DNA from: Chitinophagales bacterium
GTDB lineage: Bacteria; Bacteroidota; Bacteroidia; Chitinophagales; JADIYW01
DNA length: 64,000 nucleotides
Reading direction: 5' to 3'
Assembly: GCA_017984135.1 (NCBI GenBank)
Contig: JAGNZZ010000002.1
Span: forward strand, 38,282 to 102,281
The notes under the pieces are model-generated. The model searched no databases. It was not told the DNA's origin and saw only the letters and a program-made list of their open reading frames with translations. Both the position numbers and the translations under genes were made by a program. Positions 1 to 64,000 of this stretch are shown here, one piece after another (the first letter of the stretch is position 1; every line of letters begins with the position of its first letter).

Positions 1-209
1 ATATCTTTACTGATATTTAAATGCAATTGTTGGTTGCAAAATGAGGCTAAATTAGGTAATGCAGTTGGATTGGCATACCAATCGCCACCACCTTTGTATT
101 TTAAAAGTCCAATTTTTGCAGTTGTTTTAACTTGAGCAAAAGATGTGTTGAATGAAAGTTGACTTAACAATAAAAATAAAATGCCAACTAATTTTAAAGG
201 ATGTTTCAT
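1..209 (-). CDS. DUF4159 protein, N-terminal part (runs off left edge)
   Basis: Only the first 69 or so residues are in the window. They begin with a signal peptide (MKHPLKLVGILFLLLSQLSF, cleavage after SFA-Q) followed by KIGLLKYKGGGDWYANPTAL and LPNLASFCNQQL. The GGGDWYANPT block is the signature of the N-terminal part of DUF4159, a family of exported Bacteroidota proteins of unknown function with a glutamine-amidotransferase-like fold. The start lies 9 nt after the rsmE stop on the same strand, so the two are probably cotranscribed. No function can be given; the rest of the gene lies outside. Confidence 0.8.
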   Translation of the reverse strand, partial: MKHPLKLVGILFLLLSQLSFNTSFAQVKTTAKIGLLKYKGGGDWYANPTALPNLASFCNQQLHLNISKD

Positions 210-218
210 TTTTATGTT

Positions 219-923
219 TTACAAATTATGGTTGATGTTTTGTATAGTTACACAAGCCACAACACCGGCCGTTTCTACTCGTAAGATAGAATTTCCCAAC
301 GATATAGGTTGGTAATTTTTGTTAAGTGCATTTTTGATTTCATCACTGGTAAAATCGCCTTCGGGCCCGATTAATACTAACACCTCTTTGTTTGGCGTAT
401 AAATATCTTTTAAATGCTGCTTTTCAGTTTCACAATGAGCAATGAATTTTTGAGAAAAATTAGCAGTCGATAATAATGTTTCTAATGGTTGAAGTGGATG
501 TAGTATTGGAAAATGAAGTTGACCACTTTGCTTGGCAGCAGACGCTATAATATGTTGTAAACGTTCAAATTTTATGTTTTGTTTTTCTGTGCGTTTGGAA
601 ATAATCGGAAATATAGAATCAATGCCAATCTCTGTTGCTTTTTCTAAGAACCATTCCAAGCGAGCTGGATTTTTGGTGGGACAAATGGCAATGGAAAGTT
701 TATTTTTTTGTGCTGTTTCTTGTTTTTTAATTTCTTGAATTTGAATGAGTACTTCTTGTTTTTGGATAGATGAAATGGTACCTTCATACATTTTGCCTTT
801 TCCATCTAACACTTCAACTATGTCATTTATTTTACAACGCAAAACTTTGCTGCAATGTTGCGCTTCATCATTTTCTAAGTAAATGAAATTCTGTTGGATA
901 TTTTGTGAGTAGAATCGTTTCAT
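219..923 (-). CDS. rsmE: 16S rRNA (uracil-1498-N3)-methyltransferase RsmE
   Basis: The 234-residue protein has the usual RsmE length and order: an N-terminal PUA-like RNA-binding part (MKRFYSQNIQ; DEAQHCSKVLR near 20-30) and a C-terminal SPOUT knot methyltransferase. The SAM-binding knot is visible as LIGPEGDFTSDE and SLGNSILRVETA near residues 182-218. The enzyme methylates N3 of U1498 in 16S rRNA in the assembled 30S subunit. It is followed after 9 nt by the DUF4159 gene and preceded by rsmD, from which an inverted repeat separates it. No key residue appears lost. Confidence 0.96.
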   Translation of the reverse strand: MKRFYSQNIQQNFIYLENDEAQHCSKVLRCKINDIVEVLDGKGKMYEGTISSIQKQEVLIQIQEIKKQETAQKNKLSIAICPTKNPARLEWFLEKATEIGIDSIFPIISKRTEKQNIKFERLQHIIASAAKQSGQLHFPILHPLQPLETLLSTANFSQKFIAHCETEKQHLKDIYTPNKEVLVLIGPEGDFTSDEIKNALNKNYQPISLGNSILRVETAGVVACVTIQNINHNL

Positions 924-949
924 TTGTCTTTGTTGTTGTATGGTTGACT

Positions 950-1020
950 GTCATTCTCGCTAAAGCGGGAATCTCATGAAAACTAAACGACCATGAGATT
1001 CCCTTTTACAAGAGAATGAC
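950..1020. repeat. imperfect inverted repeat between rsmD and rsmE
   Basis: Outer arms GTCATTCTC (950-958) and GAGAATGAC (1012-1020) pair perfectly. Inner arms GGGAATCTCATG (967-978) and CATGAGATTCCC (992-1003) also pair perfectly. An 8-by-8 nt internal loop separates them and a 13-nt loop closes the hairpin. The left 8-nt segment GCTAAAGC can fold on itself. It starts one base after the rsmD stop and has no T-run, so it looks more like a REP/MITE-type palindrome than a plain terminator. Confidence 0.75.
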
Positions 1021-1021
1021 G

Positions 1022-1582
1022 CTATTCACTTTCATTATCACTTTCACTTTTATCGCCAAAAAACCAAAAATGTGTTTGTCCGTAGTTTCTCACTTCGAGT
1101 AGTTTTGGATGTTCAACAAAGTTATGTTTTGGAGAAGTTTCTAAAATAAAAATACCAGCTGCTTTTAAAAGTTTTTTTTCAAATATAATATCCGGAATTT
1201 CATCTATTACTTCTAAAGCATAAGGTGGACCGGCAAAGATTAAATCGTATTGCTGTGTACAGTTTTTAGCAAATTGTACTGCATCTCCAAAAATAATTTT
1301 GTGATTGGGAATTTTTACTTCTTCACTCATTTTTTTGATAAATCCCAAGCTGATTTTACTCATATCCACCGAAGTAATATCGGTGCAACCTCTTGAAAAT
1401 ATTTCCATGTCTAAACTGCCTGTTCCGGCAAATAAATCCAAAAATTTTACTTCACTAAAGTCGAAATAATTATTTAAAATATTAAATAATGCTTCTTTGG
1501 CGAAATCAGTAGTTGGTCGTGCCGGAATATTTTTTGGAGGATAAAATCGTTTGCCTTTTAATGTTCCTGAAATAATTCTCAT
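1022..1582 (-). CDS. rsmD: 16S rRNA (guanine-966-N2)-methyltransferase RsmD family
   Basis: The 186-residue Rossmann methyltransferase starts MRIISGTLKGKRFYPP and contains the RPTTDFAKEALFNIL block and SAM motif I DLFAGTGSL near residue 49, all typical of RsmD, which methylates G966 of 16S rRNA. Motif IV, normally DPPY, reads AGPPY here with Gly at residue 118 where the base-contacting Asp is expected. The C-terminus is short and acidic (GDKSESDNESE). DUF3822 lies just upstream on the same strand, a pairing I know from other Bacteroidota. The family is clear; full activity is uncertain because of the motif IV change. Confidence 0.9.
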   Translation of the reverse strand: MRIISGTLKGKRFYPPKNIPARPTTDFAKEALFNILNNYFDFSEVKFLDLFAGTGSLDMEIFSRGCTDITSVDMSKISLGFIKKMSEEVKIPNHKIIFGDAVQFAKNCTQQYDLIFAGPPYALEVIDEIPDIIFEKKLLKAAGIFILETSPKHNFVEHPKLLEVRNYGQTHFWFFGDKSESDNESE

Positions 1583-1618
1583 TTATAATTTTAAACGGTT
1601 AATGTTGCTTGTTTAATG

Positions 1619-1646
1619 CTCAAATCTCAAATCCGAAATCTCAAAT
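1619..1646. repeat. tandem heptamer repeat, CTCAAAT type, four units
   Basis: Four head-to-tail 7-mers between DUF3822 and rsmD: CTCAAAT, CTCAAAT, CCGAAAT, CTCAAAT. Three are identical and one differs at two positions. The array starts about 36 nt upstream of the rsmD start codon. Three other intergenic arrays in the window share the 7-nt period but not the sequence. Confidence 0.8.
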
Positions 1647-1649
1647 CCC

Positions 1650-2432
1650 TTATAAAGCCAATCCCATTAAATTAATATAATAATGCAACGGAATACCTTC
1701 AATAGAAAATGAAAATGGCAATGTATTTTTTAAAGTTCGGTCAATTTCAAAATTACGAATATATCCATAGGTTGTTGAATACATAGGCGATTTTTCTTCT
1801 ACAAAACCATATAAGTACGTTGGAAATTCATTGAGATTAAGCTCTAAATGTTCATACGCCAAACGTAAATAATACAATAAATCATCTTTTGATTTTACAG
1901 GAAACTTGTTGTAGTAAAAATTCTGTGAGTTTTTTTTGTAGCAAATAGTTAACTCTTCGCCATATAAATTTGCCGCAATATAATTTTTGAACGATAATTT
2001 TGAGTTATAAAATTTTAGCAACCCAAAATCGCTGCAATAAAATTCTACATTAATTAAGTTATTTTCAATAAAATTAATGAGTTTGTCTGGCAAGGAATAG
2101 TACACGTAAAAATTATCGTCCAACTTGTTTTTTAAGTAGGTGATATGTTCATTTTGAGAATAACCTAGTAAATTAAATACTTCTTTTGGTTTATCCGTTT
2201 TATCTGGTAAAATGGTAAATTCCGGTGAAAATATGGCTACTTTACTATTTTTAAATGGCAAACTAAGTACTTGTTGATGTTCTTGTAACCACATCGAAAT
2301 GGAATCGGCAACTAAAAATTTATTTAGCGGTTGATTTAATACTTTTGCATCAAATTCTACAATTTTATTTAAGTCATTGTCAATCAATGCAAAAGAAAAG
2401 CAATGTGGATGCAAATGCATCACTAAATCCAA
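1650..2432 (-). CDS. DUF3822 family protein
   Basis: A protein of about 260 residues with the layout of DUF3822, a Bacteroidota family of unknown function with an ASKHA (actin/hexokinase)-like pattern: HPHCFSFALID at the N-terminus, SKVAIFSPEFTILPD near 64-78, then SDFGLLKFY and YLRLAYEHLEL. The start is uncertain: the first usable codon is TTG at 2432, with ATG at 2420 as alternative, and the frame stays open to about 2480 without an ATG. It is the first gene of a minus-strand group with rsmD and rsmE. A role in rRNA modification or assembly is only guilt by association. Confidence 0.75.
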   Translation of the reverse strand: MDLVMHLHPHCFSFALIDNDLNKIVEFDAKVLNQPLNKFLVADSISMWLQEHQQVLSLPFKNSKVAIFSPEFTILPDKTDKPKEVFNLLGYSQNEHITYLKNKLDDNFYVYYSLPDKLINFIENNLINVEFYCSDFGLLKFYNSKLSFKNYIAANLYGEELTICYKKNSQNFYYNKFPVKSKDDLLYYLRLAYEHLELNLNEFPTYLYGFVEEKSPMYSTTYGYIRNFEIDRTLKNTLPFSFSIEGIPLHYYINLMGLAL

Positions 2433-2557
2433 ATTCTGGATACGTTTTAATATGTCAATGGGTGTTTTAATACAATAATTTTATGCAAGTATAGTTAAAA
2501 ACTAAAATTTATCTATAACTTTTTTCCTTTTACTTTCTTATTCTTATAAATACTTTC

Positions 2558-2565
2558 TAATTTTG
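2558..2565 (+). promoter_or_regulatory. -7 promoter element of sucC
   Basis: TAATTTTG fits the Bacteroidota -7 consensus TAnnTTTG exactly. Only four bases (CACT) separate it from the sucC ATG, so the expected transcription start falls at or next to the start codon. I see no clear -33 TTG. Confidence 0.6.
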
Positions 2566-2569
2566 CACT

Positions 2570-3760
2570 ATGAATTTACATGAATATCAAGGAAAAGAAC
2601 TCTTAAAACAATTCGGAGTAAAAGTACAAGAAGGCATCGTAGCAGAAACAGTAGAACAAGCTGTGGAGGCTTGGAAAACAATAAATGCAAGAACAGGCAG
2701 CGAAGGTGTAGTGGTGAAAGCACAAGTTCATGCAGGTGGACGCGGAAAAGGTGGTGGCGTTAAATTTGCCCCTAATTTAGACGCGTTAAAAGAAAAAGCC
2801 GAACAAATTTTAGGCATGACTTTAGTTACACCGCAAACTGGACCTGAAGGAAAAGTAGTGCATAAAATTTTAGTGGCAGAAGATGCTTACTATAAAGGTG
2901 CATCTGAAACAAAAGAATTGTACATGTCCGTTTTGTTAGACCGCAAAAAAGAATGTAACGTAATCATGTATTCTACAGAAGGTGGCATGGATATAGAAGA
3001 AGTAGCAGAACATACTCCAGACAAAATTTATAAAGAATGGATTGATTCTGCAGTAGGATTACAAGCTTTTCAAGCACGCAGAATTGCCTTTAACTTAGGT
3101 TTGTCAGGTGCTGCATTTAAAGAAATGGTAGCCTTCACTCAGAAATTATACAAAGCATACGAAATGTCAGACTCAAGTATGTTTGAAATTAATCCGGTTT
3201 TAAAAACTTCCGATGATAAAATTATTGCAGTAGATGCTAAAGTGAATTTAGACGATAATGCACTTTTTCGCCATGCTGATTTAGAAGCACAACGCGATTT
3301 GCTGGAAGAAGATCCAACAGAAGTAGAAGCTAGTGCAGCAGAACTTAACTATGTAAAGCTAGATGGTAATGTAGGCTGTATGGTGAATGGTGCAGGTTTA
3401 GCAATGGCTACGATGGACATCATTAAACTATCCGGTGGAGAACCGGCAAACTTCCTCGATGTTGGTGGAACAGCAGATGCAGAACGTGTAGAAAAAGCAT
3501 TCCGAATCATCATGAAAGATGAAAATGTAAAAGCAATTCTAATTAATATATTTGGAGGTATTGTTCGTTGTGATAGAGTAGCAGAAGGTGTTATCGAAGC
3601 ATACAAAAATATTGGCAATATTGAAATTCCAATTATTGTGCGTTTGCAAGGTACCAATGCCGATAAGGCAAAAGAAATGATAGAAGCTTCCGGCTTAAAA
3701 GTTCAATCGGCCATTTTACTTTCAGAAGCCGCTGCATTAGTAGCAAAGGCAGTAGCTTAA
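2570..3760 (+). CDS. sucC: succinate-CoA ligase [ADP-forming] subunit beta
   Basis: The 396-residue ATP-grasp subunit of succinyl-CoA synthetase interconverts succinyl-CoA and succinate with nucleotide phosphorylation in the TCA cycle. It starts MNLHEYQGKELLKQFGV, the standard N-terminus. VKAQVHAGGRGKGGGVK (about 48-64), FEINPVLKT and the C-terminal domain with NIFGGIVRCDRVAEG and RLQGTNADKAKEM are all present. Length matches the family. The alpha subunit sucD is not adjacent. A -7 octamer just upstream and a hairpin terminator just downstream suggest a single-gene transcript. Confidence 0.98.
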   Translation: MNLHEYQGKELLKQFGVKVQEGIVAETVEQAVEAWKTINARTGSEGVVVKAQVHAGGRGKGGGVKFAPNLDALKEKAEQILGMTLVTPQTGPEGKVVHKILVAEDAYYKGASETKELYMSVLLDRKKECNVIMYSTEGGMDIEEVAEHTPDKIYKEWIDSAVGLQAFQARRIAFNLGLSGAAFKEMVAFTQKLYKAYEMSDSSMFEINPVLKTSDDKIIAVDAKVNLDDNALFRHADLEAQRDLLEEDPTEVEASAAELNYVKLDGNVGCMVNGAGLAMATMDIIKLSGGEPANFLDVGGTADAERVEKAFRIIMKDENVKAILINIFGGIVRCDRVAEGVIEAYKNIGNIEIPIIVRLQGTNADKAKEMIEASGLKVQSAILLSEAAALVAKAVA

Positions 3761-3790
3761 TTAATATTTATTTTCATCCACACATAACAA

Positions 3791-3817
3791 GAGTTGTCAG
3801 TTGGCAACTCTTTTTTT
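3791..3817 (+). terminator. intrinsic terminator of sucC
   Basis: GAGTTGTC and GGCAACTC form an 8-bp stem (one G-U pair on the plus strand) with a 4-nt loop, followed by seven T's, about 30 nt after the sucC stop. Confidence 0.85.
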
Positions 3818-3904
3818 ATTTATGTTGCTGTGGAAAACTAAGTTATAACCTTAACACAGCCTAATTTTATTTCAATTACTTTTAAATCAATAAAATTACA
3901 AAAC

Positions 3905-4432
3905 ATGCAATTTAATTTTTTAGTTACGATGCTTTTAGCCGCATTAATTCCTTTAGTAATAGGCTCACTTTGGTACAATCCAAAAACTTTTGGTAATGCT
4001 TGGATGCATGCTTGCGGTTTTGATGAGAAAAAACTACAAGAAAACTTTAATGCACCTTTGGTGTTTGGATTGTCTTATTTTATGAGCATTTTCATCGCTT
4101 TCGGACTAAGCTCAATTGTCATTCATCAATTCGGTTTTTTTGGAATGTTGCAACGTGTGATAGCAGAAAACAATGTTGATGCATTGGCTTTTCTAAAAAC
4201 TGGTTTTGATCATTATGGCAATGAATTTAGAACCTTTAAGCATGGTGCATTTCATGGTACCATAACTGGTATCGCCATCGCATTGCCCATGGTTACTATC
4301 AATGCTTTATTTGAACGGCGTGGCTTTAAATATATCGCTATTAATGCTGGATATTGGATTTTAAGTTTATGTATAATGGGCGGATTTATTTGCCAATTTG
4401 CCAAAATAGGAGCAGATTTTTTTTCAAAATAA
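3905..4432 (+). CDS. DUF1761 integral membrane protein
   Basis: The 175-residue protein has four likely membrane spans (about 6-24, 50-70, 118-138, 148-170). The motif GSLWYNPKTFGNAWMHACGF near residue 20, and WYxPxxFGxxW in general, is the hallmark of DUF1761, a family of small bacterial inner-membrane proteins of unknown function. The start MQFNFLVTML places the first span immediately. It stands alone between sucC and the convergent pssA, sharing a bidirectional terminator with the latter. No function is known. Confidence 0.85.
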   Translation: MQFNFLVTMLLAALIPLVIGSLWYNPKTFGNAWMHACGFDEKKLQENFNAPLVFGLSYFMSIFIAFGLSSIVIHQFGFFGMLQRVIAENNVDALAFLKTGFDHYGNEFRTFKHGAFHGTITGIAIALPMVTINALFERRGFKYIAINAGYWILSLCIMGGFICQFAKIGADFFSK

Positions 4433-4451
4433 TTACGCCTTCTTTTATATT

Positions 4452-4480
4452 AAACCTCAAATGCAATGTATTTGAGGTTT
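4452..4480. terminator. bidirectional terminator between DUF1761 gene and pssA
   Basis: AAACCTCAAAT and ATTTGAGGTTT form a perfect 11-bp stem with a 7-nt loop. The stem ends in A's on one side and a T-run (TTTTTT) on the other, and sits between two convergent genes. Confidence 0.9.
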
Positions 4481-4481
4481 T

Positions 4482-5228
4482 TTATTGAACTGTTTGCTGT
4501 TTAAATAGATTGTGTAATAAAGCGAAAATTACGTAACTGATAATAATTGTACTTAACCCAATCCATTTTAAAAAAAATAATTGAGGAATAGTACTCCATA
4601 AAAAGAGTACACGCATTTTATTTTCTTTCCAACTAAATGGATTTCCTTTCATGCTGAAAATTTCTATCTCTGCAACTGCAAAAAATGCCAGTATAAACGG
4701 AATAATCATGGCCGCTATATTTGAATAAATGATAAAATCCCAATTGCTTTGGAATCGCCATTCCGTAAAATATTGCATGTAAAAACCTAATACAAAAAGG
4801 CTACAAGCTGGCGTGTTTAATCCAATGAAATTAACTGTTTGTCGTGTGTCTAAATTAAATTTTGCTAAACGCAAACAAGCAAATAAGGTATAAACAAACC
4901 CTAATAATGCAGCTGGTTTTTGTAAAACAGCTCGATTGATTTGGATTTCATTGCTCATTAAATTTATATCTGTACTTAAAACAGAATATAGCATCATACC
5001 TGGCAAAACACCAAATGTTACCATGTCGGCTAAGGAATCTAATTGACCTCCTAAATCGGATTTTACATTCAATGCACGTGCAATAAAGCCATCTAAAAAA
5101 TCAGCCAATAAAGAAATTCCAATAAAAATGGGAACTAAAGCGTATTGATGGTTGAAACATGCAAGAATACCACAACAACCAAAAAATAAATTTAAAAGTG
5201 TTATTGAGTTTGGAATATGTTTTACCAT
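4482..5228 (-). CDS. pssA: CDP-diacylglycerol-serine O-phosphatidyltransferase
   Basis: The 248-residue membrane enzyme carries the CDP-alcohol phosphotransferase signature DG-x2-AR-x8-G-x3-D-x3-D, seen as DGFIAR then GGQLDSLAD near residues 45-70, with the Asp residues that bind metal and CDP. It makes phosphatidylserine from CDP-DAG and serine at the inner membrane; the MVKHIPNSITLLNLFFGC start is typical. Six or seven hydrophobic spans are visible. The gene follows the S1P-lyase-like gene by 24 nt on the same strand, so they are probably cotranscribed. This is notable because that enzyme would release phosphoethanolamine, a phospholipid head group. Confidence 0.95.
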   Translation of the reverse strand: MVKHIPNSITLLNLFFGCCGILACFNHQYALVPIFIGISLLADFLDGFIARALNVKSDLGGQLDSLADMVTFGVLPGMMLYSVLSTDINLMSNEIQINRAVLQKPAALLGFVYTLFACLRLAKFNLDTRQTVNFIGLNTPACSLFVLGFYMQYFTEWRFQSNWDFIIYSNIAAMIIPFILAFFAVAEIEIFSMKGNPFSWKENKMRVLFLWSTIPQLFFLKWIGLSTIIISYVIFALLHNLFKQQTVQ

Positions 5229-5252
5229 TTAATCTAAATTATTTAAGCAAAT

Positions 5253-6695
5253 CTACTCCTTTTTATTTTCTATTTGATATAGTTTATCCAAATAATCCAA
5301 GACTAAATCATTCAAAGAACCACTTCCAGATAGTTCACTCATCATGCCATACATGGCCGCTTTACGTTTGCTAGTATCACTGCCACCTGAAAAGCGTTGT
5401 GTTAAAGTGGAGAATTGTTGTTCATTCAATAATTTCTTTAAGCTTTTTACCGCTTGTAATTGTAAATTATTTTTCAAATGTAATAAGGAAAATTGTTTCG
5501 CTTTTTTTACGGCAATTTTTAAATCATGAATAAATAATTCCCCTTTTCCAACGTGAATATAATTTAATAAAACATGCAAACTGGATGGAAGTTGTTGTCG
5601 GTTGATGGTCCAACCTAAAATGGCTAATTCATCGGCTACTTCATATACATCAACTACTTCAGAACTAAATGCAAATAAAGTGGCAATCGGATTTCCTAAA
5701 ATTTTTAATTCAGGAATTTCTATTTTAATTTTCTCTTTAATGAAATTGGTTTCAATATATACTTCTTTTGCCATCATTCTATATCCATTTTCCCCAATAT
5801 GATTTAAGGCTGTCCATGCAGCAGCAATTGGACCACCTCCACGTGTTCCCATAAATGATGGCGAACCATAAATACCACCACTCCAGTCGGTTTTTACATA
5901 AAACTGACCTTTGCGCAATTCAGCATTTTTATACAATATAACGGATGCGCCTTTAGCCGCATATCCATATTTATGTACATCTGCCGACATAGAGGTGACA
6001 CCATCAATTTCAAAATCAAATTTTGGAATAGCTACATTTTCCATTTTTAAAAAAGGCAATATAAATCCACCCACACAGGCATCTACATGCAGTAAACATT
6101 TGTGTTGTTTCGTAATTTTTGCAATTGCTTCAACAGGGTCAATCATACCTTGCGGATAGGATGGAGCAGATGCCACCACCATTGCAACATCAGTGGTCAT
6201 ATTCTTTTTTAAATCTTCTAAATCTAACTGAAAATTTGCATCAACTTTTATAGTTTTATGATTGAATTCTATTGCATCTGCTGCTTTGCAAAATGCTGGA
6301 TGTGCGGTAGAAGCTACTAATAACAAAGGATTTTTTGTAGCCATGTTTTTCTTTGCCCATTCTTTGGCTGCTTTCACGGCCATATAAATACTTTCAGTTC
6401 CACCGGAAGTCATGCATCCAGAAACGTGCTCATCGCCATGCAATAAGTTAGCCGCAATTCGAACCACTTCATTTTCCATTTTATTTAAGCTTGGAAACAC
6501 AGCTGGATTCAAGGCATTTGTAGCAGAAAATTTAGAATAGGCATCTTTTATTACATTATAATATTCTTCTCCAGGATAATACACATAACCAAAAAATTTT
6601 CCTTCTTTCCAATTCATATCATCAACAGTGTAATTGTCCCATTGCTGTTGAATGTCATTTCTATTTAGTCCTGTTTTTGGTAAGGTTGAATCCAT
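5253..6695 (-). CDS. sphingosine-1-phosphate lyase-like PLP enzyme
   Basis: The 480-residue fold-type I PLP protein resembles eukaryotic S1P lyase (Dpl1/SGPL1) more than glutamate decarboxylases. Visible marks are NPAVFPSLNKMENEVVR (about 62-78), CMTSGGTESI (94-103), HVDACVGG (203-210; Asp205 to the PLP ring nitrogen) and SADVHKYGYAAKG with Lys242 as the PLP-binding lysine. S1P lyase cleaves phosphorylated sphingoid bases to a fatty aldehyde and phosphoethanolamine. The eukaryotic N-terminal membrane anchor is missing, as in bacterial homologues. It precedes pssA by 24 nt. A related decarboxylase or lyase substrate cannot be excluded. Confidence 0.85.
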   Translation of the reverse strand: MDSTLPKTGLNRNDIQQQWDNYTVDDMNWKEGKFFGYVYYPGEEYYNVIKDAYSKFSATNALNPAVFPSLNKMENEVVRIAANLLHGDEHVSGCMTSGGTESIYMAVKAAKEWAKKNMATKNPLLLVASTAHPAFCKAADAIEFNHKTIKVDANFQLDLEDLKKNMTTDVAMVVASAPSYPQGMIDPVEAIAKITKQHKCLLHVDACVGGFILPFLKMENVAIPKFDFEIDGVTSMSADVHKYGYAAKGASVILYKNAELRKGQFYVKTDWSGGIYGSPSFMGTRGGGPIAAAWTALNHIGENGYRMMAKEVYIETNFIKEKIKIEIPELKILGNPIATLFAFSSEVVDVYEVADELAILGWTINRQQLPSSLHVLLNYIHVGKGELFIHDLKIAVKKAKQFSLLHLKNNLQLQAVKSLKKLLNEQQFSTLTQRFSGGSDTSKRKAAMYGMMSELSGSGSLNDLVLDYLDKLYQIENKKE

Positions 6696-7000
6696 GTTTT
6701 AGGAAGATTTTTTTATTATAGATTGTACAACAATGTAATAAAAATATTTGTATTCTTCTTTGAACTTTAGATAGTAAATCGTTTTTTAAATTTCAATATT
6801 TTTTAATGATTTGTCCATCAGTATCTACATTTTATTTTATTATTTAAATGATATCATCTAAATGTTTGATTTTTTTGAGATAATTATTTTTTCATTTATT
6901 CTATTGAAAATGAATCTATTGTAATATTGTCTAATTATTTTATTCTAAAATTTATGGAATTGATAGGGTTCTTGACTCTTTATAAAGGAAAGGAACAATT
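6696..7000. other. AT-rich divergent intergenic region
   Basis: The 305 bases between the divergent S1P-lyase-like gene and comM are very AT-rich and hold no convincing ORF or RNA gene. There is no exact TAnnTTTG octamer. A purine-rich stretch (AAAGGAAAGGAAC) lies just before the comM ATG and may aid translation start. I see no strong hairpin. Confidence 0.5.
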
Positions 7001-8536
7001 ATGTTAGTAAAAACGTTTGGAAGTGCTGTTTACGGTGTCGATGCTGCTACAATTACGATAGAAGTAAATGTGTGTCAAGGTACACAGTATTTTATGGTAG
7101 GCCTGCCAGATAATGCAGTGAAAGAAAGCTGGAGTAGAGTGGAAAGTGCATTGCGTGTCAATAAATACAACATGCCACGCATTCGTATCATTGTAAACCT
7201 AGCACCAGCCGATATCCGAAAAGAGGGTTCCGCATACGATTTACCTATTGCCATAGGTATTTTAGGAGCATCTGAACAGCTAAAAACCAACCAGTTGAAT
7301 AAGTATATTATGATGGGCGAACTTTCTTTAGATGGAAAATTAAAACCTATAAAAGGAGCCTTGCCAATTGCCATTCAAGCACATAAAGATGGATTTGAAG
7401 GTATTATTTTGCCTATTCAAAACGCAAAAGAAGCAGCTATTGTCTCCAATTTGAAAGTGTATGGTGTGGAACATATCGATGATGTGGTTCGTTTTTTAGA
7501 TGGACAAGAAGCAATTGAACCTACGAAAGTAAATCCGGAACAAGATTTTTTTCAACACGCAATTTCAAACTTAGTTGATTTTTCAGATGTGAAAGGACAA
7601 GAAAATATTAAAAGAGCATTAGAAATTGCAGCAGCAGGTGGTCATAATGTAATTTTAATTGGGCCGCCTGGAGCCGGAAAAACGATGTTGGCAAAGCGCA
7701 TACCAACGATCTTGCCACCACTTTCCTTGCAAGAAGCATTAGAAACGACTAAGATTCATTCTGTTGCCGGAAAATTAAAAAATAATTCATCTTTATTATA
7801 CCAACGTCCATTTCGTTCGCCGCATCATACGGTTTCAAATGCCGCATTGGTAGGAGGTGGAAGCAACCCTCAGCCGGGCGAAATTTCTTTAGCACATAAT
7901 GGTGTCCTTTTTTTAGATGAGTTGCCTGAATTTAAACGAGATGTTTTAGAGGTAATGCGTCAACCAATGGAAGAACGAAAAGTAAATATTTCACGTACTC
8001 GTTTTTCTATCGATTATCCAGCAAATTTTATGTTAGTAGCAAGTATGAATCCATGTCCATGTGGCTATTATAATCATCCGGAAAAAGACTGTGTTTGTGC
8101 ACCTGGTGTAGTACATAAGTATTTGAATAAAATTTCAGGACCACTACTAGATAGAATAGATTTACATGTGGAGGTAACTCCGGTGAAATTAGAAGATTTA
8201 TCTTCAAAAATAGCGGCAGAAAAAAGTGAAGCTATTCGTCAGCGTGTCATTGCAGCTCGATTAATTCAAGAACAACGATTTATGAACGATGAAATCCATT
8301 GCAATGCTCAAATGGGTACCAAGCAAACCATGAAAAATTGTGTGTTGGATAATGTATCGCAGCAGTTATTAAATACTGCCATGAAACGTTTGGGTTTATC
8401 TGCAAGAGCGTATGAACGCATCATACGAGTGGCTCGAACGATTGCAGACTTAGATACATGCGAATCTATTAATGTAACACATCTAGCGGAAGCTATACAG
8501 TTTAGAAGTTTAGATAGAGAAAGTTGGGCAGCATAA
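7001..8536 (+). CDS. comM: YifB/ComM-family Mg-chelatase-like AAA+ ATPase
   Basis: The 511-residue protein has an N-terminal Lon-like domain (KTFGSAVYGVDA; VNLAPADIRKEGSAYDLPIAIG near 66-87), a central AAA+ module with Walker A GPPGAGKT (about 225) and Walker B VLFLDELPEF (about 305), the C-x-C cluster NPCPCGYYNHPEKDCVC, and a C-terminal Mg-chelatase domain ending RSLDRESW. ComM is a hexameric helicase that helps branch migration during integration of transforming DNA. Length and all motifs are intact. It is monocistronic here. Confidence 0.95.
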   Translation: MLVKTFGSAVYGVDAATITIEVNVCQGTQYFMVGLPDNAVKESWSRVESALRVNKYNMPRIRIIVNLAPADIRKEGSAYDLPIAIGILGASEQLKTNQLNKYIMMGELSLDGKLKPIKGALPIAIQAHKDGFEGIILPIQNAKEAAIVSNLKVYGVEHIDDVVRFLDGQEAIEPTKVNPEQDFFQHAISNLVDFSDVKGQENIKRALEIAAAGGHNVILIGPPGAGKTMLAKRIPTILPPLSLQEALETTKIHSVAGKLKNNSSLLYQRPFRSPHHTVSNAALVGGGSNPQPGEISLAHNGVLFLDELPEFKRDVLEVMRQPMEERKVNISRTRFSIDYPANFMLVASMNPCPCGYYNHPEKDCVCAPGVVHKYLNKISGPLLDRIDLHVEVTPVKLEDLSSKIAAEKSEAIRQRVIAARLIQEQRFMNDEIHCNAQMGTKQTMKNCVLDNVSQQLLNTAMKRLGLSARAYERIIRVARTIADLDTCESINVTHLAEAIQFRSLDRESWAA

Positions 8537-8567
8537 TACAGTGCATGTCTCGAAAATATCCAACGTA

Positions 8568-8590
8568 ATTCGAGTGTTTTACGCTCGAAT
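8568..8590. terminator. hairpin downstream of comM (first of two)
   Basis: ATTCGAGTG and CGCTCGAAT form a 9-bp stem with one G-U pair and a 5-nt loop, 32 nt after the comM stop. No T-run follows directly. Confidence 0.5.
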
Positions 8591-8608
8591 CTTCATTTAG
8601 TTCCTTTT

Positions 8609-8636
8609 GTTGCCGTATGTTTTTGCATACGGCAAC
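8609..8636. terminator. hairpin downstream of comM (second of two)
   Basis: GTTGCCGTATG and CATACGGCAAC form a perfect, unusually GC-rich 11-bp stem with a 6-nt loop. The tail GTTCTTTATAA is only weakly T-rich, so it may be an RNA-stability or processing hairpin rather than a classical terminator. Confidence 0.55.
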
Positions 8637-8693
8637 GTTCTTTATAATTCACAATCGTTGAGTAAATAATATTTTTAATCCATTTGAAGCCAT

Positions 8694-8701
8694 TATTTTT
8701 G
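8694..8701 (+). promoter_or_regulatory. -7 promoter element of the ureohydrolase-like gene
   Basis: TATTTTTG matches TAnnTTTG and ends 15 nt before the ATG of the gene at 8717. Confidence 0.5.
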
Positions 8702-8716
8702 TTATAAAGATATTTT

Positions 8717-9859
8717 ATGTTGAGCGATTTTTTGCAACCTATTGACCCACAATTTCTTCATGAATTTTATTTCCCTAATAAAGAAGTAACAGAATATATT
8801 CACCTATATCAACAAAAACATACATTTGAAAATTATAGCGTGGCATTGCTGGGTGTGGAAGATTATCGTGGCTATATTGACAATAAAGGAACTGAACACG
8901 CTGCTAATGCGGTTCGCAAGCAACTTTATCAATATGCAGCATTTACAAATGGAATTAAATTATTGGATGTTGGTAATATAAAAGCAGGAGAAACTTATGT
9001 AGATACACTCGTGGCTTTGGTAGAAACCTTGCAAGAATTATTTAAACATAATATTATTACGATTATTATTGGAGGTGATGCTGCGTTGGCGTCTGCACAA
9101 TTTAAAGCGCATGAGATTTTCGAAAATCCATTGACGGTTACGCAAGTGGCAGCAAAAGTTATTTGGGATGACAGCGATATGGATATACACAAAACTTACT
9201 TGAAAGATTTCTTTTTAAGTGGATTTTTAAAGCAATATAATTTGGTGGCATATCAATCCTATCTTATGCAAGAAAAACAATTATCATTTTTAAGTAGTAA
9301 AGAACATAATGTGTTACGTGTTGGGAAAATAAGAGAACATATTTTTGAAGCAGAACCTTATTTGAGAGAAGCTTCTATGGTGATGTATAATATAAATGCC
9401 ATTCGACATTCTGATGCACCGGCACAACCAGAGCCATCGCCAAATGGAATGTTTGGTGATGAAGCTTGTGGCGTGGCGCGTTATGCCGGAATGAGTGACC
9501 AATTAATGAGCATGGGAATTTTTGATTTTAATCCGTCATTAGATGTTCAAGCAATTACGGCGAAACAAGTGGCTCAAATGGTTTGGTATTTTATGGAAGG
9601 CGTAAGTTTGAGAAGAAATGATTACCCAATTACGGATGAAAAAGATTTTAGTCAATATATTGTACAAATTGATGATGCAGAAAATGATTTCATTTTCCTG
9701 AAAAGTAAAAAGAGCGATAGATGGTGGATGAAAATTATGTATGATAAATTTGATATACAGAAACATAAACTAATTCCATGTACATATAAAGATTATTTGA
9801 CCGCATTAAACAATGAAATTCCAGAACGTTGGATGCGTGAATGGATACGTGTTTCTTAA
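8717..9859 (+). CDS. ureohydrolase (arginase/formimidoylglutamase)-fold protein, probably not a metal hydrolase
   Basis: The 380-residue protein belongs to the Bacteroidota branch often labelled formimidoylglutamase: ALLGVEDYRG near 43, IIIGGDAALASAQF near 117, the block SDAPAQPEPSPNG then ACGVARYAG near 232-255, and C-terminal KSDRWWMKIM and EIPERWMREW. All three Mn-binding motifs of true ureohydrolases are changed: GGDH is GGDA (Ala122), DAHxD is WDDSDMD (150-156), and SxDxD is YNINAI (224-229). A hydrolytic arginase-type reaction is therefore unlikely. It may be a scaffold or a repurposed enzyme. It sits alone with its own -7 element. Confidence 0.75.
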   Translation: MLSDFLQPIDPQFLHEFYFPNKEVTEYIHLYQQKHTFENYSVALLGVEDYRGYIDNKGTEHAANAVRKQLYQYAAFTNGIKLLDVGNIKAGETYVDTLVALVETLQELFKHNIITIIIGGDAALASAQFKAHEIFENPLTVTQVAAKVIWDDSDMDIHKTYLKDFFLSGFLKQYNLVAYQSYLMQEKQLSFLSSKEHNVLRVGKIREHIFEAEPYLREASMVMYNINAIRHSDAPAQPEPSPNGMFGDEACGVARYAGMSDQLMSMGIFDFNPSLDVQAITAKQVAQMVWYFMEGVSLRRNDYPITDEKDFSQYIVQIDDAENDFIFLKSKKSDRWWMKIMYDKFDIQKHKLIPCTYKDYLTALNNEIPERWMREWIRVS

Positions 9860-9864
9860 AATAT

Positions 9865-10815
9865 TTATTCTTTTACTGCTTTTGCTTCCTCAAGCATAAA
9901 ATATTTGGCTTCATCTATGTTGGAAATAGATGCATAATTTCCACCACCAATTTGGGCTAATTTGCCCAGTTTAGTTTTTACATATTCTGTGGGTTTACCA
10001 AAACAAAAAATAGACAAGGATATGTTATTTTTTAATCCATCTTCAATTGTATTTTGTATTTTTTCATAACTATTTTTGCCAGACGTAAGCAGTCCATCAC
10101 TAGCAAAAATAATACGATTATTGCCTTTGTTTATATATGTTTTTAATGATTTTTTATAGGCAATGGACAATGCGATATTGCCTTCGGTGGTGCTTCCAAA
10201 TTGTATGTTGTCTATTTTCTGTTTTATACTTTTTTTGTCATTTATAAATGTTGCTGCCAATATTTCTTCTACACCTTTTGAAAAAGTTAAAATGGTTAAT
10301 TGGTCGCTTGGTCGTAATTCATCCACTAAATATTTTAATGATTCTTTGAGTAGTGGCAAACGATCCGGTGCATTCATGGAAGATGAAACATCGATTAAAA
10401 ATAATAGATTATTAGTGGCATAACCTTGTAATGTCGGTTTTAATGTATCTTGTTTAATTTCATTTCCAAGTTCATTTTTTAATGCTGTTTTAGGCTTGTT
10501 TTTTTGTTTTAAAGAAAACGAAAAATGTGCATTTTTTGTAACATGAATAAATCCATTTAAAGTATAATAATTTTCAGCATTTATTTGAATGGTATAATCT
10601 CCATCTGGCACTACTACATTTGTTTGAATGGCGTAATTTCCAAGCGAATCTGTGGTGGCAGAAAACTCAACACCATTATAAAAAAAAAGTGTAATAATGG
10701 CGTTGGATATATTTTTCTTACTGTCTTCATCTTTAATATTTCCATTTATTTTCATTCCATCGGCAAAAGTGGCATGGACTAGTAACATAAAAATGAACGT
10801 GTAAAATATTTTCAT
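9865..10815 (-). CDS. exported VWA-domain protein with CarboxypepD_reg-like domain
   Basis: The 316-residue protein has a signal peptide (MKIFYTFIFMLLVHATFA), then a beta-sandwich of carboxypeptidase-regulatory type (about 22-105: ISNAIITLF, TTDSLGNYAI, GDYTIQINAENY), then a von Willebrand A domain (about 136-310). The MIDAS metal site is complete: DVSSSM (DxSxS), the Thr in GSTTEG and the Asp in ASDGL. Such proteins bind ligands through a divalent metal, but the partner here is unknown. It converges on the ureohydrolase-like gene with 5 nt between the stops. Confidence 0.8.
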   Translation of the reverse strand: MKIFYTFIFMLLVHATFADGMKINGNIKDEDSKKNISNAIITLFFYNGVEFSATTDSLGNYAIQTNVVVPDGDYTIQINAENYYTLNGFIHVTKNAHFSFSLKQKNKPKTALKNELGNEIKQDTLKPTLQGYATNNLLFLIDVSSSMNAPDRLPLLKESLKYLVDELRPSDQLTILTFSKGVEEILAATFINDKKSIKQKIDNIQFGSTTEGNIALSIAYKKSLKTYINKGNNRIIFASDGLLTSGKNSYEKIQNTIEDGLKNNISLSIFCFGKPTEYVKTKLGKLAQIGGGNYASISNIDEAKYFMLEEAKAVKE

Positions 10816-10894
10816 GGATAAATTTTACTTCTAAAATACAATTTACTTATCAATTAAACTTTATAACTACAATTTTTGTGCTATTTTTAACGAT

Positions 10895-11641
10895 ATGAAA
10901 AACGTTTGTATTTACATTTTTGTTTTCGTATTCATCGGAACATCGTATGCACAAGATTCTTCGTTTAGAAAAAGTGTGTATAAATTTAGGCTAGGTGTAG
11001 ATATACCAATCGGATTAATTACTGCTGGAACTGGCATCGGTGCATTAATAAAGCATAAAAAAAATAAGCCATTAACCTTGGCCGATGTGTCTAATTTAAA
11101 ACCTACAGACGTCAATAAATTTGACAGATATGCAGTATATCAACATTCAAAAGCAGCGGCTATTACAAGTGATGTGTTTCAATATACGGCAGCTATTAGT
11201 CCTGTTTTTTTATTTATTGATAAAGATATTAGAAAAGATTGGAAAACTGTTTTGCCTATATGGATGGAAACATTTGCTTTGACAACCACCTTAACTTTAT
11301 TTACTAAAGAGATGGTGCGACGAAAAAGACCTTATGTGTATAGTGAAGAAAATTATGGAAATAAATTTGGAAAAAGCGCAACGGCATCTTTCTTTTCTGG
11401 TCATACGTCTATTACAACTGCCAGTACGTATTTTATTGCCATGGTTTATGCAGATTATCATCCTACATCTAAATGGAAACCATTGGTTTGGACAAGTGCG
11501 GCTGTGTTTCCTGTTTTAACCGGTTTGTTACGCGTGAAAGCAGGTAAGCATTATTGGACAGATGTGATTACTGGTTATGCAGTAGGTGCGTTGGTGGGTT
11601 CGCTAACGCCGTTTTTACATCGACGTAATTTTAGAAAATGA
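10895..11641 (+). CDS. PAP2-family phosphatase
   Basis: The 248-residue protein has a signal peptide or first membrane span (MKNVCIYIFVFVFIGTSYAQ) and the three phosphatase motifs of the PAP2 superfamily: KEMVRRKRP (KxxxxxxRP, about 145), SFFSGH (P/F-SGH, about 168) and RVKAGKHYWTD (R-x5-H-x3-D, about 213). These form the vanadate-binding catalytic pocket with a His nucleophile. PAP2 enzymes dephosphorylate lipid phosphates such as undecaprenyl pyrophosphate, phosphatidic acid or lipid A; the substrate cannot be read from sequence. It converges on the SpeE-like gene (stops 2 nt apart). Confidence 0.88.
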   Translation: MKNVCIYIFVFVFIGTSYAQDSSFRKSVYKFRLGVDIPIGLITAGTGIGALIKHKKNKPLTLADVSNLKPTDVNKFDRYAVYQHSKAAAITSDVFQYTAAISPVFLFIDKDIRKDWKTVLPIWMETFALTTTLTLFTKEMVRRKRPYVYSEENYGNKFGKSATASFFSGHTSITTASTYFIAMVYADYHPTSKWKPLVWTSAAVFPVLTGLLRVKAGKHYWTDVITGYAVGALVGSLTPFLHRRNFRK

Positions 11642-11642
11642 T

Positions 11643-12299
11643 TTATTTATTTTGCCATGCGAATAGTTTATTTCCATTGGCATCTATTGAAAAACTATTG
11701 GGAAAAACAGCACTAAATTTTTTCTCAAACTGCATGTTTTCAATTCTATTTTTTTGACTATCATTTATTTTTGAAAATAGGAGATAAGCTTCTTTTGCTG
11801 CTAGATTTTTTAAAGCATTTAAAAAATCTTCTTGCATAAAATCTATTGGTGTTTCATCATCTATAAACACATCAAACAAAATTAAATGATATTGTTGCGA
11901 TTCATTTTTCACAAAATCCATTGCATCACTACAACAATAAGTAACTTTATTTTTTAATTTAGCTTTGGAATATTTTTTTGCTAAATCTAAAATCACAACA
12001 TCGGCATCGACTGCTGTAATTTGCTGAATACTTTTGTTGGATTCTAATAAATCAACCACACTTCCTAGCCCAAAACCAATGACTAAGACAGATGGAATAT
12101 TTTGTTTTTGTGCTTCAATGGCTTCTAATGCTGTTTCAAAAGAGGTGTAATTTTTTCCGAAAGAATAAATAACATTTTTAGTACTTAGTTTGTATTCTCC
12201 ACGATGTATAGATACTTCTACATTGCCACTAAATTGACTATCTACTTTTTCAAGTGGATAGTCAATGATATAGCTAAGTATTTTATGTATTGTTTTCAA
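11643..12299 (-). CDS. spermidine-synthase-fold class I methyltransferase-like protein
   Basis: The 218-residue Rossmann protein resembles the SpeE group: VLVIGFGLGSVVDLL (about 71-85, nucleotide-binding motif I), AVDADVVILDLAKKY (motif II acidic residue), CCSDAMDFV (motif III) and YHLILFDVFID (motif IV). The N-terminal beta-domain of true polyamine synthases is short (VEVSIHRGEYKLSTKNVIYSFGK). The Asp used by aminopropyltransferases falls in DVFID, but substrate residues are not clearly conserved. Polyamine synthesis is therefore uncertain, and a methyltransferase role is equally possible. It lies 15 nt after the large exported-protein gene in the same operon. Confidence 0.65.
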   Translation of the reverse strand: MKTIHKILSYIIDYPLEKVDSQFSGNVEVSIHRGEYKLSTKNVIYSFGKNYTSFETALEAIEAQKQNIPSVLVIGFGLGSVVDLLESNKSIQQITAVDADVVILDLAKKYSKAKLKNKVTYCCSDAMDFVKNESQQYHLILFDVFIDDETPIDFMQEDFLNALKNLAAKEAYLLFSKINDSQKNRIENMQFEKKFSAVFPNSFSIDANGNKLFAWQNK

Positions 12300-12314
12300 A
12301 ATAGATTAAACAAC

Positions 12315-15300
12315 TTATTTTGGTTCTGTAGGTGTTTCTATTGGCGTTTCGGTAGGTGGAGCAATTGGTTTGTTGATATCCGTTCCAACTTTAAAACGAG
12401 CTTTAAAATCTTCCATTCGTATTACAAAATTATCACGCATGCCCAAATCTGCTGGAAGTAATTGGAATAATACTTCTTTTCCTTCTCTATAAATTTTATC
12501 GGCATCTCTTAACAGGAAAAATTCATTTTGTACTTCAGGAATAGATGAAGCTATGCCCATTTGTCCGCGAATGATTTTCAAGAAAATCCAATTGCCGGAA
12601 GCTCCTTGTAGATATATGTTTACAAAATCGCCACCATAGGCATAACCTAATTCTATGTAGGCATCGTATTCTCTTTTAACGATGGTTGAACCAAAGTAGG
12701 CTAAGCTAACTTTCTCTACACTTTTAAAAGATGCATCTTGATCATCCCAATAAAATTTGCTTCCATGAATTAGCATATTATAATCAGAACTACTTGGTAT
12801 GGCCAATGAATCGAAAGCGTACACATTGGCAATAATTCTATTGGATTCTAAGGAATCTTTTGATAATACGGCAATATCTCTAAATATGGATTTATTGCGT
12901 TTGTAGGACACAAATCTAGCTGTACCTTCGCCAGCTAAAAATTTATCGATTATAGTATTTGAAACATAAGGTTGTAATTTAAAATTAACGGCTAAGTCAG
13001 CTGTAATTTCTAATTTTTGGTTGGATGGATTAAAGTTAAATATGCCGACAGAAGTAATTTTGCATGGTTTTATATCTAATCCAAATCCAATTTCTCCTGA
13101 AGCATTTATCGCTTTTGTATTTTCATTATATTTCAAACATGATTTGTAAGAATATGGTGATGTGAATGCAATTTCATCTCCAAACACAATAGTACCTGGT
13201 TCGGTTTTACTAAACTGCATAGAACCTTTTACGTTCATAATGGATGCATCGCTGCTGCTGCGTTTATCTTGTAAGATGGCAGCATAAAATTCCGGTGTAT
13301 TTTTGTCTAACATTAAGCCTACAAATAAATTATTATTTGCTTGATTTAAAATACTATCCATGCTAACAGCTGGTTTTTTAGGGTCAAGTGTTTGTATGTT
13401 TGCAATCCAATCACTAGAGTTATTTGAAATTTCCACCTTTATGGCTCCATCTAAATAGATATCTTTACTTTTAGAATCGAAATCAAAATTTCCTTTATAG
13501 TAGATTTTTTTATCCAATTTAAATTTATCTTCTTCAAGGATAACCGTTTTTGCAAAGGTATAAATCTTGCTTAAGTCTCTTTGGTCTTCCTGTTTTTTTC
13601 CTTTTTTTCCTTTTATTTCTGTTGGAATAATTCCACGATAAGGATTGTGTACATTGATGTCAGAAAGAACAATTTTTTCGGTTGTTGTATTGTCTAATTT
13701 AAAGTAGTAATTACCAGTTCCATTAAAATCATTTCGTCCAATTACATTTACTTCTGCATCTTTTACCGTGTGAAATTCTTTTTCAGCATTAAAGAGGATA
13801 GTTGCATTTTTTAAAGTGCGAACGGTTCCATCTTGTTCAATAAATATTTCGCCTTTATCAGGAATCACTTTAGAGTCAGCCAGGCGTAATTCATTAATTC
13901 CGGCAAAATGAATAGAATTATCAGCTAAATTTAAATCGGCTGCTGCGGTCACAAATTTCAAGGAATCTTTTGTTACATCGGTAGATAGTAAAAAGAATTT
14001 TGAAGAGGAAGAAGCGGCATTCAAAGTGATTTTATTTTTTGCTAAATCAAAATGTAAGAATTTTGGATTGGCAACATATTTAAATGATTCCAAAGGAATG
14101 GTATCATTTTTATTGAGTTCAATATCAGCAATTTTGTTATCTAAATCAAATTTTGCATTTACATCGTTAGATGCTAATAATGAAATGCCATCATCCGTTG
14201 ATAAGTTTAGATTACCATTTTTAGCTTCAAATTTTCTGGCTTTAAACGTAATATCTTCAGATTGTAATTTGGTATGGTTCCAAGATAAGATACCTACACC
14301 ATATAGGTTTTTATTATGCAAAATTAATTTTCCATTAAAATCAGTCGTGTTATTATACATACTGAAGTTTTCATCTTTGCCTTCTGAAATGGTTAATGAA
14401 TCACGTTTTACATTCCAAACAAATGATGATTGGTTAATTCTTGTTTGTGGCATATTGGCTACTTTATCTTCAGTAATGCGCACGCTATCTAAATCAGCAT
14501 ATACGCTATCCATAAAGAAGAAAGAAGTATCTGCATATAATTTTGCTGGACCGAATTCAAACAGTCCTTTTCCCGATAAACCATTGCCATCTAATTTTAA
14601 ATCAGCGATATATTTTCCTTTATTTCCAAATAAATTATAACCTTTTGCACCTGTATTGACATCAATTCCATACGCTTTGTCGTTTTGTAATTTTAGTCCT
14701 GATTTTATGGGTTCAAATATTCCGCCGGAAACTAATTGTCCGTCTAATTGTAATAGTTCGGTGTTGATTTGATTTAAGCTATCTAATTCAAAAGGATATA
14801 CTTGATAGTAGAATTTGTTTTTATCATACTTATCGCCATTAGCACCTTTGTCGTAGGTAATTTTGGAAGTATCTGCACTTGTAAAGTAAGGATATTTTTG
14901 ATTGTTATTAGTGCCAGATTTATTATTGGGTTCTGCTATATGCAAAGTACCTGTAATGTTCTGTAATGGTGTTTTAGAACGTATTAATCGAATGACTCCA
15001 TTTTCATTTGGTTTGTCTGATTCTGGTACGTAAATAACCATTGAATCTACATTTTTCATTTTAAATGCATAATTATCATAATCAAAATCCACTTTTTGTG
15101 CTACGAAATCAAAGTTGCCTACTTGTATTTTTCCGTTTAAAGTCATTACCCGATTTTTGCCAACCCGAACGGTATCATTTGAAGGAATAAACTTAACACC
15201 TGATTTTGTGCTCATATTAATTTCTTCCACTCCATAAATTTCTAACAAGTTTGTTTTGATATTTAATCGTGCATTTAAGTTCCTTTTAAAAGAAGCGAAC

Positions 15301-16889
15301 TTGATGAAGTCATAATCTTGTTTTCCTTTTGCAGATAAGGCTTGGTTGATTAATTTTTCTTTTACTTCAATGATGCGTGTACTTGGATTATAGTTGATGT
15401 AAGCATCTTCCACTAATTTAAAGAAAATATGTTGTGTAGCGCTAAAAGGTGCTCCAGGATTGATATCTAAAGCAATACTTACCGCATCAACATATTTATT
15501 TCCGGTACTTTCATAATAACGATATATTTTATCTATAGGTCCTTGTTCGTTAGCACCTTTGTATTTGTTTTCCAGATTAGGTTGATAATAATTAAAAGAT
15601 TCAAAAATGGCAGGCTTATCACCGGAAAGCGTTATCATGCTAAAGCGCATTATTGTACTGTCTAAATTCCAACGTAATTCATCTGCAAAAAGAAAAAGTT
15701 TATGATAATCGCTGGTAAATGGTTGTTTCGATAATGGTTTCATATCGCGATAGGCTTTTACATCCTTTGTAGCAGAAGCATACGAAAAATTTACGAATGG
15801 ATGGCTGATGGAATTGCTATCTAAATAAATAGTCATGGACGCATCTTCCACACTAATATTTTTAAATTCTTTTAATTGAATTCTATTCGATGTAACACGA
15901 ACTAATTCTTTATTGTTTTTTCCTAAAAGCGTGATGGTAGGCAGAATAGAATCAGAGCCAACGCCAAAAATATCCGTACCGATTAATTCAAAACCAGCTT
16001 TCATTTTTACTTCTTTACTTAATGTATTGAAGTTTACATTATTGCTGTATGAACGAAATTTTGGATATAATCTTTCTTGAGATGTTGCTTGCAATAATTT
16101 ATCCGTGTAAGTGCCTAAAAGTACTTCAGATAAAACAGGCTTAAATGTAAATTTTGCGGAATCAATAATGATATCTGATTTAGCAAAATTTATTTGATGA
16201 TTACCGAATGTTACAAAATTATTTACGGGATCAAATCCTTTGCGTTGCATAAAAATGGAACCACTCTTTCCCAGCCATACGTTTTCTAATGGATAGTAAA
16301 TTCCTTTTTCATTTTTTAAAATTAAGGTATCAACATTTGAAATACCAATTAAATCAGTTGAAGAGAAGCTATAAACAGGTTTGTCGTCTTTGAATTCAAC
16401 GGTATAATCACCGGTTGCTTGCCAAGTGTTCGTGTTGGTATAGTAAATGGCATTTTTTGCATACAAATCATTAAGATAGACAATGTAATTCGTGAATTCT
16501 TTAATATTTCCGGGTTTTGATTTGTCGATTAATGTTTGAAGTATATCAAAATTTTTATCAATAACAAGGGCATTTGTTTTAGTTGTTTCTAATACTAAAA
16601 GTAGATTGGCAAATTGAAAAAACGTTGGATAAGCTGCCGCTTTTTTCACTAACATGGATTGTGTGATGCCTTTTATTTTGAAAAAATAGGTAGATGCTTT
16701 TCCTGATAAAATTGCTTTTGGTAATTTCTCTGACACCTCTTTGCAATCCTCACGTGTACAATGATTTTTCACAAAATCAGCATACATTTTTCCGTAGCCG
16801 GCATTGTCTGCAGGAAATTCTTTTGGATACTGTGCATTTGCGTTGAAAAATAGAACACATATTATGCAAAAGGTAATTATTTTCTTCAT
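12315..16889 (-). CDS. very large (1524 aa) exported protein of unknown function
   Basis: A signal peptide (MKKIITFCIICVLFFNANA-Q) is followed by an alpha-helical part to about residue 150. About 1300 residues of short beta-strand-rich segments then follow, with recurring patterns such as LYGVGILSWN, LSGKGLFEFG, FNGTGNYYF and YKGNFDFD, suggesting a long repetitive beta-structure. The C-terminus is a Pro/Thr/Glu tail (PPTETPIETPTEPK). There is no T9SS sorting domain and no recognised catalytic motif. Similar giant proteins occur in other Bacteroidota, but I know of no function. It lies 10 nt after prmA, within the glmU-like/tpiA/prmA operon. Confidence 0.8.
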   Translation of the reverse strand: MKKIITFCIICVLFFNANAQYPKEFPADNAGYGKMYADFVKNHCTREDCKEVSEKLPKAILSGKASTYFFKIKGITQSMLVKKAAAYPTFFQFANLLLVLETTKTNALVIDKNFDILQTLIDKSKPGNIKEFTNYIVYLNDLYAKNAIYYTNTNTWQATGDYTVEFKDDKPVYSFSSTDLIGISNVDTLILKNEKGIYYPLENVWLGKSGSIFMQRKGFDPVNNFVTFGNHQINFAKSDIIIDSAKFTFKPVLSEVLLGTYTDKLLQATSQERLYPKFRSYSNNVNFNTLSKEVKMKAGFELIGTDIFGVGSDSILPTITLLGKNNKELVRVTSNRIQLKEFKNISVEDASMTIYLDSNSISHPFVNFSYASATKDVKAYRDMKPLSKQPFTSDYHKLFLFADELRWNLDSTIMRFSMITLSGDKPAIFESFNYYQPNLENKYKGANEQGPIDKIYRYYESTGNKYVDAVSIALDINPGAPFSATQHIFFKLVEDAYINYNPSTRIIEVKEKLINQALSAKGKQDYDFIKFASFKRNLNARLNIKTNLLEIYGVEEINMSTKSGVKFIPSNDTVRVGKNRVMTLNGKIQVGNFDFVAQKVDFDYDNYAFKMKNVDSMVIYVPESDKPNENGVIRLIRSKTPLQNITGTLHIAEPNNKSGTNNNQKYPYFTSADTSKITYDKGANGDKYDKNKFYYQVYPFELDSLNQINTELLQLDGQLVSGGIFEPIKSGLKLQNDKAYGIDVNTGAKGYNLFGNKGKYIADLKLDGNGLSGKGLFEFGPAKLYADTSFFFMDSVYADLDSVRITEDKVANMPQTRINQSSFVWNVKRDSLTISEGKDENFSMYNNTTDFNGKLILHNKNLYGVGILSWNHTKLQSEDITFKARKFEAKNGNLNLSTDDGISLLASNDVNAKFDLDNKIADIELNKNDTIPLESFKYVANPKFLHFDLAKNKITLNAASSSSKFFLLSTDVTKDSLKFVTAAADLNLADNSIHFAGINELRLADSKVIPDKGEIFIEQDGTVRTLKNATILFNAEKEFHTVKDAEVNVIGRNDFNGTGNYYFKLDNTTTEKIVLSDINVHNPYRGIIPTEIKGKKGKKQEDQRDLSKIYTFAKTVILEEDKFKLDKKIYYKGNFDFDSKSKDIYLDGAIKVEISNNSSDWIANIQTLDPKKPAVSMDSILNQANNNLFVGLMLDKNTPEFYAAILQDKRSSSDASIMNVKGSMQFSKTEPGTIVFGDEIAFTSPYSYKSCLKYNENTKAINASGEIGFGLDIKPCKITSVGIFNFNPSNQKLEITADLAVNFKLQPYVSNTIIDKFLAGEGTARFVSYKRNKSIFRDIAVLSKDSLESNRIIANVYAFDSLAIPSSSDYNMLIHGSKFYWDDQDASFKSVEKVSLAYFGSTIVKREYDAYIELGYAYGGDFVNIYLQGASGNWIFLKIIRGQMGIASSIPEVQNEFFLLRDADKIYREGKEVLFQLLPADLGMRDNFVIRMEDFKARFKVGTDINKPIAPPTETPIETPTEPK

Positions 16890-16899
16890 ATCAAATTGT

Positions 16900-17724
16900 T
16901 TAACTCTTTTTTTGCAAAACGATACATGTCCATTCCTCTTGAGAGGTCATATAGTTTGCAATTAAATGATGTTTCAATGCTTCCTCTAAAAGTTGTTTAC
17001 TGTCAGCTTGGTAAAAACCTGAAATTAATATATATCCATTGATATTTACAATGGAACTCAAATTGCCCATATTTTCCAGTAAAAAATTCCTATGAATATT
17101 GGCTAAAATGATATCGAATTTTTTATTCTGTACATTTTCTAATGCACCAATTTCAGCATCAATATTTTTGGATTGGTTGAGTGCTATGTTTTCTAAGCAG
17201 TTGGTGTAACACCATTCGTCGTTATCTAAAGCAATGCAATGTTTGGCGCCTAATTTTTCTGCTAAAATGGCTAAAATACCGGTTCCTGAACCACCATCTA
17301 AAACGACTTTGTTTTTAAAATCTAAGGAATGCATGTTACGCATCATCTGCGAAGTGGTAGCATGATGACCAGTGCCAAACGACATTTTAGGTTCAATAAT
17401 TATTTCGTGTACAGTTTTGGAATTTTGTGGATGAAAAGTAGCGCGTACATACACAAAATCATCTATTAAAATGGGATTAAATGAACGTTCCCATTGTTCG
17501 TTCCAATTTTTATTTTCTAAAAAAGAGGTAGTAAAAGTAATATCGTAATTTATACAAATTTCATGTATAAATTCAGCCGCATTTTGTTTTTGAGCGTCAT
17601 TTATGTAGATATCCAATGTGTCATCTTTCTCTTCTATACCTTCCGTTTCCAATTCAAAAAACAAACCTACAAAATCCTCTTTTTCTAAAGAAGTTGGATA
17701 AATTATGGAATAAATATGTATCAT
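16900..17724 (-). CDS. prmA: ribosomal protein L11 methyltransferase
   Basis: The 274-residue protein has PrmA marks in order: NWNEQWERSF (about 86), EPKMSFGTGHHATT (about 118), SAM motif I VLDGGSGTGILAI (about 146) and ILANIHRNFL (about 210). The common forms are GCGTG and NINRN, so Ser and His replace Cys and Asn here, probably tolerated. PrmA trimethylates ribosomal protein L11 at several amines. Its ATG directly abuts the tpiA stop (TAAATG), indicating coupled translation. Confidence 0.92.
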   Translation of the reverse strand: MIHIYSIIYPTSLEKEDFVGLFFELETEGIEEKDDTLDIYINDAQKQNAAEFIHEICINYDITFTTSFLENKNWNEQWERSFNPILIDDFVYVRATFHPQNSKTVHEIIIEPKMSFGTGHHATTSQMMRNMHSLDFKNKVVLDGGSGTGILAILAEKLGAKHCIALDNDEWCYTNCLENIALNQSKNIDAEIGALENVQNKKFDIILANIHRNFLLENMGNLSSIVNINGYILISGFYQADSKQLLEEALKHHLIANYMTSQEEWTCIVLQKKS

Positions 17725-18495
17725 TTATGGCATTGATTTTATAATGTTAGAAAATTCATCAGCATTTAAAGAGGCACCACCCACTAAGCCACCATCGATG
17801 TCAGAGCAGGCGAATAATTCAGTTGCACTTTTTGCGTTCACACTTCCACCATATAAAATAGAAACAGATTGAGCAATGTCATTGTTGTATTTATTTTTTA
17901 ATTCATTTCGAATGAATGCATGCATTTCTTGTGCTTGTGCTGGTGTGGCGGTTTTTCCTGTTCCAATAGCCCAAATAGGTTCATAGGCAATAACTATATT
18001 TGTTATTTCATTTTCATTTAATAAAAAAAGGCAATTTGCTAATTGTGATTGAATGTATGAAAAATGTGCATTGTTTTCTCTAACATCTAAAGGTTCGCCA
18101 CAGCAAAAAATAGGAATTAAATGTTGTGCAAGTGCTTGTTTTATTTTTTGCAAAACAAGTGCATCGGTTTCGTTGAAATATTGTCGTCGTTCCGAATGCC
18201 CAAGAATCACATAATGCACTTCTAAGGATGCAATTATTTTTGCAGATACTTCGCCTGTGTAAGCACCTTGCTCGTGTTCGCTACAATTTTGTGCAGCTGC
18301 ATGTATGTAATTATTTGGTTGTACTTGCGTAGCACAATAATGTATGTATGGAAATGGTGTGGCAATAATTACTTGTTTATTTGTAGATAATTGGTACTCA
18401 TTTGTTTGTGCCAGAATGCCATTAATTAATTCGACCGCTTCCTTTCTAGTGGCGTTCATTTTCCAATTTCCGGCAATTATTTTTTTTCTACTCAT
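17725..18495 (-). CDS. tpiA: triose-phosphate isomerase
   Basis: A TIM-barrel enzyme of glycolysis interconverting dihydroxyacetone phosphate and glyceraldehyde 3-phosphate. RKKIIAGNWKMN at the N-terminus carries the substrate Lys, ILGHSERR the catalytic His, VIAYEPIWAIGTGKTA the catalytic Glu and phosphate loop, and YGGSVN the second phosphate-binding loop. I start at 18495 (MSRKKIIAGNWK); an earlier in-frame ATG at 18510 would overlap the upstream gene and add five residues not usual in the family. With this start it overlaps the end of the preceding gene's stop region by a base or two at most. Confidence 0.97.
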   Translation of the reverse strand: MSRKKIIAGNWKMNATRKEAVELINGILAQTNEYQLSTNKQVIIATPFPYIHYCATQVQPNNYIHAAAQNCSEHEQGAYTGEVSAKIIASLEVHYVILGHSERRQYFNETDALVLQKIKQALAQHLIPIFCCGEPLDVRENNAHFSYIQSQLANCLFLLNENEITNIVIAYEPIWAIGTGKTATPAQAQEMHAFIRNELKNKYNNDIAQSVSILYGGSVNAKSATELFACSDIDGGLVGGASLNADEFSNIIKSMP

Positions 18496-18496
18496 C

Positions 18497-19654
18497 TTAT
18501 CTATTTTCATAAATATATTTCAAAATATTTTTATCGTTTTCAGTTAAAATTATGCTACGTCGTTCCATAACACGTTGTGCTACTTCGTATGCTTTTTCTA
18601 ATTGAAATACATCCAGGTTCCATGCAAAATCAGCAATGAATTTAGGCGGAAATCCTGCGCTGAATACATTGGCAAAAACACCAACGACTGTGCCTGTATT
18701 AAATTGAGTATTGATGGCAGCTTTAGCATGGTCACCCATAATTAAACCACAGAATTGTAAGTTGGTATTGATGTATGATTTTGTGGGATAATGATAAGCT
18801 TTTACTTTGCTATAATTATTTTTTAAATTTGAATTATTAGTATCAGCACCTAAGTTGCACCATTCACCAATAACGGAATTACCTAAAAAACCATCATGTC
18901 CTTTATTGGAATAGGCGAGCAGCACAGAATTAGATACTTCGCCACCTACTTTACAATATGGACCAATACTGGTATCGCCATAAATTTTTGTTTGCATTTT
19001 AAGGGTAGCATGTTCGCCCAATGCAAAAGGTGCACGAATAGTGCAACCTTCCATCACTTCGCTATCTTTTCCTAAATAAATTGGACCATCTTTGGTATTT
19101 AAAACAGAAGCTTCACAAGTTGCACCATCTGCTATATAAATTTGATTTCCAAGTAGTATATTGGTTTTGGATAATTTATCTGGATTGGGTTTTAAGTCTA
19201 ATAATTGAATGTCATTTTTAATTTCATTTCCATTTTGCGTAAAAATATCCCAAGGATATTGAATAACGTTTTGATTGGAAATTTCTGTAACAGAATATTC
19301 ATTTAAGTTTATTGCTTCTAAGGTTGAAATGGCTTTTTGAGATTTAAAAGCAATGATTTTATTTTCTTGTATTAATGCTGTTGCTTCATTTAATTGGATG
19401 ATTGTATCCACTAAATTTTTGTTAGGCAAAAAAGCTGCGTTGATATAAATGGTATTTTTTTGATTTTGGAATGGATATTTAGGTTGTAAGTAGTGTTGTG
19501 TTAAAATTGAAACAGATGTATTTAAATGTTTTTCCCATTTTTCTTTTATGGTAAGGATACCAATGCGTAAATCGGCAATAGCGCGTGTGGCAGTAATTGG
19601 TAATAAATCAGGTCGTTGAGGACCATCAAAAAGTATAAAATGAGGATTCGACAT
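18497..19654 (-). CDS. GlmU-like sugar nucleotidyltransferase/acyltransferase (Bacteroidota alternative GlmU)
   Basis: The 385-residue protein has a short nucleotidyltransferase-like N-terminal half (FILFDGPQRPDLLPIT; RPIADLRIG-type block TRAIADLRIGI near 23-33) and a left-handed beta-helix from about 180 on (hexapeptide stretches GPIYLGKDSEV, IGPYCKVGGEV, LGNSVIGEWCNLGADTNNSNL). This matches the Bacteroidota GlmU family protein thought to make UDP-GlcNAc for peptidoglycan and LPS. Classical GlmU is longer and carries GxGTRM near its start, which is absent here. It is the first gene of the operon with tpiA and prmA. Confidence 0.85.
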   Translation of the reverse strand: MSNPHFILFDGPQRPDLLPITATRAIADLRIGILTIKEKWEKHLNTSVSILTQHYLQPKYPFQNQKNTIYINAAFLPNKNLVDTIIQLNEATALIQENKIIAFKSQKAISTLEAINLNEYSVTEISNQNVIQYPWDIFTQNGNEIKNDIQLLDLKPNPDKLSKTNILLGNQIYIADGATCEASVLNTKDGPIYLGKDSEVMEGCTIRAPFALGEHATLKMQTKIYGDTSIGPYCKVGGEVSNSVLLAYSNKGHDGFLGNSVIGEWCNLGADTNNSNLKNNYSKVKAYHYPTKSYINTNLQFCGLIMGDHAKAAINTQFNTGTVVGVFANVFSAGFPPKFIADFAWNLDVFQLEKAYEVAQRVMERRSIILTENDKNILKYIYENR

Positions 19655-19718
19655 AGTGTAAAAATAAAATTAAAAACCGTAAAATAATAGTGAACAATGA
19701 TTAAAAACGACTATAAAA

Positions 19719-19753
19719 AAAGCGAGGTCTCACCTATGGTGAGACCTCGCTTT
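19719..19753 (-). terminator. intrinsic terminator of rpmE2
   Basis: A perfect 16-bp stem (arms 19719-19734 and 19738-19753, core GCGAGGTCTCACC) with a 3-nt loop. Read on the minus strand it is followed by a T-run. It lies 18 nt after the L31 stop and insulates L31 from the glmU-like operon. Confidence 0.92.
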
Positions 19754-19771
19754 AAATGACAAATCAGTAAA

Positions 19772-20020
19772 TTATTTTTTACCGTATTTTTTGTTGAATT
19801 TATCGATACGTCCTGCTGTATCTAATAATTTTTGTTTTCCTGTATAGTAAGGATGAGAAACATTTGAAACCTCTAACTTTACTAATGGATACTCATTGCC
19901 ATCTTCCCATTTGATGGTGTCTTTAGTTGTTGCACAAGATTTACCTAAAAATGTGTGATCACAAGAGAAATCTTTGAAAACTACAAATCTGTATTCTTTT
20001 GGATGGATATCTGCTTTCAT
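19772..20020 (-). CDS. rpmE2: 50S ribosomal protein L31, type B
   Basis: The 82-residue protein [22 protein letters not shown]... with [25 protein letters not shown] and the basic end [12 protein letters not shown] is L31 of the B type, which lacks the paired CxxC zinc ligands of type A. The frame is open further upstream to a TTG at 20053, but that codon lies inside the promoter octamer TATCTTTG (20051-20058), so the ATG at 20020 is the true start. It is transcribed alone, with its own promoter and a 16-bp terminator. Confidence 0.96.
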
Positions 20021-20050
20021 TTGAATAAGTTTTTTCGTTAATTTGGAATG

Positions 20051-20058
20051 CAAAGATA
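20051..20058 (-). promoter_or_regulatory. -7 promoter element of rpmE2
   Basis: Minus-strand TATCTTTG matches TAnnTTTG and ends 30 nt before the L31 ATG. Confidence 0.7.
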
Positions 20059-20141
20059 CACTTTTTTTCTGTTTTTTATAGTTTTAAAATGAGATTATTA
20101 TTAAGGATAAGTAAAATCTTAATTCCTTGAAAATGATATTG

Positions 20142-21236
20142 TTATTTTGGTATTACTGGTTTTTTATACACAATCTTTAAAGCGCCACTAGTTCGCAAGT
20201 TAGAAGTTAAGGATACGTTTTGTATTTTTTTTCCATCTTTAATGGTTATGGAAGCCGTATTCGGTGGTTCTGTTCCTTGGTTAATGGCATCTAACACTAA
20301 ATAATTTACTTCTTGTTCCAAATTTATAATAATTGTTTTCTTTGCTTTGGTGAGCAGTACATTTTTTAGTATTGGTTTTTTATTGAGGTATAAATTAATA
20401 GAATCGCCATCTTCATTGTATCTATCCCAATATTCTATGGTGATTTCTTTTTGGCTAACTTCTAATTCATCTTTGATTACAACTGGTCTGGTTTGTATTT
20501 GCTCAAACGTGTCAATAATGGGTGCCCGATCTTCATTTTTTGCCACAATTTTTGTTTCCGAATTGGTAAAGTCCATTGTACTAGGCTCAGGTGTTGTATA
20601 AACAACTTTAGGTTGCATGGATGTAATCGTATCTTGAAGTTTATCATTTTTTAAAATTGGTGCTGGCTCTTTCTTTTGAGTAGGTTTTGTATTTGCCAAC
20701 ATTTCATCTAATGCTTTTTTATTGAGGTTTCTGGTAATGGCAACCGAATTCCATTTAGTATCAAATGCCGCTATCTCTGATTGGTATTTTGCTTTATGCA
20801 AATAGGCTGAACGTAGGCATTGAAACATATCTTTTTGAATATATTTTACTTTGCATGCATTGTTTTTTTCATCTCTCAACAACCATGTGTCTGTAAATGA
20901 TAAAACTGTTTCATCATCGTTTAAATCAAAAGTACCATTCAAACAATCAATCCAGTTGGCTGGTCCACTTTCACGCAACAATACAATGGTGGTAATTTCT
21001 AAATATTTTTTGTTGCAGATAAATCCACTGACGTTGTATTCGCCAAAATAATAATCATCCATCACACGCAATCGAGCAGAAAAAATATTGCCTGGAGCTA
21101 ATTTTTCAACTACTAGTTCTACATCGTATCGGTTGTGAATGTATTGAACAAAGTTTCCTACCCAAGTGCCATTCACATCTTGCGCTTGCGCAGTTAAGGA
21201 GCAGATAAATAGGAATAACGTAAAAAGTTGTTTCAT
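20142..21236 (-). CDS. exported protein with N-terminal barrel-like part and C-terminal beta-sandwich domain
   Basis: About 364 residues starting MKQLFTLFLFICSLTAQAQ, a clear signal peptide. Residues 20-130 (GTWVGNFVQY, FSARLRVMDDYYFGEYNVSG, NWIDCLNGTFDL) look like a small beta-barrel. A Lys/Pro/Thr-rich linker follows. The last 90 residues contain WDRYNEDGDSINLYLN, then PPNTASITI and a final IVYKK. This last domain recurs in the protein at 42516-43412 and in many Bacteroidota exported proteins. Function unknown. An in-frame TTG at 21245 lies within the promoter octamer, so I choose the ATG. Confidence 0.75.
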   Translation of the reverse strand: MKQLFTLFLFICSLTAQAQDVNGTWVGNFVQYIHNRYDVELVVEKLAPGNIFSARLRVMDDYYFGEYNVSGFICNKKYLEITTIVLLRESGPANWIDCLNGTFDLNDDETVLSFTDTWLLRDEKNNACKVKYIQKDMFQCLRSAYLHKAKYQSEIAAFDTKWNSVAITRNLNKKALDEMLANTKPTQKKEPAPILKNDKLQDTITSMQPKVVYTTPEPSTMDFTNSETKIVAKNEDRAPIIDTFEQIQTRPVVIKDELEVSQKEITIEYWDRYNEDGDSINLYLNKKPILKNVLLTKAKKTIIINLEQEVNYLVLDAINQGTEPPNTASITIKDGKKIQNVSLTSNLRTSGALKIVYKKPVIPK

Positions 21237-21242
21237 ATTTGG

Positions 21243-21250
21243 CAAAATTA
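21243..21250 (-). promoter_or_regulatory. -7 promoter element of the gene at 20142
   Basis: Minus-strand TAATTTTG, an exact TAnnTTTG match, ends six nt before the ATG at 21236. Confidence 0.6.
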
Positions 21251-21305
21251 CTACAATTGCAAAGTTAGAATCAAAAATATTGCCAAAGTATGTTGATAAA
21301 TGTGA

Positions 21306-21920
21306 TTATGATTCTGGTTCAATTTCTTGCTGAGTCTGAATTATTTCTTGTATATAGGTTAGTACTTCGTTTCGTCCTCGATATTTTTCAGATGAAGTAA
21401 TGATGTAATTGGGTAATGTCTCCCAATTTTCTGAAAGTTTTTCTTTAAAATTTCGCACATTTTTTTGTATGGTAAGCGCATTTTCTCTGTCAGATTTAGT
21501 GAAAATTAAAGCAAACGGAATGCGCATTTCTCCTAACCAATTTATAAATTCTAAGTCTATTTTTTGAGGCGAAATTGTGGCATCAATTAAAACGAATAAA
21601 GTTAAAAGGGTTTCACGGTGTGAGATGTAGTATTTAATCATTTTACTAAAAACATCTCTTGTAGATTTAGAAACACGTGCATAACCATAACCTGGTAAGT
21701 CCACTAAATACCAATTTTCGTCTATTTCAAAGAAATTAATAGTTTGTGTTTTTCCTGGTGTTTTAGACACTTTGGCCAGGTCTTTTCTATTGGTTATTAG
21801 GTTTATGAGCGACGATTTGCCTACATTGCTTCTTCCGATGAATGCAAATTCAGGAAATCCTGTCGTAGGACAGTCATCCGTTTTTGGGAATGAACCTATA
21901 AATTTTGCGTGATGTATCAA
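21306..21920 (-). CDS. engB: ribosome-biogenesis GTPase EngB/YsxC/YihA
   Basis: The 204-residue TrmE-Era-like GTPase shows G1 GRSNVGKSS (about 28-36), the G2 Thr in SKTPGKTQTINFF, G3 DLPGYGYA (about 74), G4 TKSD (about 141) and G5 TSSE. EngB assists 50S subunit assembly. The start is TTG at 21920 (MIHHAKFIGS), needed to keep the N-terminal IxxAxFxxS strand that the family shares; no ATG is available. It is transcribed divergently from ubiE. Confidence 0.95.
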   Translation of the reverse strand: MIHHAKFIGSFPKTDDCPTTGFPEFAFIGRSNVGKSSLINLITNRKDLAKVSKTPGKTQTINFFEIDENWYLVDLPGYGYARVSKSTRDVFSKMIKYYISHRETLLTLFVLIDATISPQKIDLEFINWLGEMRIPFALIFTKSDRENALTIQKNVRNFKEKLSENWETLPNYIITSSEKYRGRNEVLTYIQEIIQTQQEIEPES

Positions 21921-21980
21921 GTTGATTATTAATTAATGCAAAGATGAATACTATTTTTAAAATATTGGACTATAATTTTT

Positions 21981-21988
21981 TACTTTTG
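21981..21988 (+). promoter_or_regulatory. -7 promoter element of ubiE-porT
   Basis: TACTTTTG, an exact TAnnTTTG match. Its last base is also the first base of an in-frame GTG, so translation from that GTG is not possible from this promoter; the start must lie downstream. Confidence 0.65.
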
Positions 21989-22023
21989 TGCTAAATATTT
22001 TTTTTATACCATTCATATTTATT

Positions 22024-22740
22024 TTGGGTACACCATTAACGCCATATAATTCAGAAGAAAGCAAGAAGAAACAGGTTGCCGACATGTTTAATAATGTTGC
22101 TGGCACGTATGATTTTCTAAATCATTTTTTTTCCATGGGAATTGATAAACTGTGGAGAAGAAAATTAGTGCAATTAATGGGTAAAACATCTCCTAAAATT
22201 ATTTTAGACGTGGCAACTGGAACAGCGGATTTAGCCATTGCAGAAACTAAATTGAATCCTGAAAAAATAATTGGGGTTGATATTTCGGAGAACATGTTGG
22301 CAGTAGGAAAGGAGAAAACAAAAAATATTCCCACCATTGAATTGAAATTAGCAGATGGCGAACATTTGCCATTTGAAAATGATTCGTTTGATGCGGTTAG
22401 CATTGCATTTGGTATTCGCAATTTTGAAAATGTACTTGCTGGTTTGGGTGAAATGCATCGCGTTTTAAAAATTGGTGGAAAGGTTTTTGTGTTGGAGTTT
22501 TCAAAACCTACCAATTGGTTGGTAAAAAAATTATACTATTTTTATTTTTGCAACGTTTTACCATTTGTTGGAAAATTGGTATCCAAAGATGCACGTGCTT
22601 ATAGTTATTTGCCGGAAAGTGTTCGTATTTTTCCTGATGGCAAAAAATTTGTAGAATTATTGCAATACGCTGGTTTTAAAAAAATTGAATGCAAACAACT
22701 AACTTTCGGTATCAGTACCATCTACATCGCAGAAAAATAA
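22024..22740 (+). CDS. ubiE: demethylmenaquinone methyltransferase
   Basis: Class I SAM methyltransferase of the UbiE/MenG family that makes menaquinone from demethylmenaquinone. Visible are ESKKKQVADMFNNVAGTYDFLNHFFSMGID-type sequence at the N-terminus, motif I ILDVATGTADLAIA, GVDISENMLAVG, SIAFGIRNFEN and the C-terminal YSYLPESVRIFPDG. I place the start at the TTG at 22024, just before GTPLTPYNSEESKK, because the longer frame from GTG 21988 begins within the promoter and codes for a hydrophobic stretch unlike the family. The gene is overlapped at its 3' end by porT. Confidence 0.94.
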   Translation: MGTPLTPYNSEESKKKQVADMFNNVAGTYDFLNHFFSMGIDKLWRRKLVQLMGKTSPKIILDVATGTADLAIAETKLNPEKIIGVDISENMLAVGKEKTKNIPTIELKLADGEHLPFENDSFDAVSIAFGIRNFENVLAGLGEMHRVLKIGGKVFVLEFSKPTNWLVKKLYYFYFCNVLPFVGKLVSKDARAYSYLPESVRIFPDGKKFVELLQYAGFKKIECKQLTFGISTIYIAEK

Positions 22741-23417
22741 TTCTTTTGATTTTATTTTTCGTACCGGCATTCGTTTTTAGTCAACGTAATGTGATGGAAA
22801 ACGATATGAAATTTGCACGAAAACCTTATCATTTTGGTATTCATTTGTCCGGTGGATTTACCGATTTTAAAATTAAACACAACGAATTATTTGCAACGAG
22901 TGATTCTGTTTTAGCTATAAAATCAAAATATGGCGTTGACTTTGGAATTGGTGCTTTAATTAGTTACCACATCAATAAATACGTGGAATTGCGTACAACG
23001 CCTGGCTTTTTATTTTCCAACAAACAATTAAATTATACGTTTGCAAATGCATCCACGGATAAGAAAGAAATTCCACAAGTGTTTTTTGAGTTGCCTATAG
23101 AATTTAAAATTAAATCTCAACCTTTAAAAGATGTCAAAATCTATTTAATTGCTGGTTTAAAATATGGATATGACATTGGAGGTAAATTTAAAGTACGAAG
23201 AAAAGCCAATATGCCAATTCAATCTCCACATGATTTCGCCATAAATTATGGTGCAGGTTTGGAAATTCATTTTCCATTATTCATTTTCTCTCCAGAATTT
23301 AAAGTTTCTAATTCCGTCTTAAATTCTCATAAATACGATAATTCGTTGCCGTCATCACGCTTTATTAAAGGATTGTATAATCGTTCCTTTACTTTTTCTA
23401 TTAATTTTGAAGGGTGA
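22689..23417 (+). CDS. porT: type IX secretion system protein PorT
   Basis: The protein of up to 242 residues has a signal peptide (HRRKIILLILFFVPAFVFS-Q) and a small outer-membrane beta-barrel: KPYHFGIHLSGGFTDFKI, GIGALISYHINKYVELRTTPGFLFS, YLIAGLKYGYDIG and NYGAGLEIHFPLFIFSPEFKVS. The position directly after ubiE is the conserved location of porT in Bacteroidota and supports the call. The ATG at 22689 lies 52 nt inside ubiE; the only later candidate, TTG 22746, would cut the signal peptide's basic end. PorT (SprT) is needed for T9SS assembly. Confidence 0.85.
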   Translation: MQTTNFRYQYHLHRRKIILLILFFVPAFVFSQRNVMENDMKFARKPYHFGIHLSGGFTDFKIKHNELFATSDSVLAIKSKYGVDFGIGALISYHINKYVELRTTPGFLFSNKQLNYTFANASTDKKEIPQVFFELPIEFKIKSQPLKDVKIYLIAGLKYGYDIGGKFKVRRKANMPIQSPHDFAINYGAGLEIHFPLFIFSPEFKVSNSVLNSHKYDNSLPSSRFIKGLYNRSFTFSINFEG

Positions 23418-23427
23418 TTTTTTTTAT

Positions 23428-23462
23428 TTCTGATTTCAGAGTTTAGAATTCAGAATTCAGAA
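23428..23462. repeat. tandem heptamer repeat, TTCAGAA type, five units
   Basis: Consecutive 7-mers after porT: TTCTGAT, TTCAGAG, TTTAGAA, TTCAGAA, TTCAGAA. The last two are identical and the others differ by one to three bases. It lies just past the porT stop in the gap before convergent porV. Confidence 0.75.
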
Positions 23463-23554
23463 AATAAAATTAATTAAAATGCATTTTTTTTAGCCTAATA
23501 TTTTTATAAAGATATTAGATTAACAGCAAATAGAATGCAATTCAATAAGCACGT

Positions 23555-24832
23555 TTATTGTGCTGTTCCGCCACCTTTTTTCAAGCGTTTTTTGGTTGCT
23601 TTATCCACTTTGTCTGTGGCATCATTAATGTCTTCACCATCGTCATCTACTTTGTTGCCACCTACTTTTGCAAAATCAAACTTTAAAGAAAATCTAAACG
23701 TATTATCGAGTGGATTTCGTGCGCCACCTGTTGGAATCAAATAAGAAAAGTCTAAGCCGAAAACACTATATTTAACACCTACACCTGCAGACACGAAGCG
23801 TCTAAATCCTTTGTCTTTGGCTTCTAAAAAATAGCCTACACGTGCAGCAAATATATGATCATACCAATATTCTGTTCCTATGCCCATCGTCCATTCACGC
23901 ATTTCCTCTTTAAATCCGCCAGGTGCATCGCCTAAAGATTTAAAAATACCTTTAAATGAATTTTGTTGTTTGAAATCGTAGATATTGTCGTTGTTTTTAT
24001 CGATGGTATCTGGCGTAGGTACTAATAATTTATTGGCATCTAAATAAATTCCCCATTCATGTTGTTTGGTTGGTTGTAATCTGAATCCAAATCCAATTCC
24101 AAAATTAGTTGGAATAAAATCTTTCTCTAACTTATCTGCGGTATAGGATATTTTAGAACCCATATTAGTAATAGCGATACCGGTCATAAAGTTGGCTTTC
24201 ATTTTCTTTTTACCTACAGTCATATCTAAATTATAGGTACCTGTTAAGTCAACACCGCCTGCATGTCCAGCTTTAATAGGAATACTTCCGATGCTTTGTC
24301 CTTGCGCTAAATTGGAATAAATATATCGAAAGGCAACTCCTAAGCCAAAGTGTTTGCCTAAGCGTCGTGTATAACCTGCATCAAAAGACAATTCTCTAGG
24401 TCTTCCACTTCCAATAGAGTTTCCGCCATTATCTGTAAACTCAATATCTCCCAAGCTGAAAAACTTAAGTGATGTATGAACGATATCGTTTGGAGTAGCT
24501 TTGTAATAAAATGTAAAATGCGTCATGAATATATCCGTAATACCTAAAGCACGTAACCAAGGTGCATAGGAAAGAGATAAGCCTAATTTACGTTTAGCGA
24601 AAGCTAATTTGGAGGCATTGTAAAAAGATGTATTAGGATCGACAGAAGTTGCTATGCCAACATCACCCATACCACCACCACGTGCATCTGGAACAATTCT
24701 TAAAAAAGGAACAGCACTATTTACGGTGTTAATTCCACCTTTTCTACTATTTATTTGCGCATGCATTGAGGTGCAAGATAAGATAAGGAATAGAATAGGC
24801 AGGAGGCAATGAGGTCTCAAAATGTATTTCAT
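23555..24832 (-). CDS. porV: type IX secretion system outer-membrane protein PorV
   Basis: About 425 residues, FadL-like barrel family. It has a signal peptide ending near MHAQ, the mature start INSRKGGINTVNSAVPFLRIVPDARGGGMGDVGIA (typical for PorV/LptO), the plug-like NTSFYNASKLAFAKRKLGLSLSYAPWL and repeated barrel strands to FRFSLKFDFAKV. PorV shuttles T9SS cargo from the translocon to PorU. A 30-residue charged tail (VDDDGEDINDATDKVDKATKKRLKKGGG) follows the last strand. The ATG at 24832 is preferred over an in-frame GTG at 24844. It follows porU by about 40 nt, so they form one operon. Confidence 0.95.
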   Translation of the reverse strand: MKYILRPHCLLPILFLILSCTSMHAQINSRKGGINTVNSAVPFLRIVPDARGGGMGDVGIATSVDPNTSFYNASKLAFAKRKLGLSLSYAPWLRALGITDIFMTHFTFYYKATPNDIVHTSLKFFSLGDIEFTDNGGNSIGSGRPRELSFDAGYTRRLGKHFGLGVAFRYIYSNLAQGQSIGSIPIKAGHAGGVDLTGTYNLDMTVGKKKMKANFMTGIAITNMGSKISYTADKLEKDFIPTNFGIGFGFRLQPTKQHEWGIYLDANKLLVPTPDTIDKNNDNIYDFKQQNSFKGIFKSLGDAPGGFKEEMREWTMGIGTEYWYDHIFAARVGYFLEAKDKGFRRFVSAGVGVKYSVFGLDFSYLIPTGGARNPLDNTFRFSLKFDFAKVGGNKVDDDGEDINDATDKVDKATKKRLKKGGGTAQ

Positions 24833-24886
24833 AAAAGTAATCACTGTATTTGAAAACGTTAAAATGGTAAATTTATTTGAAATAAT

Positions 24887-27800
24887 CTAATTTAGCACAA
24901 CTAATTTTTGATATTGGCTTACTTTTTTCCCAAATTCATCTTTTATGGTTACTCTATATATATATACGCCACGTCCAATTTTATCTCCATAATCATCTAA
25001 TCCATCCCACGCAATATCATTTACTCTATATCCAATAGTATTAATATTTTTAGATATGGTTTTAATTACCTTGCCAGAAACTGAAAAAATTTCAATTTTT
25101 AAATCTAAGTTAACACCTGGTCGGTTATGTTCAAACATAAAATGTGTACTTGTGGTAAAAGGATTGGGATAATTTAAAACATGAGAAAGTGCTAGTTTTG
25201 CAGTTTCTTCTACTAAAAATTCAGTATAACCTACACCTGAATTATTTAAAACATCCCAAGCTTTCACTTCTAAAGTGTGTTTGCCTTTGCTTAATTTTGA
25301 GAATGGATAAGTAAGGCTTCCTTTTGAAATATTATCGACATCTGTTTCATAGAAATCATTTAAAGTATAAATATTTTTTGTGTCATTATCAATAATGGCA
25401 GTAATATCATGCCCAATTCCATTTCCGGAGGTATTAATCCCGTTTTCGTCGAACAAATTGCAAAGTAATTTTGGATTTTCATCCGTAATTCCTCCAAATA
25501 CGAATTTTGCATCATTCATAAAAACATCCACGATAGGTCCTTTATTGTCAATAGGAAATGTATCACTAACACCACCAATTACAATGTCAGCAGTATTGCC
25601 GGATGCATCTGTAGTATCTGCATAAGCATATAAACTGATTTTTCCATTTCCATAATTATAATCTATATCTTTTGGAACTAAAAAGGTACATGAAAATACT
25701 CCATTTGTTGTTTTTGTTTTTCCTTTGTAGATACTATTTTTTTGTATATTAAAAGGGAAAAGATAACTATCAGGATCATTTTTTAATGTTGAAATAGATT
25801 TCATTTTATCATATACATTAATCGCTGTAATGCCATTAAAATCAGTCATTTTTTGGTTGTATAAATCTCGGACTTCGCCTTCAATAGTAATCTTTGACAA
25901 TGCTTTCAGCGTGTCATGTGGCGATACTATAGGTGATGAATTTATTTTTGTCACTACAACATTATAACTAGGTAAAGCTAAACGCAAAGCCGGATCGCCA
26001 AGGAGTGAAAATTTTCGATTTCCATCATTGGTGTTTGTGTTGTTTTTTGCTATTCTTAGCATATCACCTAAAGTCATTGTTGCATCTGAGTAGGCAATCG
26101 GAAATTGATTCATGAAATTTTGATTCATTGTTTTATTTCGATGCGAATAAACAATTCTTGTCGTGGTAAGTAACGCAATGCCACCTCCATTTTCTTTAAA
26201 CAAAACACGTTCGCCAGCAGTGTATTGGTCTGGAATATCGTAAGGTGCAAACTCACATGATGCCGTAATAAATAATGGAAGTTTATTTTCATTTTTCCAT
26301 TGGTTAATATCATCAATAGAAAGAATTCGTTCTTTAGCTAAACCGATTGGACCACCATGTCCTACATAGTTAATAAATAAAGTTCCTGTAAATAATTTTT
26401 TGTGTATGGCATCTACTACAGCAGGATAGGTTGCACCACCAGTGGAAGATTGTTGCTGAAAAGCATCTAAATATATTTTATCAATGTTTAATTTGTTTTG
26501 TGCTAAGGCAATATTTTGAGCAATCTCATCTGCATCTTCAACATGAATATTGAAATCTTCATCATCGGCAATAAATGTTCCTTGATTGCGCCAATCTCCG
26601 TAAGCGACTGAGGATAGATACATTTTTATTTTATCTATGGCTGTTTGTGCTTGGGTTATATTGTCAGCAGGAATTCGACCTACACTTGCGTCTAATTTTT
26701 CTGTTCCTGTGTTGGTAATATTGGCACCTTCATTATCATCTAATAATCCAAAATAATCGTCAGAAACATAGGTCTCTAAAGATTCGTATGTTTTATCACT
26801 TTCATACGTTGGCATTAAAAATTCACCTAAATTTTTATTGTCATACGAGCCATCTCCAATTATTAAAACATATTTAGGTATTTGTGAAATATTGCCGTTT
26901 GCTCTATCGTAAAACATTTTTATACAATTTCGAATAGCAGTAATGTCGTTTGAGCCAGAAGAAAACTCATTGAATACCTGATTTAATTCCAAAACTGCAA
27001 CACGTAAATTTTGTTTGGTTTGATGTAAAAGTGCCAATTCGTTTGCTTGAGATAAAAATGCGGTTCGGGTAAAAATCAACATATCTTTTTGAGGCAATCC
27101 ATGTATATTCTGATTTGAAACAGAACCCATCGCTATGGGTGAATTGGCAGATGATTCATAAGCCACGAATTCTTTTAATGAATCAGTACTGATTTTAAAA
27201 GATGCAATAGCTCCATTTAAAGTATAATTTATTTTTTCGATATTGAAAGGATTGGTTACATCCCAAATGTCAACTTGGTTATTCATATTTTGAATTTCAA
27301 AATTAGAGATATTACCACTGCCAACAGAAGCGATGCTTCTAAAATACAAAGGTTCTCCATTGTATTTTAAATTTGAAACTGCATTTATTTGAATATAATC
27401 TATCCACCCTTTTGTGCTAAAATCTCCATTTCTATTATAGTTTAGGTCGATAGTAAAGCTAGGATTTAAACTAAAAAAATTAAATATCTTTTCATCTCTA
27501 ACTGCGGTATTGTCTATGCCTGAAACTTGTCCAACATTGTTTAAAAAAATTGTATTTGAATTGTTTCCTCCATCTGACGTAATAGTAAATGAAGAACCGG
27601 ATGCTTTTGAAAATGCAGCTACCGCAATTGTAATTTTTGTTGGTTGAGCTGAAATTAGATTTGGAAAATTAAATGCAAATGATTTATTGTTAATGCCTCC
27701 AAATTCATCGCCCAAAAATTGTTTTCCGGATTTTGCGATATTGACTTTATCTTCTTCAAAAAATCCATAATCATTATAGGTGTTAATGTTTTTAGTAGCG

Positions 27801-28708
27801 GGTAATGTAGATGAATTTATGCTTGGTATCCTTGCACCCATTCCTACGTCAGCGGAAATAAAGAAATTTTTTGTATCGCTGTATAAATGTTTTTGTGCTT
27901 TGAATGTTTGTGAGGTACTCTGAAACGACCATTTTTCAGGACCTTGTAAATAGGCTAATATATAATCATTTGTTTGGAATTGAGTTGGAGAAGCTGTAAC
28001 CACTTTTATTGGGATTTCTAAAGGTTCATCTTCTCTTGTAGCTCCAGCCAATTCTGGAAGCATGCCACTTCGATGCCCGAAAATACGAATGTTTTGAGGT
28101 AAAATAGAAGATGGAGAGAAACCTAAGTTTTTTAAAAAATTATAATCTAGTTTATATATTCCGGTTTTTGTTACGCCGAATTTAAACCATTTGCCAGTAT
28201 TTAAAATTGAATTTGGTGCATATATTCGGTTGATATTTTGTTCATTTGCTATGCGCTCCATAGGTGTTAAAGTAGGTGTAATGGATAATTCAAAACTTGT
28301 TAAGATCTCAATATTGCCATTGTTTACTCTAAAAGGCAGAATGGAAACTGAAGCCATATTTTGCTTTCTTTCTGACCCAATTTCAGTTTTAATAATCACA
28401 TCATTTTGAATCATTTCTAATTGAGCTTTACTTAATAAAGATGTATTTTGTAAAGTAGAATAGATAGGATGCGTGAGAGATACTTGAACTTGATTATCTC
28501 GACCTATATATTGTGCAAAAGAATAAGAAGGTAGATAATTATAAATTGCCAAATGGTCGGAAGTTGAAAAATCTATTTTATCAGCATGTTTGTTCCAATT
28601 TAATTGAATATTTTTAGTTACAATTGGATTATTTTGAGCAAGAATATCGCTTAAAAGTGTGCAAAAAAATACCATCCATAATGTTTTGTTCTTAAATATT
28701 ATAAACAT
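24887..28708 (-). CDS. porU: type IX secretion system sortase PorU (C25 peptidase family)
   Basis: About 1273 residues (start at ATG 28708; ATG 28744 and TTG 28768 are alternatives). A signal peptide MFIIFKNKTLWMVFFCTLLSDILA-Q is followed by a C25 (gingipain) prodomain-like part with WFKFGVTKTGIYKLDY and the peptidase domain with the catalytic dyad His784 in NYVGHGG and Cys818 in TASCEFAPYD. The protein ends with a T9SS type-A-like domain: LNYPNPFTTSTHF, W-D-G-L-D, GRGVYIYRV. PorU cleaves sorting domains from T9SS cargo at the outer membrane and attaches cargo to A-LPS. It is cotranscribed with porV and divergent from gldJ. Confidence 0.95.
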   Translation of the reverse strand: MFIIFKNKTLWMVFFCTLLSDILAQNNPIVTKNIQLNWNKHADKIDFSTSDHLAIYNYLPSYSFAQYIGRDNQVQVSLTHPIYSTLQNTSLLSKAQLEMIQNDVIIKTEIGSERKQNMASVSILPFRVNNGNIEILTSFELSITPTLTPMERIANEQNINRIYAPNSILNTGKWFKFGVTKTGIYKLDYNFLKNLGFSPSSILPQNIRIFGHRSGMLPELAGATREDEPLEIPIKVVTASPTQFQTNDYILAYLQGPEKWSFQSTSQTFKAQKHLYSDTKNFFISADVGMGARIPSINSSTLPATKNINTYNDYGFFEEDKVNIAKSGKQFLGDEFGGINNKSFAFNFPNLISAQPTKITIAVAAFSKASGSSFTITSDGGNNSNTIFLNNVGQVSGIDNTAVRDEKIFNFFSLNPSFTIDLNYNRNGDFSTKGWIDYIQINAVSNLKYNGEPLYFRSIASVGSGNISNFEIQNMNNQVDIWDVTNPFNIEKINYTLNGAIASFKISTDSLKEFVAYESSANSPIAMGSVSNQNIHGLPQKDMLIFTRTAFLSQANELALLHQTKQNLRVAVLELNQVFNEFSSGSNDITAIRNCIKMFYDRANGNISQIPKYVLIIGDGSYDNKNLGEFLMPTYESDKTYESLETYVSDDYFGLLDDNEGANITNTGTEKLDASVGRIPADNITQAQTAIDKIKMYLSSVAYGDWRNQGTFIADDEDFNIHVEDADEIAQNIALAQNKLNIDKIYLDAFQQQSSTGGATYPAVVDAIHKKLFTGTLFINYVGHGGPIGLAKERILSIDDINQWKNENKLPLFITASCEFAPYDIPDQYTAGERVLFKENGGGIALLTTTRIVYSHRNKTMNQNFMNQFPIAYSDATMTLGDMLRIAKNNTNTNDGNRKFSLLGDPALRLALPSYNVVVTKINSSPIVSPHDTLKALSKITIEGEVRDLYNQKMTDFNGITAINVYDKMKSISTLKNDPDSYLFPFNIQKNSIYKGKTKTTNGVFSCTFLVPKDIDYNYGNGKISLYAYADTTDASGNTADIVIGGVSDTFPIDNKGPIVDVFMNDAKFVFGGITDENPKLLCNLFDENGINTSGNGIGHDITAIIDNDTKNIYTLNDFYETDVDNISKGSLTYPFSKLSKGKHTLEVKAWDVLNNSGVGYTEFLVEETAKLALSHVLNYPNPFTTSTHFMFEHNRPGVNLDLKIEIFSVSGKVIKTISKNINTIGYRVNDIAWDGLDDYGDKIGRGVYIYRVTIKDEFGKKVSQYQKLVVLN

Positions 28709-28851
28709 TTGTTTACTAAAAACGGTGAAGAATTGAATTCGCATGCAGTTTAGTAATTTTTTGTGCAATTTTAACGTAAAATTACAATAAGTTTTAAAAA
28801 ATTACGTTTATAAAGTTAATCTAAATATTTTGCAATTTGATTTATTTAGTC

Positions 28852-28859
28852 TATCTTTG
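28852..28859 (+). promoter_or_regulatory. -7 promoter element of gldJ
   Basis: TATCTTTG matches TAnnTTTG. A TTTTGC about 20 nt upstream could serve as the -33 element. It lies 25 nt before the first ATG of gldJ. Confidence 0.7.
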
Positions 28860-28884
28860 ATTTTTATAATAAAAAGCCGAAATA

Positions 28885-30387
28885 ATGACCTTTAATAGAA
28901 TGAAAAAAGTCTTACACTTTTGTGTTGTCGCTGGTGTATTAGCCGTTAGTTGTAAAGGTGGTGGTAAAAGCAATTCATCTGCTACTACCGGTTGGAATTA
29001 CAACGATAAAAAATGGGGTGGATTTGAACGCTCTGAAAACACCAATCAAATTACTGGACCAAATTTAGTTTTGGTAGAAGGTGGTACATTCACTATGGGT
29101 GCAACCGAAGATGATTTGATGTATGAGAACCACAATGTGCAACGTCGCGTAACTGTGTCTTCCTTTTACATGGATGAAACAGAAGTAACCAATTTAGATT
29201 ATCGTGAATACGTATATTGGTTAGATCGTGTATTTGGTACAGATCATCCGGAGTTTGTGAAAAGCGCAAAACCCGATTCTATGTGTTGGAGAAGAAACTT
29301 AGCGTATAATGAACCATACGTAAAATATTATTTTACACATCCATCTTATAACACGTATCCTGTTGTAGGTGTAAATTGGTTGCAAGCTTCAGAATATTGC
29401 AAGTGGCGAACAGACCGTGTGAACGAAATGATTTTAATAAAAGAAGGGTATTTAGATTTAAATGCCAATCAAAAAAATGAAGATAATTTCAATACGGAAG
29501 CGTATGCACTTGGTATTTATCAAGGTGCTACCAAAAAACAAAAAGAAGATTTAAACCCAAATGGTTCTGGAAAAAGAAATGTTAGCTTTGGTGATGGAAT
29601 CTTATTGCCAGATTATAGACTTCCGACAGAAGCAGAGTGGGAATATGCCGCTTTAGGACTAAGAGGGAATATGCCAATGCCAGGAGAAGAAGTTGTTACG
29701 GATAGAAGAATTTATTCTTGGGATGGAGCAACATTCCGTTACCAAAAACATACTAAAAGTCAAGGCGATTTCATGGCGAACTTCATGAGAGGTCGTGGTG
29801 ACTATATGGGTGTGGCTGGTGCTTTAAATGACAATGCTGAAATTACAGCAGATGTTCATGCAAACTATCCAAACGATTTTGGTTTATTTAATATGGCTGG
29901 AAATGTGAACGAGTGGACTCAAGATGTGTATCGTCCATTAACTGAGCCAGATGGTGAAGACTTAAATACATTCCGTGGTAATATCTTTATGAAACCTGAA
30001 TTTGAATCTGGTTTAGATACGATGGGTAGAATTAAATATGTTCGTCAAGAAGATGATGAGTTATCAAACAGAAGAAATTATAGAAAAGCTTTCGCTTTAG
30101 ATTATAATGACGGTGACTCTTCCTCTCAAGTGGAATATCAATATGGCGTTTCTACTTTAATTAATAATAAAGCTAGAGTATATAAAGGTGGTTCTTGGAG
30201 AGATAGAGGATATTATTTATCGCCAGGTACAAGAAGATTCATAAATGAAGATCAATCTTCAGATGATATTGGATTCCGCTGTGCAATGGTTCGTGTCGGT
30301 TCTCCAGATGGAAATATGTTTGGTGGAAAAGCATTTAAAGAATTGAAGAAAACTCAATCAAACAATAAAAAAGCAAGAAAATATTAA
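28885..30387 (+). CDS. gldJ: T9SS/gliding lipoprotein GldJ
   Basis: The 500-residue lipoprotein has a lipobox LAVSC (Cys near residue 23) and a formylglycine-generating-enzyme-like (FGE/SUMF1) domain: VLVEGGTFTMGA, MDETEVTNLDYREYVYWL, YPVVGVNWLQASEYCKWRT, YRLPTEAEWEYAALG, FGLFNMAGNVNEWTQDVYR and KGGSWRDRG. GldJ and GldK share this fold. The position between porU-porV and murF, and the length, point to GldJ, which stabilises GldK in the T9SS ring. A second start at 28900 (MKKVLHFC) would also give a complete signal peptide. A terminator follows the gene. Confidence 0.93.
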   Translation: MTFNRMKKVLHFCVVAGVLAVSCKGGGKSNSSATTGWNYNDKKWGGFERSENTNQITGPNLVLVEGGTFTMGATEDDLMYENHNVQRRVTVSSFYMDETEVTNLDYREYVYWLDRVFGTDHPEFVKSAKPDSMCWRRNLAYNEPYVKYYFTHPSYNTYPVVGVNWLQASEYCKWRTDRVNEMILIKEGYLDLNANQKNEDNFNTEAYALGIYQGATKKQKEDLNPNGSGKRNVSFGDGILLPDYRLPTEAEWEYAALGLRGNMPMPGEEVVTDRRIYSWDGATFRYQKHTKSQGDFMANFMRGRGDYMGVAGALNDNAEITADVHANYPNDFGLFNMAGNVNEWTQDVYRPLTEPDGEDLNTFRGNIFMKPEFESGLDTMGRIKYVRQEDDELSNRRNYRKAFALDYNDGDSSSQVEYQYGVSTLINNKARVYKGGSWRDRGYYLSPGTRRFINEDQSSDDIGFRCAMVRVGSPDGNMFGGKAFKELKKTQSNNKKARKY

Positions 30388-30410
30388 GAATTAATCAACA
30401 TTCTATTTAT

Positions 30411-30442
30411 AAAAAGTCCTGATTTTATTTCAGGACTTTTTT
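30411..30442 (+). terminator. intrinsic terminator of gldJ
   Basis: AAAAAGTCCTGA and TCAGGACTTTTT form a 12-bp stem with a 7-nt loop and a T-run, ending 11 nt before the murF ATG. Confidence 0.92.
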
Positions 30443-30453
30443 AATTTTATCTC

Positions 30454-31740
30454 ATGGAAATTCCAGAATTATATAATCTATTTATACAATCAACAGGAGT
30501 TACAATTGATTCCAGAAATGTAGAGAATAATCAACTTTTTTTTGCCTTAAAGGGAATCACCTCAAACGGAAATAGATATGCTGAAAATGCCATTAATTCA
30601 GGTGCTGCGTATGCTATTATTGACGAATATAAGTATAAAAAAGACAATCGTTTTATTGTAGTGGATGATGTTTTGAGTACACTTCAGCAATTGTCTAATT
30701 TTCATTTAAAACAGATTCAACCTAAAGCCGTAATTGCCATTACTGGTTCAAATGGAAAAACGACAACAAAAGAATTAGTGCATGCCGTGTTGGCAACAAC
30801 CTATAAAACACATTATACCAAAGGTAATTTAAATAATCATATCGGCATTCCTATTACATTATTACAGATGCAAAAAGGAACCGAAATTGCTGTTATTGAA
30901 ATGGGAGCCAACCATCTAAAAGAAATTGAAAGCTACTGTAAATATGTTGAACCAACACATGGCATCATCACGAATTGCGGAAAAGCACATTTAGAAGGCT
31001 TTGGTGGAATAGTTGGAATTAGAAAAGGCAAAGGCGAATTGTTTGATTATTTAAAAACGCACAAAGGTATTATCTTTTTTAATGGCGATGAAGATGTATT
31101 GAAAGAGATGATTTTAGAACGACATATAGAACATGCTATATCCTACGGAAATGGAAAATCGAATGAATATACAAGTAAAATCATAAATGAAAATCCATTT
31201 TTGAAAATCCAATTTGAAGAAGTTGAAATCAATGCAAATTTATACGGCAGTTATAATTATAGCAACCTCATGTGTGCAATAGCTGTGGGAAAATATTTTA
31301 ATGTGTTAAATGATAATATAAAGAATGCCATAGAAAGTTATTTGCCTACTAATGCACGATCTCAACTAATAGTTCAACATGGTTATCATTTAATTTTAGA
31401 TGCCTACAATGCCAATCCAAGCAGTATGCAGCATGCTTTAGAAAGTTTTTCTAAGTCAACTTCGCAAAATAAAATTGTTATATTAGGAGATATGTTTGAA
31501 TTGGGCGAATATACAGAAGTCGAACATCAGAAAATAGCTGATTTAGCAGTGCATTTAGGTTTTTCTAAAATAATATTAGTCGGCAATGCATTCAATAATA
31601 CCAACACACCTTCAATTAATATTTTAAAATTTAAAGATACATTGGAAACGCAACAATGGTTTGTTCAACAAGATTTCACCAATGCAGAAATTTTATTAAA
31701 AGGCTCGAGAAGTATGAAAATGGAAAAAATTATTGAATAA
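30454..31740 (+). CDS. murF: UDP-N-acetylmuramoyl-tripeptide--D-alanyl-D-alanine ligase
   Basis: The 428-residue Mur ligase adds D-Ala-D-Ala to the UDP-MurNAc-tripeptide in the cytoplasm. Present are the N-terminal part with GVTIDSRNVENNQLFFALKG, the ATP loop AITGSNGKTTTKE (about 99-111), EMGANHLKEIE, ITNCGKAHLEGFGG, and C-terminal DAYNANPSSMQHAL and LGDMFELGEY. It begins just after the gldJ terminator, so it has its own promoter (TAATTTTA, a one-base deviation from the -7 consensus, sits directly upstream) or depends on read-through. Confidence 0.97.
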   Translation: MEIPELYNLFIQSTGVTIDSRNVENNQLFFALKGITSNGNRYAENAINSGAAYAIIDEYKYKKDNRFIVVDDVLSTLQQLSNFHLKQIQPKAVIAITGSNGKTTTKELVHAVLATTYKTHYTKGNLNNHIGIPITLLQMQKGTEIAVIEMGANHLKEIESYCKYVEPTHGIITNCGKAHLEGFGGIVGIRKGKGELFDYLKTHKGIIFFNGDEDVLKEMILERHIEHAISYGNGKSNEYTSKIINENPFLKIQFEEVEINANLYGSYNYSNLMCAIAVGKYFNVLNDNIKNAIESYLPTNARSQLIVQHGYHLILDAYNANPSSMQHALESFSKSTSQNKIVILGDMFELGEYTEVEHQKIADLAVHLGFSKIILVGNAFNNTNTPSINILKFKDTLETQQWFVQQDFTNAEILLKGSRSMKMEKIIE

Positions 31741-31749
31741 TAATCCTGC

Positions 31750-32031
31750 TTATTCTTTAATTAATTTTTTTAAAAAAAATGTACCAAATGGAACGATAGA
31801 TAATAAAAATGCATAGATAGAATTTTCCATGTCTAATCTTTTTTCGAAATACATTTTGGCAATATAAAACACAAAAGCTACAAATAAAATTCCATGTAAT
31901 GAGCCTGCAATTCGAACAGCCAGTGGCATATCAGCCATATATTTTAATGGCATGGCAATCAATAATAAAGCTAAATAACTGTATCCTTCTATTTTTCCTA
32001 TAGATAAAAATTTTTGTGTAGTGTTGTCCAT
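31750..32031 (-). CDS. DUF3817 small membrane protein
   Basis: The 93-residue protein has three hydrophobic segments (about 15-30, 40-60, 72-90). The order KIEGYSYLALLLIAMPLKY, RIAGSLHGILFVAFVFYIA and LLSIVPFGTFFLKK matches DUF3817, with the conserved Glu-Gly in the first span and His-Gly in the second. Function unknown. It is the last gene of a small minus-strand group and converges on murF. Confidence 0.85.
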   Translation of the reverse strand: MDNTTQKFLSIGKIEGYSYLALLLIAMPLKYMADMPLAVRIAGSLHGILFVAFVFYIAKMYFEKRLDMENSIYAFLLSIVPFGTFFLKKLIKE

Positions 32032-32046
32032 TTGATGATGTATAAT

Positions 32047-32655
32047 TTAATTCTCTTTTACTGAAATATAGATATCGCCACAATTGTCCACATTTTTAAA
32101 AGTTAAAATACCTTCGATACTGTCTTGTGGCTGTATCACTTTGTTGCTTAAATCTAATAATTGTAAGTCGCGCATCATTTTTTTATTGGCTTTTAAGGAA
32201 ACACCATAATTAATGGCAGCTAAAGGAATTCCAAACGGCAAAGGAATAAATTTTTTACTTCCTTTTGGAGGTCTTGGATATACCACTACGCCTGGTGAAT
32301 ACAACCAATATAATTCGGCTTTTTGTTTGACTGTTTTATAATATTCTTCAATACTTATTGGTGCCAACGGAATAGTAGCACCACAGTAATATTTTAAATC
32401 ATTTATGTTTATAGGTAATTCTGTTTTGTTAATGATTTTAAATGCAATTAAATTTACGTTCTTCTTAAATTCTTTTTTTGCATAAAAACGATTTTTTGTA
32501 TTGTACATCACACCTTGTCGAATGGAATAACTGATTTTTATTTCATCTCTAAATTCATTAAATGGAATTTCTGACATGGATAATTTTCTATACGGACGAG
32601 CACAACTCGAAATAAAAAGAACAATAAAGAGTATATAGATGTTACTTATCCGCAT
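32047..32655 (-). CDS. lipoprotein of unknown function
   Basis: The 202-residue protein has a lipoprotein signal MRISNIYILFIVLFISSC-ARP (Cys18). The mature part is predicted mainly beta, with INKTELPININDLKYYCGATIPLAPIS, YSPGVVVYPRPPKGSKKFIPLPFGIPLAAINYG and a final GILTFKNVDNCGDIYISVKEN. I do not recognise the family. It lies 15 nt upstream of DUF3817 on the same strand, so they are probably cotranscribed. It could be an outer-membrane lipoprotein. Confidence 0.7.
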   Translation of the reverse strand: MRISNIYILFIVLFISSCARPYRKLSMSEIPFNEFRDEIKISYSIRQGVMYNTKNRFYAKKEFKKNVNLIAFKIINKTELPININDLKYYCGATIPLAPISIEEYYKTVKQKAELYWLYSPGVVVYPRPPKGSKKFIPLPFGIPLAAINYGVSLKANKKMMRDLQLLDLSNKVIQPQDSIEGILTFKNVDNCGDIYISVKEN

Positions 32656-32693
32656 TTTTTTGCGTTTGTTGTAAAAATACAGAAAAAATTAGA

Positions 32694-33185
32694 TTAAACC
32701 ATTACGAATTTAAAGTAAGGAGAATCTTTTAACGAAATTTCCCATTTCGTTTCAAAATCAATTTTAGTTTCTACTAAATTATTAAACACAATGGTGTCTT
32801 CATTAATTTTTCCATTTCCCAACATATTATTTAATTCAGTAAAAGGGAAACATCCTACTAAATCAGTCGAGATTTTATAGCTTACTTTCATTCTATCAAA
32901 AAGAGAAATTTGATATGCTTTTTCAATTTCTTCAATTAATTTTGTAGATTCATAAATAGAACATCCACCTACGGAACATTTTTCGGTGTTGGCAACCAAT
33001 ACAATAAATCTTCTGTAATATATAGAGCCACAAGCTTCTAAAGCTTGTCCGTGTGATTTCCAGGAATCTGTAAAATTTTCTAAAATATCACTTATTTCAC
33101 GAACTTCATCTTGAGAGAAACTTCTGTTTGCTTGATAAATCCAAACTTTTGAATTTGGAGGTAAAATGTGGTATGGTGTAAGCAT
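32694..33185 (-). CDS. conserved Bacteroidota protein, no ATPase motifs
   Basis: The 163-residue soluble protein contains KVWIYQANRSFSQDEVREI, FTDSWKSHGQALEA, YRRFIVLVANTEKCSVGGCSIYESTKLIEEIEKAY and LFDRMKVSYKI. I recognise this pattern from Bacteroidota proteins that databases sometimes name 'ABC transporter ATPase', but there is no Walker A, Walker B or signature motif, so that name is wrong here. The conserved S-G/V-G-CSI with an adjacent Asp/Glu could be a functional site. Function unknown. It has its own -7 element upstream. Confidence 0.75.
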   Translation of the reverse strand: MLTPYHILPPNSKVWIYQANRSFSQDEVREISDILENFTDSWKSHGQALEACGSIYYRRFIVLVANTEKCSVGGCSIYESTKLIEEIEKAYQISLFDRMKVSYKISTDLVGCFPFTELNNMLGNGKINEDTIVFNNLVETKIDFETKWEISLKDSPYFKFVMV

Positions 33186-33216
33186 AAACTTTAATTTATA
33201 AAAATGTACTGATGTA

Positions 33217-33224
33217 CAAAATTA
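33217..33224 (-). promoter_or_regulatory. -7 promoter element of the gene at 32694
   Basis: Minus-strand TAATTTTG, exact TAnnTTTG match, ends 31 nt before the ATG at 33185. Confidence 0.6.
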
Positions 33225-33411
33225 CAAAAAATTGAATTGTTTATACTTAATCAACAGTTTCATTTCTGTTGTTTTAACATTTTCTTTGTTATCTAATTTT
33301 AAGCTACTGTTAGAACAATTTTCATGTAATTGTTTAGATGTAAGAAACGAAATTATTTTTTGTAGAATTTTAGTCGCCTTAAAAATCACTTACTCCATAT
33401 TGAGAAATAAA

Positions 33412-33438
33412 AAAAGGTCAGCTTACTTTTGACCTTTT
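33412..33438 (-). terminator. intrinsic terminator after the Fe-S oxidoreductase gene
   Basis: AAAAGGTCA and TGACCTTTT form a 9-bp stem with a 9-nt loop; on the minus strand a T-run follows. It lies about 25 nt beyond the stop at 33463. Confidence 0.85.
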
Positions 33439-33462
33439 ATTCATACTGATGAAATAGAACTC

Positions 33463-34248
33463 TTAATACTGATTTGCTTGAGCTACTAACTCTGCGATAT
33501 CTACTACTTTAATTTCATCTTGTTTATTTTCATTTTTAACACCATCTGTAAGCATTGTATTGCAGAAAGGACAAGCCACTGCTATCACATCCGGATATAC
33601 TTCCATCAATTGTTCCGTACGTTGTACATTGATACGTGTATTGCCAGGTTCATCTTCTTTGAACATTTGTGCACCACCAGCGCCGCAACACAATCCGTTT
33701 GCTTTGCTTTTATTGATTTCTACTAAATCTGCATCTAATGCTTCAATTATAGCACGTGGCGCTTCGTAAATTTCATTCGCTCTTCCTAAATAACAAGAAT
33801 CATGATAAGTGATACGCTTTCCTTTAAAAGCACCACCTTCTACTTTTAATTTACCATCATTAATTAATTGTTGTAAATAAGTAGAATGATGCAACACTTC
33901 ATAATTTCCACCTAAGGCCGGATATTCGTTTTTAATGGTATTAAAACAATGAGGACACGTAGTCAATATTTTTTTGATGCCATAGCCATTCATGGTTGCA
34001 ATGTTTTGCTGCGCCAACATTTGAAATACAAATTCATTGCCTGCTCGTCGTGCCGGATCGCCGGTACATGCTTCTTCAGTTCCTAATACAGCAAAATTGA
34101 TATTAAGTTGGTTTAATATTTTTGTAAATGCGATGGTTACGCGTTGCGCTCGTTGGTCAAAACTGCCTGCACAGCCCACCCAAAAAATAACATCTGGTGT
34201 TTTTCCTTCTGCAACAAGGTCTGACATTACTGGTACTTTATATTGCAT
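33463..34248 (-). CDS. HdrB-like Fe-S oxidoreductase with two CCG domains
   Basis: The 261-residue protein has two cysteine-rich CCG domains. The first has FWVGCAGSFD and TTCPHCFNTIKNEYP; the second has YHDSCYLGR, GLCCGAGGAQMF and ACPFCNTML. Such domains bind the unusual Fe-S clusters of heterodisulfide reductase B and of glycolate/lactate oxidase subunits. The preceding gene codes for a membrane HdrC/HdrE-like partner, so the pair probably forms a membrane-bound electron-transfer complex linked to quinones. No flavoprotein subunit is adjacent. The physiological donor is not readable. Confidence 0.88.
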   Translation of the reverse strand: MQYKVPVMSDLVAEGKTPDVIFWVGCAGSFDQRAQRVTIAFTKILNQLNINFAVLGTEEACTGDPARRAGNEFVFQMLAQQNIATMNGYGIKKILTTCPHCFNTIKNEYPALGGNYEVLHHSTYLQQLINDGKLKVEGGAFKGKRITYHDSCYLGRANEIYEAPRAIIEALDADLVEINKSKANGLCCGAGGAQMFKEDEPGNTRINVQRTEQLMEVYPDVIAVACPFCNTMLTDGVKNENKQDEIKVVDIAELVAQANQY

Positions 34249-34267
34249 ATTGTGTTTTTTATTTTTT

Positions 34268-34295
34268 AGTTAATGGTGAATAGTTAATGGTGAAT
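34268..34295. repeat. tandem heptamer repeat, AGTTAAT/GGTGAAT, four units
   Basis: Units AGTTAAT, GGTGAAT, AGTTAAT, GGTGAAT, then a decayed AGTAACG. It lies between the two Fe-S genes, about 20 nt upstream of the start at 34248. One unit also takes part in a hairpin (AATGGTGAA near 34287 with TTCACCATT ending near 34323). Confidence 0.82.
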
Positions 34296-34338
34296 AGTAA
34301 CGGTAATTTATACTTCACCATTTATAATTTAGATTTTA

Positions 34339-35667
34339 TTATTTCAATTCTTCCGTCCAATTTAATCTATCGCTTGGAGAAAATTGCCAAGGTGCTTGGT
34401 TGTTTTCCATATTAGCAAATACATTATTCCATTCTGCTGGAGAATCGGATTGTTCCATGATTAAATTCCGTCTTAATTCTAAAATGATATTTAGCGGGGA
34501 GATACTCACCGGGCATTCCTCTACACAAGCATTGCAAGTGGTACAAGCACGTAATTCTTCACCGGTAATATAATCACCCAATAGGGTTTTATTATCTATA
34601 AAATCTGGACCATGTTCTTTTTTACACGCTGCAATTTCTTCCATTCTGTCGCGCGTATCCATCATAATTTTTCTTGGCGATAATTTTTTGCCAGTTTGGT
34701 TAGCCGGACAAGCAGCAGTACAACGTCCACATTCTGTGCAAGTGTAAGCGTCTAATAAACTTTTCCATGATAAATCATACACATCTTTTGTGCCAAATTG
34801 AACCTCACCATCTGTTGCAGGAGGAACAAAACTTGGGTCAATCATGGACTGTACTTCATGTTGTATTGCCGGCATATTTTTCATTTCACCTTTCGGTTCC
34901 GGTCGAGTGAAAAAGGTATTTGGAAACGCTAATAAAATATGTAAATGTTTTGAATAAGGTAAATAAAGGATAAATGCCATCACCGTGAAGATATGTCCCC
35001 ACCATCCTATTTTTTCGATTGCATGTAATAATCCAATTGGTAAATCAGAAATGGTATAACCTAATGCACCACTTAAAATAAAACCATAACCTGTTCCATG
35101 TTCTTGGATATGCATGGCACTATCGCCACCGTTCATCATAAAAATAAACGAGATTAAAGTTAATTCGCCTGCAAGAATGAGTAAACCATCTTTTGTTGCC
35201 CAGCCTTTCATCTCCGGTTTATTAAATCGGTCAATTTTGAAAGTGGTTCTTCTTAAAATGAAGGCAATGGTTACAAATAAAGTCAATAATGAAAGTATTT
35301 CAATAAAATTGATGACAAATACATAAAATGAATTAATGAAGGTACCTTCTGATAAATGATAAATAAAGCGATGTGTTCCAAATAATCCATCAATAAATAT
35401 TTCTAATAATTCAATTTGAGTGATGCAAAAGGACACATATATAACTAAGTGTAATAAGGCAGGAAAAGTAAGTTTAAACATCTTTTTTTGCCCAAAAGCA
35501 ATTAATAAAACGCTTTTTATTCGAAAACTTAATGTCGAATGGATGGTTTCGGGCTTTCCCATGTTTACATTGTCGTAGATTTCTTTAAATTTGCGGAAAG
35601 CGAAATAAAAAGTTGTGCCTACTAAAGCAATAAAAAACAGAATTTGTACGATTGTTAGAAAACTCAT
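34339..35667 (-). CDS. membrane-bound Fe-S protein (NarI-like spans plus two 4Fe-4S clusters)
   Basis: The 442-residue protein has an N-terminal membrane region with about six spans (5-23, 66-90, 108-130, 165-185, 200-220, 230-255), similar to HdrE/NarI-type cytochrome subunits, followed by a ferredoxin domain with C-x2-C-x2-C-x3-C clusters CTECGRCTAACP (about 313) and CTTCNACVEECP (about 375). The C-terminus is DRLNWTEELK. Together with the downstream CCG protein it forms an HdrC-E/HdrB-like module likely to pass electrons between the quinone pool and an unknown partner. A 90-nt gap with heptamer repeats separates the genes. Confidence 0.88.
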   Translation of the reverse strand: MSFLTIVQILFFIALVGTTFYFAFRKFKEIYDNVNMGKPETIHSTLSFRIKSVLLIAFGQKKMFKLTFPALLHLVIYVSFCITQIELLEIFIDGLFGTHRFIYHLSEGTFINSFYVFVINFIEILSLLTLFVTIAFILRRTTFKIDRFNKPEMKGWATKDGLLILAGELTLISFIFMMNGGDSAMHIQEHGTGYGFILSGALGYTISDLPIGLLHAIEKIGWWGHIFTVMAFILYLPYSKHLHILLAFPNTFFTRPEPKGEMKNMPAIQHEVQSMIDPSFVPPATDGEVQFGTKDVYDLSWKSLLDAYTCTECGRCTAACPANQTGKKLSPRKIMMDTRDRMEEIAACKKEHGPDFIDNKTLLGDYITGEELRACTTCNACVEECPVSISPLNIILELRRNLIMEQSDSPAEWNNVFANMENNQAPWQFSPSDRLNWTEELK

Positions 35668-35780
35668 CAGAATTAGATTTGATTTTATTGCGAAAATACA
35701 TTATTATAGGCTTATTTTTAATTTCTATTTTGAAAGAATGTTTATTTTTTTTTATTTAGAAATAATCTAAATTATTTAGT

Positions 35781-36299
35781 ATGCTAATTCCTTTAACTGC
35801 GCAGAAAATCTTAGATGCAACGAGCATCGAACTTAAGTTGGATAGAATGTCTTTTCAAGTATTAGAATTGACGTACGAAAATGATGAAATCGTAATTTTA
35901 GGGATAGAACCTGGTGGTGGATTGGATATAGCAAAAATAATTGGCTCAAAAATTGAAGCGTATGATCCAAGTAAAAAAATGGAGTTTTCCTCTATTTGTA
36001 TTAATAAACAGGAGCCTTTAAAAGAGAACATATTTATAAAAGATAGTTTAAATTTGAATAATAAAACAGTTTTGATAATTGATGATGTAGGCAATACAGG
36101 AAGAACGTTGTTTTATGCGCTACAACCACTGACCCATTTTTATCCAAAAAAAATAATTATTGCGGTGTTGGTTGATAGAACGCATAAAACTTTCCCCATT
36201 AATGCAGATATCGTTGGATTCCCAATAGCGACTACATTAAATGAACATATAATTGTAAAAATTGAAAATGAAAAAGTAGAAGGTGCTTATCTTTTCTAA
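35781..36299 (+). CDS. phosphoribosyltransferase-family protein
   Basis: The 172-residue type I PRTase has the PRPP-binding motif VLIIDDVGNTGRTL (about 94-107; two adjacent acidic residues followed by GNTGRT) and the dimer/pyrophosphate loop IVILGIEPGGGLDIAK (about 36-51). It resembles PyrR/hypoxanthine PRT-like proteins. The nucleobase substrate cannot be named. In related genomes such a gene neighbours shikimate kinase, which is found here 1.8 kb downstream on the other strand. Confidence 0.8.
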   Translation: MLIPLTAQKILDATSIELKLDRMSFQVLELTYENDEIVILGIEPGGGLDIAKIIGSKIEAYDPSKKMEFSSICINKQEPLKENIFIKDSLNLNNKTVLIIDDVGNTGRTLFYALQPLTHFYPKKIIIAVLVDRTHKTFPINADIVGFPIATTLNEHIIVKIENEKVEGAYLF

Positions 36300-36327
36300 T
36301 TCTATAAAAAAAATAAAACTTAAAACA

Positions 36328-37407
36328 ATGAAAGCATTTAGTTTAATTATTTTGTTTGTGTTGACACTGAACGTCAATGCGGGACAACCTCCGGTTCAAA
36401 TAGTTCAAGCGAGTACTGCAGACAAATTAGTAACCGACAGAATGGAATATTTACGTACAATGAAAAATTATGTAGGTGAATTGTATTGGAAAAAAATGAT
36501 AGGTGATGATTTTCCGAGTACGGTAGTTTATTTTGCGGATACGGTTTCCTATTTTATTCATCCATTTCCAAAAATGAAAAATCAAGTCAGTAAATATACT
36601 GTCATGGAAAATGAATACGATTGGACGATTTGGCGTATGCACATGCCGTTAGACAGTGCACCTTATGTTATTGAAACACAATTTCAATTTAATCCAAAAA
36701 AAGAAAAATATTACATCAACTACAGAACGCCAGTATTGTTTATTAGTTCGCCTGAGTTGATGCAAAAAAAAGATGCAAAGATAACATCAACTCAAGCTTG
36801 GTCGATTCCGGTGATGCATCAATTGTTTCGTCAGTTTCAATATGCAAATGAAGCGATGATGGTCTATGCCATTCGTTTATACGAAGAAGGTAAAATGTAT
36901 GAAATAGACAGCATGCAAGGTATTTATAGAAATCATGCACTTTTTAGAGATACCTTGCAACTAGAAAATGAAATATTAAAAAAGGCATTGGCTGCATCTT
37001 CTGTAGAAACAGAAAAAGAATTATTTACAGAATTTTTACGTTTACGAGCAAAGCGACATACTTTATATAATAAAGAAAAGAAAACATGGGTAAGTGCAGC
37101 AGAAAATTTTTGGGAAAAGTTGGAAGGTACATGTGTGCGCATGGAAGAAAAATTGAAAGAAAATTTTCATAATATTCCTATTTCAGAAAAACTAGCAGCA
37201 AGTGATACGCTGTATGTAAAAGATTTTTCGATTACGAATGAAGATAATAATTCAGAATTGAAGGATGATAAATACTATGTTGGAACAACAGGCTATAATA
37301 TGTTAAAGTTGTTAGAGAAAAATAAAGTGCCTTATCAGGAAAATTTCTTTAGTTATGCTTCTTTATCTTTAGAAATGCAATTGAAATATTTTTATAAAAT
37401 TCAATAA
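36328..37407 (+). CDS. exported protein of unknown function
   Basis: About 359 residues starting MKAFSLIILFVLTLNVNA-GQ, a signal peptide; an earlier ATG at 36283 overlaps the PRTase gene and lacks a signal shape. The mature protein is mixed alpha/beta, with a beta-rich part to residue 150 (YVIETQFQFNPKKEKYYINYRTPVLF) and a long helical part (about 165-290, rich in Glu, Lys and Leu). No known domain is recognisable. It lies between the PRTase gene and a SanA-like gene, all on the plus strand, probably one operon. Confidence 0.7.
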   Translation: MKAFSLIILFVLTLNVNAGQPPVQIVQASTADKLVTDRMEYLRTMKNYVGELYWKKMIGDDFPSTVVYFADTVSYFIHPFPKMKNQVSKYTVMENEYDWTIWRMHMPLDSAPYVIETQFQFNPKKEKYYINYRTPVLFISSPELMQKKDAKITSTQAWSIPVMHQLFRQFQYANEAMMVYAIRLYEEGKMYEIDSMQGIYRNHALFRDTLQLENEILKKALAASSVETEKELFTEFLRLRAKRHTLYNKEKKTWVSAAENFWEKLEGTCVRMEEKLKENFHNIPISEKLAASDTLYVKDFSITNEDNNSELKDDKYYVGTTGYNMLKLLEKNKVPYQENFFSYASLSLEMQLKYFYKIQ

Positions 37408-37427
37408 CGAAATGCATTTTTAGCTGA

Positions 37428-38084
37428 ATGAAATCTATCTTTTCTAAGAAATTTTTCTTAATGGTGTATTTTCCTCTTTTTATAGTTGGATTATTAATGC
37501 TATTTTTTTGTAATTATAAAGTAGAGCAACATGCAATCGGTAAAACTTATTTTGATACGGATAAAATTCCTTTTAATAAAATTGGATTATTGTTAGGCAC
37601 TTGTAAAACATTGAAAGATAAAAAAACGATAAATCCATTTTGGCAATATCGATTGCAAGCAACGTATGCCTTATGGAAAGCAAAGAAAATAAATAAGATT
37701 TTAATTTCTGGTGATAATGGTTGGCATGGTTACAATGAACCGCAAGATTTTATGGATGCTCTTATTGCATTAGGTGTTCCTGATTCTTGCTTAGTGCCGG
37801 ATTATGCCGGTTTTAGAACGCACGATTCTGTAATTAGATGTAAGCAAATATTTAGCCAACAGAAAGTAACCATTATCTCTCAACAATTTCATAACGAACG
37901 TGCTTTAATGATCGCAAATGCATACGGATTAGAGGCAATAGGATTTAATGCTAAAGATGTAAATTTCAAAGAAGGATTGTATAATATTTTTAGAGAAAGT
38001 GCTGCACGTGTGTTGTTATTTTTAGATTTGTATGTATTGCACACGGAACCACATTTCTTAGGTAAAAAAATAAGCATTCATTAA
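37428..38084 (+). CDS. SanA/YdcF-like DUF218 membrane protein
   Basis: The 218-residue protein has one N-terminal membrane span (about 9-28) and a DUF218 domain outside: GLLLGTCKTLKDKKTINPFWQYRLQATYALW, ILISGDNGW, DALIALGVPDSCLVPDYAGFRTHDSVIRC and TIISQQFHNERALMIANAYGLEAIGFNA. The invariant sequence GDN and the D-x-A-G-x-R-T-xDS block match SanA, which in enterobacteria affects envelope permeability to vancomycin. The catalytic activity of the family is not established. Its 3' end overlaps aroK by 4 nt. Confidence 0.85.
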   Translation: MKSIFSKKFFLMVYFPLFIVGLLMLFFCNYKVEQHAIGKTYFDTDKIPFNKIGLLLGTCKTLKDKKTINPFWQYRLQATYALWKAKKINKILISGDNGWHGYNEPQDFMDALIALGVPDSCLVPDYAGFRTHDSVIRCKQIFSQQKVTIISQQFHNERALMIANAYGLEAIGFNAKDVNFKEGLYNIFRESAARVLLFLDLYVLHTEPHFLGKKISIH

Positions 38085-38584
38085 TTCCATTTCGATTTAA
38101 TGAGTTCCACTATTTCATCTAAATCAGCATCTCCAACATGAAGTTGTGCTTGTTCATAAAATAGCTTTCGAACAGACAATCGTTCATCGTAAAATTGTTC
38201 CAATTCCTGTTCCGTTAAATCGGCAATAAGTGGACGTTTATGCTTGCCTTTTATTAGCCGTGGTATGGTTAATAATTTACTTCTGTTTAAATAAATAGTA
38301 AGTCCTTTTTCATTCATTAAGTCCATATTGTTATAAAAACAAGGCACGCCACCACCTGTGCTGATTACATAGTTTTTTGTGGTGTCAATATTTTTTATAA
38401 AGAGATGTTCTTGTTCTCTGAAATATACTTCTCCTTTTTGTTCAAAAATTTCTGTAATGGATAATGCTTCTTTTTCTTCAATATATTTATCCATATCAAT
38501 GTATTCAAAATCTAAGATAGGTGCTAAATTTCGACCAATAAAAGATTTGCCACTTCCCATAAAACCTATTAAAAAAATGAGCAT
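38081..38584 (-). CDS. aroK: shikimate kinase
   Basis: The 167-residue P-loop kinase phosphorylates shikimate in the chorismate pathway. Walker A is GFMGSGKSFIG (about 7-17), the shikimate-binding Asp is in DMDKYIEE (about 31), REQEHLF carries a substrate Arg, and STGGGVPCF is the GGG loop. The lid KHKRPLI with the Arg and the DERLSVR segment are present. Length is normal. It is the last gene of the minus-strand run that includes an OppB-like permease. The chorismate synthase gene lies about 10 kb away. Confidence 0.95.
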   Translation of the reverse strand: MLIFLIGFMGSGKSFIGRNLAPILDFEYIDMDKYIEEKEALSITEIFEQKGEVYFREQEHLFIKNIDTTKNYVISTGGGVPCFYNNMDLMNEKGLTIYLNRSKLLTIPRLIKGKHKRPLIADLTEQELEQFYDERLSVRKLFYEQAQLHVGDADLDEIVELIKSKWN

Positions 38585-38620
38585 TTAGTCTTGAATTTTA
38601 AAATAAAAAATGAGCTTAAA

Positions 38621-39682
38621 TTATTTATTAATTCGAATTCGTGGGTCGAGAATGGCATACATTATATCTACCAAAATATTCATGATAATAAACACGAATG
38701 CGGTGAATAATACACTTCCCATGGCTACCGGAAAATCAAATTTTTGTAAGGCATCCACTGCAGTATAACCTAATCCTTTTATATCAAAAATAACTTCTAC
38801 AAAAAAGGAACCTGCTAATAAGGATGCAAACCAGCCTGAAACAGCAGTGACTACCGGATTGAGTGCATTGCGTAAGGCATGTTTAAATAATACGTTTACA
38901 TTACTCAATCCTTTTGCTTTGGCAGTGCGGATAAAGTCTTGTGATAAAACATCTAACATGGCGCTTCGAGTCAACTGAAATATAATACCAATTGGACGCG
39001 AACCTAAGGCAAATGCAGGTAATATTAAATTTTTCAACATCAACACTTCATTGCCGTAATCATCAATCATGGTTAATCCACCAGTTTGGTCTAAACCGGT
39101 ATATTTATTTAAAACGATACCAAAAAAATAACCTAAAACGATAGCAGAAAAATAAGATGGAACGGAGATACCTAAAACAGATAAAGACATGGCGGCATTG
39201 TCGAACCATGAATGTTGTTTAACGGCAGCAATTACTCCTAAAAAAATGCCTACAATACTAGCAATAAACATGGCTGCAAATGCCAATATGATGGTTTGTG
39301 GCAAAGCGCGTTTTAAAATTTCAGAAACATTTTCTTTAGTTTGGTAGGAGCGACGTAAAAATGGAGACTTGAGCACAAATGCTTTATTTTCACCTACTGT
39401 TATTAATTTAGTATAATTATATTTTTCTTGTGTTTTAGCATCTGCATCATGAATGGCAATGGGCGATAAATCATTTAGATATAAAGCAAATTGAATATAT
39501 TTAGGTTTGTCTAAACCCAATTCTTTGTTGATGGCCTCTACGGATTCCACATCGGCACGCTGTCCTAAAGTTAATCGTGCAGGATCTACTGGTAATATAT
39601 TAAAGAGTGCAAAAACCACGAATACAACACCGATTAAAACCAATATTCCGTAAAAAAACTTATTTAAGATGAATTTTGACAT
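38621..39682 (-). CDS. OppB/DppB-type ABC transporter permease
   Basis: The 353-residue inner-membrane permease has six spans. It starts with the family's LNKFFYGILVLIGVVFVVFALFNILPVDPARL and has the EAA loop as DVLSQDFIRTAKAKGLSNVNVLFKHALRNALNPVVTA (about 245-280), which contacts the ATPase. These transporters import or export peptides or nickel. There is no second permease, ATPase or binding protein nearby, so it is an orphan subunit here, a pattern seen in several Bacteroidota. An insertion of about 70 residues (about 65-135) after the first span is longer than in E. coli DppB. Confidence 0.9.
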   Translation of the reverse strand: MSKFILNKFFYGILVLIGVVFVVFALFNILPVDPARLTLGQRADVESVEAINKELGLDKPKYIQFALYLNDLSPIAIHDADAKTQEKYNYTKLITVGENKAFVLKSPFLRRSYQTKENVSEILKRALPQTIILAFAAMFIASIVGIFLGVIAAVKQHSWFDNAAMSLSVLGISVPSYFSAIVLGYFFGIVLNKYTGLDQTGGLTMIDDYGNEVLMLKNLILPAFALGSRPIGIIFQLTRSAMLDVLSQDFIRTAKAKGLSNVNVLFKHALRNALNPVVTAVSGWFASLLAGSFFVEVIFDIKGLGYTAVDALQKFDFPVAMGSVLFTAFVFIIMNILVDIMYAILDPRIRINK

Positions 39683-39700
39683 ATTGAAACTCCAAGATAC

Positions 39701-40945
39701 TTATTTTAAAACATTTTTTTTCAAATCACTATAAGTTGTTAATTCATTGAAATGATATTTTCCAACGATAGTACCTTTCTTTAAAATCAATAAACCAGGA
39801 TTAGCGCGTAAAATAGTTTTTAATGGAGTAGCATCTGTATTGTAAATTTCGTATTCGTATTCTTGCTGATGTTTAGTTTCAAATGCATGCATTTCCTCTA
39901 TTAAACTTCCAGTTAAAATGAAAATAAATTTCCCATCGTTTGCTGCAGCATCCACAATTTTAATTATTTTTTGATAACCGGCAATATTTACATTTTTCAA
40001 TTCAGGAATAATGACGAAGAAAATGTATTCTTCTTCTGTAAATAAATCTGCTGAAACATCAACACCATCTATATTTTTAATTCCAAAATCTTTTAATTTT
40101 GGGTCATCACCTTTTTGAATCATAATATCTTTTCTGTCCACATATTCCCAATTGTCATAATCGGCTGCATCGGGAAATTGATTGGGTGGAAATGTTTTTA
40201 ATTTACCTGATTTTTTATTTTTATACGTATAAACATTTTCGTATTTATAAGGCTTCGCATTGGCAGGTAATTTTAAACCTTCGGGTATTGAGGTGCCAAT
40301 TTGGTAGGGTCTAAAATCTACTATCGGTTCATAATAAATATTTCTATAAGCAAACGCAATAGCTGCTAATGTGAGCAAAACTAACAGTATTCTATTGGGT
40401 AATTTACCAAATAATTCTTTGATTGATTTTTGCCCAAATAAAATCAACAAGATTAAAACACTTAAAAATAAATCTTTATAAAAAGACTGAATAGGTGCTA
40501 GTTTCAAGAAATCGCCGAAGCAACCACAATCGGTTACTTTGCCTGTTTTAGCTGAATATCCAGTTAAGAACGTGAAGAAGGCAATTAATAAAATTAACAA
40601 CCAAATCGTTAGTTTTTTCCATGCGCCTAATAAGAGTGCTAATCCTAAATAGATTTCCAAAATAATCATGAAGAATGAAATTGCTAATGCATGATGTGCA
40701 GAAAATTTCCAAAGAAATGCTAACCATGGAACTGATTTTTCAAAAATTTCAAAATATTCTTCCATTTTTATGGCAGTTCCACTTGGATCAATGGCTTTTA
40801 CAGCACCTGAAAATATAAACCAAACACCAACTAAGTAGCGTAAGAAATTAATAGGAATATTAGTTTGGCTAAATAAAAATTTACCTATAAATGTTAAAAC
40901 AACGGCAATTGCTGCAAATAATCCGATAAGAGTAATTAAATCCAT
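39701..40945 (-). CDS. DoxX-family membrane protein, BT_3928 type
   Basis: The 414-residue protein has an N-terminal MauE/DoxX-like region with four or five spans (about 5-25, 35-55, 80-105, 115-135, 150-170), including FLRYLVGVWFIFSGAVKAIDP and the Cys-Gly-Cys-Phe motif DCGCFGDF near 147, followed by a soluble, thioredoxin-fold-like part (about 200-414: FIFILTGSLIEEM, LILKKGTIVGKYH) facing the periplasm. Its neighbour DUF1599 is the usual partner in Bacteroidota. A role in envelope redox or thiol handling is plausible but not shown. Confidence 0.82.
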   Translation of the reverse strand: MDLITLIGLFAAIAVVLTFIGKFLFSQTNIPINFLRYLVGVWFIFSGAVKAIDPSGTAIKMEEYFEIFEKSVPWLAFLWKFSAHHALAISFFMIILEIYLGLALLLGAWKKLTIWLLILLIAFFTFLTGYSAKTGKVTDCGCFGDFLKLAPIQSFYKDLFLSVLILLILFGQKSIKELFGKLPNRILLVLLTLAAIAFAYRNIYYEPIVDFRPYQIGTSIPEGLKLPANAKPYKYENVYTYKNKKSGKLKTFPPNQFPDAADYDNWEYVDRKDIMIQKGDDPKLKDFGIKNIDGVDVSADLFTEEEYIFFVIIPELKNVNIAGYQKIIKIVDAAANDGKFIFILTGSLIEEMHAFETKHQQEYEYEIYNTDATPLKTILRANPGLLILKKGTIVGKYHFNELTTYSDLKKNVLK

Positions 40946-40949
40946 TTTT

Positions 40950-40977
40950 TTAGTGATTAATAATTAGTGATTCGTAA
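40950..40977. repeat. tandem heptamer repeat, TTAGTGA type, four units
   Basis: Units TTAGTGA, TTAATAA, TTAGTGA, TTCGTAA lie between DUF1599 and the BT_3928-type gene, ending 4 nt before the latter's start codon. Confidence 0.75.
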
Positions 40978-40999
40978 ATATAGATTGAAGTATCTCACA

Positions 41000-41545
41000 T
41001 CATTCTTCTAATTTTATTAAAGCAAAGATGGCATAGTTTACTATGTCCATATAATTGGCATCAATGCCTTCTGAAATAATAGTTTGTCCTTTGTTTTCTT
41101 CAATTTGTTTGATTCGGTGTAATTTTGACAAAATTAAATCCGTATAAGAACTGATTCTCATATCACGCCAGGCTTCGCCGTAATCATGATTTTTGGCTAA
41201 AAATAATTTTTTTATGGCATTGTATTGTTCGTTGTACAATACTTCAGCTTCGTTGAAATTTAATTCGACTGGATAATTTTTATTTTTTTCCAAATTTAAT
41301 TGGATGATTCCTATGATTCCGTAATTGACACATGCTGCAAATTCTGAATCTATACTATCACCTACTTTGTTTTCACCAGTTTCATCAATAGTTCTGATTC
41401 GTTTTGCTTTGATGTAAATTTGGTCGGTGATGGAACGAGCACGCAAGATGCGCCAAGAAGTACCATAATCCTTTGTCTTCTTTAAAAAGACATCTTTACA
41501 AATGGCAAATGCAGATTCGTATTGTTGAAGTGTATTGTTATTCAT
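41000..41545 (-). CDS. DUF1599 protein with internal duplication
   Basis: The 181-residue soluble helical protein consists of two similar halves: KDYGTSWRILRARSITDQIYIKAKRI (about 24-49) and HDYGEAWRDMRISSYTDLILSKLHRI (about 120-145), each with DYG-xxW-R. This matches DUF1599 (also called nucleotide modification associated domain 1). The all-helical repeat with conserved Asp, Trp, Arg and Asp resembles nucleotide-binding or MazG-like modules, but activity is unknown. It is followed by the DoxX gene. It is divergent from folP, whose promoter shares the gap. Confidence 0.85.
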   Translation of the reverse strand: MNNNTLQQYESAFAICKDVFLKKTKDYGTSWRILRARSITDQIYIKAKRIRTIDETGENKVGDSIDSEFAACVNYGIIGIIQLNLEKNKNYPVELNFNEAEVLYNEQYNAIKKLFLAKNHDYGEAWRDMRISSYTDLILSKLHRIKQIEENKGQTIISEGIDANYMDIVNYAIFALIKLEE

Positions 41546-41683
41546 TTTAGTTAAATTCCAAACAATTTATGTTTGTTTTTTAGATGACTCCTTTTTTTCA
41601 ATTTTTTAAAAAAGAAAAATCAATCACCAAAAATACATAATTTAGCCTTTTTTTCGAAATGAATTTTTGAGATTTGTATATTT

Positions 41684-42514
41684 ATGAATCATTTGAGTTT
41701 AAATTGTAAAGGCAAATTGCTATCGGTAGAGCAACCAATTGTGATGGCGATATTAAATGGCACGCCTGATTCTTTTTATGATGGTGGAATACCTAAAACG
41801 GAATCTGAAATTTTAAAGAAAGTAGAAAAGTTTATACACGAAGGCGCAACTATTATTGATATTGGAGCCGCATCCACACGAGCTCAAGCATGTGAGGTTT
41901 CGATTGATGAAGAATTGAAACGCGCGCTTCCCATTATAGAATCCATTCAGGCTCATTTTCCGGATGTCATTTTGAGTATTGATACGTATAATAGTAAAGT
42001 GGCAAATGAAGCCGTGCAAGCCGGTGTTTCCATTATTAATGATATTTCTGGTGGCACGCATGATATCCAAATTTTTCAAATAGCAAAAAAATATGATTGC
42101 CCAATTATTTTAATGCACCATCTTGGTAATATGCAAACAATGCATCAACAGACGCATTATGATTCTATTTTAACGGATATTTTTAAATTTTTTGTTCAAC
42201 AAATACATATTGCTGAAAAAATTGGCATAAAAGATGTACTCATTGATGTAGGTTTTGGATTTTCTAAAACCATAGAACAAAATTATACATTATTGAAAAA
42301 TCTATCGTTTTTTATGCAACTAAATAAACCAATTTTAGTAGGTTTGTCAAGGAAAAGCATGTTGTATAAATTATTAAACACCACTCCAGAACATGCTTTA
42401 AATGCTACTTCTATTGTAAACACGATTGCTTTACAGCATGGTGCATCAATATTACGTGTTCATGATGTGAAAGAAGCGATGGAATGTGTGGAAATTTATC
42501 AACAACTCACTTAA
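41684..42514 (+). CDS. folP: dihydropteroate synthase
   Basis: The 276-residue TIM-barrel enzyme joins p-aminobenzoate to the pterin pyrophosphate in folate synthesis. Motifs: MAILNGTPDSFYDGG (about 21-35), IIDIGAASTRA (about 57), LSIDTYNSKVA, IINDISGGTHD, IILMHHLGNM, IDVGFGFSKTIEQN, VGLSRKSML and ILRVHDVKEA. The first loop reads NGTPD instead of the near-invariant NVTPD/NITPD (Gly26). All known catalytic residues (Asn25, Asp in IDTYN, Lys/Arg in SRKS, Arg and His in RVHD) remain. Confidence 0.95.
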   Translation: MNHLSLNCKGKLLSVEQPIVMAILNGTPDSFYDGGIPKTESEILKKVEKFIHEGATIIDIGAASTRAQACEVSIDEELKRALPIIESIQAHFPDVILSIDTYNSKVANEAVQAGVSIINDISGGTHDIQIFQIAKKYDCPIILMHHLGNMQTMHQQTHYDSILTDIFKFFVQQIHIAEKIGIKDVLIDVGFGFSKTIEQNYTLLKNLSFFMQLNKPILVGLSRKSMLYKLLNTTPEHALNATSIVNTIALQHGASILRVHDVKEAMECVEIYQQLT

Positions 42515-42515
42515 A

Positions 42516-43412
42516 ATGAAAAAGTATATTTTTTTACTAATTTTTAATTTTAGTACAAGTTGGATGCTTGCCAATAATACATTGGTAGGTGAGTGGCGTG
42601 GTGCAATAGTTGGACACATAGACAACCGAGATTATTTTATTAATGCCAGTATCATCAGTAAGAAAAAAGATAATTACGATATAAAACTAAAGTTGTTTAG
42701 TAATGAATATTCTGGAGAATTTATATTGCACACTACCTTAAAAGAATCGAATAAATTGTACATCGATAAAATGGATAAGTTAACAGAATTTCCGTATCCT
42801 TATTTGCATATTGAAGATTGTTTTACTGGATATTTTTTATTGAGTCAAAGTGGCAAAGATGTAAAATTAGATTTGTATCGATTGCCGGTTTACCATGCCA
42901 TTGAAGAGTTTACCAATTTAGATGGTGATGGTAATTTTGTACCTGGATTTGAATGTTTTACTTCTGTTTTGTTGCGTCCTAAGCATTTAGATACATCGTT
43001 TGTAAAGGTAGAAAAGAATGCAGATGATGCCATTAAATCGAAGAAAAAACGGGCAGATGATTTAGCAGCACGCAAACTGATATCGGTAAAAAAATGGACG
43101 GTGAAAAGTACCCAAATTATTTTAAATGTTTGGGATAACAATACTGAAGATGGTGATTTGATTTCGTTAAAATTAAACAACACTTGGATATTGACAAATT
43201 TTCCATTAAAGAAAGGAAAACATGAAATTCCAATAGAATTAAAAAAACAAGAAAATGAGTTGTTGTTATTTGCTGAAAATTTAGGGAAAATTCCACCCAA
43301 TACGGCTGCCATTTCGATAGATGACAAGGTTACACAACGTATGTTTATCTTAAATTCGGATATGAAAAAATGCGAAACAATTAAGATTGTTTACGCCGGC
43401 GATAAGAAATAA
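42516..43412 (+). CDS. exported protein, paralogue of the 20142-21236 protein
   Basis: 298 residues from ATG 42516, one base after the folP stop, with signal peptide MKKYIFLLIFNFSTSWMLANN. The N-terminal part has GEWRGAIVGHIDNRDYF and DCFTGYFLLSQ; the C-terminal domain has LNVWDNNTEDGDLISLKLN, LFAENLGKIPPNTAAISI and IVYAGD. Both halves resemble the protein at 20142-21236 (GTWVGNF; EDGDSINLYLN; PPNTASITI; IVYK), so the two are paralogues. The function is unknown. It converges on the thioredoxin gene with a 1-nt gap. Cotranscription with folP is likely but functionally unexplained. Confidence 0.75.
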   Translation: MKKYIFLLIFNFSTSWMLANNTLVGEWRGAIVGHIDNRDYFINASIISKKKDNYDIKLKLFSNEYSGEFILHTTLKESNKLYIDKMDKLTEFPYPYLHIEDCFTGYFLLSQSGKDVKLDLYRLPVYHAIEEFTNLDGDGNFVPGFECFTSVLLRPKHLDTSFVKVEKNADDAIKSKKKRADDLAARKLISVKKWTVKSTQIILNVWDNNTEDGDLISLKLNNTWILTNFPLKKGKHEIPIELKKQENELLLFAENLGKIPPNTAAISIDDKVTQRMFILNSDMKKCETIKIVYAGDKK

Positions 43413-43413
43413 A

Positions 43414-44577
43414 TTATTTCAATGTTTCTATTAATTCTTCAATAGAATGTGTTTCTGCATCTGCTTGTTTTGCTAATGCTAAAGCAGTTCCAGCATAATT
43501 TAATCCCATTTTTTTATTGTTTAATTTAGCATATAAACGAGCAACGGTATCGTTATTGTCATAATTACTGTTAAGTAGAACGGAGCGCAAGGCATATTGA
43601 AGTGCTTTTTCTAATGTTGTTTTATTCGTATAGTTTTCCCAAATATTTCCAGCTATATAGTTTAATCTATCTGCATCGTTTTTACAATAGGTGTTCGCAA
43701 ATGCAATGGCTTTTGGCAAGTAAGCTTTCCAGTTTTGTGCACGTTTCAACAAGCTTAAATCATATTCAGCACATAATAGATTGGTTTTATTCGGCAAATA
43801 TTTTTGAATAATTTTTTTAAAGGCCAATTTGTCGGTACCTTTTTTACTTGCTTTTTTGGCTTCTACCCAAACTAAATCTTCTTCTGTGGTTTCAATTATT
43901 TTTTTACCCAATAAGGAAATAAATTTTTCTTTGTTAGCATGCATAATCGAATATCCTGTATCGTGGATGCTGTTTGTGGTGTTAAAAATCAATTCAATAT
44001 TGGCTGTTGATAATTCAAATTTTGTAATACTTAAAAATTCTTTTAAAGCTGTTTGTGCAGATGAATCTTGTGCATAATTGGCAATAGAAATATAGTTACG
44101 CAGAAATGTAGTATCGCGATCGCCATCAAGGTATTTATTTTTTAATGTAATAAATTGATGTTCTGGTTTTAGTGTGTTATTACATAAATTAATAAAATCT
44201 TTTGCCGGCATTGAACCTAAACTTCGATGTATTAATTCGCCATTAGCATTAAAAAACAAGTAGGTTGGGTAATTTCTTACATTATATTTTTTAGCTAAAT
44301 CTATGCCTTCGCCTTTTTCCATATCTATTTTTGCATTGATATAGTTAGGATTCAAAGCATTACCCACTTCTGCTTTGGGAAAAACTTCTTTTGCCATCCA
44401 TTTGCATGGTCCACACCAACTGGCATACGCATCTAAAAAAATAAACTTATTTTCTGCCTTAGCCTTTTCTAGAATTTGTTGCCATGTTGCATCTTGTTCA
44501 AAATGCATTCCGCTTTCTTGTGCTGAAATGGTTGCAGTAAATATTAAGAAGGCAAGATTTGTTATTATTTTTTTCAT
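43414..44577 (-). CDS. exported thioredoxin-fold protein
   Basis: The 387-residue protein has a signal peptide (MKKIITNLAFLIFTATISA-Q), a thioredoxin domain (about 28-140) with the active site ASWCGPCKWM (about 51-60) and cis-Pro loop NVRNYPTYLFF, and a helical C-terminal region of about 240 residues with TPR-like character (ALQYALRSVLLNSNYDNNDTVARLYAKLNNKKMGLNYAGTALALAKQ). CGPC suggests a reductant or disulfide exchange role in the periplasm. The partner is not known. It is a single gene. Confidence 0.85.
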   Translation of the reverse strand: MKKIITNLAFLIFTATISAQESGMHFEQDATWQQILEKAKAENKFIFLDAYASWCGPCKWMAKEVFPKAEVGNALNPNYINAKIDMEKGEGIDLAKKYNVRNYPTYLFFNANGELIHRSLGSMPAKDFINLCNNTLKPEHQFITLKNKYLDGDRDTTFLRNYISIANYAQDSSAQTALKEFLSITKFELSTANIELIFNTTNSIHDTGYSIMHANKEKFISLLGKKIIETTEEDLVWVEAKKASKKGTDKLAFKKIIQKYLPNKTNLLCAEYDLSLLKRAQNWKAYLPKAIAFANTYCKNDADRLNYIAGNIWENYTNKTTLEKALQYALRSVLLNSNYDNNDTVARLYAKLNNKKMGLNYAGTALALAKQADAETHSIEELIETLK

Positions 44578-44658
44578 TTTATTTTTAGTAAAGATGAATA
44601 GTAAACGTTCATTAGATAAAAATGGATATTAAATAGGATTATTCACGTCACCCATTTT

Positions 44659-45057
44659 TTATTTAATATTTTCAATGTCAATACGAATCGGTTTTTTATT
44701 TTCGCCTACTGCAACAAATTTAAATTTTCCATTAATGGCTAATTCTCTTTTATCGGAGTTCATGAGTTCAATAAAAATATCAACGTTAATATCTAAGCTG
44801 GTGTTGCCCATTTTTATGACTTTACCTATTAATTCAATAATAGTGCCACTTGGAATGGGAACGTTAAAATCTATTTTGTCAGAAGAAACAGTTACCATTT
44901 TTAAACGGGTAAATCGAGTAGCAGTAATAAAGGCTACTTCGTCCATTAGTTGCATGGCAGTGCCTCCAAATAAGGTGTCGTAATGGTTGGTGGTATTAGG
45001 GAAAACAGCTTTAAAAATATGTGTTTCCGAAAGTTGAGCGCGTTGTTCAAAAGTCAT
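44659..45057 (-). CDS. acyl-CoA thioesterase, YciA/BACH-type hotdog
   Basis: The 132-residue single-hotdog protein contains THIFKAVFPNTTNHYDTLFGGTAMQLMDEVAFITATRF with the Asn (N in PNTTN) and Asp/Glu (D in MDEVA) of the BACH/YciA active site, followed by VTVSSDKIDFNVPIPSGTIIELIGKV. These enzymes hydrolyse short to long acyl-CoAs in the cytoplasm. The promoter octamer lies only four bases before the ATG. Confidence 0.9.
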   Translation of the reverse strand: MTFEQRAQLSETHIFKAVFPNTTNHYDTLFGGTAMQLMDEVAFITATRFTRLKMVTVSSDKIDFNVPIPSGTIIELIGKVIKMGNTSLDINVDIFIELMNSDKRELAINGKFKFVAVGENKKPIRIDIENIK

Positions 45058-45061
45058 ACGA

Positions 45062-45069
45062 CAAAAATA
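45062..45069 (-). promoter_or_regulatory. -7 promoter element of the thioesterase gene
   Basis: Minus-strand TATTTTTG, exact TAnnTTTG, separated from the ATG at 45057 by TCGT only. Confidence 0.6.
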
Positions 45070-45156
45070 ATGAATGTAAATGAAATCTTAATCATGTTTG
45101 CACAAATAGAAAAGTGCCATCAAAAGATAGCACTACTAGATAATTATTTATTTTTA

Positions 45157-45645
45157 TTATTCTTTGTAAGTAAAAGTACCGTTTATGGTAACTTCGGTTA
45201 AATCGGTTTCATTTTTTAAAGTGCCGTTTACTTTTCCTTCCACTAAAGTGCCATCTACTTTTGTAATTTCCAGCGTTAAATTGTTTTCGCCTGGACTTGC
45301 AGCCCATCCGGTTGAACCTTTTGTGTATGAAAATGTGGGCAATGCATCGGAGGTGGACATAGAAGATAAATTGAATATGGTACCAACGGTTACAGGCGTA
45401 GGAATTAACATCATACACAATTCAGTAGTAAATGTTTTTAAATTTACACTGGAACCGCTAACGTTTAAGTAGGAGCCATTCGATAAAACACTACTTAGTT
45501 TGTCGTCTGAATCAAAATTTCCCGAGGTGGCACCACTTACAGAAAAGCTAAATCTACTTTGACCGGCTTTAAGTGGCGTGGTGTTTTTTTTGGTACATGC
45601 AGTAAATAAAACGATGCATGTAAATAAATAAATTAAATTTTTCAT
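45157..45645 (-). CDS. lipoprotein, DUF6252-like
   Basis: The 162-residue lipoprotein has a lipobox LFTAC-TKK (Cys17). The mature part is a beta-sandwich with a pattern seen in DUF6252-type Bacteroidota lipoproteins: FSFSVSGATSGNF, a middle TVGTIFNLSS, and an end with NLTLEITKVDGTLVEGKVNGTLKN and VTINGTFTYKE. The final G-T-F-x-F/Y motif after two nested GTL/GTF strands is typical. Function unknown; probably surface or periplasm facing. It has its own promoter and stands before a 600-bp gap. Confidence 0.7.
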   Translation of the reverse strand: MKNLIYLFTCIVLFTACTKKNTTPLKAGQSRFSFSVSGATSGNFDSDDKLSSVLSNGSYLNVSGSSVNLKTFTTELCMMLIPTPVTVGTIFNLSSMSTSDALPTFSYTKGSTGWAASPGENNLTLEITKVDGTLVEGKVNGTLKNETDLTEVTINGTFTYKE

Positions 45646-45672
45646 GATTACTATTTTTTTGATTTATACTTT

Positions 45673-45680
45673 CAAAAGTA
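45673..45680 (-). promoter_or_regulatory. -7 promoter element of the 45157 lipoprotein gene
   Basis: Minus-strand TACTTTTG, exact TAnnTTTG, ends 27 nt before the ATG at 45645. Confidence 0.6.
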
Positions 45681-46095
45681 AACTATTTAATTTATTTTAA
45701 AAATACGTGATTAATGGTATTATTTGTATTTATATGCTTTTTAAAAGAGTAAATGGAAATTTTTTTTGGAAATACATTTAATCATAAGGTAAATAGGTAC
45801 AAATAAGGTAATGATTTATTTTAGTATTGCTACTCCTTTATTGCAATTTTAAATAGTAGGATATTATACTTGAATGTTATTCATCTTCGCCATTTTTTTT
45901 TATTTGTTTTCGTATGATTGTTCTATTTTAAACTGCTAATAAATATTGAAGGTTTTAAAGGTTATGGATTTTAATTTTTTTATTTTAGTCCCATTTTTTT
46001 AAAGATTATCGCTTTGATTTTGTCTGAATCAAATTGTCTATTAATTATTAAATTAAACGAGCTATTATATATTGATTCCTTTTAATAAATGTTGT
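45681..46095. other. gene-free AT-rich gap
   Basis: Part of the 603-base gap between the 45157 lipoprotein and the PafA-type gene. It is very AT-rich, has stops in all frames and no recognisable gene, tRNA or exact plus-strand -7 octamer. It contains T-tracts but no strong hairpin. The following 145 bases differ sharply in composition and are listed separately. Confidence 0.5.
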
Positions 46096-46240
46096 ACGCA
46101 TGCGTGAAGGATGGAAGCGGAAATACTTTTTTATGTAGCTTTTCGCGTGGGTAAAAAAGATTGGAGCAAACAGCCTGACGGCATGTTTGGATTTTGTGTG
46201 TAAGCATGCCGGCACGCACAAATCACTAAAAGTTTTTTTA
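46096..46240 (+). ncRNA. candidate structured RNA or relic element
   Basis: A GC-richer block in an AT-rich gap. Possible helices: TGCGTG (46101-46106) with CACGCA (46213-46218); GCGGAAATAC (46117-46126) with 46135-46146, with one G-U pair and a two-base bulge; CTTTTTTA (46126-46133) with TAAAAAAG (46152-46159), exclusive with the preceding; CGGCATG (46179-46185) with CATGCCG (46205-46211); and a terminal 11-bp stem 46190-46201/46214-46224 with one bulge and one G-U, followed by seven T's at 46233-46239. The wobble pairs favour plus-strand RNA. A palindrome ACGCATGCGT opens the block. No plus-strand gene precedes it. I cannot assign it to a known RNA family. Confidence 0.35.
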
Positions 46241-46248
46241 TTTAGATT

Positions 46249-47904
46249 TTATTTTTTAATGACTTCATTAATCGTGTTGCCGATACAACCATTTGGCATT
46301 TGGATGTTTAGAATATTTGAAATAGTAGGAGCGATATCGGTCATGTAAGTTTTACTATTGAGTTTTCCTTTGTTTACGCCATAGCCGTAAAATAGCAATG
46401 GAATATGTGCATCATAAGGATTCCAAACACTATGGTTGGTACCCGTATTGTATTTTGAATCAACATAACCAGCCTTTAATATGGTTAGTATGTCGCCGCA
46501 CCGTTGTGGATGATAGCCTTTGATGAATTGTTCTTTAATTTCGTTAGGAAGCATAGCATTTTGTAGGTTGGTGAAATCTAAAACTCGATCAATTCCTTCA
46601 GTAGATTTTAAGAAAGCGATTGCTTCGTTTGTAATTTCAATTTTATTTAATTTTTTTTGTTCAATAAGTTCAAAGTTTAAATAAAATTGACCTTTAAAAT
46701 TTGCGATACAAATAGTGTCGTATCCAAATTTTTCTTTTAAAATTTGGTTGAGTTTTTTTCTTAATGCAGTGCCAGCAACGATTCCACTTGGTATTTTATG
46801 TTTTTTTAAATATTCAGGTATATGTGCGATGCCATGATCGGAACTTAAAAACAAAGTGTAATTATTTTTTCCAATTTCAATATCTAAAAATTTAAGGAAG
46901 TTTGCTAAGTCTTTATCTAATCGCAAATAGGTATCTTCATTTTCAATAGAATTTGGACCAAATGCATGTCCAATATAATCGGTTGATGAAATTGAAATAG
47001 CTAATAAATCAGGAATGGAATCCATTCCAATTTTTTCATTTTTTATAGCAGCCTTTGCAAAGTCAAATGTCATCGATATGCCATACGGCGTGCTGAAAAT
47101 TTTATCAAAATTTTTAGTATCTGCAAATCGTTTTAAATCATAAGGAAATTTTTTTTGAGTACTGTCAAATTCTGTGTGTTCATATTTATTTTCATCCTCA
47201 TCACTTTGTAAATAGGTATTGATAGGATATAAAGTGTTCCAATTATTTTGATAGTAATTTAATACTACTTGAGGTGTATTAAAACTTTTTACCCAATTGG
47301 GCAAATCGTTTCTATAATACGAAGAAGTAATGAAATTTCCAGTTTTGGTGTCGTACCAATATGCGGCATCTGCGCTGTGTCCAGCAGGTAAAATGGAGCC
47401 TCTATCTTTGAGTGAAATGCCAAATACTTTTGCTCTAAAATTCGTAGCTAATTTAAGTTCATCGCCAATTGTTGTAACCCATAAATTTTTTGGACTCATT
47501 TGTCCTTTGTCGTTGTTGTCAGTTCCTATTGGTTGCACGGTTTTATCTTCTGTACAATATTTATTTTTTTGAGATGGATAATCATACCAATCATTGCCTA
47601 CAATTCCATTGATAGCTGGCACGCTTCCCGTGTAAATACAGGCATGTCCGGCGGCTGTTACCGTTGGACAATATGGAATAAATGTATTTTCACAATTAAA
47701 ACCTTGGTTTAATAATCGTTTAAATCCATCGTTTGAATACCTATCGTAATATCGATATAAAAAATCCCAACGCATTTGGTCTATTACAATTCCAACAACT
47801 AATTTTGGACGATTTAAAGTTTGTTTATTTAGGATTGTTTTAGGTTGAGCTATTGCATTTAAAAATGAACTTAAAAGTATAAAAATGCCAACTATTTTTT
47901 TCAT
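46249..47904 (-). CDS. pafA: PafA-type alkaline phosphatase
   Basis: The 551-residue exported enzyme (signal peptide MKKIVGIFILLSSFLNAIA-Q) belongs to the alkaline phosphatase superfamily. It has the metal/nucleophile segment IVIDQMRWDF and CPTVTAAGHACIYTG, with Thr83 as nucleophile. The residues that define phosphomonoesterases of the PafA type occur at matching spacing: Asn104 (VGNDW), Lys166 and Arg168 (LKDRG). The other metal ligands are in SSTDYIGHAFGP, SSDHGIAH and GTNHSVWNPYD. PafA releases phosphate from many phosphomonoesters in the periplasm. No Pho-type operator was seen. Confidence 0.9.
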   Translation of the reverse strand: MKKIVGIFILLSSFLNAIAQPKTILNKQTLNRPKLVVGIVIDQMRWDFLYRYYDRYSNDGFKRLLNQGFNCENTFIPYCPTVTAAGHACIYTGSVPAINGIVGNDWYDYPSQKNKYCTEDKTVQPIGTDNNDKGQMSPKNLWVTTIGDELKLATNFRAKVFGISLKDRGSILPAGHSADAAYWYDTKTGNFITSSYYRNDLPNWVKSFNTPQVVLNYYQNNWNTLYPINTYLQSDEDENKYEHTEFDSTQKKFPYDLKRFADTKNFDKIFSTPYGISMTFDFAKAAIKNEKIGMDSIPDLLAISISSTDYIGHAFGPNSIENEDTYLRLDKDLANFLKFLDIEIGKNNYTLFLSSDHGIAHIPEYLKKHKIPSGIVAGTALRKKLNQILKEKFGYDTICIANFKGQFYLNFELIEQKKLNKIEITNEAIAFLKSTEGIDRVLDFTNLQNAMLPNEIKEQFIKGYHPQRCGDILTILKAGYVDSKYNTGTNHSVWNPYDAHIPLLFYGYGVNKGKLNSKTYMTDIAPTISNILNIQMPNGCIGNTINEVIKK

Positions 47905-48025
47905 AAATAAAAATTTTATGCAAGTTATGAAAAGTCAAGAATTTTGAAGATTTACATCTGTGATTTTTTTGTGTTATTTTAAATTCAAATTTTAACGTAT
48001 CAATTTCATATCAAATATAATTCTT

Positions 48026-48033
48026 TATCTTTG
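48026..48033 (+). promoter_or_regulatory. -7 promoter element of aroC
   Basis: TATCTTTG, exact TAnnTTTG, only five bases (TTGAT) before the aroC ATG. Confidence 0.65.
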
Positions 48034-48038
48034 TTGAT

Positions 48039-49121
48039 ATGGCTGGGAATACATTTGGCGAACTCTTTCGTATTACTACATTTGGCGAAAGTCATGGTGT
48101 GGCTTTAGGTGTAATAATTGATGGCTGTCCTGCTGGATTAAAAGTGGATACATCATTTATTCAATCGGAATTAGATAGAAGGAAGCCTGGGCAATCAAGC
48201 ATTGTTACACAACGAAAGGAAGCAGACGAATTTGAAATACTTTCCGGAATTTATGAAGGTGTTACTCAAGGCACGCCTATTGGAATTATAATTAGAAATG
48301 AAGATCAGAAATCAAAAGATTACGACCATATAAAAGACAATTATAGACCTTCTCATGCTGATTTTACGTACGATGTAAAATATGGTACACGTGACCATCG
48401 AGGTGGTGGACGAAGTTCAGCACGCGAAACAGCTGTACGTGTAGCTGCTGCAGCAATCGCTAAAATGCTTTTACAACATTATGGCATTACAGTTCAAGCG
48501 TACGTTTCTAAAGTAGGTTCAATTGCTTTAGAAAAAAATTATGATAAGTTGGATTTATCTAAAACAGAAGATAATATAGTACGTTGTCCGGATGCAGAAA
48601 CTGCAGTTAAAATGATAGAACTTATTAAGCAGGTTAAAAAAGAGGGTGATACGATTGGTGGTTTTGTTTCTTGTGTTATTTCAGGTGTTCCAGCGGGTTT
48701 AGGTGAGCCGGTTTTTGATAAATTACATGCTGATTTAGGGAAGGCTATGTTGAGCATTAATGCAGCAAAAGGCTTTGAATATGGCAGTGGTTTTGAAGGA
48801 ACTACTTTGCGTGGTTCACAACATAATGATGAGTTTTATATTTCAACGAAAAATGAGATTAAGACAAAAACAAATCATTCCGGTGGCATACAAGGAGGCA
48901 TTAGTAATGGGATGGATATTTATTTCAATGTAGCTTTTAAGCCAATCGCTACAATTATGCATGAACAACCTTCCATCGATAAATTTGGAAATACAACATC
49001 CGTAACTGGACGTGGCAGACATGATCCTTGTGTATTGCCTCGCGCCGTTCCGATAGTTGAAGCCATGGCTGCATTGGTAATTGCCGACCATCTATTACGG
49101 AACAGAAGTAGTAAAATATAA
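48039..49121 (+). CDS. aroC: chorismate synthase
   Basis: The 360-residue FMN-dependent enzyme converts 5-enolpyruvylshikimate 3-phosphate to chorismate. Signature blocks are present: [19 protein letters not shown] (about 17-35), [25 protein letters not shown] (about 48), [28 protein letters not shown] (about 110-137) and [26 protein letters not shown] (about 326-350). The start [20 protein letters not shown] is the family's usual start, so the very short leader is real and not an annotation error. It is monocistronic, with a shared terminator against icd. Confidence 0.98.
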
Positions 49122-49157
49122 GAGCTAGTTATTTCAAATTTCTCTATTTTTAGACAT

Positions 49158-49187
49158 AAAAAAAACTCGCCTAAGCGAGTTTTTTTA
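49158..49187. terminator. bidirectional terminator between aroC and icd
   Basis: ACTCGC and GCGAGT, extended by A's and T's on the flanks, form a stem of more than 10 bp with a 4-nt CTAA loop between convergent genes. Confidence 0.92.
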
Positions 49188-49218
49188 TTTAAGATAATTA
49201 GAGAATATTTTGTTTCCT

Positions 49219-50487
49219 TTAAAAGTTCTTGATAATGGCTTCACCAAATTCAGAACATTTAAGCAACGTTGCACCTTCCATTAATCGTTCAAAATCATAC
49301 GTAACCGTTTTTTGTGTAATAGCAGCTTCCATACCTTTAATGATTAAGTCGGCTGCTTCTTGCCATTCCATAAATTCGAGCATCATCACACCTGATAAAA
49401 TAACGGAACTTGGATTTACTTTATCTTGATTTGCATATTTTGGAGCCGTGCCATGTGTCGCTTCAAAAATGGCCATACCTGTAATGTAGTTGATATTTGC
49501 ACCAGGTGCAATACCAATTCCACCTACTAAGGCAGCCAGTGCATCTGAAATATAATCGCCATTTAAGTTTAATGTAGCCACTACATCATATTCATTTGGA
49601 CGTAAAATGATTTGTTGTAAGAAGTTGTCCGCAATGGCATCTTTGATAATTAATTTTCCTTCTTCTACCGCCTTTTTCATGGCTGCTTTTGCTTCTTCCG
49701 GTCCTTCTTCTGCTAAAATGAAATCATATTGATTCCAAGTGAACACTTTATCTCCATATTCACGTTCAGCTAATTTATAACCCCATTCTTTAAATTTACC
49801 TTCGGTAAATTTCATGATATTTCCTTTGTGAACTAAGGTTAATGATTTTCTTTTTTGTGCTAATGCAAAGTTGATTGCCGAACGAACTAAACGCTCAGAA
49901 CCTTCTAATGAAACCGGCTTAATACCAATTGATGATGATTCAGGAAAACGAATTTTATCACCTACATTCATTTCTTTTTGAAGAAAATCAATTATTTTTT
50001 TGCATTCAGGTGTTCCTTGTAGCCATTCGATACCTGCATAGATATCTTCTGTGTTTTCACGGAAAATAATCATGTCCACTTGTTCTGGTACTTTTGAGTT
50101 AGAAGGAACTCCATCAAAGTAACGAACCGGACGAACACATGCGTATAAATCTAATAATTGACGAAGTGCAACATTCAATGAGCGGATTCCACCGCCAACA
50201 GGAGTTGTTAAAGGACCTTTGATGGCAATTAAATTTTCTTCAATTACTTTTAACGTTTCATCAGGTAACCAAGAACCTGTTTGTTTATATGCTTTTTCGC
50301 CTGCTAATACTTCTTTCCAATGTATTTTTTTAGAGCCTTTATATGCTTTTTCCACGGCCGCATCTAATACTCGTACTGATGCACGCCAAATGTCGGGTCC
50401 TATTCCATCTCCTTCTATAAACGGAATAATAGGTTCATTAGGCACTTGTAAGTGTCCATCTTTCATATAAATTTTTTCTGCTGACAT
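49219..50487 (-). CDS. icd: isocitrate dehydrogenase (NADP+)
   Basis: The 422-residue enzyme converts isocitrate to 2-oxoglutarate in the TCA cycle. It has the substrate-binding [10 protein letters not shown] near 175, [43 protein letters not shown] and [24 protein letters not shown]. The dinucleotide pocket GTAPKYAG-like segment (GTAPKYAN) is of the prokaryotic homodimeric NADP type. The start is [30 protein letters not shown]. It is a single gene with its own promoter, about 46 kb from sucC. Confidence 0.97.
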
Positions 50488-50574
50488 ATCTTATAATTTA
50501 ATCTTTTAAAATAGTTTAGTTTAATTTAAAATACGAAAATGAAAATAATTTTTAATCTTGGTATTTATGAAATG

Positions 50575-50582
50575 CAAATATA
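50575..50582 (-). promoter_or_regulatory. -7 promoter element of icd
   Basis: Minus-strand TATATTTG, exact TAnnTTTG; leader of about 85 nt to the icd ATG. Confidence 0.5.
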
Positions 50583-50701
50583 ATCAATATTCACCTCTTT
50601 AACATAAACTTTACAGAATATGTTCATCAAAATTCCGATTTTACATAAAATTTGGTATCTAAAAATAGATATTTAGTTGTTGTAACAAGTAAATTGATTT
50701 T

Positions 50702-51571
50702 ATGTATATAAGACGATGTTTCATTTTTTTCATTTTTTTCTTTGTGCAAGGAGTTTCATTTTCACAAACACTTAAAATTTTGGAGTGGAATATATTTATG
50801 ATTCCACCAATTATATTTAAATCATGTCAAGCGGAACGAACTGAATTGATAGCTGAATATATTTTACAGTTAGCACCGGATATCCTCGTATTGGAAGAAG
50901 CCTTTTTGAAATCCTCAAGAAAAGTGCTTATGGATAAAGTGAATAAAAATTATCCTTATTCCACAAAAATTACCCCAAGAGGATTTTTTAAAACGAATAG
51001 CGGGCTTTGGGTATTGAGTAAATATCCTATAAAAAATCAACATTTTATGACCTATAAGAAGAAAAAAGGCACGGATCGATTTGCTAGAAAAGGTGCGTTA
51101 TATGTTGAAGTAGAAATAGGAAACAAGCCTTTTCAACTCATTGCAACGCATGCTCAAAGTTTTACTAAATTTGCAGCTACACGTGAAAAACAGTTTAAAC
51201 AGTTAAAGAATAAACTTGCAGATATATATTTTCAAGATTCCATACCACAAATTATATTAGGTGATTTAAATGTGAATTTTTTTGATAGCACAGAATATCA
51301 AAAGATGATTGATGTTTTAGATGTATTACCGATTTCATTAAGTGGTGAAAAATACAGTTGGGATGGCAGTAAAAACGAGTTAGCCTATCAGTTTTTTACT
51401 CATGACACTGAAACTTTAGATTATATTTTATTAAGAAAACAACATGCTTCAAGTGTATCTGTTATTTCAACTGAAATCCTTAATTCTAAGCAACCTACTT
51501 CATACTGTACAAAAGGATTTATACATTTATCGGATCATCATCCTTTAATGTCAATAATTAAATTGAAATAA
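50702..51571 (+). CDS. sphingomyelinase-like exported phosphodiesterase (EEP fold)
   Basis: The 289-residue protein has a signal peptide (to about 21, GVSFS-Q) and a DNase I-like endonuclease/exonuclease/phosphatase fold. LKILEWNIFMIP with the metal-binding Asn, LVLEEAF with the catalytic Glu, the SMase-typical FARKGALYVEVEIGNKPFQLIATHAQSF, ILGDLNVNF with Asp-x-Asn, LDYIL, and a final SDHHPL with the catalytic Asp-His pair are seen. This order resembles neutral/bacterial sphingomyelinases (beta-toxin group). The substrate could be a sphingo- or glycerophospholipid. It precedes ruvB by about 70 nt. Confidence 0.8.
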   Translation: MYIRRCFIFFIFFFVQGVSFSQTLKILEWNIFMIPPIIFKSCQAERTELIAEYILQLAPDILVLEEAFLKSSRKVLMDKVNKNYPYSTKITPRGFFKTNSGLWVLSKYPIKNQHFMTYKKKKGTDRFARKGALYVEVEIGNKPFQLIATHAQSFTKFAATREKQFKQLKNKLADIYFQDSIPQIILGDLNVNFFDSTEYQKMIDVLDVLPISLSGEKYSWDGSKNELAYQFFTHDTETLDYILLRKQHASSVSVISTEILNSKQPTSYCTKGFIHLSDHHPLMSIIKLK

Positions 51572-51628
51572 AAATATCCGCTTTAATAATTAAACAAGGG
51601 TCCATTTAGAATTGAATATTGAAATTAG

Positions 51629-51636
51629 TATCTTTA
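51629..51636 (+). promoter_or_regulatory. possible -7 promoter element of ruvB
   Basis: TATCTTTA, one mismatch to TAnnTTTG, separated from the ruvB ATG by TCCC. Confidence 0.4.
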
Positions 51637-51640
51637 TCCC

Positions 51641-52666
51641 ATGCAAAATCCGAATTTAGATGCTACTGGCGATTATTTATCCAAGACAGAAAAAGAATTG
51701 GAAAAAGTGTTGCGTCCACAAGCATTTGAACAGTTTTCAGGTCAGCCTCAAATTATTGAAAATTTAAATGTTTTTATACAAGCTGCCAAACAACGAGACG
51801 AAGCATTGGATCATGTATTATTGCATGGACCACCTGGATTAGGAAAAACTACCTTGTCGAATATTATTGCAAATGAATTAGGCGTAGAACTTAAAACCAC
51901 TTCCGGTCCAGTTTTAGAAAAACCCGGTGATTTAGCCGGTTTGCTGACTAATTTACAACCGAATGATGTTTTATTTATTGATGAAATACATCGATTAAAT
52001 ACTACCGTTGAAGAATATTTATATTCGGCAATGGAAGACTATAAAATTGATATCATGATTGATAGCGGACCAAGTGCACGTAGCATTCAAATTAGTTTAA
52101 ATCCATTTACTTTAATTGGTGCTACCACTCGCTCCGGATTGTTGACAGCTCCTTTGCGCGCTCGTTTTGGTATTACATTTAGGTTGGAATATTATAATGC
52201 TGAGGTATTGAAAAAAATCATCAAACGTTCTTCTTATATTTTAAATACAGAAATTGATGAAAAAGGGGCTTCTGAAATTTCGAAACGAAGTAGAGGAACT
52301 CCTCGAATTGCCAATGCACTATTGCGACGTGTACGTGATTTTGCTCAAATTAAAGGCAACGGAAAAATTGATTTAGAAATTGCAAAATATGCTTTGTCGC
52401 AATTGAATGTCGATGAGAATGGATTGGATGAAATGGATAATAAAATATTGTCTGCCATTATAGAAAAATTTGGTGGTGGTCCGGTAGGAATAACGACAAT
52501 AGCAACTGCAGTAGGTGAAGAAAGTGGCACTATTGAAGAAGTATATGAACCATTTTTAATACAAGAAGGATATATAAAAAGAACACCTCGTGGACGTGAA
52601 GCTACCGCTAAATCGTATCTACATGTAGGTAAGATACCACCTGCCCAAACGGGTTCACTCTTTTAA
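51641..52666 (+). CDS. ruvB: Holliday junction branch migration helicase subunit RuvB
   Basis: The 341-residue AAA+ motor drives Holliday-junction branch migration with RuvA. Seen in order: [18 protein letters not shown], Walker [10 protein letters not shown] (about 63), Walker [11 protein letters not shown] (about 109), the [11 protein letters not shown] hairpin, sensor 1 IGATTRSG, arginine finger region APLRARFG, sensor 2 [18 protein letters not shown] and the C-terminal winged helix [16 protein letters not shown]. Length is normal. A very short leader is suggested by the upstream octamer-like TATCTTTA. Confidence 0.98.
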
Positions 52667-52673
52667 TTTTTAT

Positions 52674-53117
52674 ATGAAAAATATATTATATTTAGTCTCA
52701 TTTGTGTTTGTTTTTGAAAGTTGTAATTTTAAAAATCAAACTTCAAAAAAAAATGCAGAGGTGTCTTCTTCCGTTGTTGAAAGTAAAATGATGGACAACA
52801 ATAAAACACGTATTGATACATTTCATTTTAAAGGAATTGGTACCGAACCATTTTGGAGTTTTTATATACATCAAGATACTTTTATGTTTACACAATTACA
52901 AGATAAAATTGATACCACTTATTTTACTTTGCAACACATAGTACAAACACCTACATCATATAGTTTGGAGCTAAAAGATGAACAAAATAAAATGGGGAAA
53001 TTAGAAATTATAAAACAAAATTGTTCCGATGGTATGAGTGATAATTTGTATATTTTTAAAGTAACATTTACTCACAATAATAATTTGCTAAATGGTTGCG
53101 GACAACTTTTAAATTAA
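52674..53117 (+). CDS. lipoprotein of the COG3650 type
   Basis: The 147-residue lipoprotein starts MKNILYLVSFVFVFESC, with the lipobox Cys at 17. The mature domain has GIGTEPFWSFYI (about 53) and CSDGMSDNLYIFKV with final LNGCGQLL, matching the small exported COG3650 family with GTEPFW and C-SDGMSD-GC-G. The two Cys (about 118 and 143) may form a disulfide. The function is unknown. It follows ruvB by 8 nt and is probably cotranscribed with it. Confidence 0.78.
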   Translation: MKNILYLVSFVFVFESCNFKNQTSKKNAEVSSSVVESKMMDNNKTRIDTFHFKGIGTEPFWSFYIHQDTFMFTQLQDKIDTTYFTLQHIVQTPTSYSLELKDEQNKMGKLEIIKQNCSDGMSDNLYIFKVTFTHNNNLLNGCGQLLN

Positions 53118-53125
53118 TTTATCTT

Positions 53126-53332
53126 ATGGAAGAATATCTAGTTAAAATCGGCACCTATTTCAATCAGTTTGATGTGGATTTGGCCAAATTCAAATTAGAA
53201 GAAAATGGAATTTTTGCATTTATAAGAAATGAGAATGTTGCTCAATTGCAATTTGGAATGGCTCATTTTGAATTATTAGTTTATGAAACAGATAAAACCA
53301 ATGCATTAAAAATATTAGAAGTAGAACCATAA
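53126..53332 (+). CDS. DUF2007 small protein
   Basis: The 68-residue protein MEEYLVKIGTYFNQFDVDLAKFKLEENGIFAFIRNEN, followed by FELLVYETDKTNALKILE, fits DUF2007, a ferredoxin-like small domain called putative signal-transducing protein. An earlier ATG at 53096 would start inside the preceding gene and adds a part unlike the family. Its last 52 nt overlap the 3' end of the convergent beta-helix gene, so the two transcripts are complementary there. Confidence 0.8.
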   Translation: MEEYLVKIGTYFNQFDVDLAKFKLEENGIFAFIRNENVAQLQFGMAHFELLVYETDKTNALKILEVEP

Positions 53333-54891
53333 TTATGGTTTGTTTTTTTGCGTTTACACTTCTTCTTTGTTTTCTTTTTGATTTTGTTGTTTTTTGAGAC
53401 ATCAATATCGGATGTATTTACGTCTTTTTTTTGCGTTTTGTTGATGGTTTTCTTTGTATTAGAATTGCGTATGTATGCCTCATTTTTCCAACTATTTACT
53501 ACATTGGGAAATCCAATTTTTGATTGATAATTTTTATTAATTAAGCTAGCTTCCTTTACACTACCATTTTGTTGTTTCCCTTTGATGTTATTAGCAAATT
53601 CTAATTGATTTCCATTTAAATTAAATAAGCCTTTTAAAATTCCTGCGCCTGTAATTTCATTGGCAATAAAGCTCATGTTTTCACCGGCATTTTCATTCAT
53701 TACAATGCCATAATTTTCTATTCTATTTCTGAAAAATAAATTAAGTGGACCATTAATTCCATGTGAATTATCTATCACAATATTTTGAACGATATTCCCT
53801 TCAAATAAATTTGCATAAGGATAATTGCCATGCAATACTATATCACCTGCTGCGCTTGATGGCAACCATGTTTCTGTCCAATATGGATTGTACGAATAGT
53901 TATATGCAATTACATTTCCGTTTGCTTCTGCTTGTAATAAAAAGGAATGTCGCAGGTGTTGTACTATATTATCAAAAATAAAATTATTTCCGGCACCCAA
54001 CTGCAATACTACACCATAGGCTTTTCCACCACTACCATAATCAAATGCATCGTGCAAATAATTTCCGGCAACTGTTATGTTTGCAGCACTTTGCAGGTTA
54101 ATGTGTGCGAAATTTGTATTTTCTGATTCAACACCTTTCACCCAACAATTTACAGCATAATTTAAAAAAATATTTGAAGTTTGATTTGAAGTGGCATCTT
54201 GTCTCTTGATTTTTAAATCTTCAATTCCTACATTTTCAATCGGATTTATTTTTACTAATATTGGCTGATTGGCAATTGGAAAATCCAGTCGCAATGGATG
54301 TTCTAATAGTATTTCATTTCCATTTATTTGCTTAATTTTTTCAATTTGAAAAAAAGAATTATACGCCCAATTAGACGCTAATAGATGATTGGCTGTTTGT
54401 TTTACAAGTACGTAATCGCCTGCTTTAAATTCGGCGGTAGATTTTATTTTAATTGATTGACTATTTTTGCTTGTACCTAAAATAATAGGAGATGTCGTTA
54501 TACTTGTTTTTCCTTGTATGGAAATGAGATCGTTATTGCCGCCTAAATTAAATTCAAAAATTGTTTTATCGCTTCCTTTTCCTTTTATCACCACATTTGA
54601 TGAAATAGATATTCCTTTCTTAAACGTATATATTCCTTCGTTGAAAATAATTTCTCCTTGTTTTCCATTTAAGGATTGTATTGCTTTTTGCAAAATAATT
54701 GAATTGTCGAAAGTAGAAATATTTGCTTTACCACCTAGTTCTGAAATGTTTAATTGTTGAATGGGTTTTGTATTTATAGCAGTTGCACCTACAGTACTCC
54801 AATCTGTCAGTTGCTTTATATCCAATGCAAAAACAAATGTATTCAACAAAAAAAGACAAGTAAACGTAAAGGAAGTAGATAATTTACACAT
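53281..54891 (-). CDS. exported right-handed beta-helix (pectate-lyase-like) protein
   Basis: The 536-residue protein has a signal peptide (to about 22) and a parallel beta-helix of the pectate lyase superfamily from about 45: SELGGKANISTFDNSIILQKAIQSLNG, GIYTFKKGISISSNVVIKGKGSDKTIFEF, then repeated coils with Asn/Gly turns (NCWVKGVESENTNFAHINLQ, NFIFDNIVQHLRHSFLLQAEANGNVIAYNYSYNPYW). Such proteins cut or bind polysaccharides. Catalytic residues are not obvious. The last 50 residues are very Lys-rich and then end in NALVLSVS, overlapping DUF2007; no T9SS domain is seen. Confidence 0.8.
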   Translation of the reverse strand: MCKLSTSFTFTCLFLLNTFVFALDIKQLTDWSTVGATAINTKPIQQLNISELGGKANISTFDNSIILQKAIQSLNGKQGEIIFNEGIYTFKKGISISSNVVIKGKGSDKTIFEFNLGGNNDLISIQGKTSITTSPIILGTSKNSQSIKIKSTAEFKAGDYVLVKQTANHLLASNWAYNSFFQIEKIKQINGNEILLEHPLRLDFPIANQPILVKINPIENVGIEDLKIKRQDATSNQTSNIFLNYAVNCWVKGVESENTNFAHINLQSAANITVAGNYLHDAFDYGSGGKAYGVVLQLGAGNNFIFDNIVQHLRHSFLLQAEANGNVIAYNYSYNPYWTETWLPSSAAGDIVLHGNYPYANLFEGNIVQNIVIDNSHGINGPLNLFFRNRIENYGIVMNENAGENMSFIANEITGAGILKGLFNLNGNQLEFANNIKGKQQNGSVKEASLINKNYQSKIGFPNVVNSWKNEAYIRNSNTKKTINKTQKKDVNTSDIDVSKNNKIKKKTKKKCKRKKTNHNYGSTSNIFNALVLSVS

Positions 54892-54992
54892 AATTTTTTT
54901 AGATTATGTAATCTATTTCAAAAATTGTACCATATAATTGTATTGATTTAAATCAAATAATGCATTTTTTTTACAATTTCTTAATTTTTAAC

Positions 54993-55023
54993 TTGACAAT
55001 GTATTCATGTTATGCTAATATTG
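54993..55023 (+). promoter_or_regulatory. strong promoter for the small secreted protein
   Basis: TTGACA (54993-54998), a 17-bp spacer and TAATAT (55016-55021) match an ideal sigma70 promoter. The same site extends to TAATATTG, one base off the Bacteroidota -7 octamer, with TTG in place at -33. The leader of about 125 nt holds a nine-codon ORF (55064-55093) before the CDS. Confidence 0.6.
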
Positions 55024-55153
55024 TATTGTAAACCCTTAACTAATAAAAACGAGAAACATAAAAATGACCCAGCAACCCATTTATTTTTTATAGGCATTCT
55101 TAGTTTCTGCAATTTATTCGTTAATTAATTTTTATAACATTTAAACCTTAGTT

Positions 55154-55543
55154 ATGAAACATTTATTAAACAAAACCATGTTGCTCAGTATTGTATTTAT
55201 TGCATACGTAGGCACAACATTTGCACAAAGTGATTTATTAGCAGAAAACGTAAGTATGTCAGCTAGTACTTTTGCCAATTTCCAAAATGAAGATAAAATT
55301 ACTTTTAGCGATTTGATTCAGCAAAAGAACAAAACACAACTTACCGTAAATACTTCCACGCCTACAACTATACAGGTTAAATACTTCAATATTTCTGGAA
55401 ATATGGCAAAGCAAGAAACGGCTAGCTTAAATAAAGGCTTAAACGAAGTTGATGTAAACTTAGACAATTTAGCTAATGGAGTTTATATGGTTCAATTTTA
55501 TACAACACAAGGAAGTGTTGTTAGAAGAATCGTAAAAGATTAG
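55154..55543 (+). CDS. small exported protein consisting mostly of a T9SS-sorting-like domain
   Basis: The 129-residue protein has a signal peptide (about 1-25, TTFA-Q) and only about 100 mature residues. The last 70 look like a type A C-terminal sorting domain of T9SS cargo: TTIQVKYFNISGNMAK (cf. VxVFDxxGK), a Gly-Leu-Asn-Glu-Val turn, DLDNLANGVYMVQFYTTQG and a final RRIVKD. There is no room for an effector domain. The strong upstream promoter and a terminator behind suggest high expression as a single gene. It could be a free sorting-domain competitor, a surface peptide or a structural protein; no function is known. Confidence 0.75.
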   Translation: MKHLLNKTMLLSIVFIAYVGTTFAQSDLLAENVSMSASTFANFQNEDKITFSDLIQQKNKTQLTVNTSTPTTIQVKYFNISGNMAKQETASLNKGLNEVDVNLDNLANGVYMVQFYTTQGSVVRRIVKD

Positions 55544-55630
55544 TCGAATAAATTACATATAATACTAAGGAGATATTTAATATTTGGTTTATTCTATAAG
55601 AAATAAACGATCACCTCGACACTTTTCGGA

Positions 55631-55662
55631 AAAAATAGGTCTGTGTATGCAGACCTATTTTT
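55631..55662 (+). terminator. intrinsic terminator of the small secreted protein gene
   Basis: AAAAATAGGTCTG and CAGACCTATTTTT form a 13-bp stem with a 6-nt loop and T-run, about 90 nt after the stop at 55543. Confidence 0.9.
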
Positions 55663-55696
55663 TATTTGCCTTCAAGTTTGTATGCCTTATAAATAA

Positions 55697-55730
55697 AAAA
55701 AAATCCCGAAAATTTTTCGGGATTTTTTTT
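55697..55730. terminator. bidirectional terminator, mainly for rplS
   Basis: ATCCCGAAA and TTTCGGGAT, extended by A/T flanks, form a strong hairpin. The minus-strand T-run lies right after the rplS stop at 55744. Confidence 0.88.
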
Positions 55731-55743
55731 ATTATGATTATGT

Positions 55744-56100
55744 CTATTTTGAAGATTTAACCAACTCTTTAATACGAGCAGCTTTACCTTTTAATTCTCT
55801 AATGTAGAAAATTTTAGCTCTGCGAACTTTACCAATTTTATTCACTTCAATCTTGTCGATATTTGGTGATAATAAAGGGAAAATACGTTCCACGCCAACG
55901 CCGTTAGAGATTTTACGAACGGTGAATGTTTGCGTAGCACCTGTACCTTTTCGTTCGATTACATCACCACGGAACAACTGAATACGCTCTTTTGAACCTT
56001 CAATGATTTTGTAGTGTACACTTATGTTGTCGCCTGCTTTGAAGTCAGGAATTTCTTTTGTTTCTGTTAATTTTTTAGTTAATTCTTTAACCTTTTCCAT
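55744..56100 (-). CDS. rplS: 50S ribosomal protein L19
   Basis: The 118-residue protein has the L19 blocks [51 protein letters not shown] and [24 protein letters not shown]19 lies at the 30S-50S interface. The frame is open up to 56124, but those codons lie in the promoter octamer TATCTTTG at 56122-56129, so the ATG at 56100 ([11 protein letters not shown]) is the start. It is the last gene of the rpsP-rimM-trmD-rplS order but also has its own promoter. Confidence 0.97.
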
Positions 56101-56121
56101 GGTGTAAATTTTTAGCGTGTG

Positions 56122-56129
56122 CAAAGATA
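56122..56129 (-). promoter_or_regulatory. -7 promoter element of rplS
   Basis: Minus-strand TATCTTTG, exact TAnnTTTG, 21 nt before the rplS ATG. Confidence 0.7.
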
Positions 56130-56157
56130 CTTAATTTTTTACAGAAATCAATGTTAT

Positions 56158-56838
56158 TTAATCGTTTTCTAATAAATCCGGACGACGTTGTTGCGTTCGC
56201 TCCAAGGCTTGTTGGTGTCGCCATTCATGAATGAGCTTGTCGTTGCCAGAAAGTAGTACGTCAGGTACTTTCCAACCGTTAAAATTGGATGGTCTTGTGT
56301 AAACAGGTGGCGAAAGTAAATTATCTTGAAAGGAGTCACTCAAAGCGGATGTTTCATCGTTTAAAACGCCTGGAATTAAACGTCCGATAGTATCCACCAA
56401 AACAGCTGCGGGCAATTCGCCACCGGAAAGCACATAACTTCCAATAGAGATTTCCATCGTGATGATGTGCTCGCGCAAGCGTTCGTCAATGCCTTTGTAG
56501 TGTCCACATAATAGGATTATATTTTCTTTTAAAGAAAGCGTATTTGCTATTTTTTGCTCTAAAAGTTTGCCGTCAGGCGTCATAAAAATAATTTCATCAT
56601 AGTTTCTTTCACTTTGTAATTTTTCAATGCAAGAGAGAATGGGTTCAATAGCCATAACCATGCCGGCACCGCCACCAAATGGATAATCATCGATTTGTTT
56701 AAACTTTTTTTTAGAGTAATCGTGAAGGTTATGGACTTTAATTTCTAGTAAATTCCTTTCTTGAGCTCGTTTTATAATGGAATGAGCAAAAAAGCTTTGC
56801 AATAAATCAGGAACAGCAGCAAGGATGTCGATTCTCAT
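56158..56838 (-). CDS. trmD: tRNA (guanine-37-N1)-methyltransferase
   Basis: The 226-residue SPOUT enzyme methylates G37 of tRNAs with a G36, preventing frameshifts. Motifs: [15 protein letters not shown] (about 50-64), [25 protein letters not shown] (about 110) and [28 protein letters not shown] (about 131-158), together with [14 protein letters not shown]. Its catalytic Asp is in DSFQDNLL. It lies 10 nt after rimM and is cotranscribed. Confidence 0.97.
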
Positions 56839-56848
56839 GGTTAATTAT

Positions 56849-57349
56849 TTATAGATAAATATCTAAAAAACCATCGGGTAAGTTTATTTCGACGGTTTTC
56901 TTTTTAGTGTCAATTTTCTTGATTAAATCTTCGTGTAATGGAATTAAAATTTCTTTATTTTCTTTTAATACTTGTGCTAAAAATTGAAATGGCATTTCTA
57001 TTATTTTCTCAATTTTTCCAATGTTACCTACTTTTTCATCTAGGATGTCGAAGCCTATCATTTCGTCGTATTCATTGCCGTCTAATATTTCAGTTAAGTC
57101 ATCCTCTTTGGCAAAAATTTCTTTGCCTTGTATTTTTTGCGCTTTTTCTTTGCTGTCAATATCTTCTAAAAGTAGAATAGCTTGAGCATCAGAATTAATA
57201 TCTTTAGATTGAATAAAATAGGGAAGTTGATTAATGAAAATGGCATTTATTTCTTCAAAATCATGCATGTAAAATTCATCGATGAATACTTTTAAATGCC
57301 CTTTAAAGCCATGTGTTTTTAATACTTTTCCTATTTTTATTAATTCCAT
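56849..57349 (-). CDS. rimM: ribosome maturation factor RimM
   Basis: The 166-residue protein has the N-terminal RimM barrel (IGKVLKTHGFKGHLKVF, AILLLEDIDSKEKAQKIQGKEIFA with the LEDIDSREKAE-type block, about 55-80) and the PRC-barrel C-terminal half (IGFDILDEKVGNIGKI, EILIPLHEDLIKKIDTKKKTVEINLPDGFLDIYL). RimM binds S19 and aids 30S head maturation. It precedes trmD by 10 nt. A hairpin separates it from rpsP. Confidence 0.95.
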   Translation of the reverse strand: MELIKIGKVLKTHGFKGHLKVFIDEFYMHDFEEINAIFINQLPYFIQSKDINSDAQAILLLEDIDSKEKAQKIQGKEIFAKEDDLTEILDGNEYDEMIGFDILDEKVGNIGKIEKIIEMPFQFLAQVLKENKEILIPLHEDLIKKIDTKKKTVEINLPDGFLDIYL

Positions 57350-57392
57350 TTTTTAGACGTATTTTCAGTTAATGTGATATCAAAAGATAAAA

Positions 57393-57420
57393 AAAATCCC
57401 GACGTAAAAGTCGGGATTTT
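57393..57420 (-). terminator. terminator between rpsP and rimM
   Basis: AAAATCCCGAC and GTCGGGATTTT form a perfect 11-bp stem with a 6-nt loop; on the minus strand a T-run follows, as in an intrinsic terminator or attenuator. Confidence 0.88.
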
Positions 57421-57440
57421 ATGCTATAAAATAAAATGAA

Positions 57441-57947
57441 TTATTCAGCTGTTTCTGTCGGTGTTTCTGTAGCTTCTGTTGGTGTTTCTGTCGCTACTTC
57501 TTCCGTTGTTTCTTCTACAATCACTTCTTTCACTTTTGCAGGTGTATTGATGATTGCTTGTAACGTTTCTTTTTTCTTAGTATCAGCTTTTGATTTGTGG
57601 TCTAATACTTTGCCTTCTTTTTGAGCAGCCCATTCGATGAATTTTGTTTCCACATCTTCCGCTTTTACAACGCCCAATTTAACGCCACGCAATAAATGTT
57701 TTTTGTAGTAAGCTCCTTTGTAAGAGAGAATAGCTTTAACGGTTGTAGTTGGTTCAGCACCATTTTGTAACCATTTTACGGCTTTCTCCATGTCTAAAAT
57801 AATTGTAGCCGGAACTGTAGTTGGGTTGTAAGTGCCCACTTGGTCGATGTACTTACCATCTCTTTTTGCACGACTGTCAGCTGCTACGATTTTGTAGAAA
57901 GGTGCGCCTTTTGAGCCATGTCTTTGAAGTCTTAATCTTGTTGCCAT
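57441..57947 (-). CDS. rpsP: 30S ribosomal protein S16 with long C-terminal tail
   Basis: The 168-residue protein has the S16 core (RLRLQRHGSKGAPFYKIVAADSRAKRDGKYIDQVGTYNP to about 43, then AVKWLQNGAEPTTTVKAIL) in the first 80 residues. A tail of about 85 residues follows, ending in a Glu/Thr/Pro repeat (EEVATETPTEATETPTETAE). S16 of Bacteroidota is often longer than the 80-90 residues of E. coli S16; the acidic repetitive end is unusual in composition. It carries its own promoter and terminator. Confidence 0.96.
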   Translation of the reverse strand: MATRLRLQRHGSKGAPFYKIVAADSRAKRDGKYIDQVGTYNPTTVPATIILDMEKAVKWLQNGAEPTTTVKAILSYKGAYYKKHLLRGVKLGVVKAEDVETKFIEWAAQKEGKVLDHKSKADTKKKETLQAIINTPAKVKEVIVEETTEEVATETPTEATETPTETAE

Positions 57948-58018
57948 ATTGAAATATGTTTTAGTTTTTTAGTCCTGTTTTATCAAAAAATGATATTCAG
58001 GTTTTGAAAAATGAACAG

Positions 58019-58026
58019 CAAAGATA
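58019..58026 (-). promoter_or_regulatory. -7 promoter element of rpsP
   Basis: Minus-strand TATCTTTG, exact TAnnTTTG; leader of about 70 nt to the ATG at 57947. Confidence 0.65.
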
Positions 58027-58099
58027 CATTTTTTTTATGGTTTCCCAAATTTCATGAATGAAAATGACATAAACTTAAAATTAAAGCAGTGTAGTGCAT

Positions 58100-58807
58100 T
58101 TATGCAATTTCGTTTTCTACTAATTTATAACCTTGCCCATGGATATTTAGTATTTGTAAGCGCTCGTCGTCTTTAATGTATTTTCTAATTTTAGAAATAA
58201 ACACATCCATGCTTCGCGCGGTGAAATAGCTATCATCTTGCCATACGTGTTTTAAAGCCAATTCGCGTTCTAATATTTGATTTTTCTTTTCAAAGAATAA
58301 ACGTAGTAATTCGTTTTCTTTAGTGGTGAGTTTTATTTCACTTCCTTTTACGTTTATTTTTTGATTTTTATAATCTAAAATACAATCGCCGGCTCTGTAT
58401 TCGTCTAGTGCAACTTGTACGTCGTGTTTTTCGGTTCGCCTTAAAATAGCATGCATTTTAAGTTCTAGTATTTCCATGCTAAATGGTTTCGTAATATAAT
58501 CATCAGCGCCAATGGTTAATCCTTTAATTTTGTCTTCCTTCAGTGATTTTGCTGTTAAGAAGATAATTGGAATTTCTTTGTCTTCTTTTCTTATTTCTTC
58601 TGCAACAGTGAATCCGTCTTTTTTGGGCATCATGACATCTAACAATAATATATCGTAGCTGTTTTTTCTAAATGCGAAAAGTCCTTCCACACCATCGCGT
58701 TTTAAATCTACTTCAAAGTTTTTATGTTTTAAATATTCTTGTAAAAGCATTCCTAAATTTGGATCATCTTCTACCAATAATACTTTCTTTTTAATTTCTG
58801 TGTTCAT
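58100..58807 (-). CDS. OmpR-family response regulator, RprY-like
   Basis: The 235-residue protein has a receiver domain (about 8-125) with the acidic pocket VEDD, phosphoacceptor Asp in LLLDVMMPKKDG (about 56), Thr/Ser in FLTAK, and Lys in TKPFS (about 108), followed by an OmpR winged-helix domain (about 140-232; LTTKENELLRLFFEKKN, ALKHVWQDDSYFTARSMDVFISKIRKYI). It is transcribed behind the histidine kinase gene with 27 nt between them. The pair resembles Bacteroides RprX/RprY. Targets are not evident from the sequence. Confidence 0.92.
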   Translation of the reverse strand: MNTEIKKKVLLVEDDPNLGMLLQEYLKHKNFEVDLKRDGVEGLFAFRKNSYDILLLDVMMPKKDGFTVAEEIRKEDKEIPIIFLTAKSLKEDKIKGLTIGADDYITKPFSMEILELKMHAILRRTEKHDVQVALDEYRAGDCILDYKNQKINVKGSEIKLTTKENELLRLFFEKKNQILERELALKHVWQDDSYFTARSMDVFISKIRKYIKDDERLQILNIHGQGYKLVENEIA

Positions 58808-58834
58808 GAGTATTGAATTATAGGTGGTTAAATA

Positions 58835-60322
58835 TTAATTTAAATAGTTTGGAATTTGGATACTAAATGTTGAGCCTTCTTTTGGTTTGCTTTCTACCCA
58901 AACCTTTCCTTCGTGTTTGTCAATGATGGATTGAACATAACTCAAGCCTAAGCCAAATCCTTTGGTATCGTGTACATTGCCTTTTGTAACTCTATAAAAT
59001 TTTTCAAATATTTTTTGTTGTTCATCTTTTGATAATCCAACGCCATTATCTTTTATGTCAATTTGTATGCCTGTTGTAGTGTTAAAAGTGTTAATTTTGA
59101 TTAAAGGAACTTTGTCATTGTATTTGATGGCATTGTCAATTAGATTATTGATAGCTGCCGTAAAATGCATTTCATCTATTTTATAGATATAACTTGTTGC
59201 GTTTAGGTTTAGTTCAAATTTTCCATTTAATTCTTCCAAAATAAGTTGAAATCTATTAGTTGTCGTTTTAATAATTTCATGCACATCTCTATCTTCTAAG
59301 TTGAGTTGCAGTTCGCCTTTTTCCAAACGTGCTATTTGTAATACTTGCTCTACGTGGTTGTACAATCGTTTGTTTTCGTCAAAAATGATTCCAGCGTATT
59401 TAGCTCTATTTTCTTTAGATTCAGAAATAGAATTATCTTTCAGCATTTCACTGGCAATAGAAATGGTAGCAATTGGCGTTTTTAATTCATGCGTCATATT
59501 GTTGATGAAATCCGTTTTCATATCGGACAACTTTTTTTGTCTGAAAATTATTTTAAACGATAAATAGAAGGCAAGCACGACCATTAAAAAGAAAAAGGTG
59601 GACGAAGCAATCATAGGTGTGATGGAAGAATAAAGGAATTTTTTCTTTTCAGTTAATAATAGTTTTAATGTTTTATTTTCATCAAACATACTCCGCCTGA
59701 ATAATTTTACAGAATATGGTGATTTGTATAATTCTGATAATGGAGCATTTTTAGACAATAACACAAAATTATTAGTCGTGTATTCTGTAATTCCATACTT
59801 AAATTTAGTATGAATGCCATGTGCTTGTAAGGTTTCTTTTATAAGTTGATTAAGCTTAGAAGTATCTAAAATTTCTGAAATAGGTTGTAAGCTGGTCATT
59901 TGCTGTACCATAAATTCTTGTAGATTGTCCACTTCGCTAGGAAATTCTTCCGTTGGATTTGGATAGTTAAAAAACGAATTATTTTCTTTAAAAGGTACTT
60001 GATTTTGCAGCTGTGCAGGTTCCAATGTTTCTATTTCATCCGAATATGCTTCGTCTTCTGCCATATTCGACATTTCAATGATGATTTCGCCATCTGCATT
60101 TGTATGTATTCTTTGGTTTTGTAGTAATTTACTTACAATGGGTTTATACGATAAATCTTCTATTTTTAAAGAGATTTCATTTAAACTTTCAAAAACTGCT
60201 TTGTCAAAATCTTGTTCACGTGATTTAACAGCACCTTTAAGCCAAAATAACTGTACAGCACCGATTCCAAATAATCCGAGAAATATTAATATAGATGTAA
60301 ATAGGATGAGTTTTTTATTCAC
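58835..60322 (-). CDS. membrane sensor histidine kinase, RprX-like
   Basis: The 495-residue kinase has an N-terminal span (about 5-28), a periplasmic sensor of about 210 residues without recognised motif, a second span (about 236-258), an H-box FINNMTHELKTPIATI (His near 280), an N-box NNLIDNAIKYN, G1 DIKDNGVGLS, F-box FEKFYRV and G2 GFGLGLSYV. There is no HAMP domain between the second span and the H-box. It starts with GTG at 60322. The signal is unknown; a periplasmic stimulus is inferred from the topology. Confidence 0.93.
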   Translation of the reverse strand: MNKKLILFTSILIFLGLFGIGAVQLFWLKGAVKSREQDFDKAVFESLNEISLKIEDLSYKPIVSKLLQNQRIHTNADGEIIIEMSNMAEDEAYSDEIETLEPAQLQNQVPFKENNSFFNYPNPTEEFPSEVDNLQEFMVQQMTSLQPISEILDTSKLNQLIKETLQAHGIHTKFKYGITEYTTNNFVLLSKNAPLSELYKSPYSVKLFRRSMFDENKTLKLLLTEKKKFLYSSITPMIASSTFFFLMVVLAFYLSFKIIFRQKKLSDMKTDFINNMTHELKTPIATISIASEMLKDNSISESKENRAKYAGIIFDENKRLYNHVEQVLQIARLEKGELQLNLEDRDVHEIIKTTTNRFQLILEELNGKFELNLNATSYIYKIDEMHFTAAINNLIDNAIKYNDKVPLIKINTFNTTTGIQIDIKDNGVGLSKDEQQKIFEKFYRVTKGNVHDTKGFGLGLSYVQSIIDKHEGKVWVESKPKEGSTFSIQIPNYLN

Positions 60323-60389
60323 AAACTAAAATTACAACGACTTCATATTGCAAAGTGTTAATATTGCTTAAATAGTTAAATTTTTAATA

Positions 60390-60746
60390 TTAATTAGGCG
60401 TTTGAGCAGTCGTATTTATGCTTTTGTGGGCTTCTTCTAATTTTTTATCAATTTGTCCGGTGAGAAAATGGAAGTACATTACAAAATCTGAACCTAAACT
60501 ATAGATAGGATATTGAAAAGTTGCCGGTTTGTTTTTTTCAAATACAAAATGACCCAACCATGCGAATCCATATCCAACAATGGGTAAAAAAAAGAGTAGT
60601 TTAGCGTTTTCTGTATATATTGAAGCTGCAATAACTACGAGCAATCCTGTGGTGCCTATGTAATGCGTTAAACGACAAATAGGTTGGCTGTGCTCGGTTA
60701 AATAATAAGGATAAAAACTCCAAAAACTTTTGTATTTTCTTTCCAT
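60390..60746 (-). CDS. DUF962/Mpo1-like membrane protein
   Basis: The 118-residue protein has FWSFYPYYLTEHSQPICRLTHYIGTTG at the N-terminus, a first pair of hydrophobic segments (about 30-68), GFAWLGHFVFEKNKPATFQYPIYSLGSDFVMY and the end segment. The conserved YYLxEHxxPxxRxxHxxGT and GHFxxExNxPAT motifs (His residues likely Fe(II)-binding) match the Mpo1 group, which in yeast performs alpha-oxidation of 2-hydroxy fatty acids during phytosphingosine breakdown. An in-frame ATG at 60776 precedes the family's usual start; the ATG at 60746 fits better. Confidence 0.85.
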   Translation of the reverse strand: MERKYKSFWSFYPYYLTEHSQPICRLTHYIGTTGLLVVIAASIYTENAKLLFFLPIVGYGFAWLGHFVFEKNKPATFQYPIYSLGSDFVMYFHFLTGQIDKKLEEAHKSINTTAQTPN

Positions 60747-60824
60747 TTTGATTGATTTACATATAAAGCTAATCATAATTTAGATATAATACAAAATGGA
60801 TGTATCGACAGGAGTATCTTTCTG

Positions 60825-60832
60825 TATTTTTG
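60825..60832 (+). promoter_or_regulatory. -7 promoter element of the EamA gene
   Basis: TATTTTTG, exact TAnnTTTG, separated from the ATG at 60837 by TACC only. Confidence 0.6.
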
Positions 60833-60836
60833 TACC

Positions 60837-61730
60837 ATGAAATTTAGTAGCAAGGCCTATGTACAAATGAATATTGCCACTTTTTTGTGGGGTTTGACTG
60901 CTATTTTAGGAAAAGTTATTTCGATTTCTGAGTTTTCCTTGGTTTGGTATCGTGTGTTTATGGTTACCGTAAGCATGTTGCTACTTCCTAAAATGATTCA
61001 ACATGTAAAAAAAATAGATAAGAAAACATTTTTGATAATTAGTGCAATTGGGATTTTATTAGCATTACATTGGATTGCATGGTATGGTTCCATCAAACAT
61101 TCCAATGCATCCATAGCGGTGAGTTGTATTGCTATTGTTAGTTTGTTTGTAGCTCTTTTAGAACCAATCATTCTAAAAACGAAATTCGATAAATTGAATT
61201 TAATTTTAGGCATTAGTGTAATTCCCGGAATTTTACTCATCAACCAATCTTTAGATATCCATTACCGTAAAGGTTTGTTGCTCGGAATTTTGGCGGCTTT
61301 TTTGGCGGCTTTATTTAATATATATAATAAAAAGTACACGCAAGAAATTGCACCTAATACGATTACTTTTGTTCAAATGTTGAGTGCTTGGTTATTTATG
61401 AGTTTATTATTGCCTTTTTATATAAAATTTAATCCTGGTGCATTTCATTTGCCGAACGTGCAAGACTTTTTTTATCTTATCATACTTTCGGTATTTTGTA
61501 CAGCCATTCCATATAATTTGTTTTTATATGCCTTAAAAGCAAGTGATGCATTTACCACTTCATTAATTAATAATTTGGAACCTATTTATGGAATTATTTT
61601 GGCAGCTATTTTATTGGGCGAAAATGAAGAATTAACATGGCAGTTTTATTTAGGTTCGTTTATAATATTGGTTGCTGTGTTTATGCACGCAGCCATTAGC
61701 CATCACAAAAACAATAAAAAATTAAGATAG
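60837..61730 (+). CDS. EamA/DMT-family transporter
   Basis: The 297-residue protein has ten predicted membrane spans in two repeats of five. The EamA fold is seen from FLWGLTAILGKVISISEFSLVWYRVFMVTVSMLLL and HWIAWYGSIKHSNASIAVSCIAIVSLFVALLEP in the first repeat, and YALKASDAFTTSLINNLEPIYGIILAAILLGE in the second. Members export metabolites such as amino acids or purines; the substrate cannot be read. It is a single gene, with a -7 octamer four bases before its ATG. Confidence 0.92.
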   Translation: MKFSSKAYVQMNIATFLWGLTAILGKVISISEFSLVWYRVFMVTVSMLLLPKMIQHVKKIDKKTFLIISAIGILLALHWIAWYGSIKHSNASIAVSCIAIVSLFVALLEPIILKTKFDKLNLILGISVIPGILLINQSLDIHYRKGLLLGILAAFLAALFNIYNKKYTQEIAPNTITFVQMLSAWLFMSLLLPFYIKFNPGAFHLPNVQDFFYLIILSVFCTAIPYNLFLYALKASDAFTTSLINNLEPIYGIILAAILLGENEELTWQFYLGSFIILVAVFMHAAISHHKNNKKLR

Positions 61731-61731
61731 A

Positions 61732-62208
61732 TTAAGAGTGGTCTGTAGTTTTAGATTGAAATTTAAATTGTTTATTTCGTACATAAACCACTTTTTCTAC
61801 CGCAGCAACGATTTCTCCCGCTTCAGTTACAATATTTGTATGAAAAGTAAAATTACCTTTTCCGTTTTCATCTACCATTTTTTTTATTTCAGCAATTTTA
61901 TCTAATGAAATTTCAAAAGTGGCTAAAACGGTTTTCTTTTCTGCTTTAATAAAATTAATAGAAGCGGATTTATCCCAAACTATATAGTCTTTGCCTAAGT
62001 GTTCCATTAAAATAAACATATAGAACGGATCGCACATGCTGTACAATGAACCACCGAAATGTGTGCCAACGGCATTCCTATTATACCAATGCATCTTCAT
62101 TTGAGAAGTAATTTTAGTAAACGCTTCATTTACGTATTTGATACTGATGCCAGCTCCTAAATAAGATGGATAAAATTTTATTAGATTGGTAATGCTTCTT
62201 AATGTCAT
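61732..62208 (-). CDS. DUF4442 hotdog-fold protein
   Basis: The 158-residue protein has the thioesterase-like blocks NRNAVGTHFGGSLYSMCDPFYMFILMEHLG (about 43-72) and KDYIVWDKSASINFIKAEKKTVLATF typical of DUF4442, a hotdog-fold family related to acyl-CoA thioesterases. The Gly-Gly and Asp residues in the helix point to thioester binding. Reaction unverified. It converges on the EamA gene with one base between the stops. Confidence 0.85.
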   Translation of the reverse strand: MTLRSITNLIKFYPSYLGAGISIKYVNEAFTKITSQMKMHWYNRNAVGTHFGGSLYSMCDPFYMFILMEHLGKDYIVWDKSASINFIKAEKKTVLATFEISLDKIAEIKKMVDENGKGNFTFHTNIVTEAGEIVAAVEKVVYVRNKQFKFQSKTTDHS

Positions 62209-62316
62209 GGATATATAATAATTATGCTTATTTTCACCGAAAATAGTTTTTGATGCGAACTTTTTACTGTTTCTCTATTTTATTAAAATTTAAACAATTA
62301 TTTTAGCAAACAGTTT

Positions 62317-63933
62317 ATGAAGAGAAAATCGCTTATACTTATTTTTTGCTGTATTACTTCTGTCTTGTTTGCCCAGCAACTTAATTTCCCGTTGAATTAC
62401 GAAATGCAAAATCGTTTAGAAAGATATCTATCTACTTCTTCTAGATTTATAACAGCCTCTAAGCCATATAATATGGCAGAAGTACAAGCTGCTATCACCG
62501 ATTCAGCGATGCAAGAATTGGGTTTTGATACGGATTCTTCAAAAAATGGGTTTAAGTTCGGTATTCTAAAAGGTGATTTATTATCGGTTTCTGCCAAACG
62601 CAAGAAATTCTATTTTGCGCTTAATCCCATTTTAGATATGCAGTTTGGGTATGACATTAATAGTAAAAAAATGCGTTATACCGTTGGTTATGGAGCTCGA
62701 TTGGATGCTAACTTGGGTCGTAAAGTTTCCCTTTCTTTTACTTATCAAGGCGTTACCGAAGACTATTTGCAGCAAGTGAGTAACTATGCCGTTCAATATG
62801 GTGTTTTAGCGGGCTATCGAAAAGCCGGATTTAAAGGAAATAGATTAAATTCTCATTTGTTTTCAGGCTATTTGTCGTATTCTCCTAATAAACATTTTAA
62901 TTTTCAAATTGGGAACGATAAGCAATTTTTTGGTGAAGGCTATCGTTCTTTATTTTTAAGCGATAATGCGTCAAACACACCTTATATAAAATTAACAGCC
63001 AATTTTTGGCGAATTAAATATACTTGCTTGTACAACATCATGCGATATGCACCAGTTGATGGATTTAATGTAAGCAATGATGTTTCTAAATTCCGAACTA
63101 AATATGCTACTTTTCATTTAATTTCAGTGGATGTGGCAAAATGGATGCAGTTCACATTTTTCGAAGGTGTAACTTGGTACAAAGGCGATTCTACTCGGAG
63201 ACGAGGCATCGAATTTAGCTATCTAATACCAATGGCATTTATTCGTCCAGTGGAATTTGCATTAGGTTCACCAGATAACGTAGTGTTAGGAATTGGTATG
63301 AAATTTAAAGCATCTCCTAAAAATATTTTCTATACTCAAATTATGTTAGATGATATGGACGTAGCAGCTGCACGTAAAGGAAAAGGGTTTTATAGAACGA
63401 AAGTGGCCGCACAATTCGGATTTAAATCATTCGATATTTTTAAAGTTAAACATTTAGATTTCCAAACCGAGCTAAATATCGTTCGTCCATTTGTGTATGC
63501 ACATAAAGCACCGGAACAAAGTTATACAAATTTCAATCAAGCCTTAACGCATCCTTTAGGTGCAAATTTTTTAGAATCAATTACTTTTTTAAATTTTTGG
63601 CATAAACACTGGACAGCTTCTGCTAAATTCCAATATGTAGCACAAGGTTTAGACAATACCTATCAACATCAAGGCAGCAATATCTTTGTTTCCGATTATT
63701 TAATTGCGCCCATTTTGGGAACGGCTTACGGGAACACATTTCTAAAAGGTAAACGTACGAATATCATAAATGTAGAGGCACGTGGTGGTTATTTAATTAA
63801 TCCAAAAATAAACTTATCTGCGGAAGCATTCATCAATTATAGATACCAAAAAACAGGCAACATCAAACAACAGAATACTTATTTCGGTATTAGCTTACGC
63901 ACCAATCTTTTTAATAGATATACTGATTTCTAA
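62317..63933 (+). CDS. Wzi/RemB-like outer-membrane beta-barrel
   Basis: The 538-residue protein has a signal peptide (MKRKSLILIFCCITSVLFA-Q) and an N-terminal helical plug, followed by a barrel of many strands with FQIGNDKQFFGEGYRSLFLSDNASNTPYIKLTANFW, FFEGVTWYKGDSTRRRGIEFSYLIPMAFIRPVEFALGSPDNVVLGIGM and LNIVRPFVYAHKAPEQSYTNFNQALTHPLGANFLES. This pattern is that of Bacteroidota Wzi-like barrels, some named RemB after the gliding protein. It is likely an outer-membrane protein for polysaccharide or adhesin display. It ends with a typical final strand and Phe. Confidence 0.78.
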   Translation: MKRKSLILIFCCITSVLFAQQLNFPLNYEMQNRLERYLSTSSRFITASKPYNMAEVQAAITDSAMQELGFDTDSSKNGFKFGILKGDLLSVSAKRKKFYFALNPILDMQFGYDINSKKMRYTVGYGARLDANLGRKVSLSFTYQGVTEDYLQQVSNYAVQYGVLAGYRKAGFKGNRLNSHLFSGYLSYSPNKHFNFQIGNDKQFFGEGYRSLFLSDNASNTPYIKLTANFWRIKYTCLYNIMRYAPVDGFNVSNDVSKFRTKYATFHLISVDVAKWMQFTFFEGVTWYKGDSTRRRGIEFSYLIPMAFIRPVEFALGSPDNVVLGIGMKFKASPKNIFYTQIMLDDMDVAAARKGKGFYRTKVAAQFGFKSFDIFKVKHLDFQTELNIVRPFVYAHKAPEQSYTNFNQALTHPLGANFLESITFLNFWHKHWTASAKFQYVAQGLDNTYQHQGSNIFVSDYLIAPILGTAYGNTFLKGKRTNIINVEARGGYLINPKINLSAEAFINYRYQKTGNIKQQNTYFGISLRTNLFNRYTDF

Positions 63934-64000
63934 AAAAATATTTTTCCATTTTTTATGGAATTTTCTGCATTTTGACTCTTTATATGAAATGAATGAAGAG

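Follow-up and report, generated by a model that had tools for sequence, protein, structure and literature searches.

The folded block at positions 46096 to 46240 of the window, the 64,000-nucleotide stretch of Chitinophagales DNA analyzed here, is one copy of the known Bacteroidota family Flavo-1. We consider it most likely (probability of roughly 0.7) that this block is a dispersed, noncoding, structured Flavo-1 repeat that spreads nonautonomously and is recognized by its fold, present in the window as a lineage-specific insertion rather than as a small RNA (sRNA) gene. The copies that we compared are dispersed, their sites turn over between species, and their structure is under constraint. 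The three-way-junction form with helices P1 and P3, the evidence from presence or absence at sites and from cassettes, and the negative result for RAYT genes are new here; no prior description of the P1/P3 architecture, the turnover, or the RAYT result was found in the part of the literature that we covered. Flavo-1 has stood as an orphan RNA motif from 2010 onward, and its matches on both strands were left unexplained by transcriptome studies. A dispersed element that is gained and lost and carries a larger, tightly kept fold would explain these matches; such a view warns against tallying Flavo-1 copies as sRNA genes and frames a testable question, namely, what moves Flavo-1 and what keeps its fold in place.

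Family and architecture of the folded block

The block lies in a spacer (45646-46248) that is bounded on both sides by minus-strand genes and has a G+C content of 16 to 24%, compared with 42 to 44% in the block itself. This agrees with the initial annotation, which had described a gap that is AT rich apart from the block, with the nearest genes on either side on the minus strand. A search of the window against all Rfam families, of the kind that the annotation had proposed, gave a single match, Flavo-1 (RF01705), whose score of 43.5 bits exceeds the gathering cutoff of 42 bits. The sequence core, the P2 secondary structure with its covariation, and the Bacteroidota host likewise agree with this family, which Weinberg et al. 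2010 listed among probable RNAs, with a cis-regulatory role judged improbable (PMC2864571), and which Rfam places in the class “Gene; sRNA.” Rfam models P2 only, whereas the unit found here extends to a closing helix with covariation, P1, and to a further hairpin, P3. The features of the locus are as follows.

45157 to 45645, minus strand: flanking gene for a small lipoprotein-like protein (open reading frame [ORF], without a Pfam match)
46092 to 46184, plus strand: Rfam match to RF01705, Flavo-1 (43.5 bits, E = 5.1e-6), whose family structure covers P2 only
46102 to 46217, plus strand: full element, a three-way-junction Flavo-1 unit of 116 bp (model R1, 91.4 bits; minimum-energy fold identical to the covariation structure)
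46102 to 46106, plus strand: 5′ strand of the closing helix P1 (GCGTG; 5 of 5 pairs changed on both sides in 26 copies)
46108 to 46176, plus strand: P2, the Flavo-1 hairpin (Rfam structure, covariation, and minimum-energy fold)
46179 to 46211, plus strand: P3, the second hairpin, 11 bp (minimum-energy fold and covariation)
46213 to 46217, plus strand: 3′ strand of P1 (CACGC; 5 of 5 pairs changed on both sides in 26 copies)
46233 to 46239, plus strand: run of seven T's outside the element, 21 nt past P3 and 15 nt past P1, not in a canonical terminator
46249 to 47904, minus strand: flanking gene for a type I phosphodiesterase/nucleotide pyrophosphatase family protein (Pfam PF01663; ORF)

The full-length model R1 was built from 26 copies, including that of the window. 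P2 consists of short helices split by conserved purine-rich 3-by-3 internal loops and carries a variable apical stem, and P3 is present in the window's family and shorter or missing elsewhere. Copies of this family start with GCGTK and end with MACGC. In the 26-copy alignment, pairing holds in 97.7% of 565 paired cells versus 81.7% in shuffles, both sides have changed in 17 of 23 pairs (8.6 in shuffles), and double changes are seen in 81 cells (19.7 when shuffled and at most 13 when slid by 1 to 3 columns). P1 shows 100% pairing, and each of its five pairs covaries; the 100% figure arises partly by selection, the copies having been trimmed at matching P1 ends, and the variety of pair types (GCGTG/CACGC, GCGTT/AACGC, GCATT/AATGC, and GCGGC/GCCGC) is the better evidence for this helix. 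P3 is paired in 94.6% of its cells, and three of its four counted pairs have changed on both sides, with pairing at 73.7% in more distant copies. In an alignment, fitted to the model, of another 73 copies taken from genomes at greater distance, 94.9% of cells were paired and 309 cells showed double changes versus 98.7 expected, pairing being almost perfect in P2 and weaker in P1 and P3. These patterns of change clearly point to a fold maintained by natural selection. All helices that had been noticed in the block are confirmed, and the proposal of a conserved folded element gains very strong support from the Rfam match and from covariation in every helix.

For the window copy, energy minimization gives exactly the covariation structure, with P1, P2, and P3. 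The unit at 46102-46217 folds with −40.7 kcal/mol (z = −3.86), a value equaled by none of 200 shuffles, whereas the wider 161-nt block reaches a z score of only −1.81 (10 of 200 shuffles as low). The last stem had been described as an 11-bp helix, which is P3 as found here; it includes G-U pairs on the plus strand, and the plus strand does fold better. The seven T's that were said to follow this stem start only 21 nt beyond it, and a terminator scan found no Rho-independent terminator at the 3′ end of the element. The use of G-U pairs to argue for the plus strand does not hold across the family once composition is controlled: raw folding energy is lower on the plus strand in all 26 copies, but the strand z scores do not differ after dinucleotide control (17 of 26; P = 0.17), and we rejected this asymmetry as proof of a plus-strand RNA. 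Scarcity of G-U pairs was considered as a sign of a DNA-level element. It is suggestive in P2, with 8 G-T and 1 A-C among about 1,015 cells, but the G-U content of the copies' own folds, variable stems included, is 8.6%, close to the 9.4% of the signal recognition particle (SRP) RNA.

Copy number and turnover of sites

Among 61 relatives, the number of Flavo-1 copies per genome ranged from 0 to 61, with swings within a single genus from 0 to 13 (the window's genus) and from 1 to 33 (another genus). The SRP RNA (RF00169), a conserved hairpin RNA of about 100 nt as well, served as a control and, in contrast, was found in 53 of the 61 relatives with at most one copy per genome. Flavo-1 occurred in 148 of 396 genomes of the class, a survey in which copy counts are lower bounds (at most 11 candidates per genome were scored). 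One complete chromosome of the Flavobacterium group carries 28 copies above the cutoff, 14 per strand, distributed all around the replicon. The genome of the window, from the same class as Flavobacterium and a different order, has two copies only, which are 78% identical across the full unit and agree in their boundaries; the second one scores 41.8 with RF01705, slightly under the cutoff, and sits downstream of an apparent dnaK gene. The shared class follows from genome G117, labeled as a member of it, which yielded a protein identical to one of F. limi. The gene preceding the element, as called by a simple ORF caller, is on the same strand in 38 loci and on the opposite strand in 39, showing that the orientation relative to neighboring genes is random. 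No copies were found on phages, plasmids, or viral contigs. Near clustered Flavo-1 copies of genome G013 (L077:185-356, 801-988) lies another repeat family, whose units are ∼160 bp long and number about 40; the genus of G013 has no second species that could show an empty site.

Presence and absence at orthologous sites were followed in the window's genus, where a search with the full-length model R1 found 26 copies in 6 of 8 congeners. The site next to the phosphodiesterase gene, with the element 31 bp from its stop codon, is occupied in the window's genome (G000) only and lacks the element in the other seven congeners. Conversely, site 1 is filled in G003, G004, and G005 and empty in the other five, the window's genome included, and site 2 is filled in the same three congeners and empty in G000, G001, and G006. 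At both sites, the same neighbor genes occur without the element in the window's genome and in no fewer than two other congeners. The three site 2 orthologues differ by compensatory changes. The flanks of the compared sites are too diverged for the exact insertion junction or a target-site duplication to be read.

Around these sites, we made several further observations. The stretch at 45157-46248, between the thioesterase and phosphodiesterase genes, is variable within the genus: congener G005 has an unrelated gene there, to which the lipoprotein-like protein of the window bears no relation, and the spacer up to its phosphodiesterase gene is just a few bases long. On contig C13 of G005, near-identical inverted Flavo-1 copies are located at 4529-4648 (minus strand) and 26013-26130 (plus strand; L328, L332, L530, and L531). 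Genes that are adjacent in congeners are now ∼21 kb apart and inverted, with a Flavo-1 copy at each breakpoint, the pattern expected for an inversion via recombination between Flavo-1 copies. Beside the site 1 copy (L323:1315-1470), a stretch matches many short dispersed repeats in G003, G004, G005, and G000.

Turnover was also apparent between argE and argH in 80 named Flavobacterium species, where the spacer contains Flavo-1 in 36 species and lacks it in 44; another palindrome is present in 41 of the spacers without Flavo-1. Mapped on the single-gene tree of argE, presence and absence require at least 21 changes, at least 6 of them forced by strongly supported branches. The copies in this spacer carry five kinds of apical stem, for which 15 changes are needed; those kinds that are common also turn up at unrelated loci. 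Given that stem kinds both change at one site and recur at unrelated loci, copies or their tips have been exchanged. The argE-argH spacer is a hot spot (L240-L319, spacers downstream of argE, with the match end at 4068 in most loci), where Flavo-1, the CGCCACGAATTCACGAATT palindrome, and the CCCGACAGGTTTTAAAACCTGTCGGG palindrome swap almost species by species. In several Flavobacterium species, a second repeat, ACTTCACTTAATT...GTTCAGTGAACTTCG..., is inserted at the same position of the Flavo-1 3′ arm (L251, L252, L257, L269, L306, and L308).

Explanations for the spread and the fold

In the explanation that we favor, Flavo-1 would spread as a nonautonomous element, REP- or MITE-like, moved by an enzyme that acts in trans and recognizes the folded strand or a cruciform, and the window copy would be an insertion specific to its lineage, located in the spacer 3′ of the phosphodiesterase gene. 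The fold would be kept since the folded form is what is recognized. Because pairing is retained in orthologous copies as well, the element probably also has a role where it sits, for example, in shaping mRNA ends or the local structure of the DNA. Pairing at orthologous sites exceeds what is expected for a dead insertion, so that reading the copies purely as “selfish relics” does not suffice. The compensatory changes at site 2 suggest selection in place or conversion between copies, and gene conversion could be another source of the pairing retained in orthologues. The suggestion in the initial annotation that the block may be a relic of a dispersed element was thus correct as to dispersal, which is a better reading than an sRNA, but a mere relic does not fit the compensatory changes that keep the pairing. 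Counting against the favored explanation, no mobilizing enzyme was found for Flavo-1, either at 20 RAYT/Y1 genes or by correlation with copy number.

The main idea of the initial annotation, shared with the Rfam class, was an sRNA made from within the gap. As a rival explanation, this would be a trans-acting sRNA gene family with its own plus-strand promoter. Such a family would be in keeping with the conserved, strand-specific unpaired core, the strong covariation, and the view of Flavo-1 taken by Weinberg et al. However, consensus scans of the gap found 4 sigma-70 promoters versus 4.7 in shuffles, none above chance, and no match to a Bacteroidota-type promoter, and the terminator scan was empty. 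The position is unconserved, the orientation is random, and the copy number of 0 to 61, with the element missing from some congeners, is that of a dispersed repeat and not of the sRNA gene modeled by Rfam. Transcription maps of F. psychrophilum place Flavo-1 matches in both sense and antisense, many of them outside transcribed regions (PMC9723704). We therefore regard an sRNA gene family as unlikely, and the block itself is probably not an independent sRNA gene equipped with a promoter and a terminator. A cis-regulatory element would have a fixed position or strand relative to a gene class, which was not observed (38 versus 39). This also argues against a riboswitch-like regulator with exclusive helices, an explanation that we consider highly improbable: P1 of the window copy can compete with a pairing of the P3 loop, but a single structure is dominant (48% of the ensemble, with an identical centroid) and no downstream gene class is linked to the element. 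The pair TGCGTG/CACGCA, which had been proposed as one of two alternative helices, is P1 itself, and other copies do not conserve the P3-loop strand that would compete with it. The switch was rejected on the dominance of one structure.

A more serious alternative, possible although we would not adopt it as the leading account, is that the element plays a passive structural part in transcripts or DNA, is selected in place, and is spread by recombination rather than by transposition, acting, e.g., as a REP-like stabilizer of mRNA 3′ ends, a roadblock, or a protein-binding cruciform. This would account for the pairing kept by orthologous copies, for spacers in which other palindromes take the place of Flavo-1 as though any of them sufficed, for the apical stems swapped as cassettes, and for the rarity of wobble in P2, which is expected if both strands must fold. 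On the other hand, an essential local role would fit poorly with the random orientation and with most homologous spacers lacking the element, and the conserved loops are strand specific. Since the site 2 orthologues change compensatorily, a REP-like local role is the strongest companion hypothesis to nonautonomous spread. A wider generalization, which we offer tentatively, is that Flavo-1 may be a phylum-wide mobile structured element that both spreads and functions as a folded single strand of RNA or DNA, exchanges apical cassettes between copies, competes with unrelated palindromes for the same intergenic sites, and is moved by an enzyme other than a RAYT.

Relation to MITEs, REP sequences, and RAYT genes

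MITEs and other nonautonomous palindromic repeats, such as Correia and ERIC, have paired ends, a length of about 100 bp, and presence or absence between species. Flavo-1 shares all of these features, including presence or absence at orthologous sites, but it has no known parent transposon, its ends pair over 5 bp only, and its conserved part is the internal fold. In the pairs of closely spaced copies examined, no autonomous version with a transposase in between was found. Membership in the MITE class, which would call for a target-site duplication and a parent transposon, is not established.

Our comparison system for mobilization was that of REP and REPIN sequences with their RAYT transposases (PMC3733652, PMC6006769). 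Like these, Flavo-1 is a short, extragenic, multicopy palindrome that differs between species. Unlike these, it forms a larger unit with a three-way junction and conserved internal loops, it has no conserved GTAG/GGAG-type unpaired foot (the foot being the paired P1, GCGTK/MACGC), and it was not found beside RAYT genes (0 of 20 RAYT/Y1 loci examined were flanked by it). It thus lacks two defining features of REP/RAYT membership, the foot and a RAYT gene flanked by the repeat.

That Flavo-1 is the REP of a resident RAYT, a Bacteroidota subclass 2.6 HUH transposase, appears quite improbable to us. Genes of this subclass are flanked by “atypical” structures (PMC6006769), and a Y1 gene is mildly associated with Flavo-1, being present in 27 of 31 genomes with the element versus 17 of 30 without it. 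However, most of the 20 loci have other short palindromes of their own, and two genomes with 14 and 6 Flavo-1 copies contain no Y1 match (one of the two is 83% complete). Among carriers, copy number and Y1 gene number are uncorrelated (rho = 0.01). A RAYT/HUH mobilizer is therefore unsupported by both gene neighborhood and copy-number co-occurrence. As a separate observation, most RAYT-like genes of Bacteroidota have perfect palindromes on their flanks that are specific to the species, e.g., GGTTCGTGTCTTCACGAACC (L138-L157), which would be in the manner of the atypical structures of subclass 2.6.
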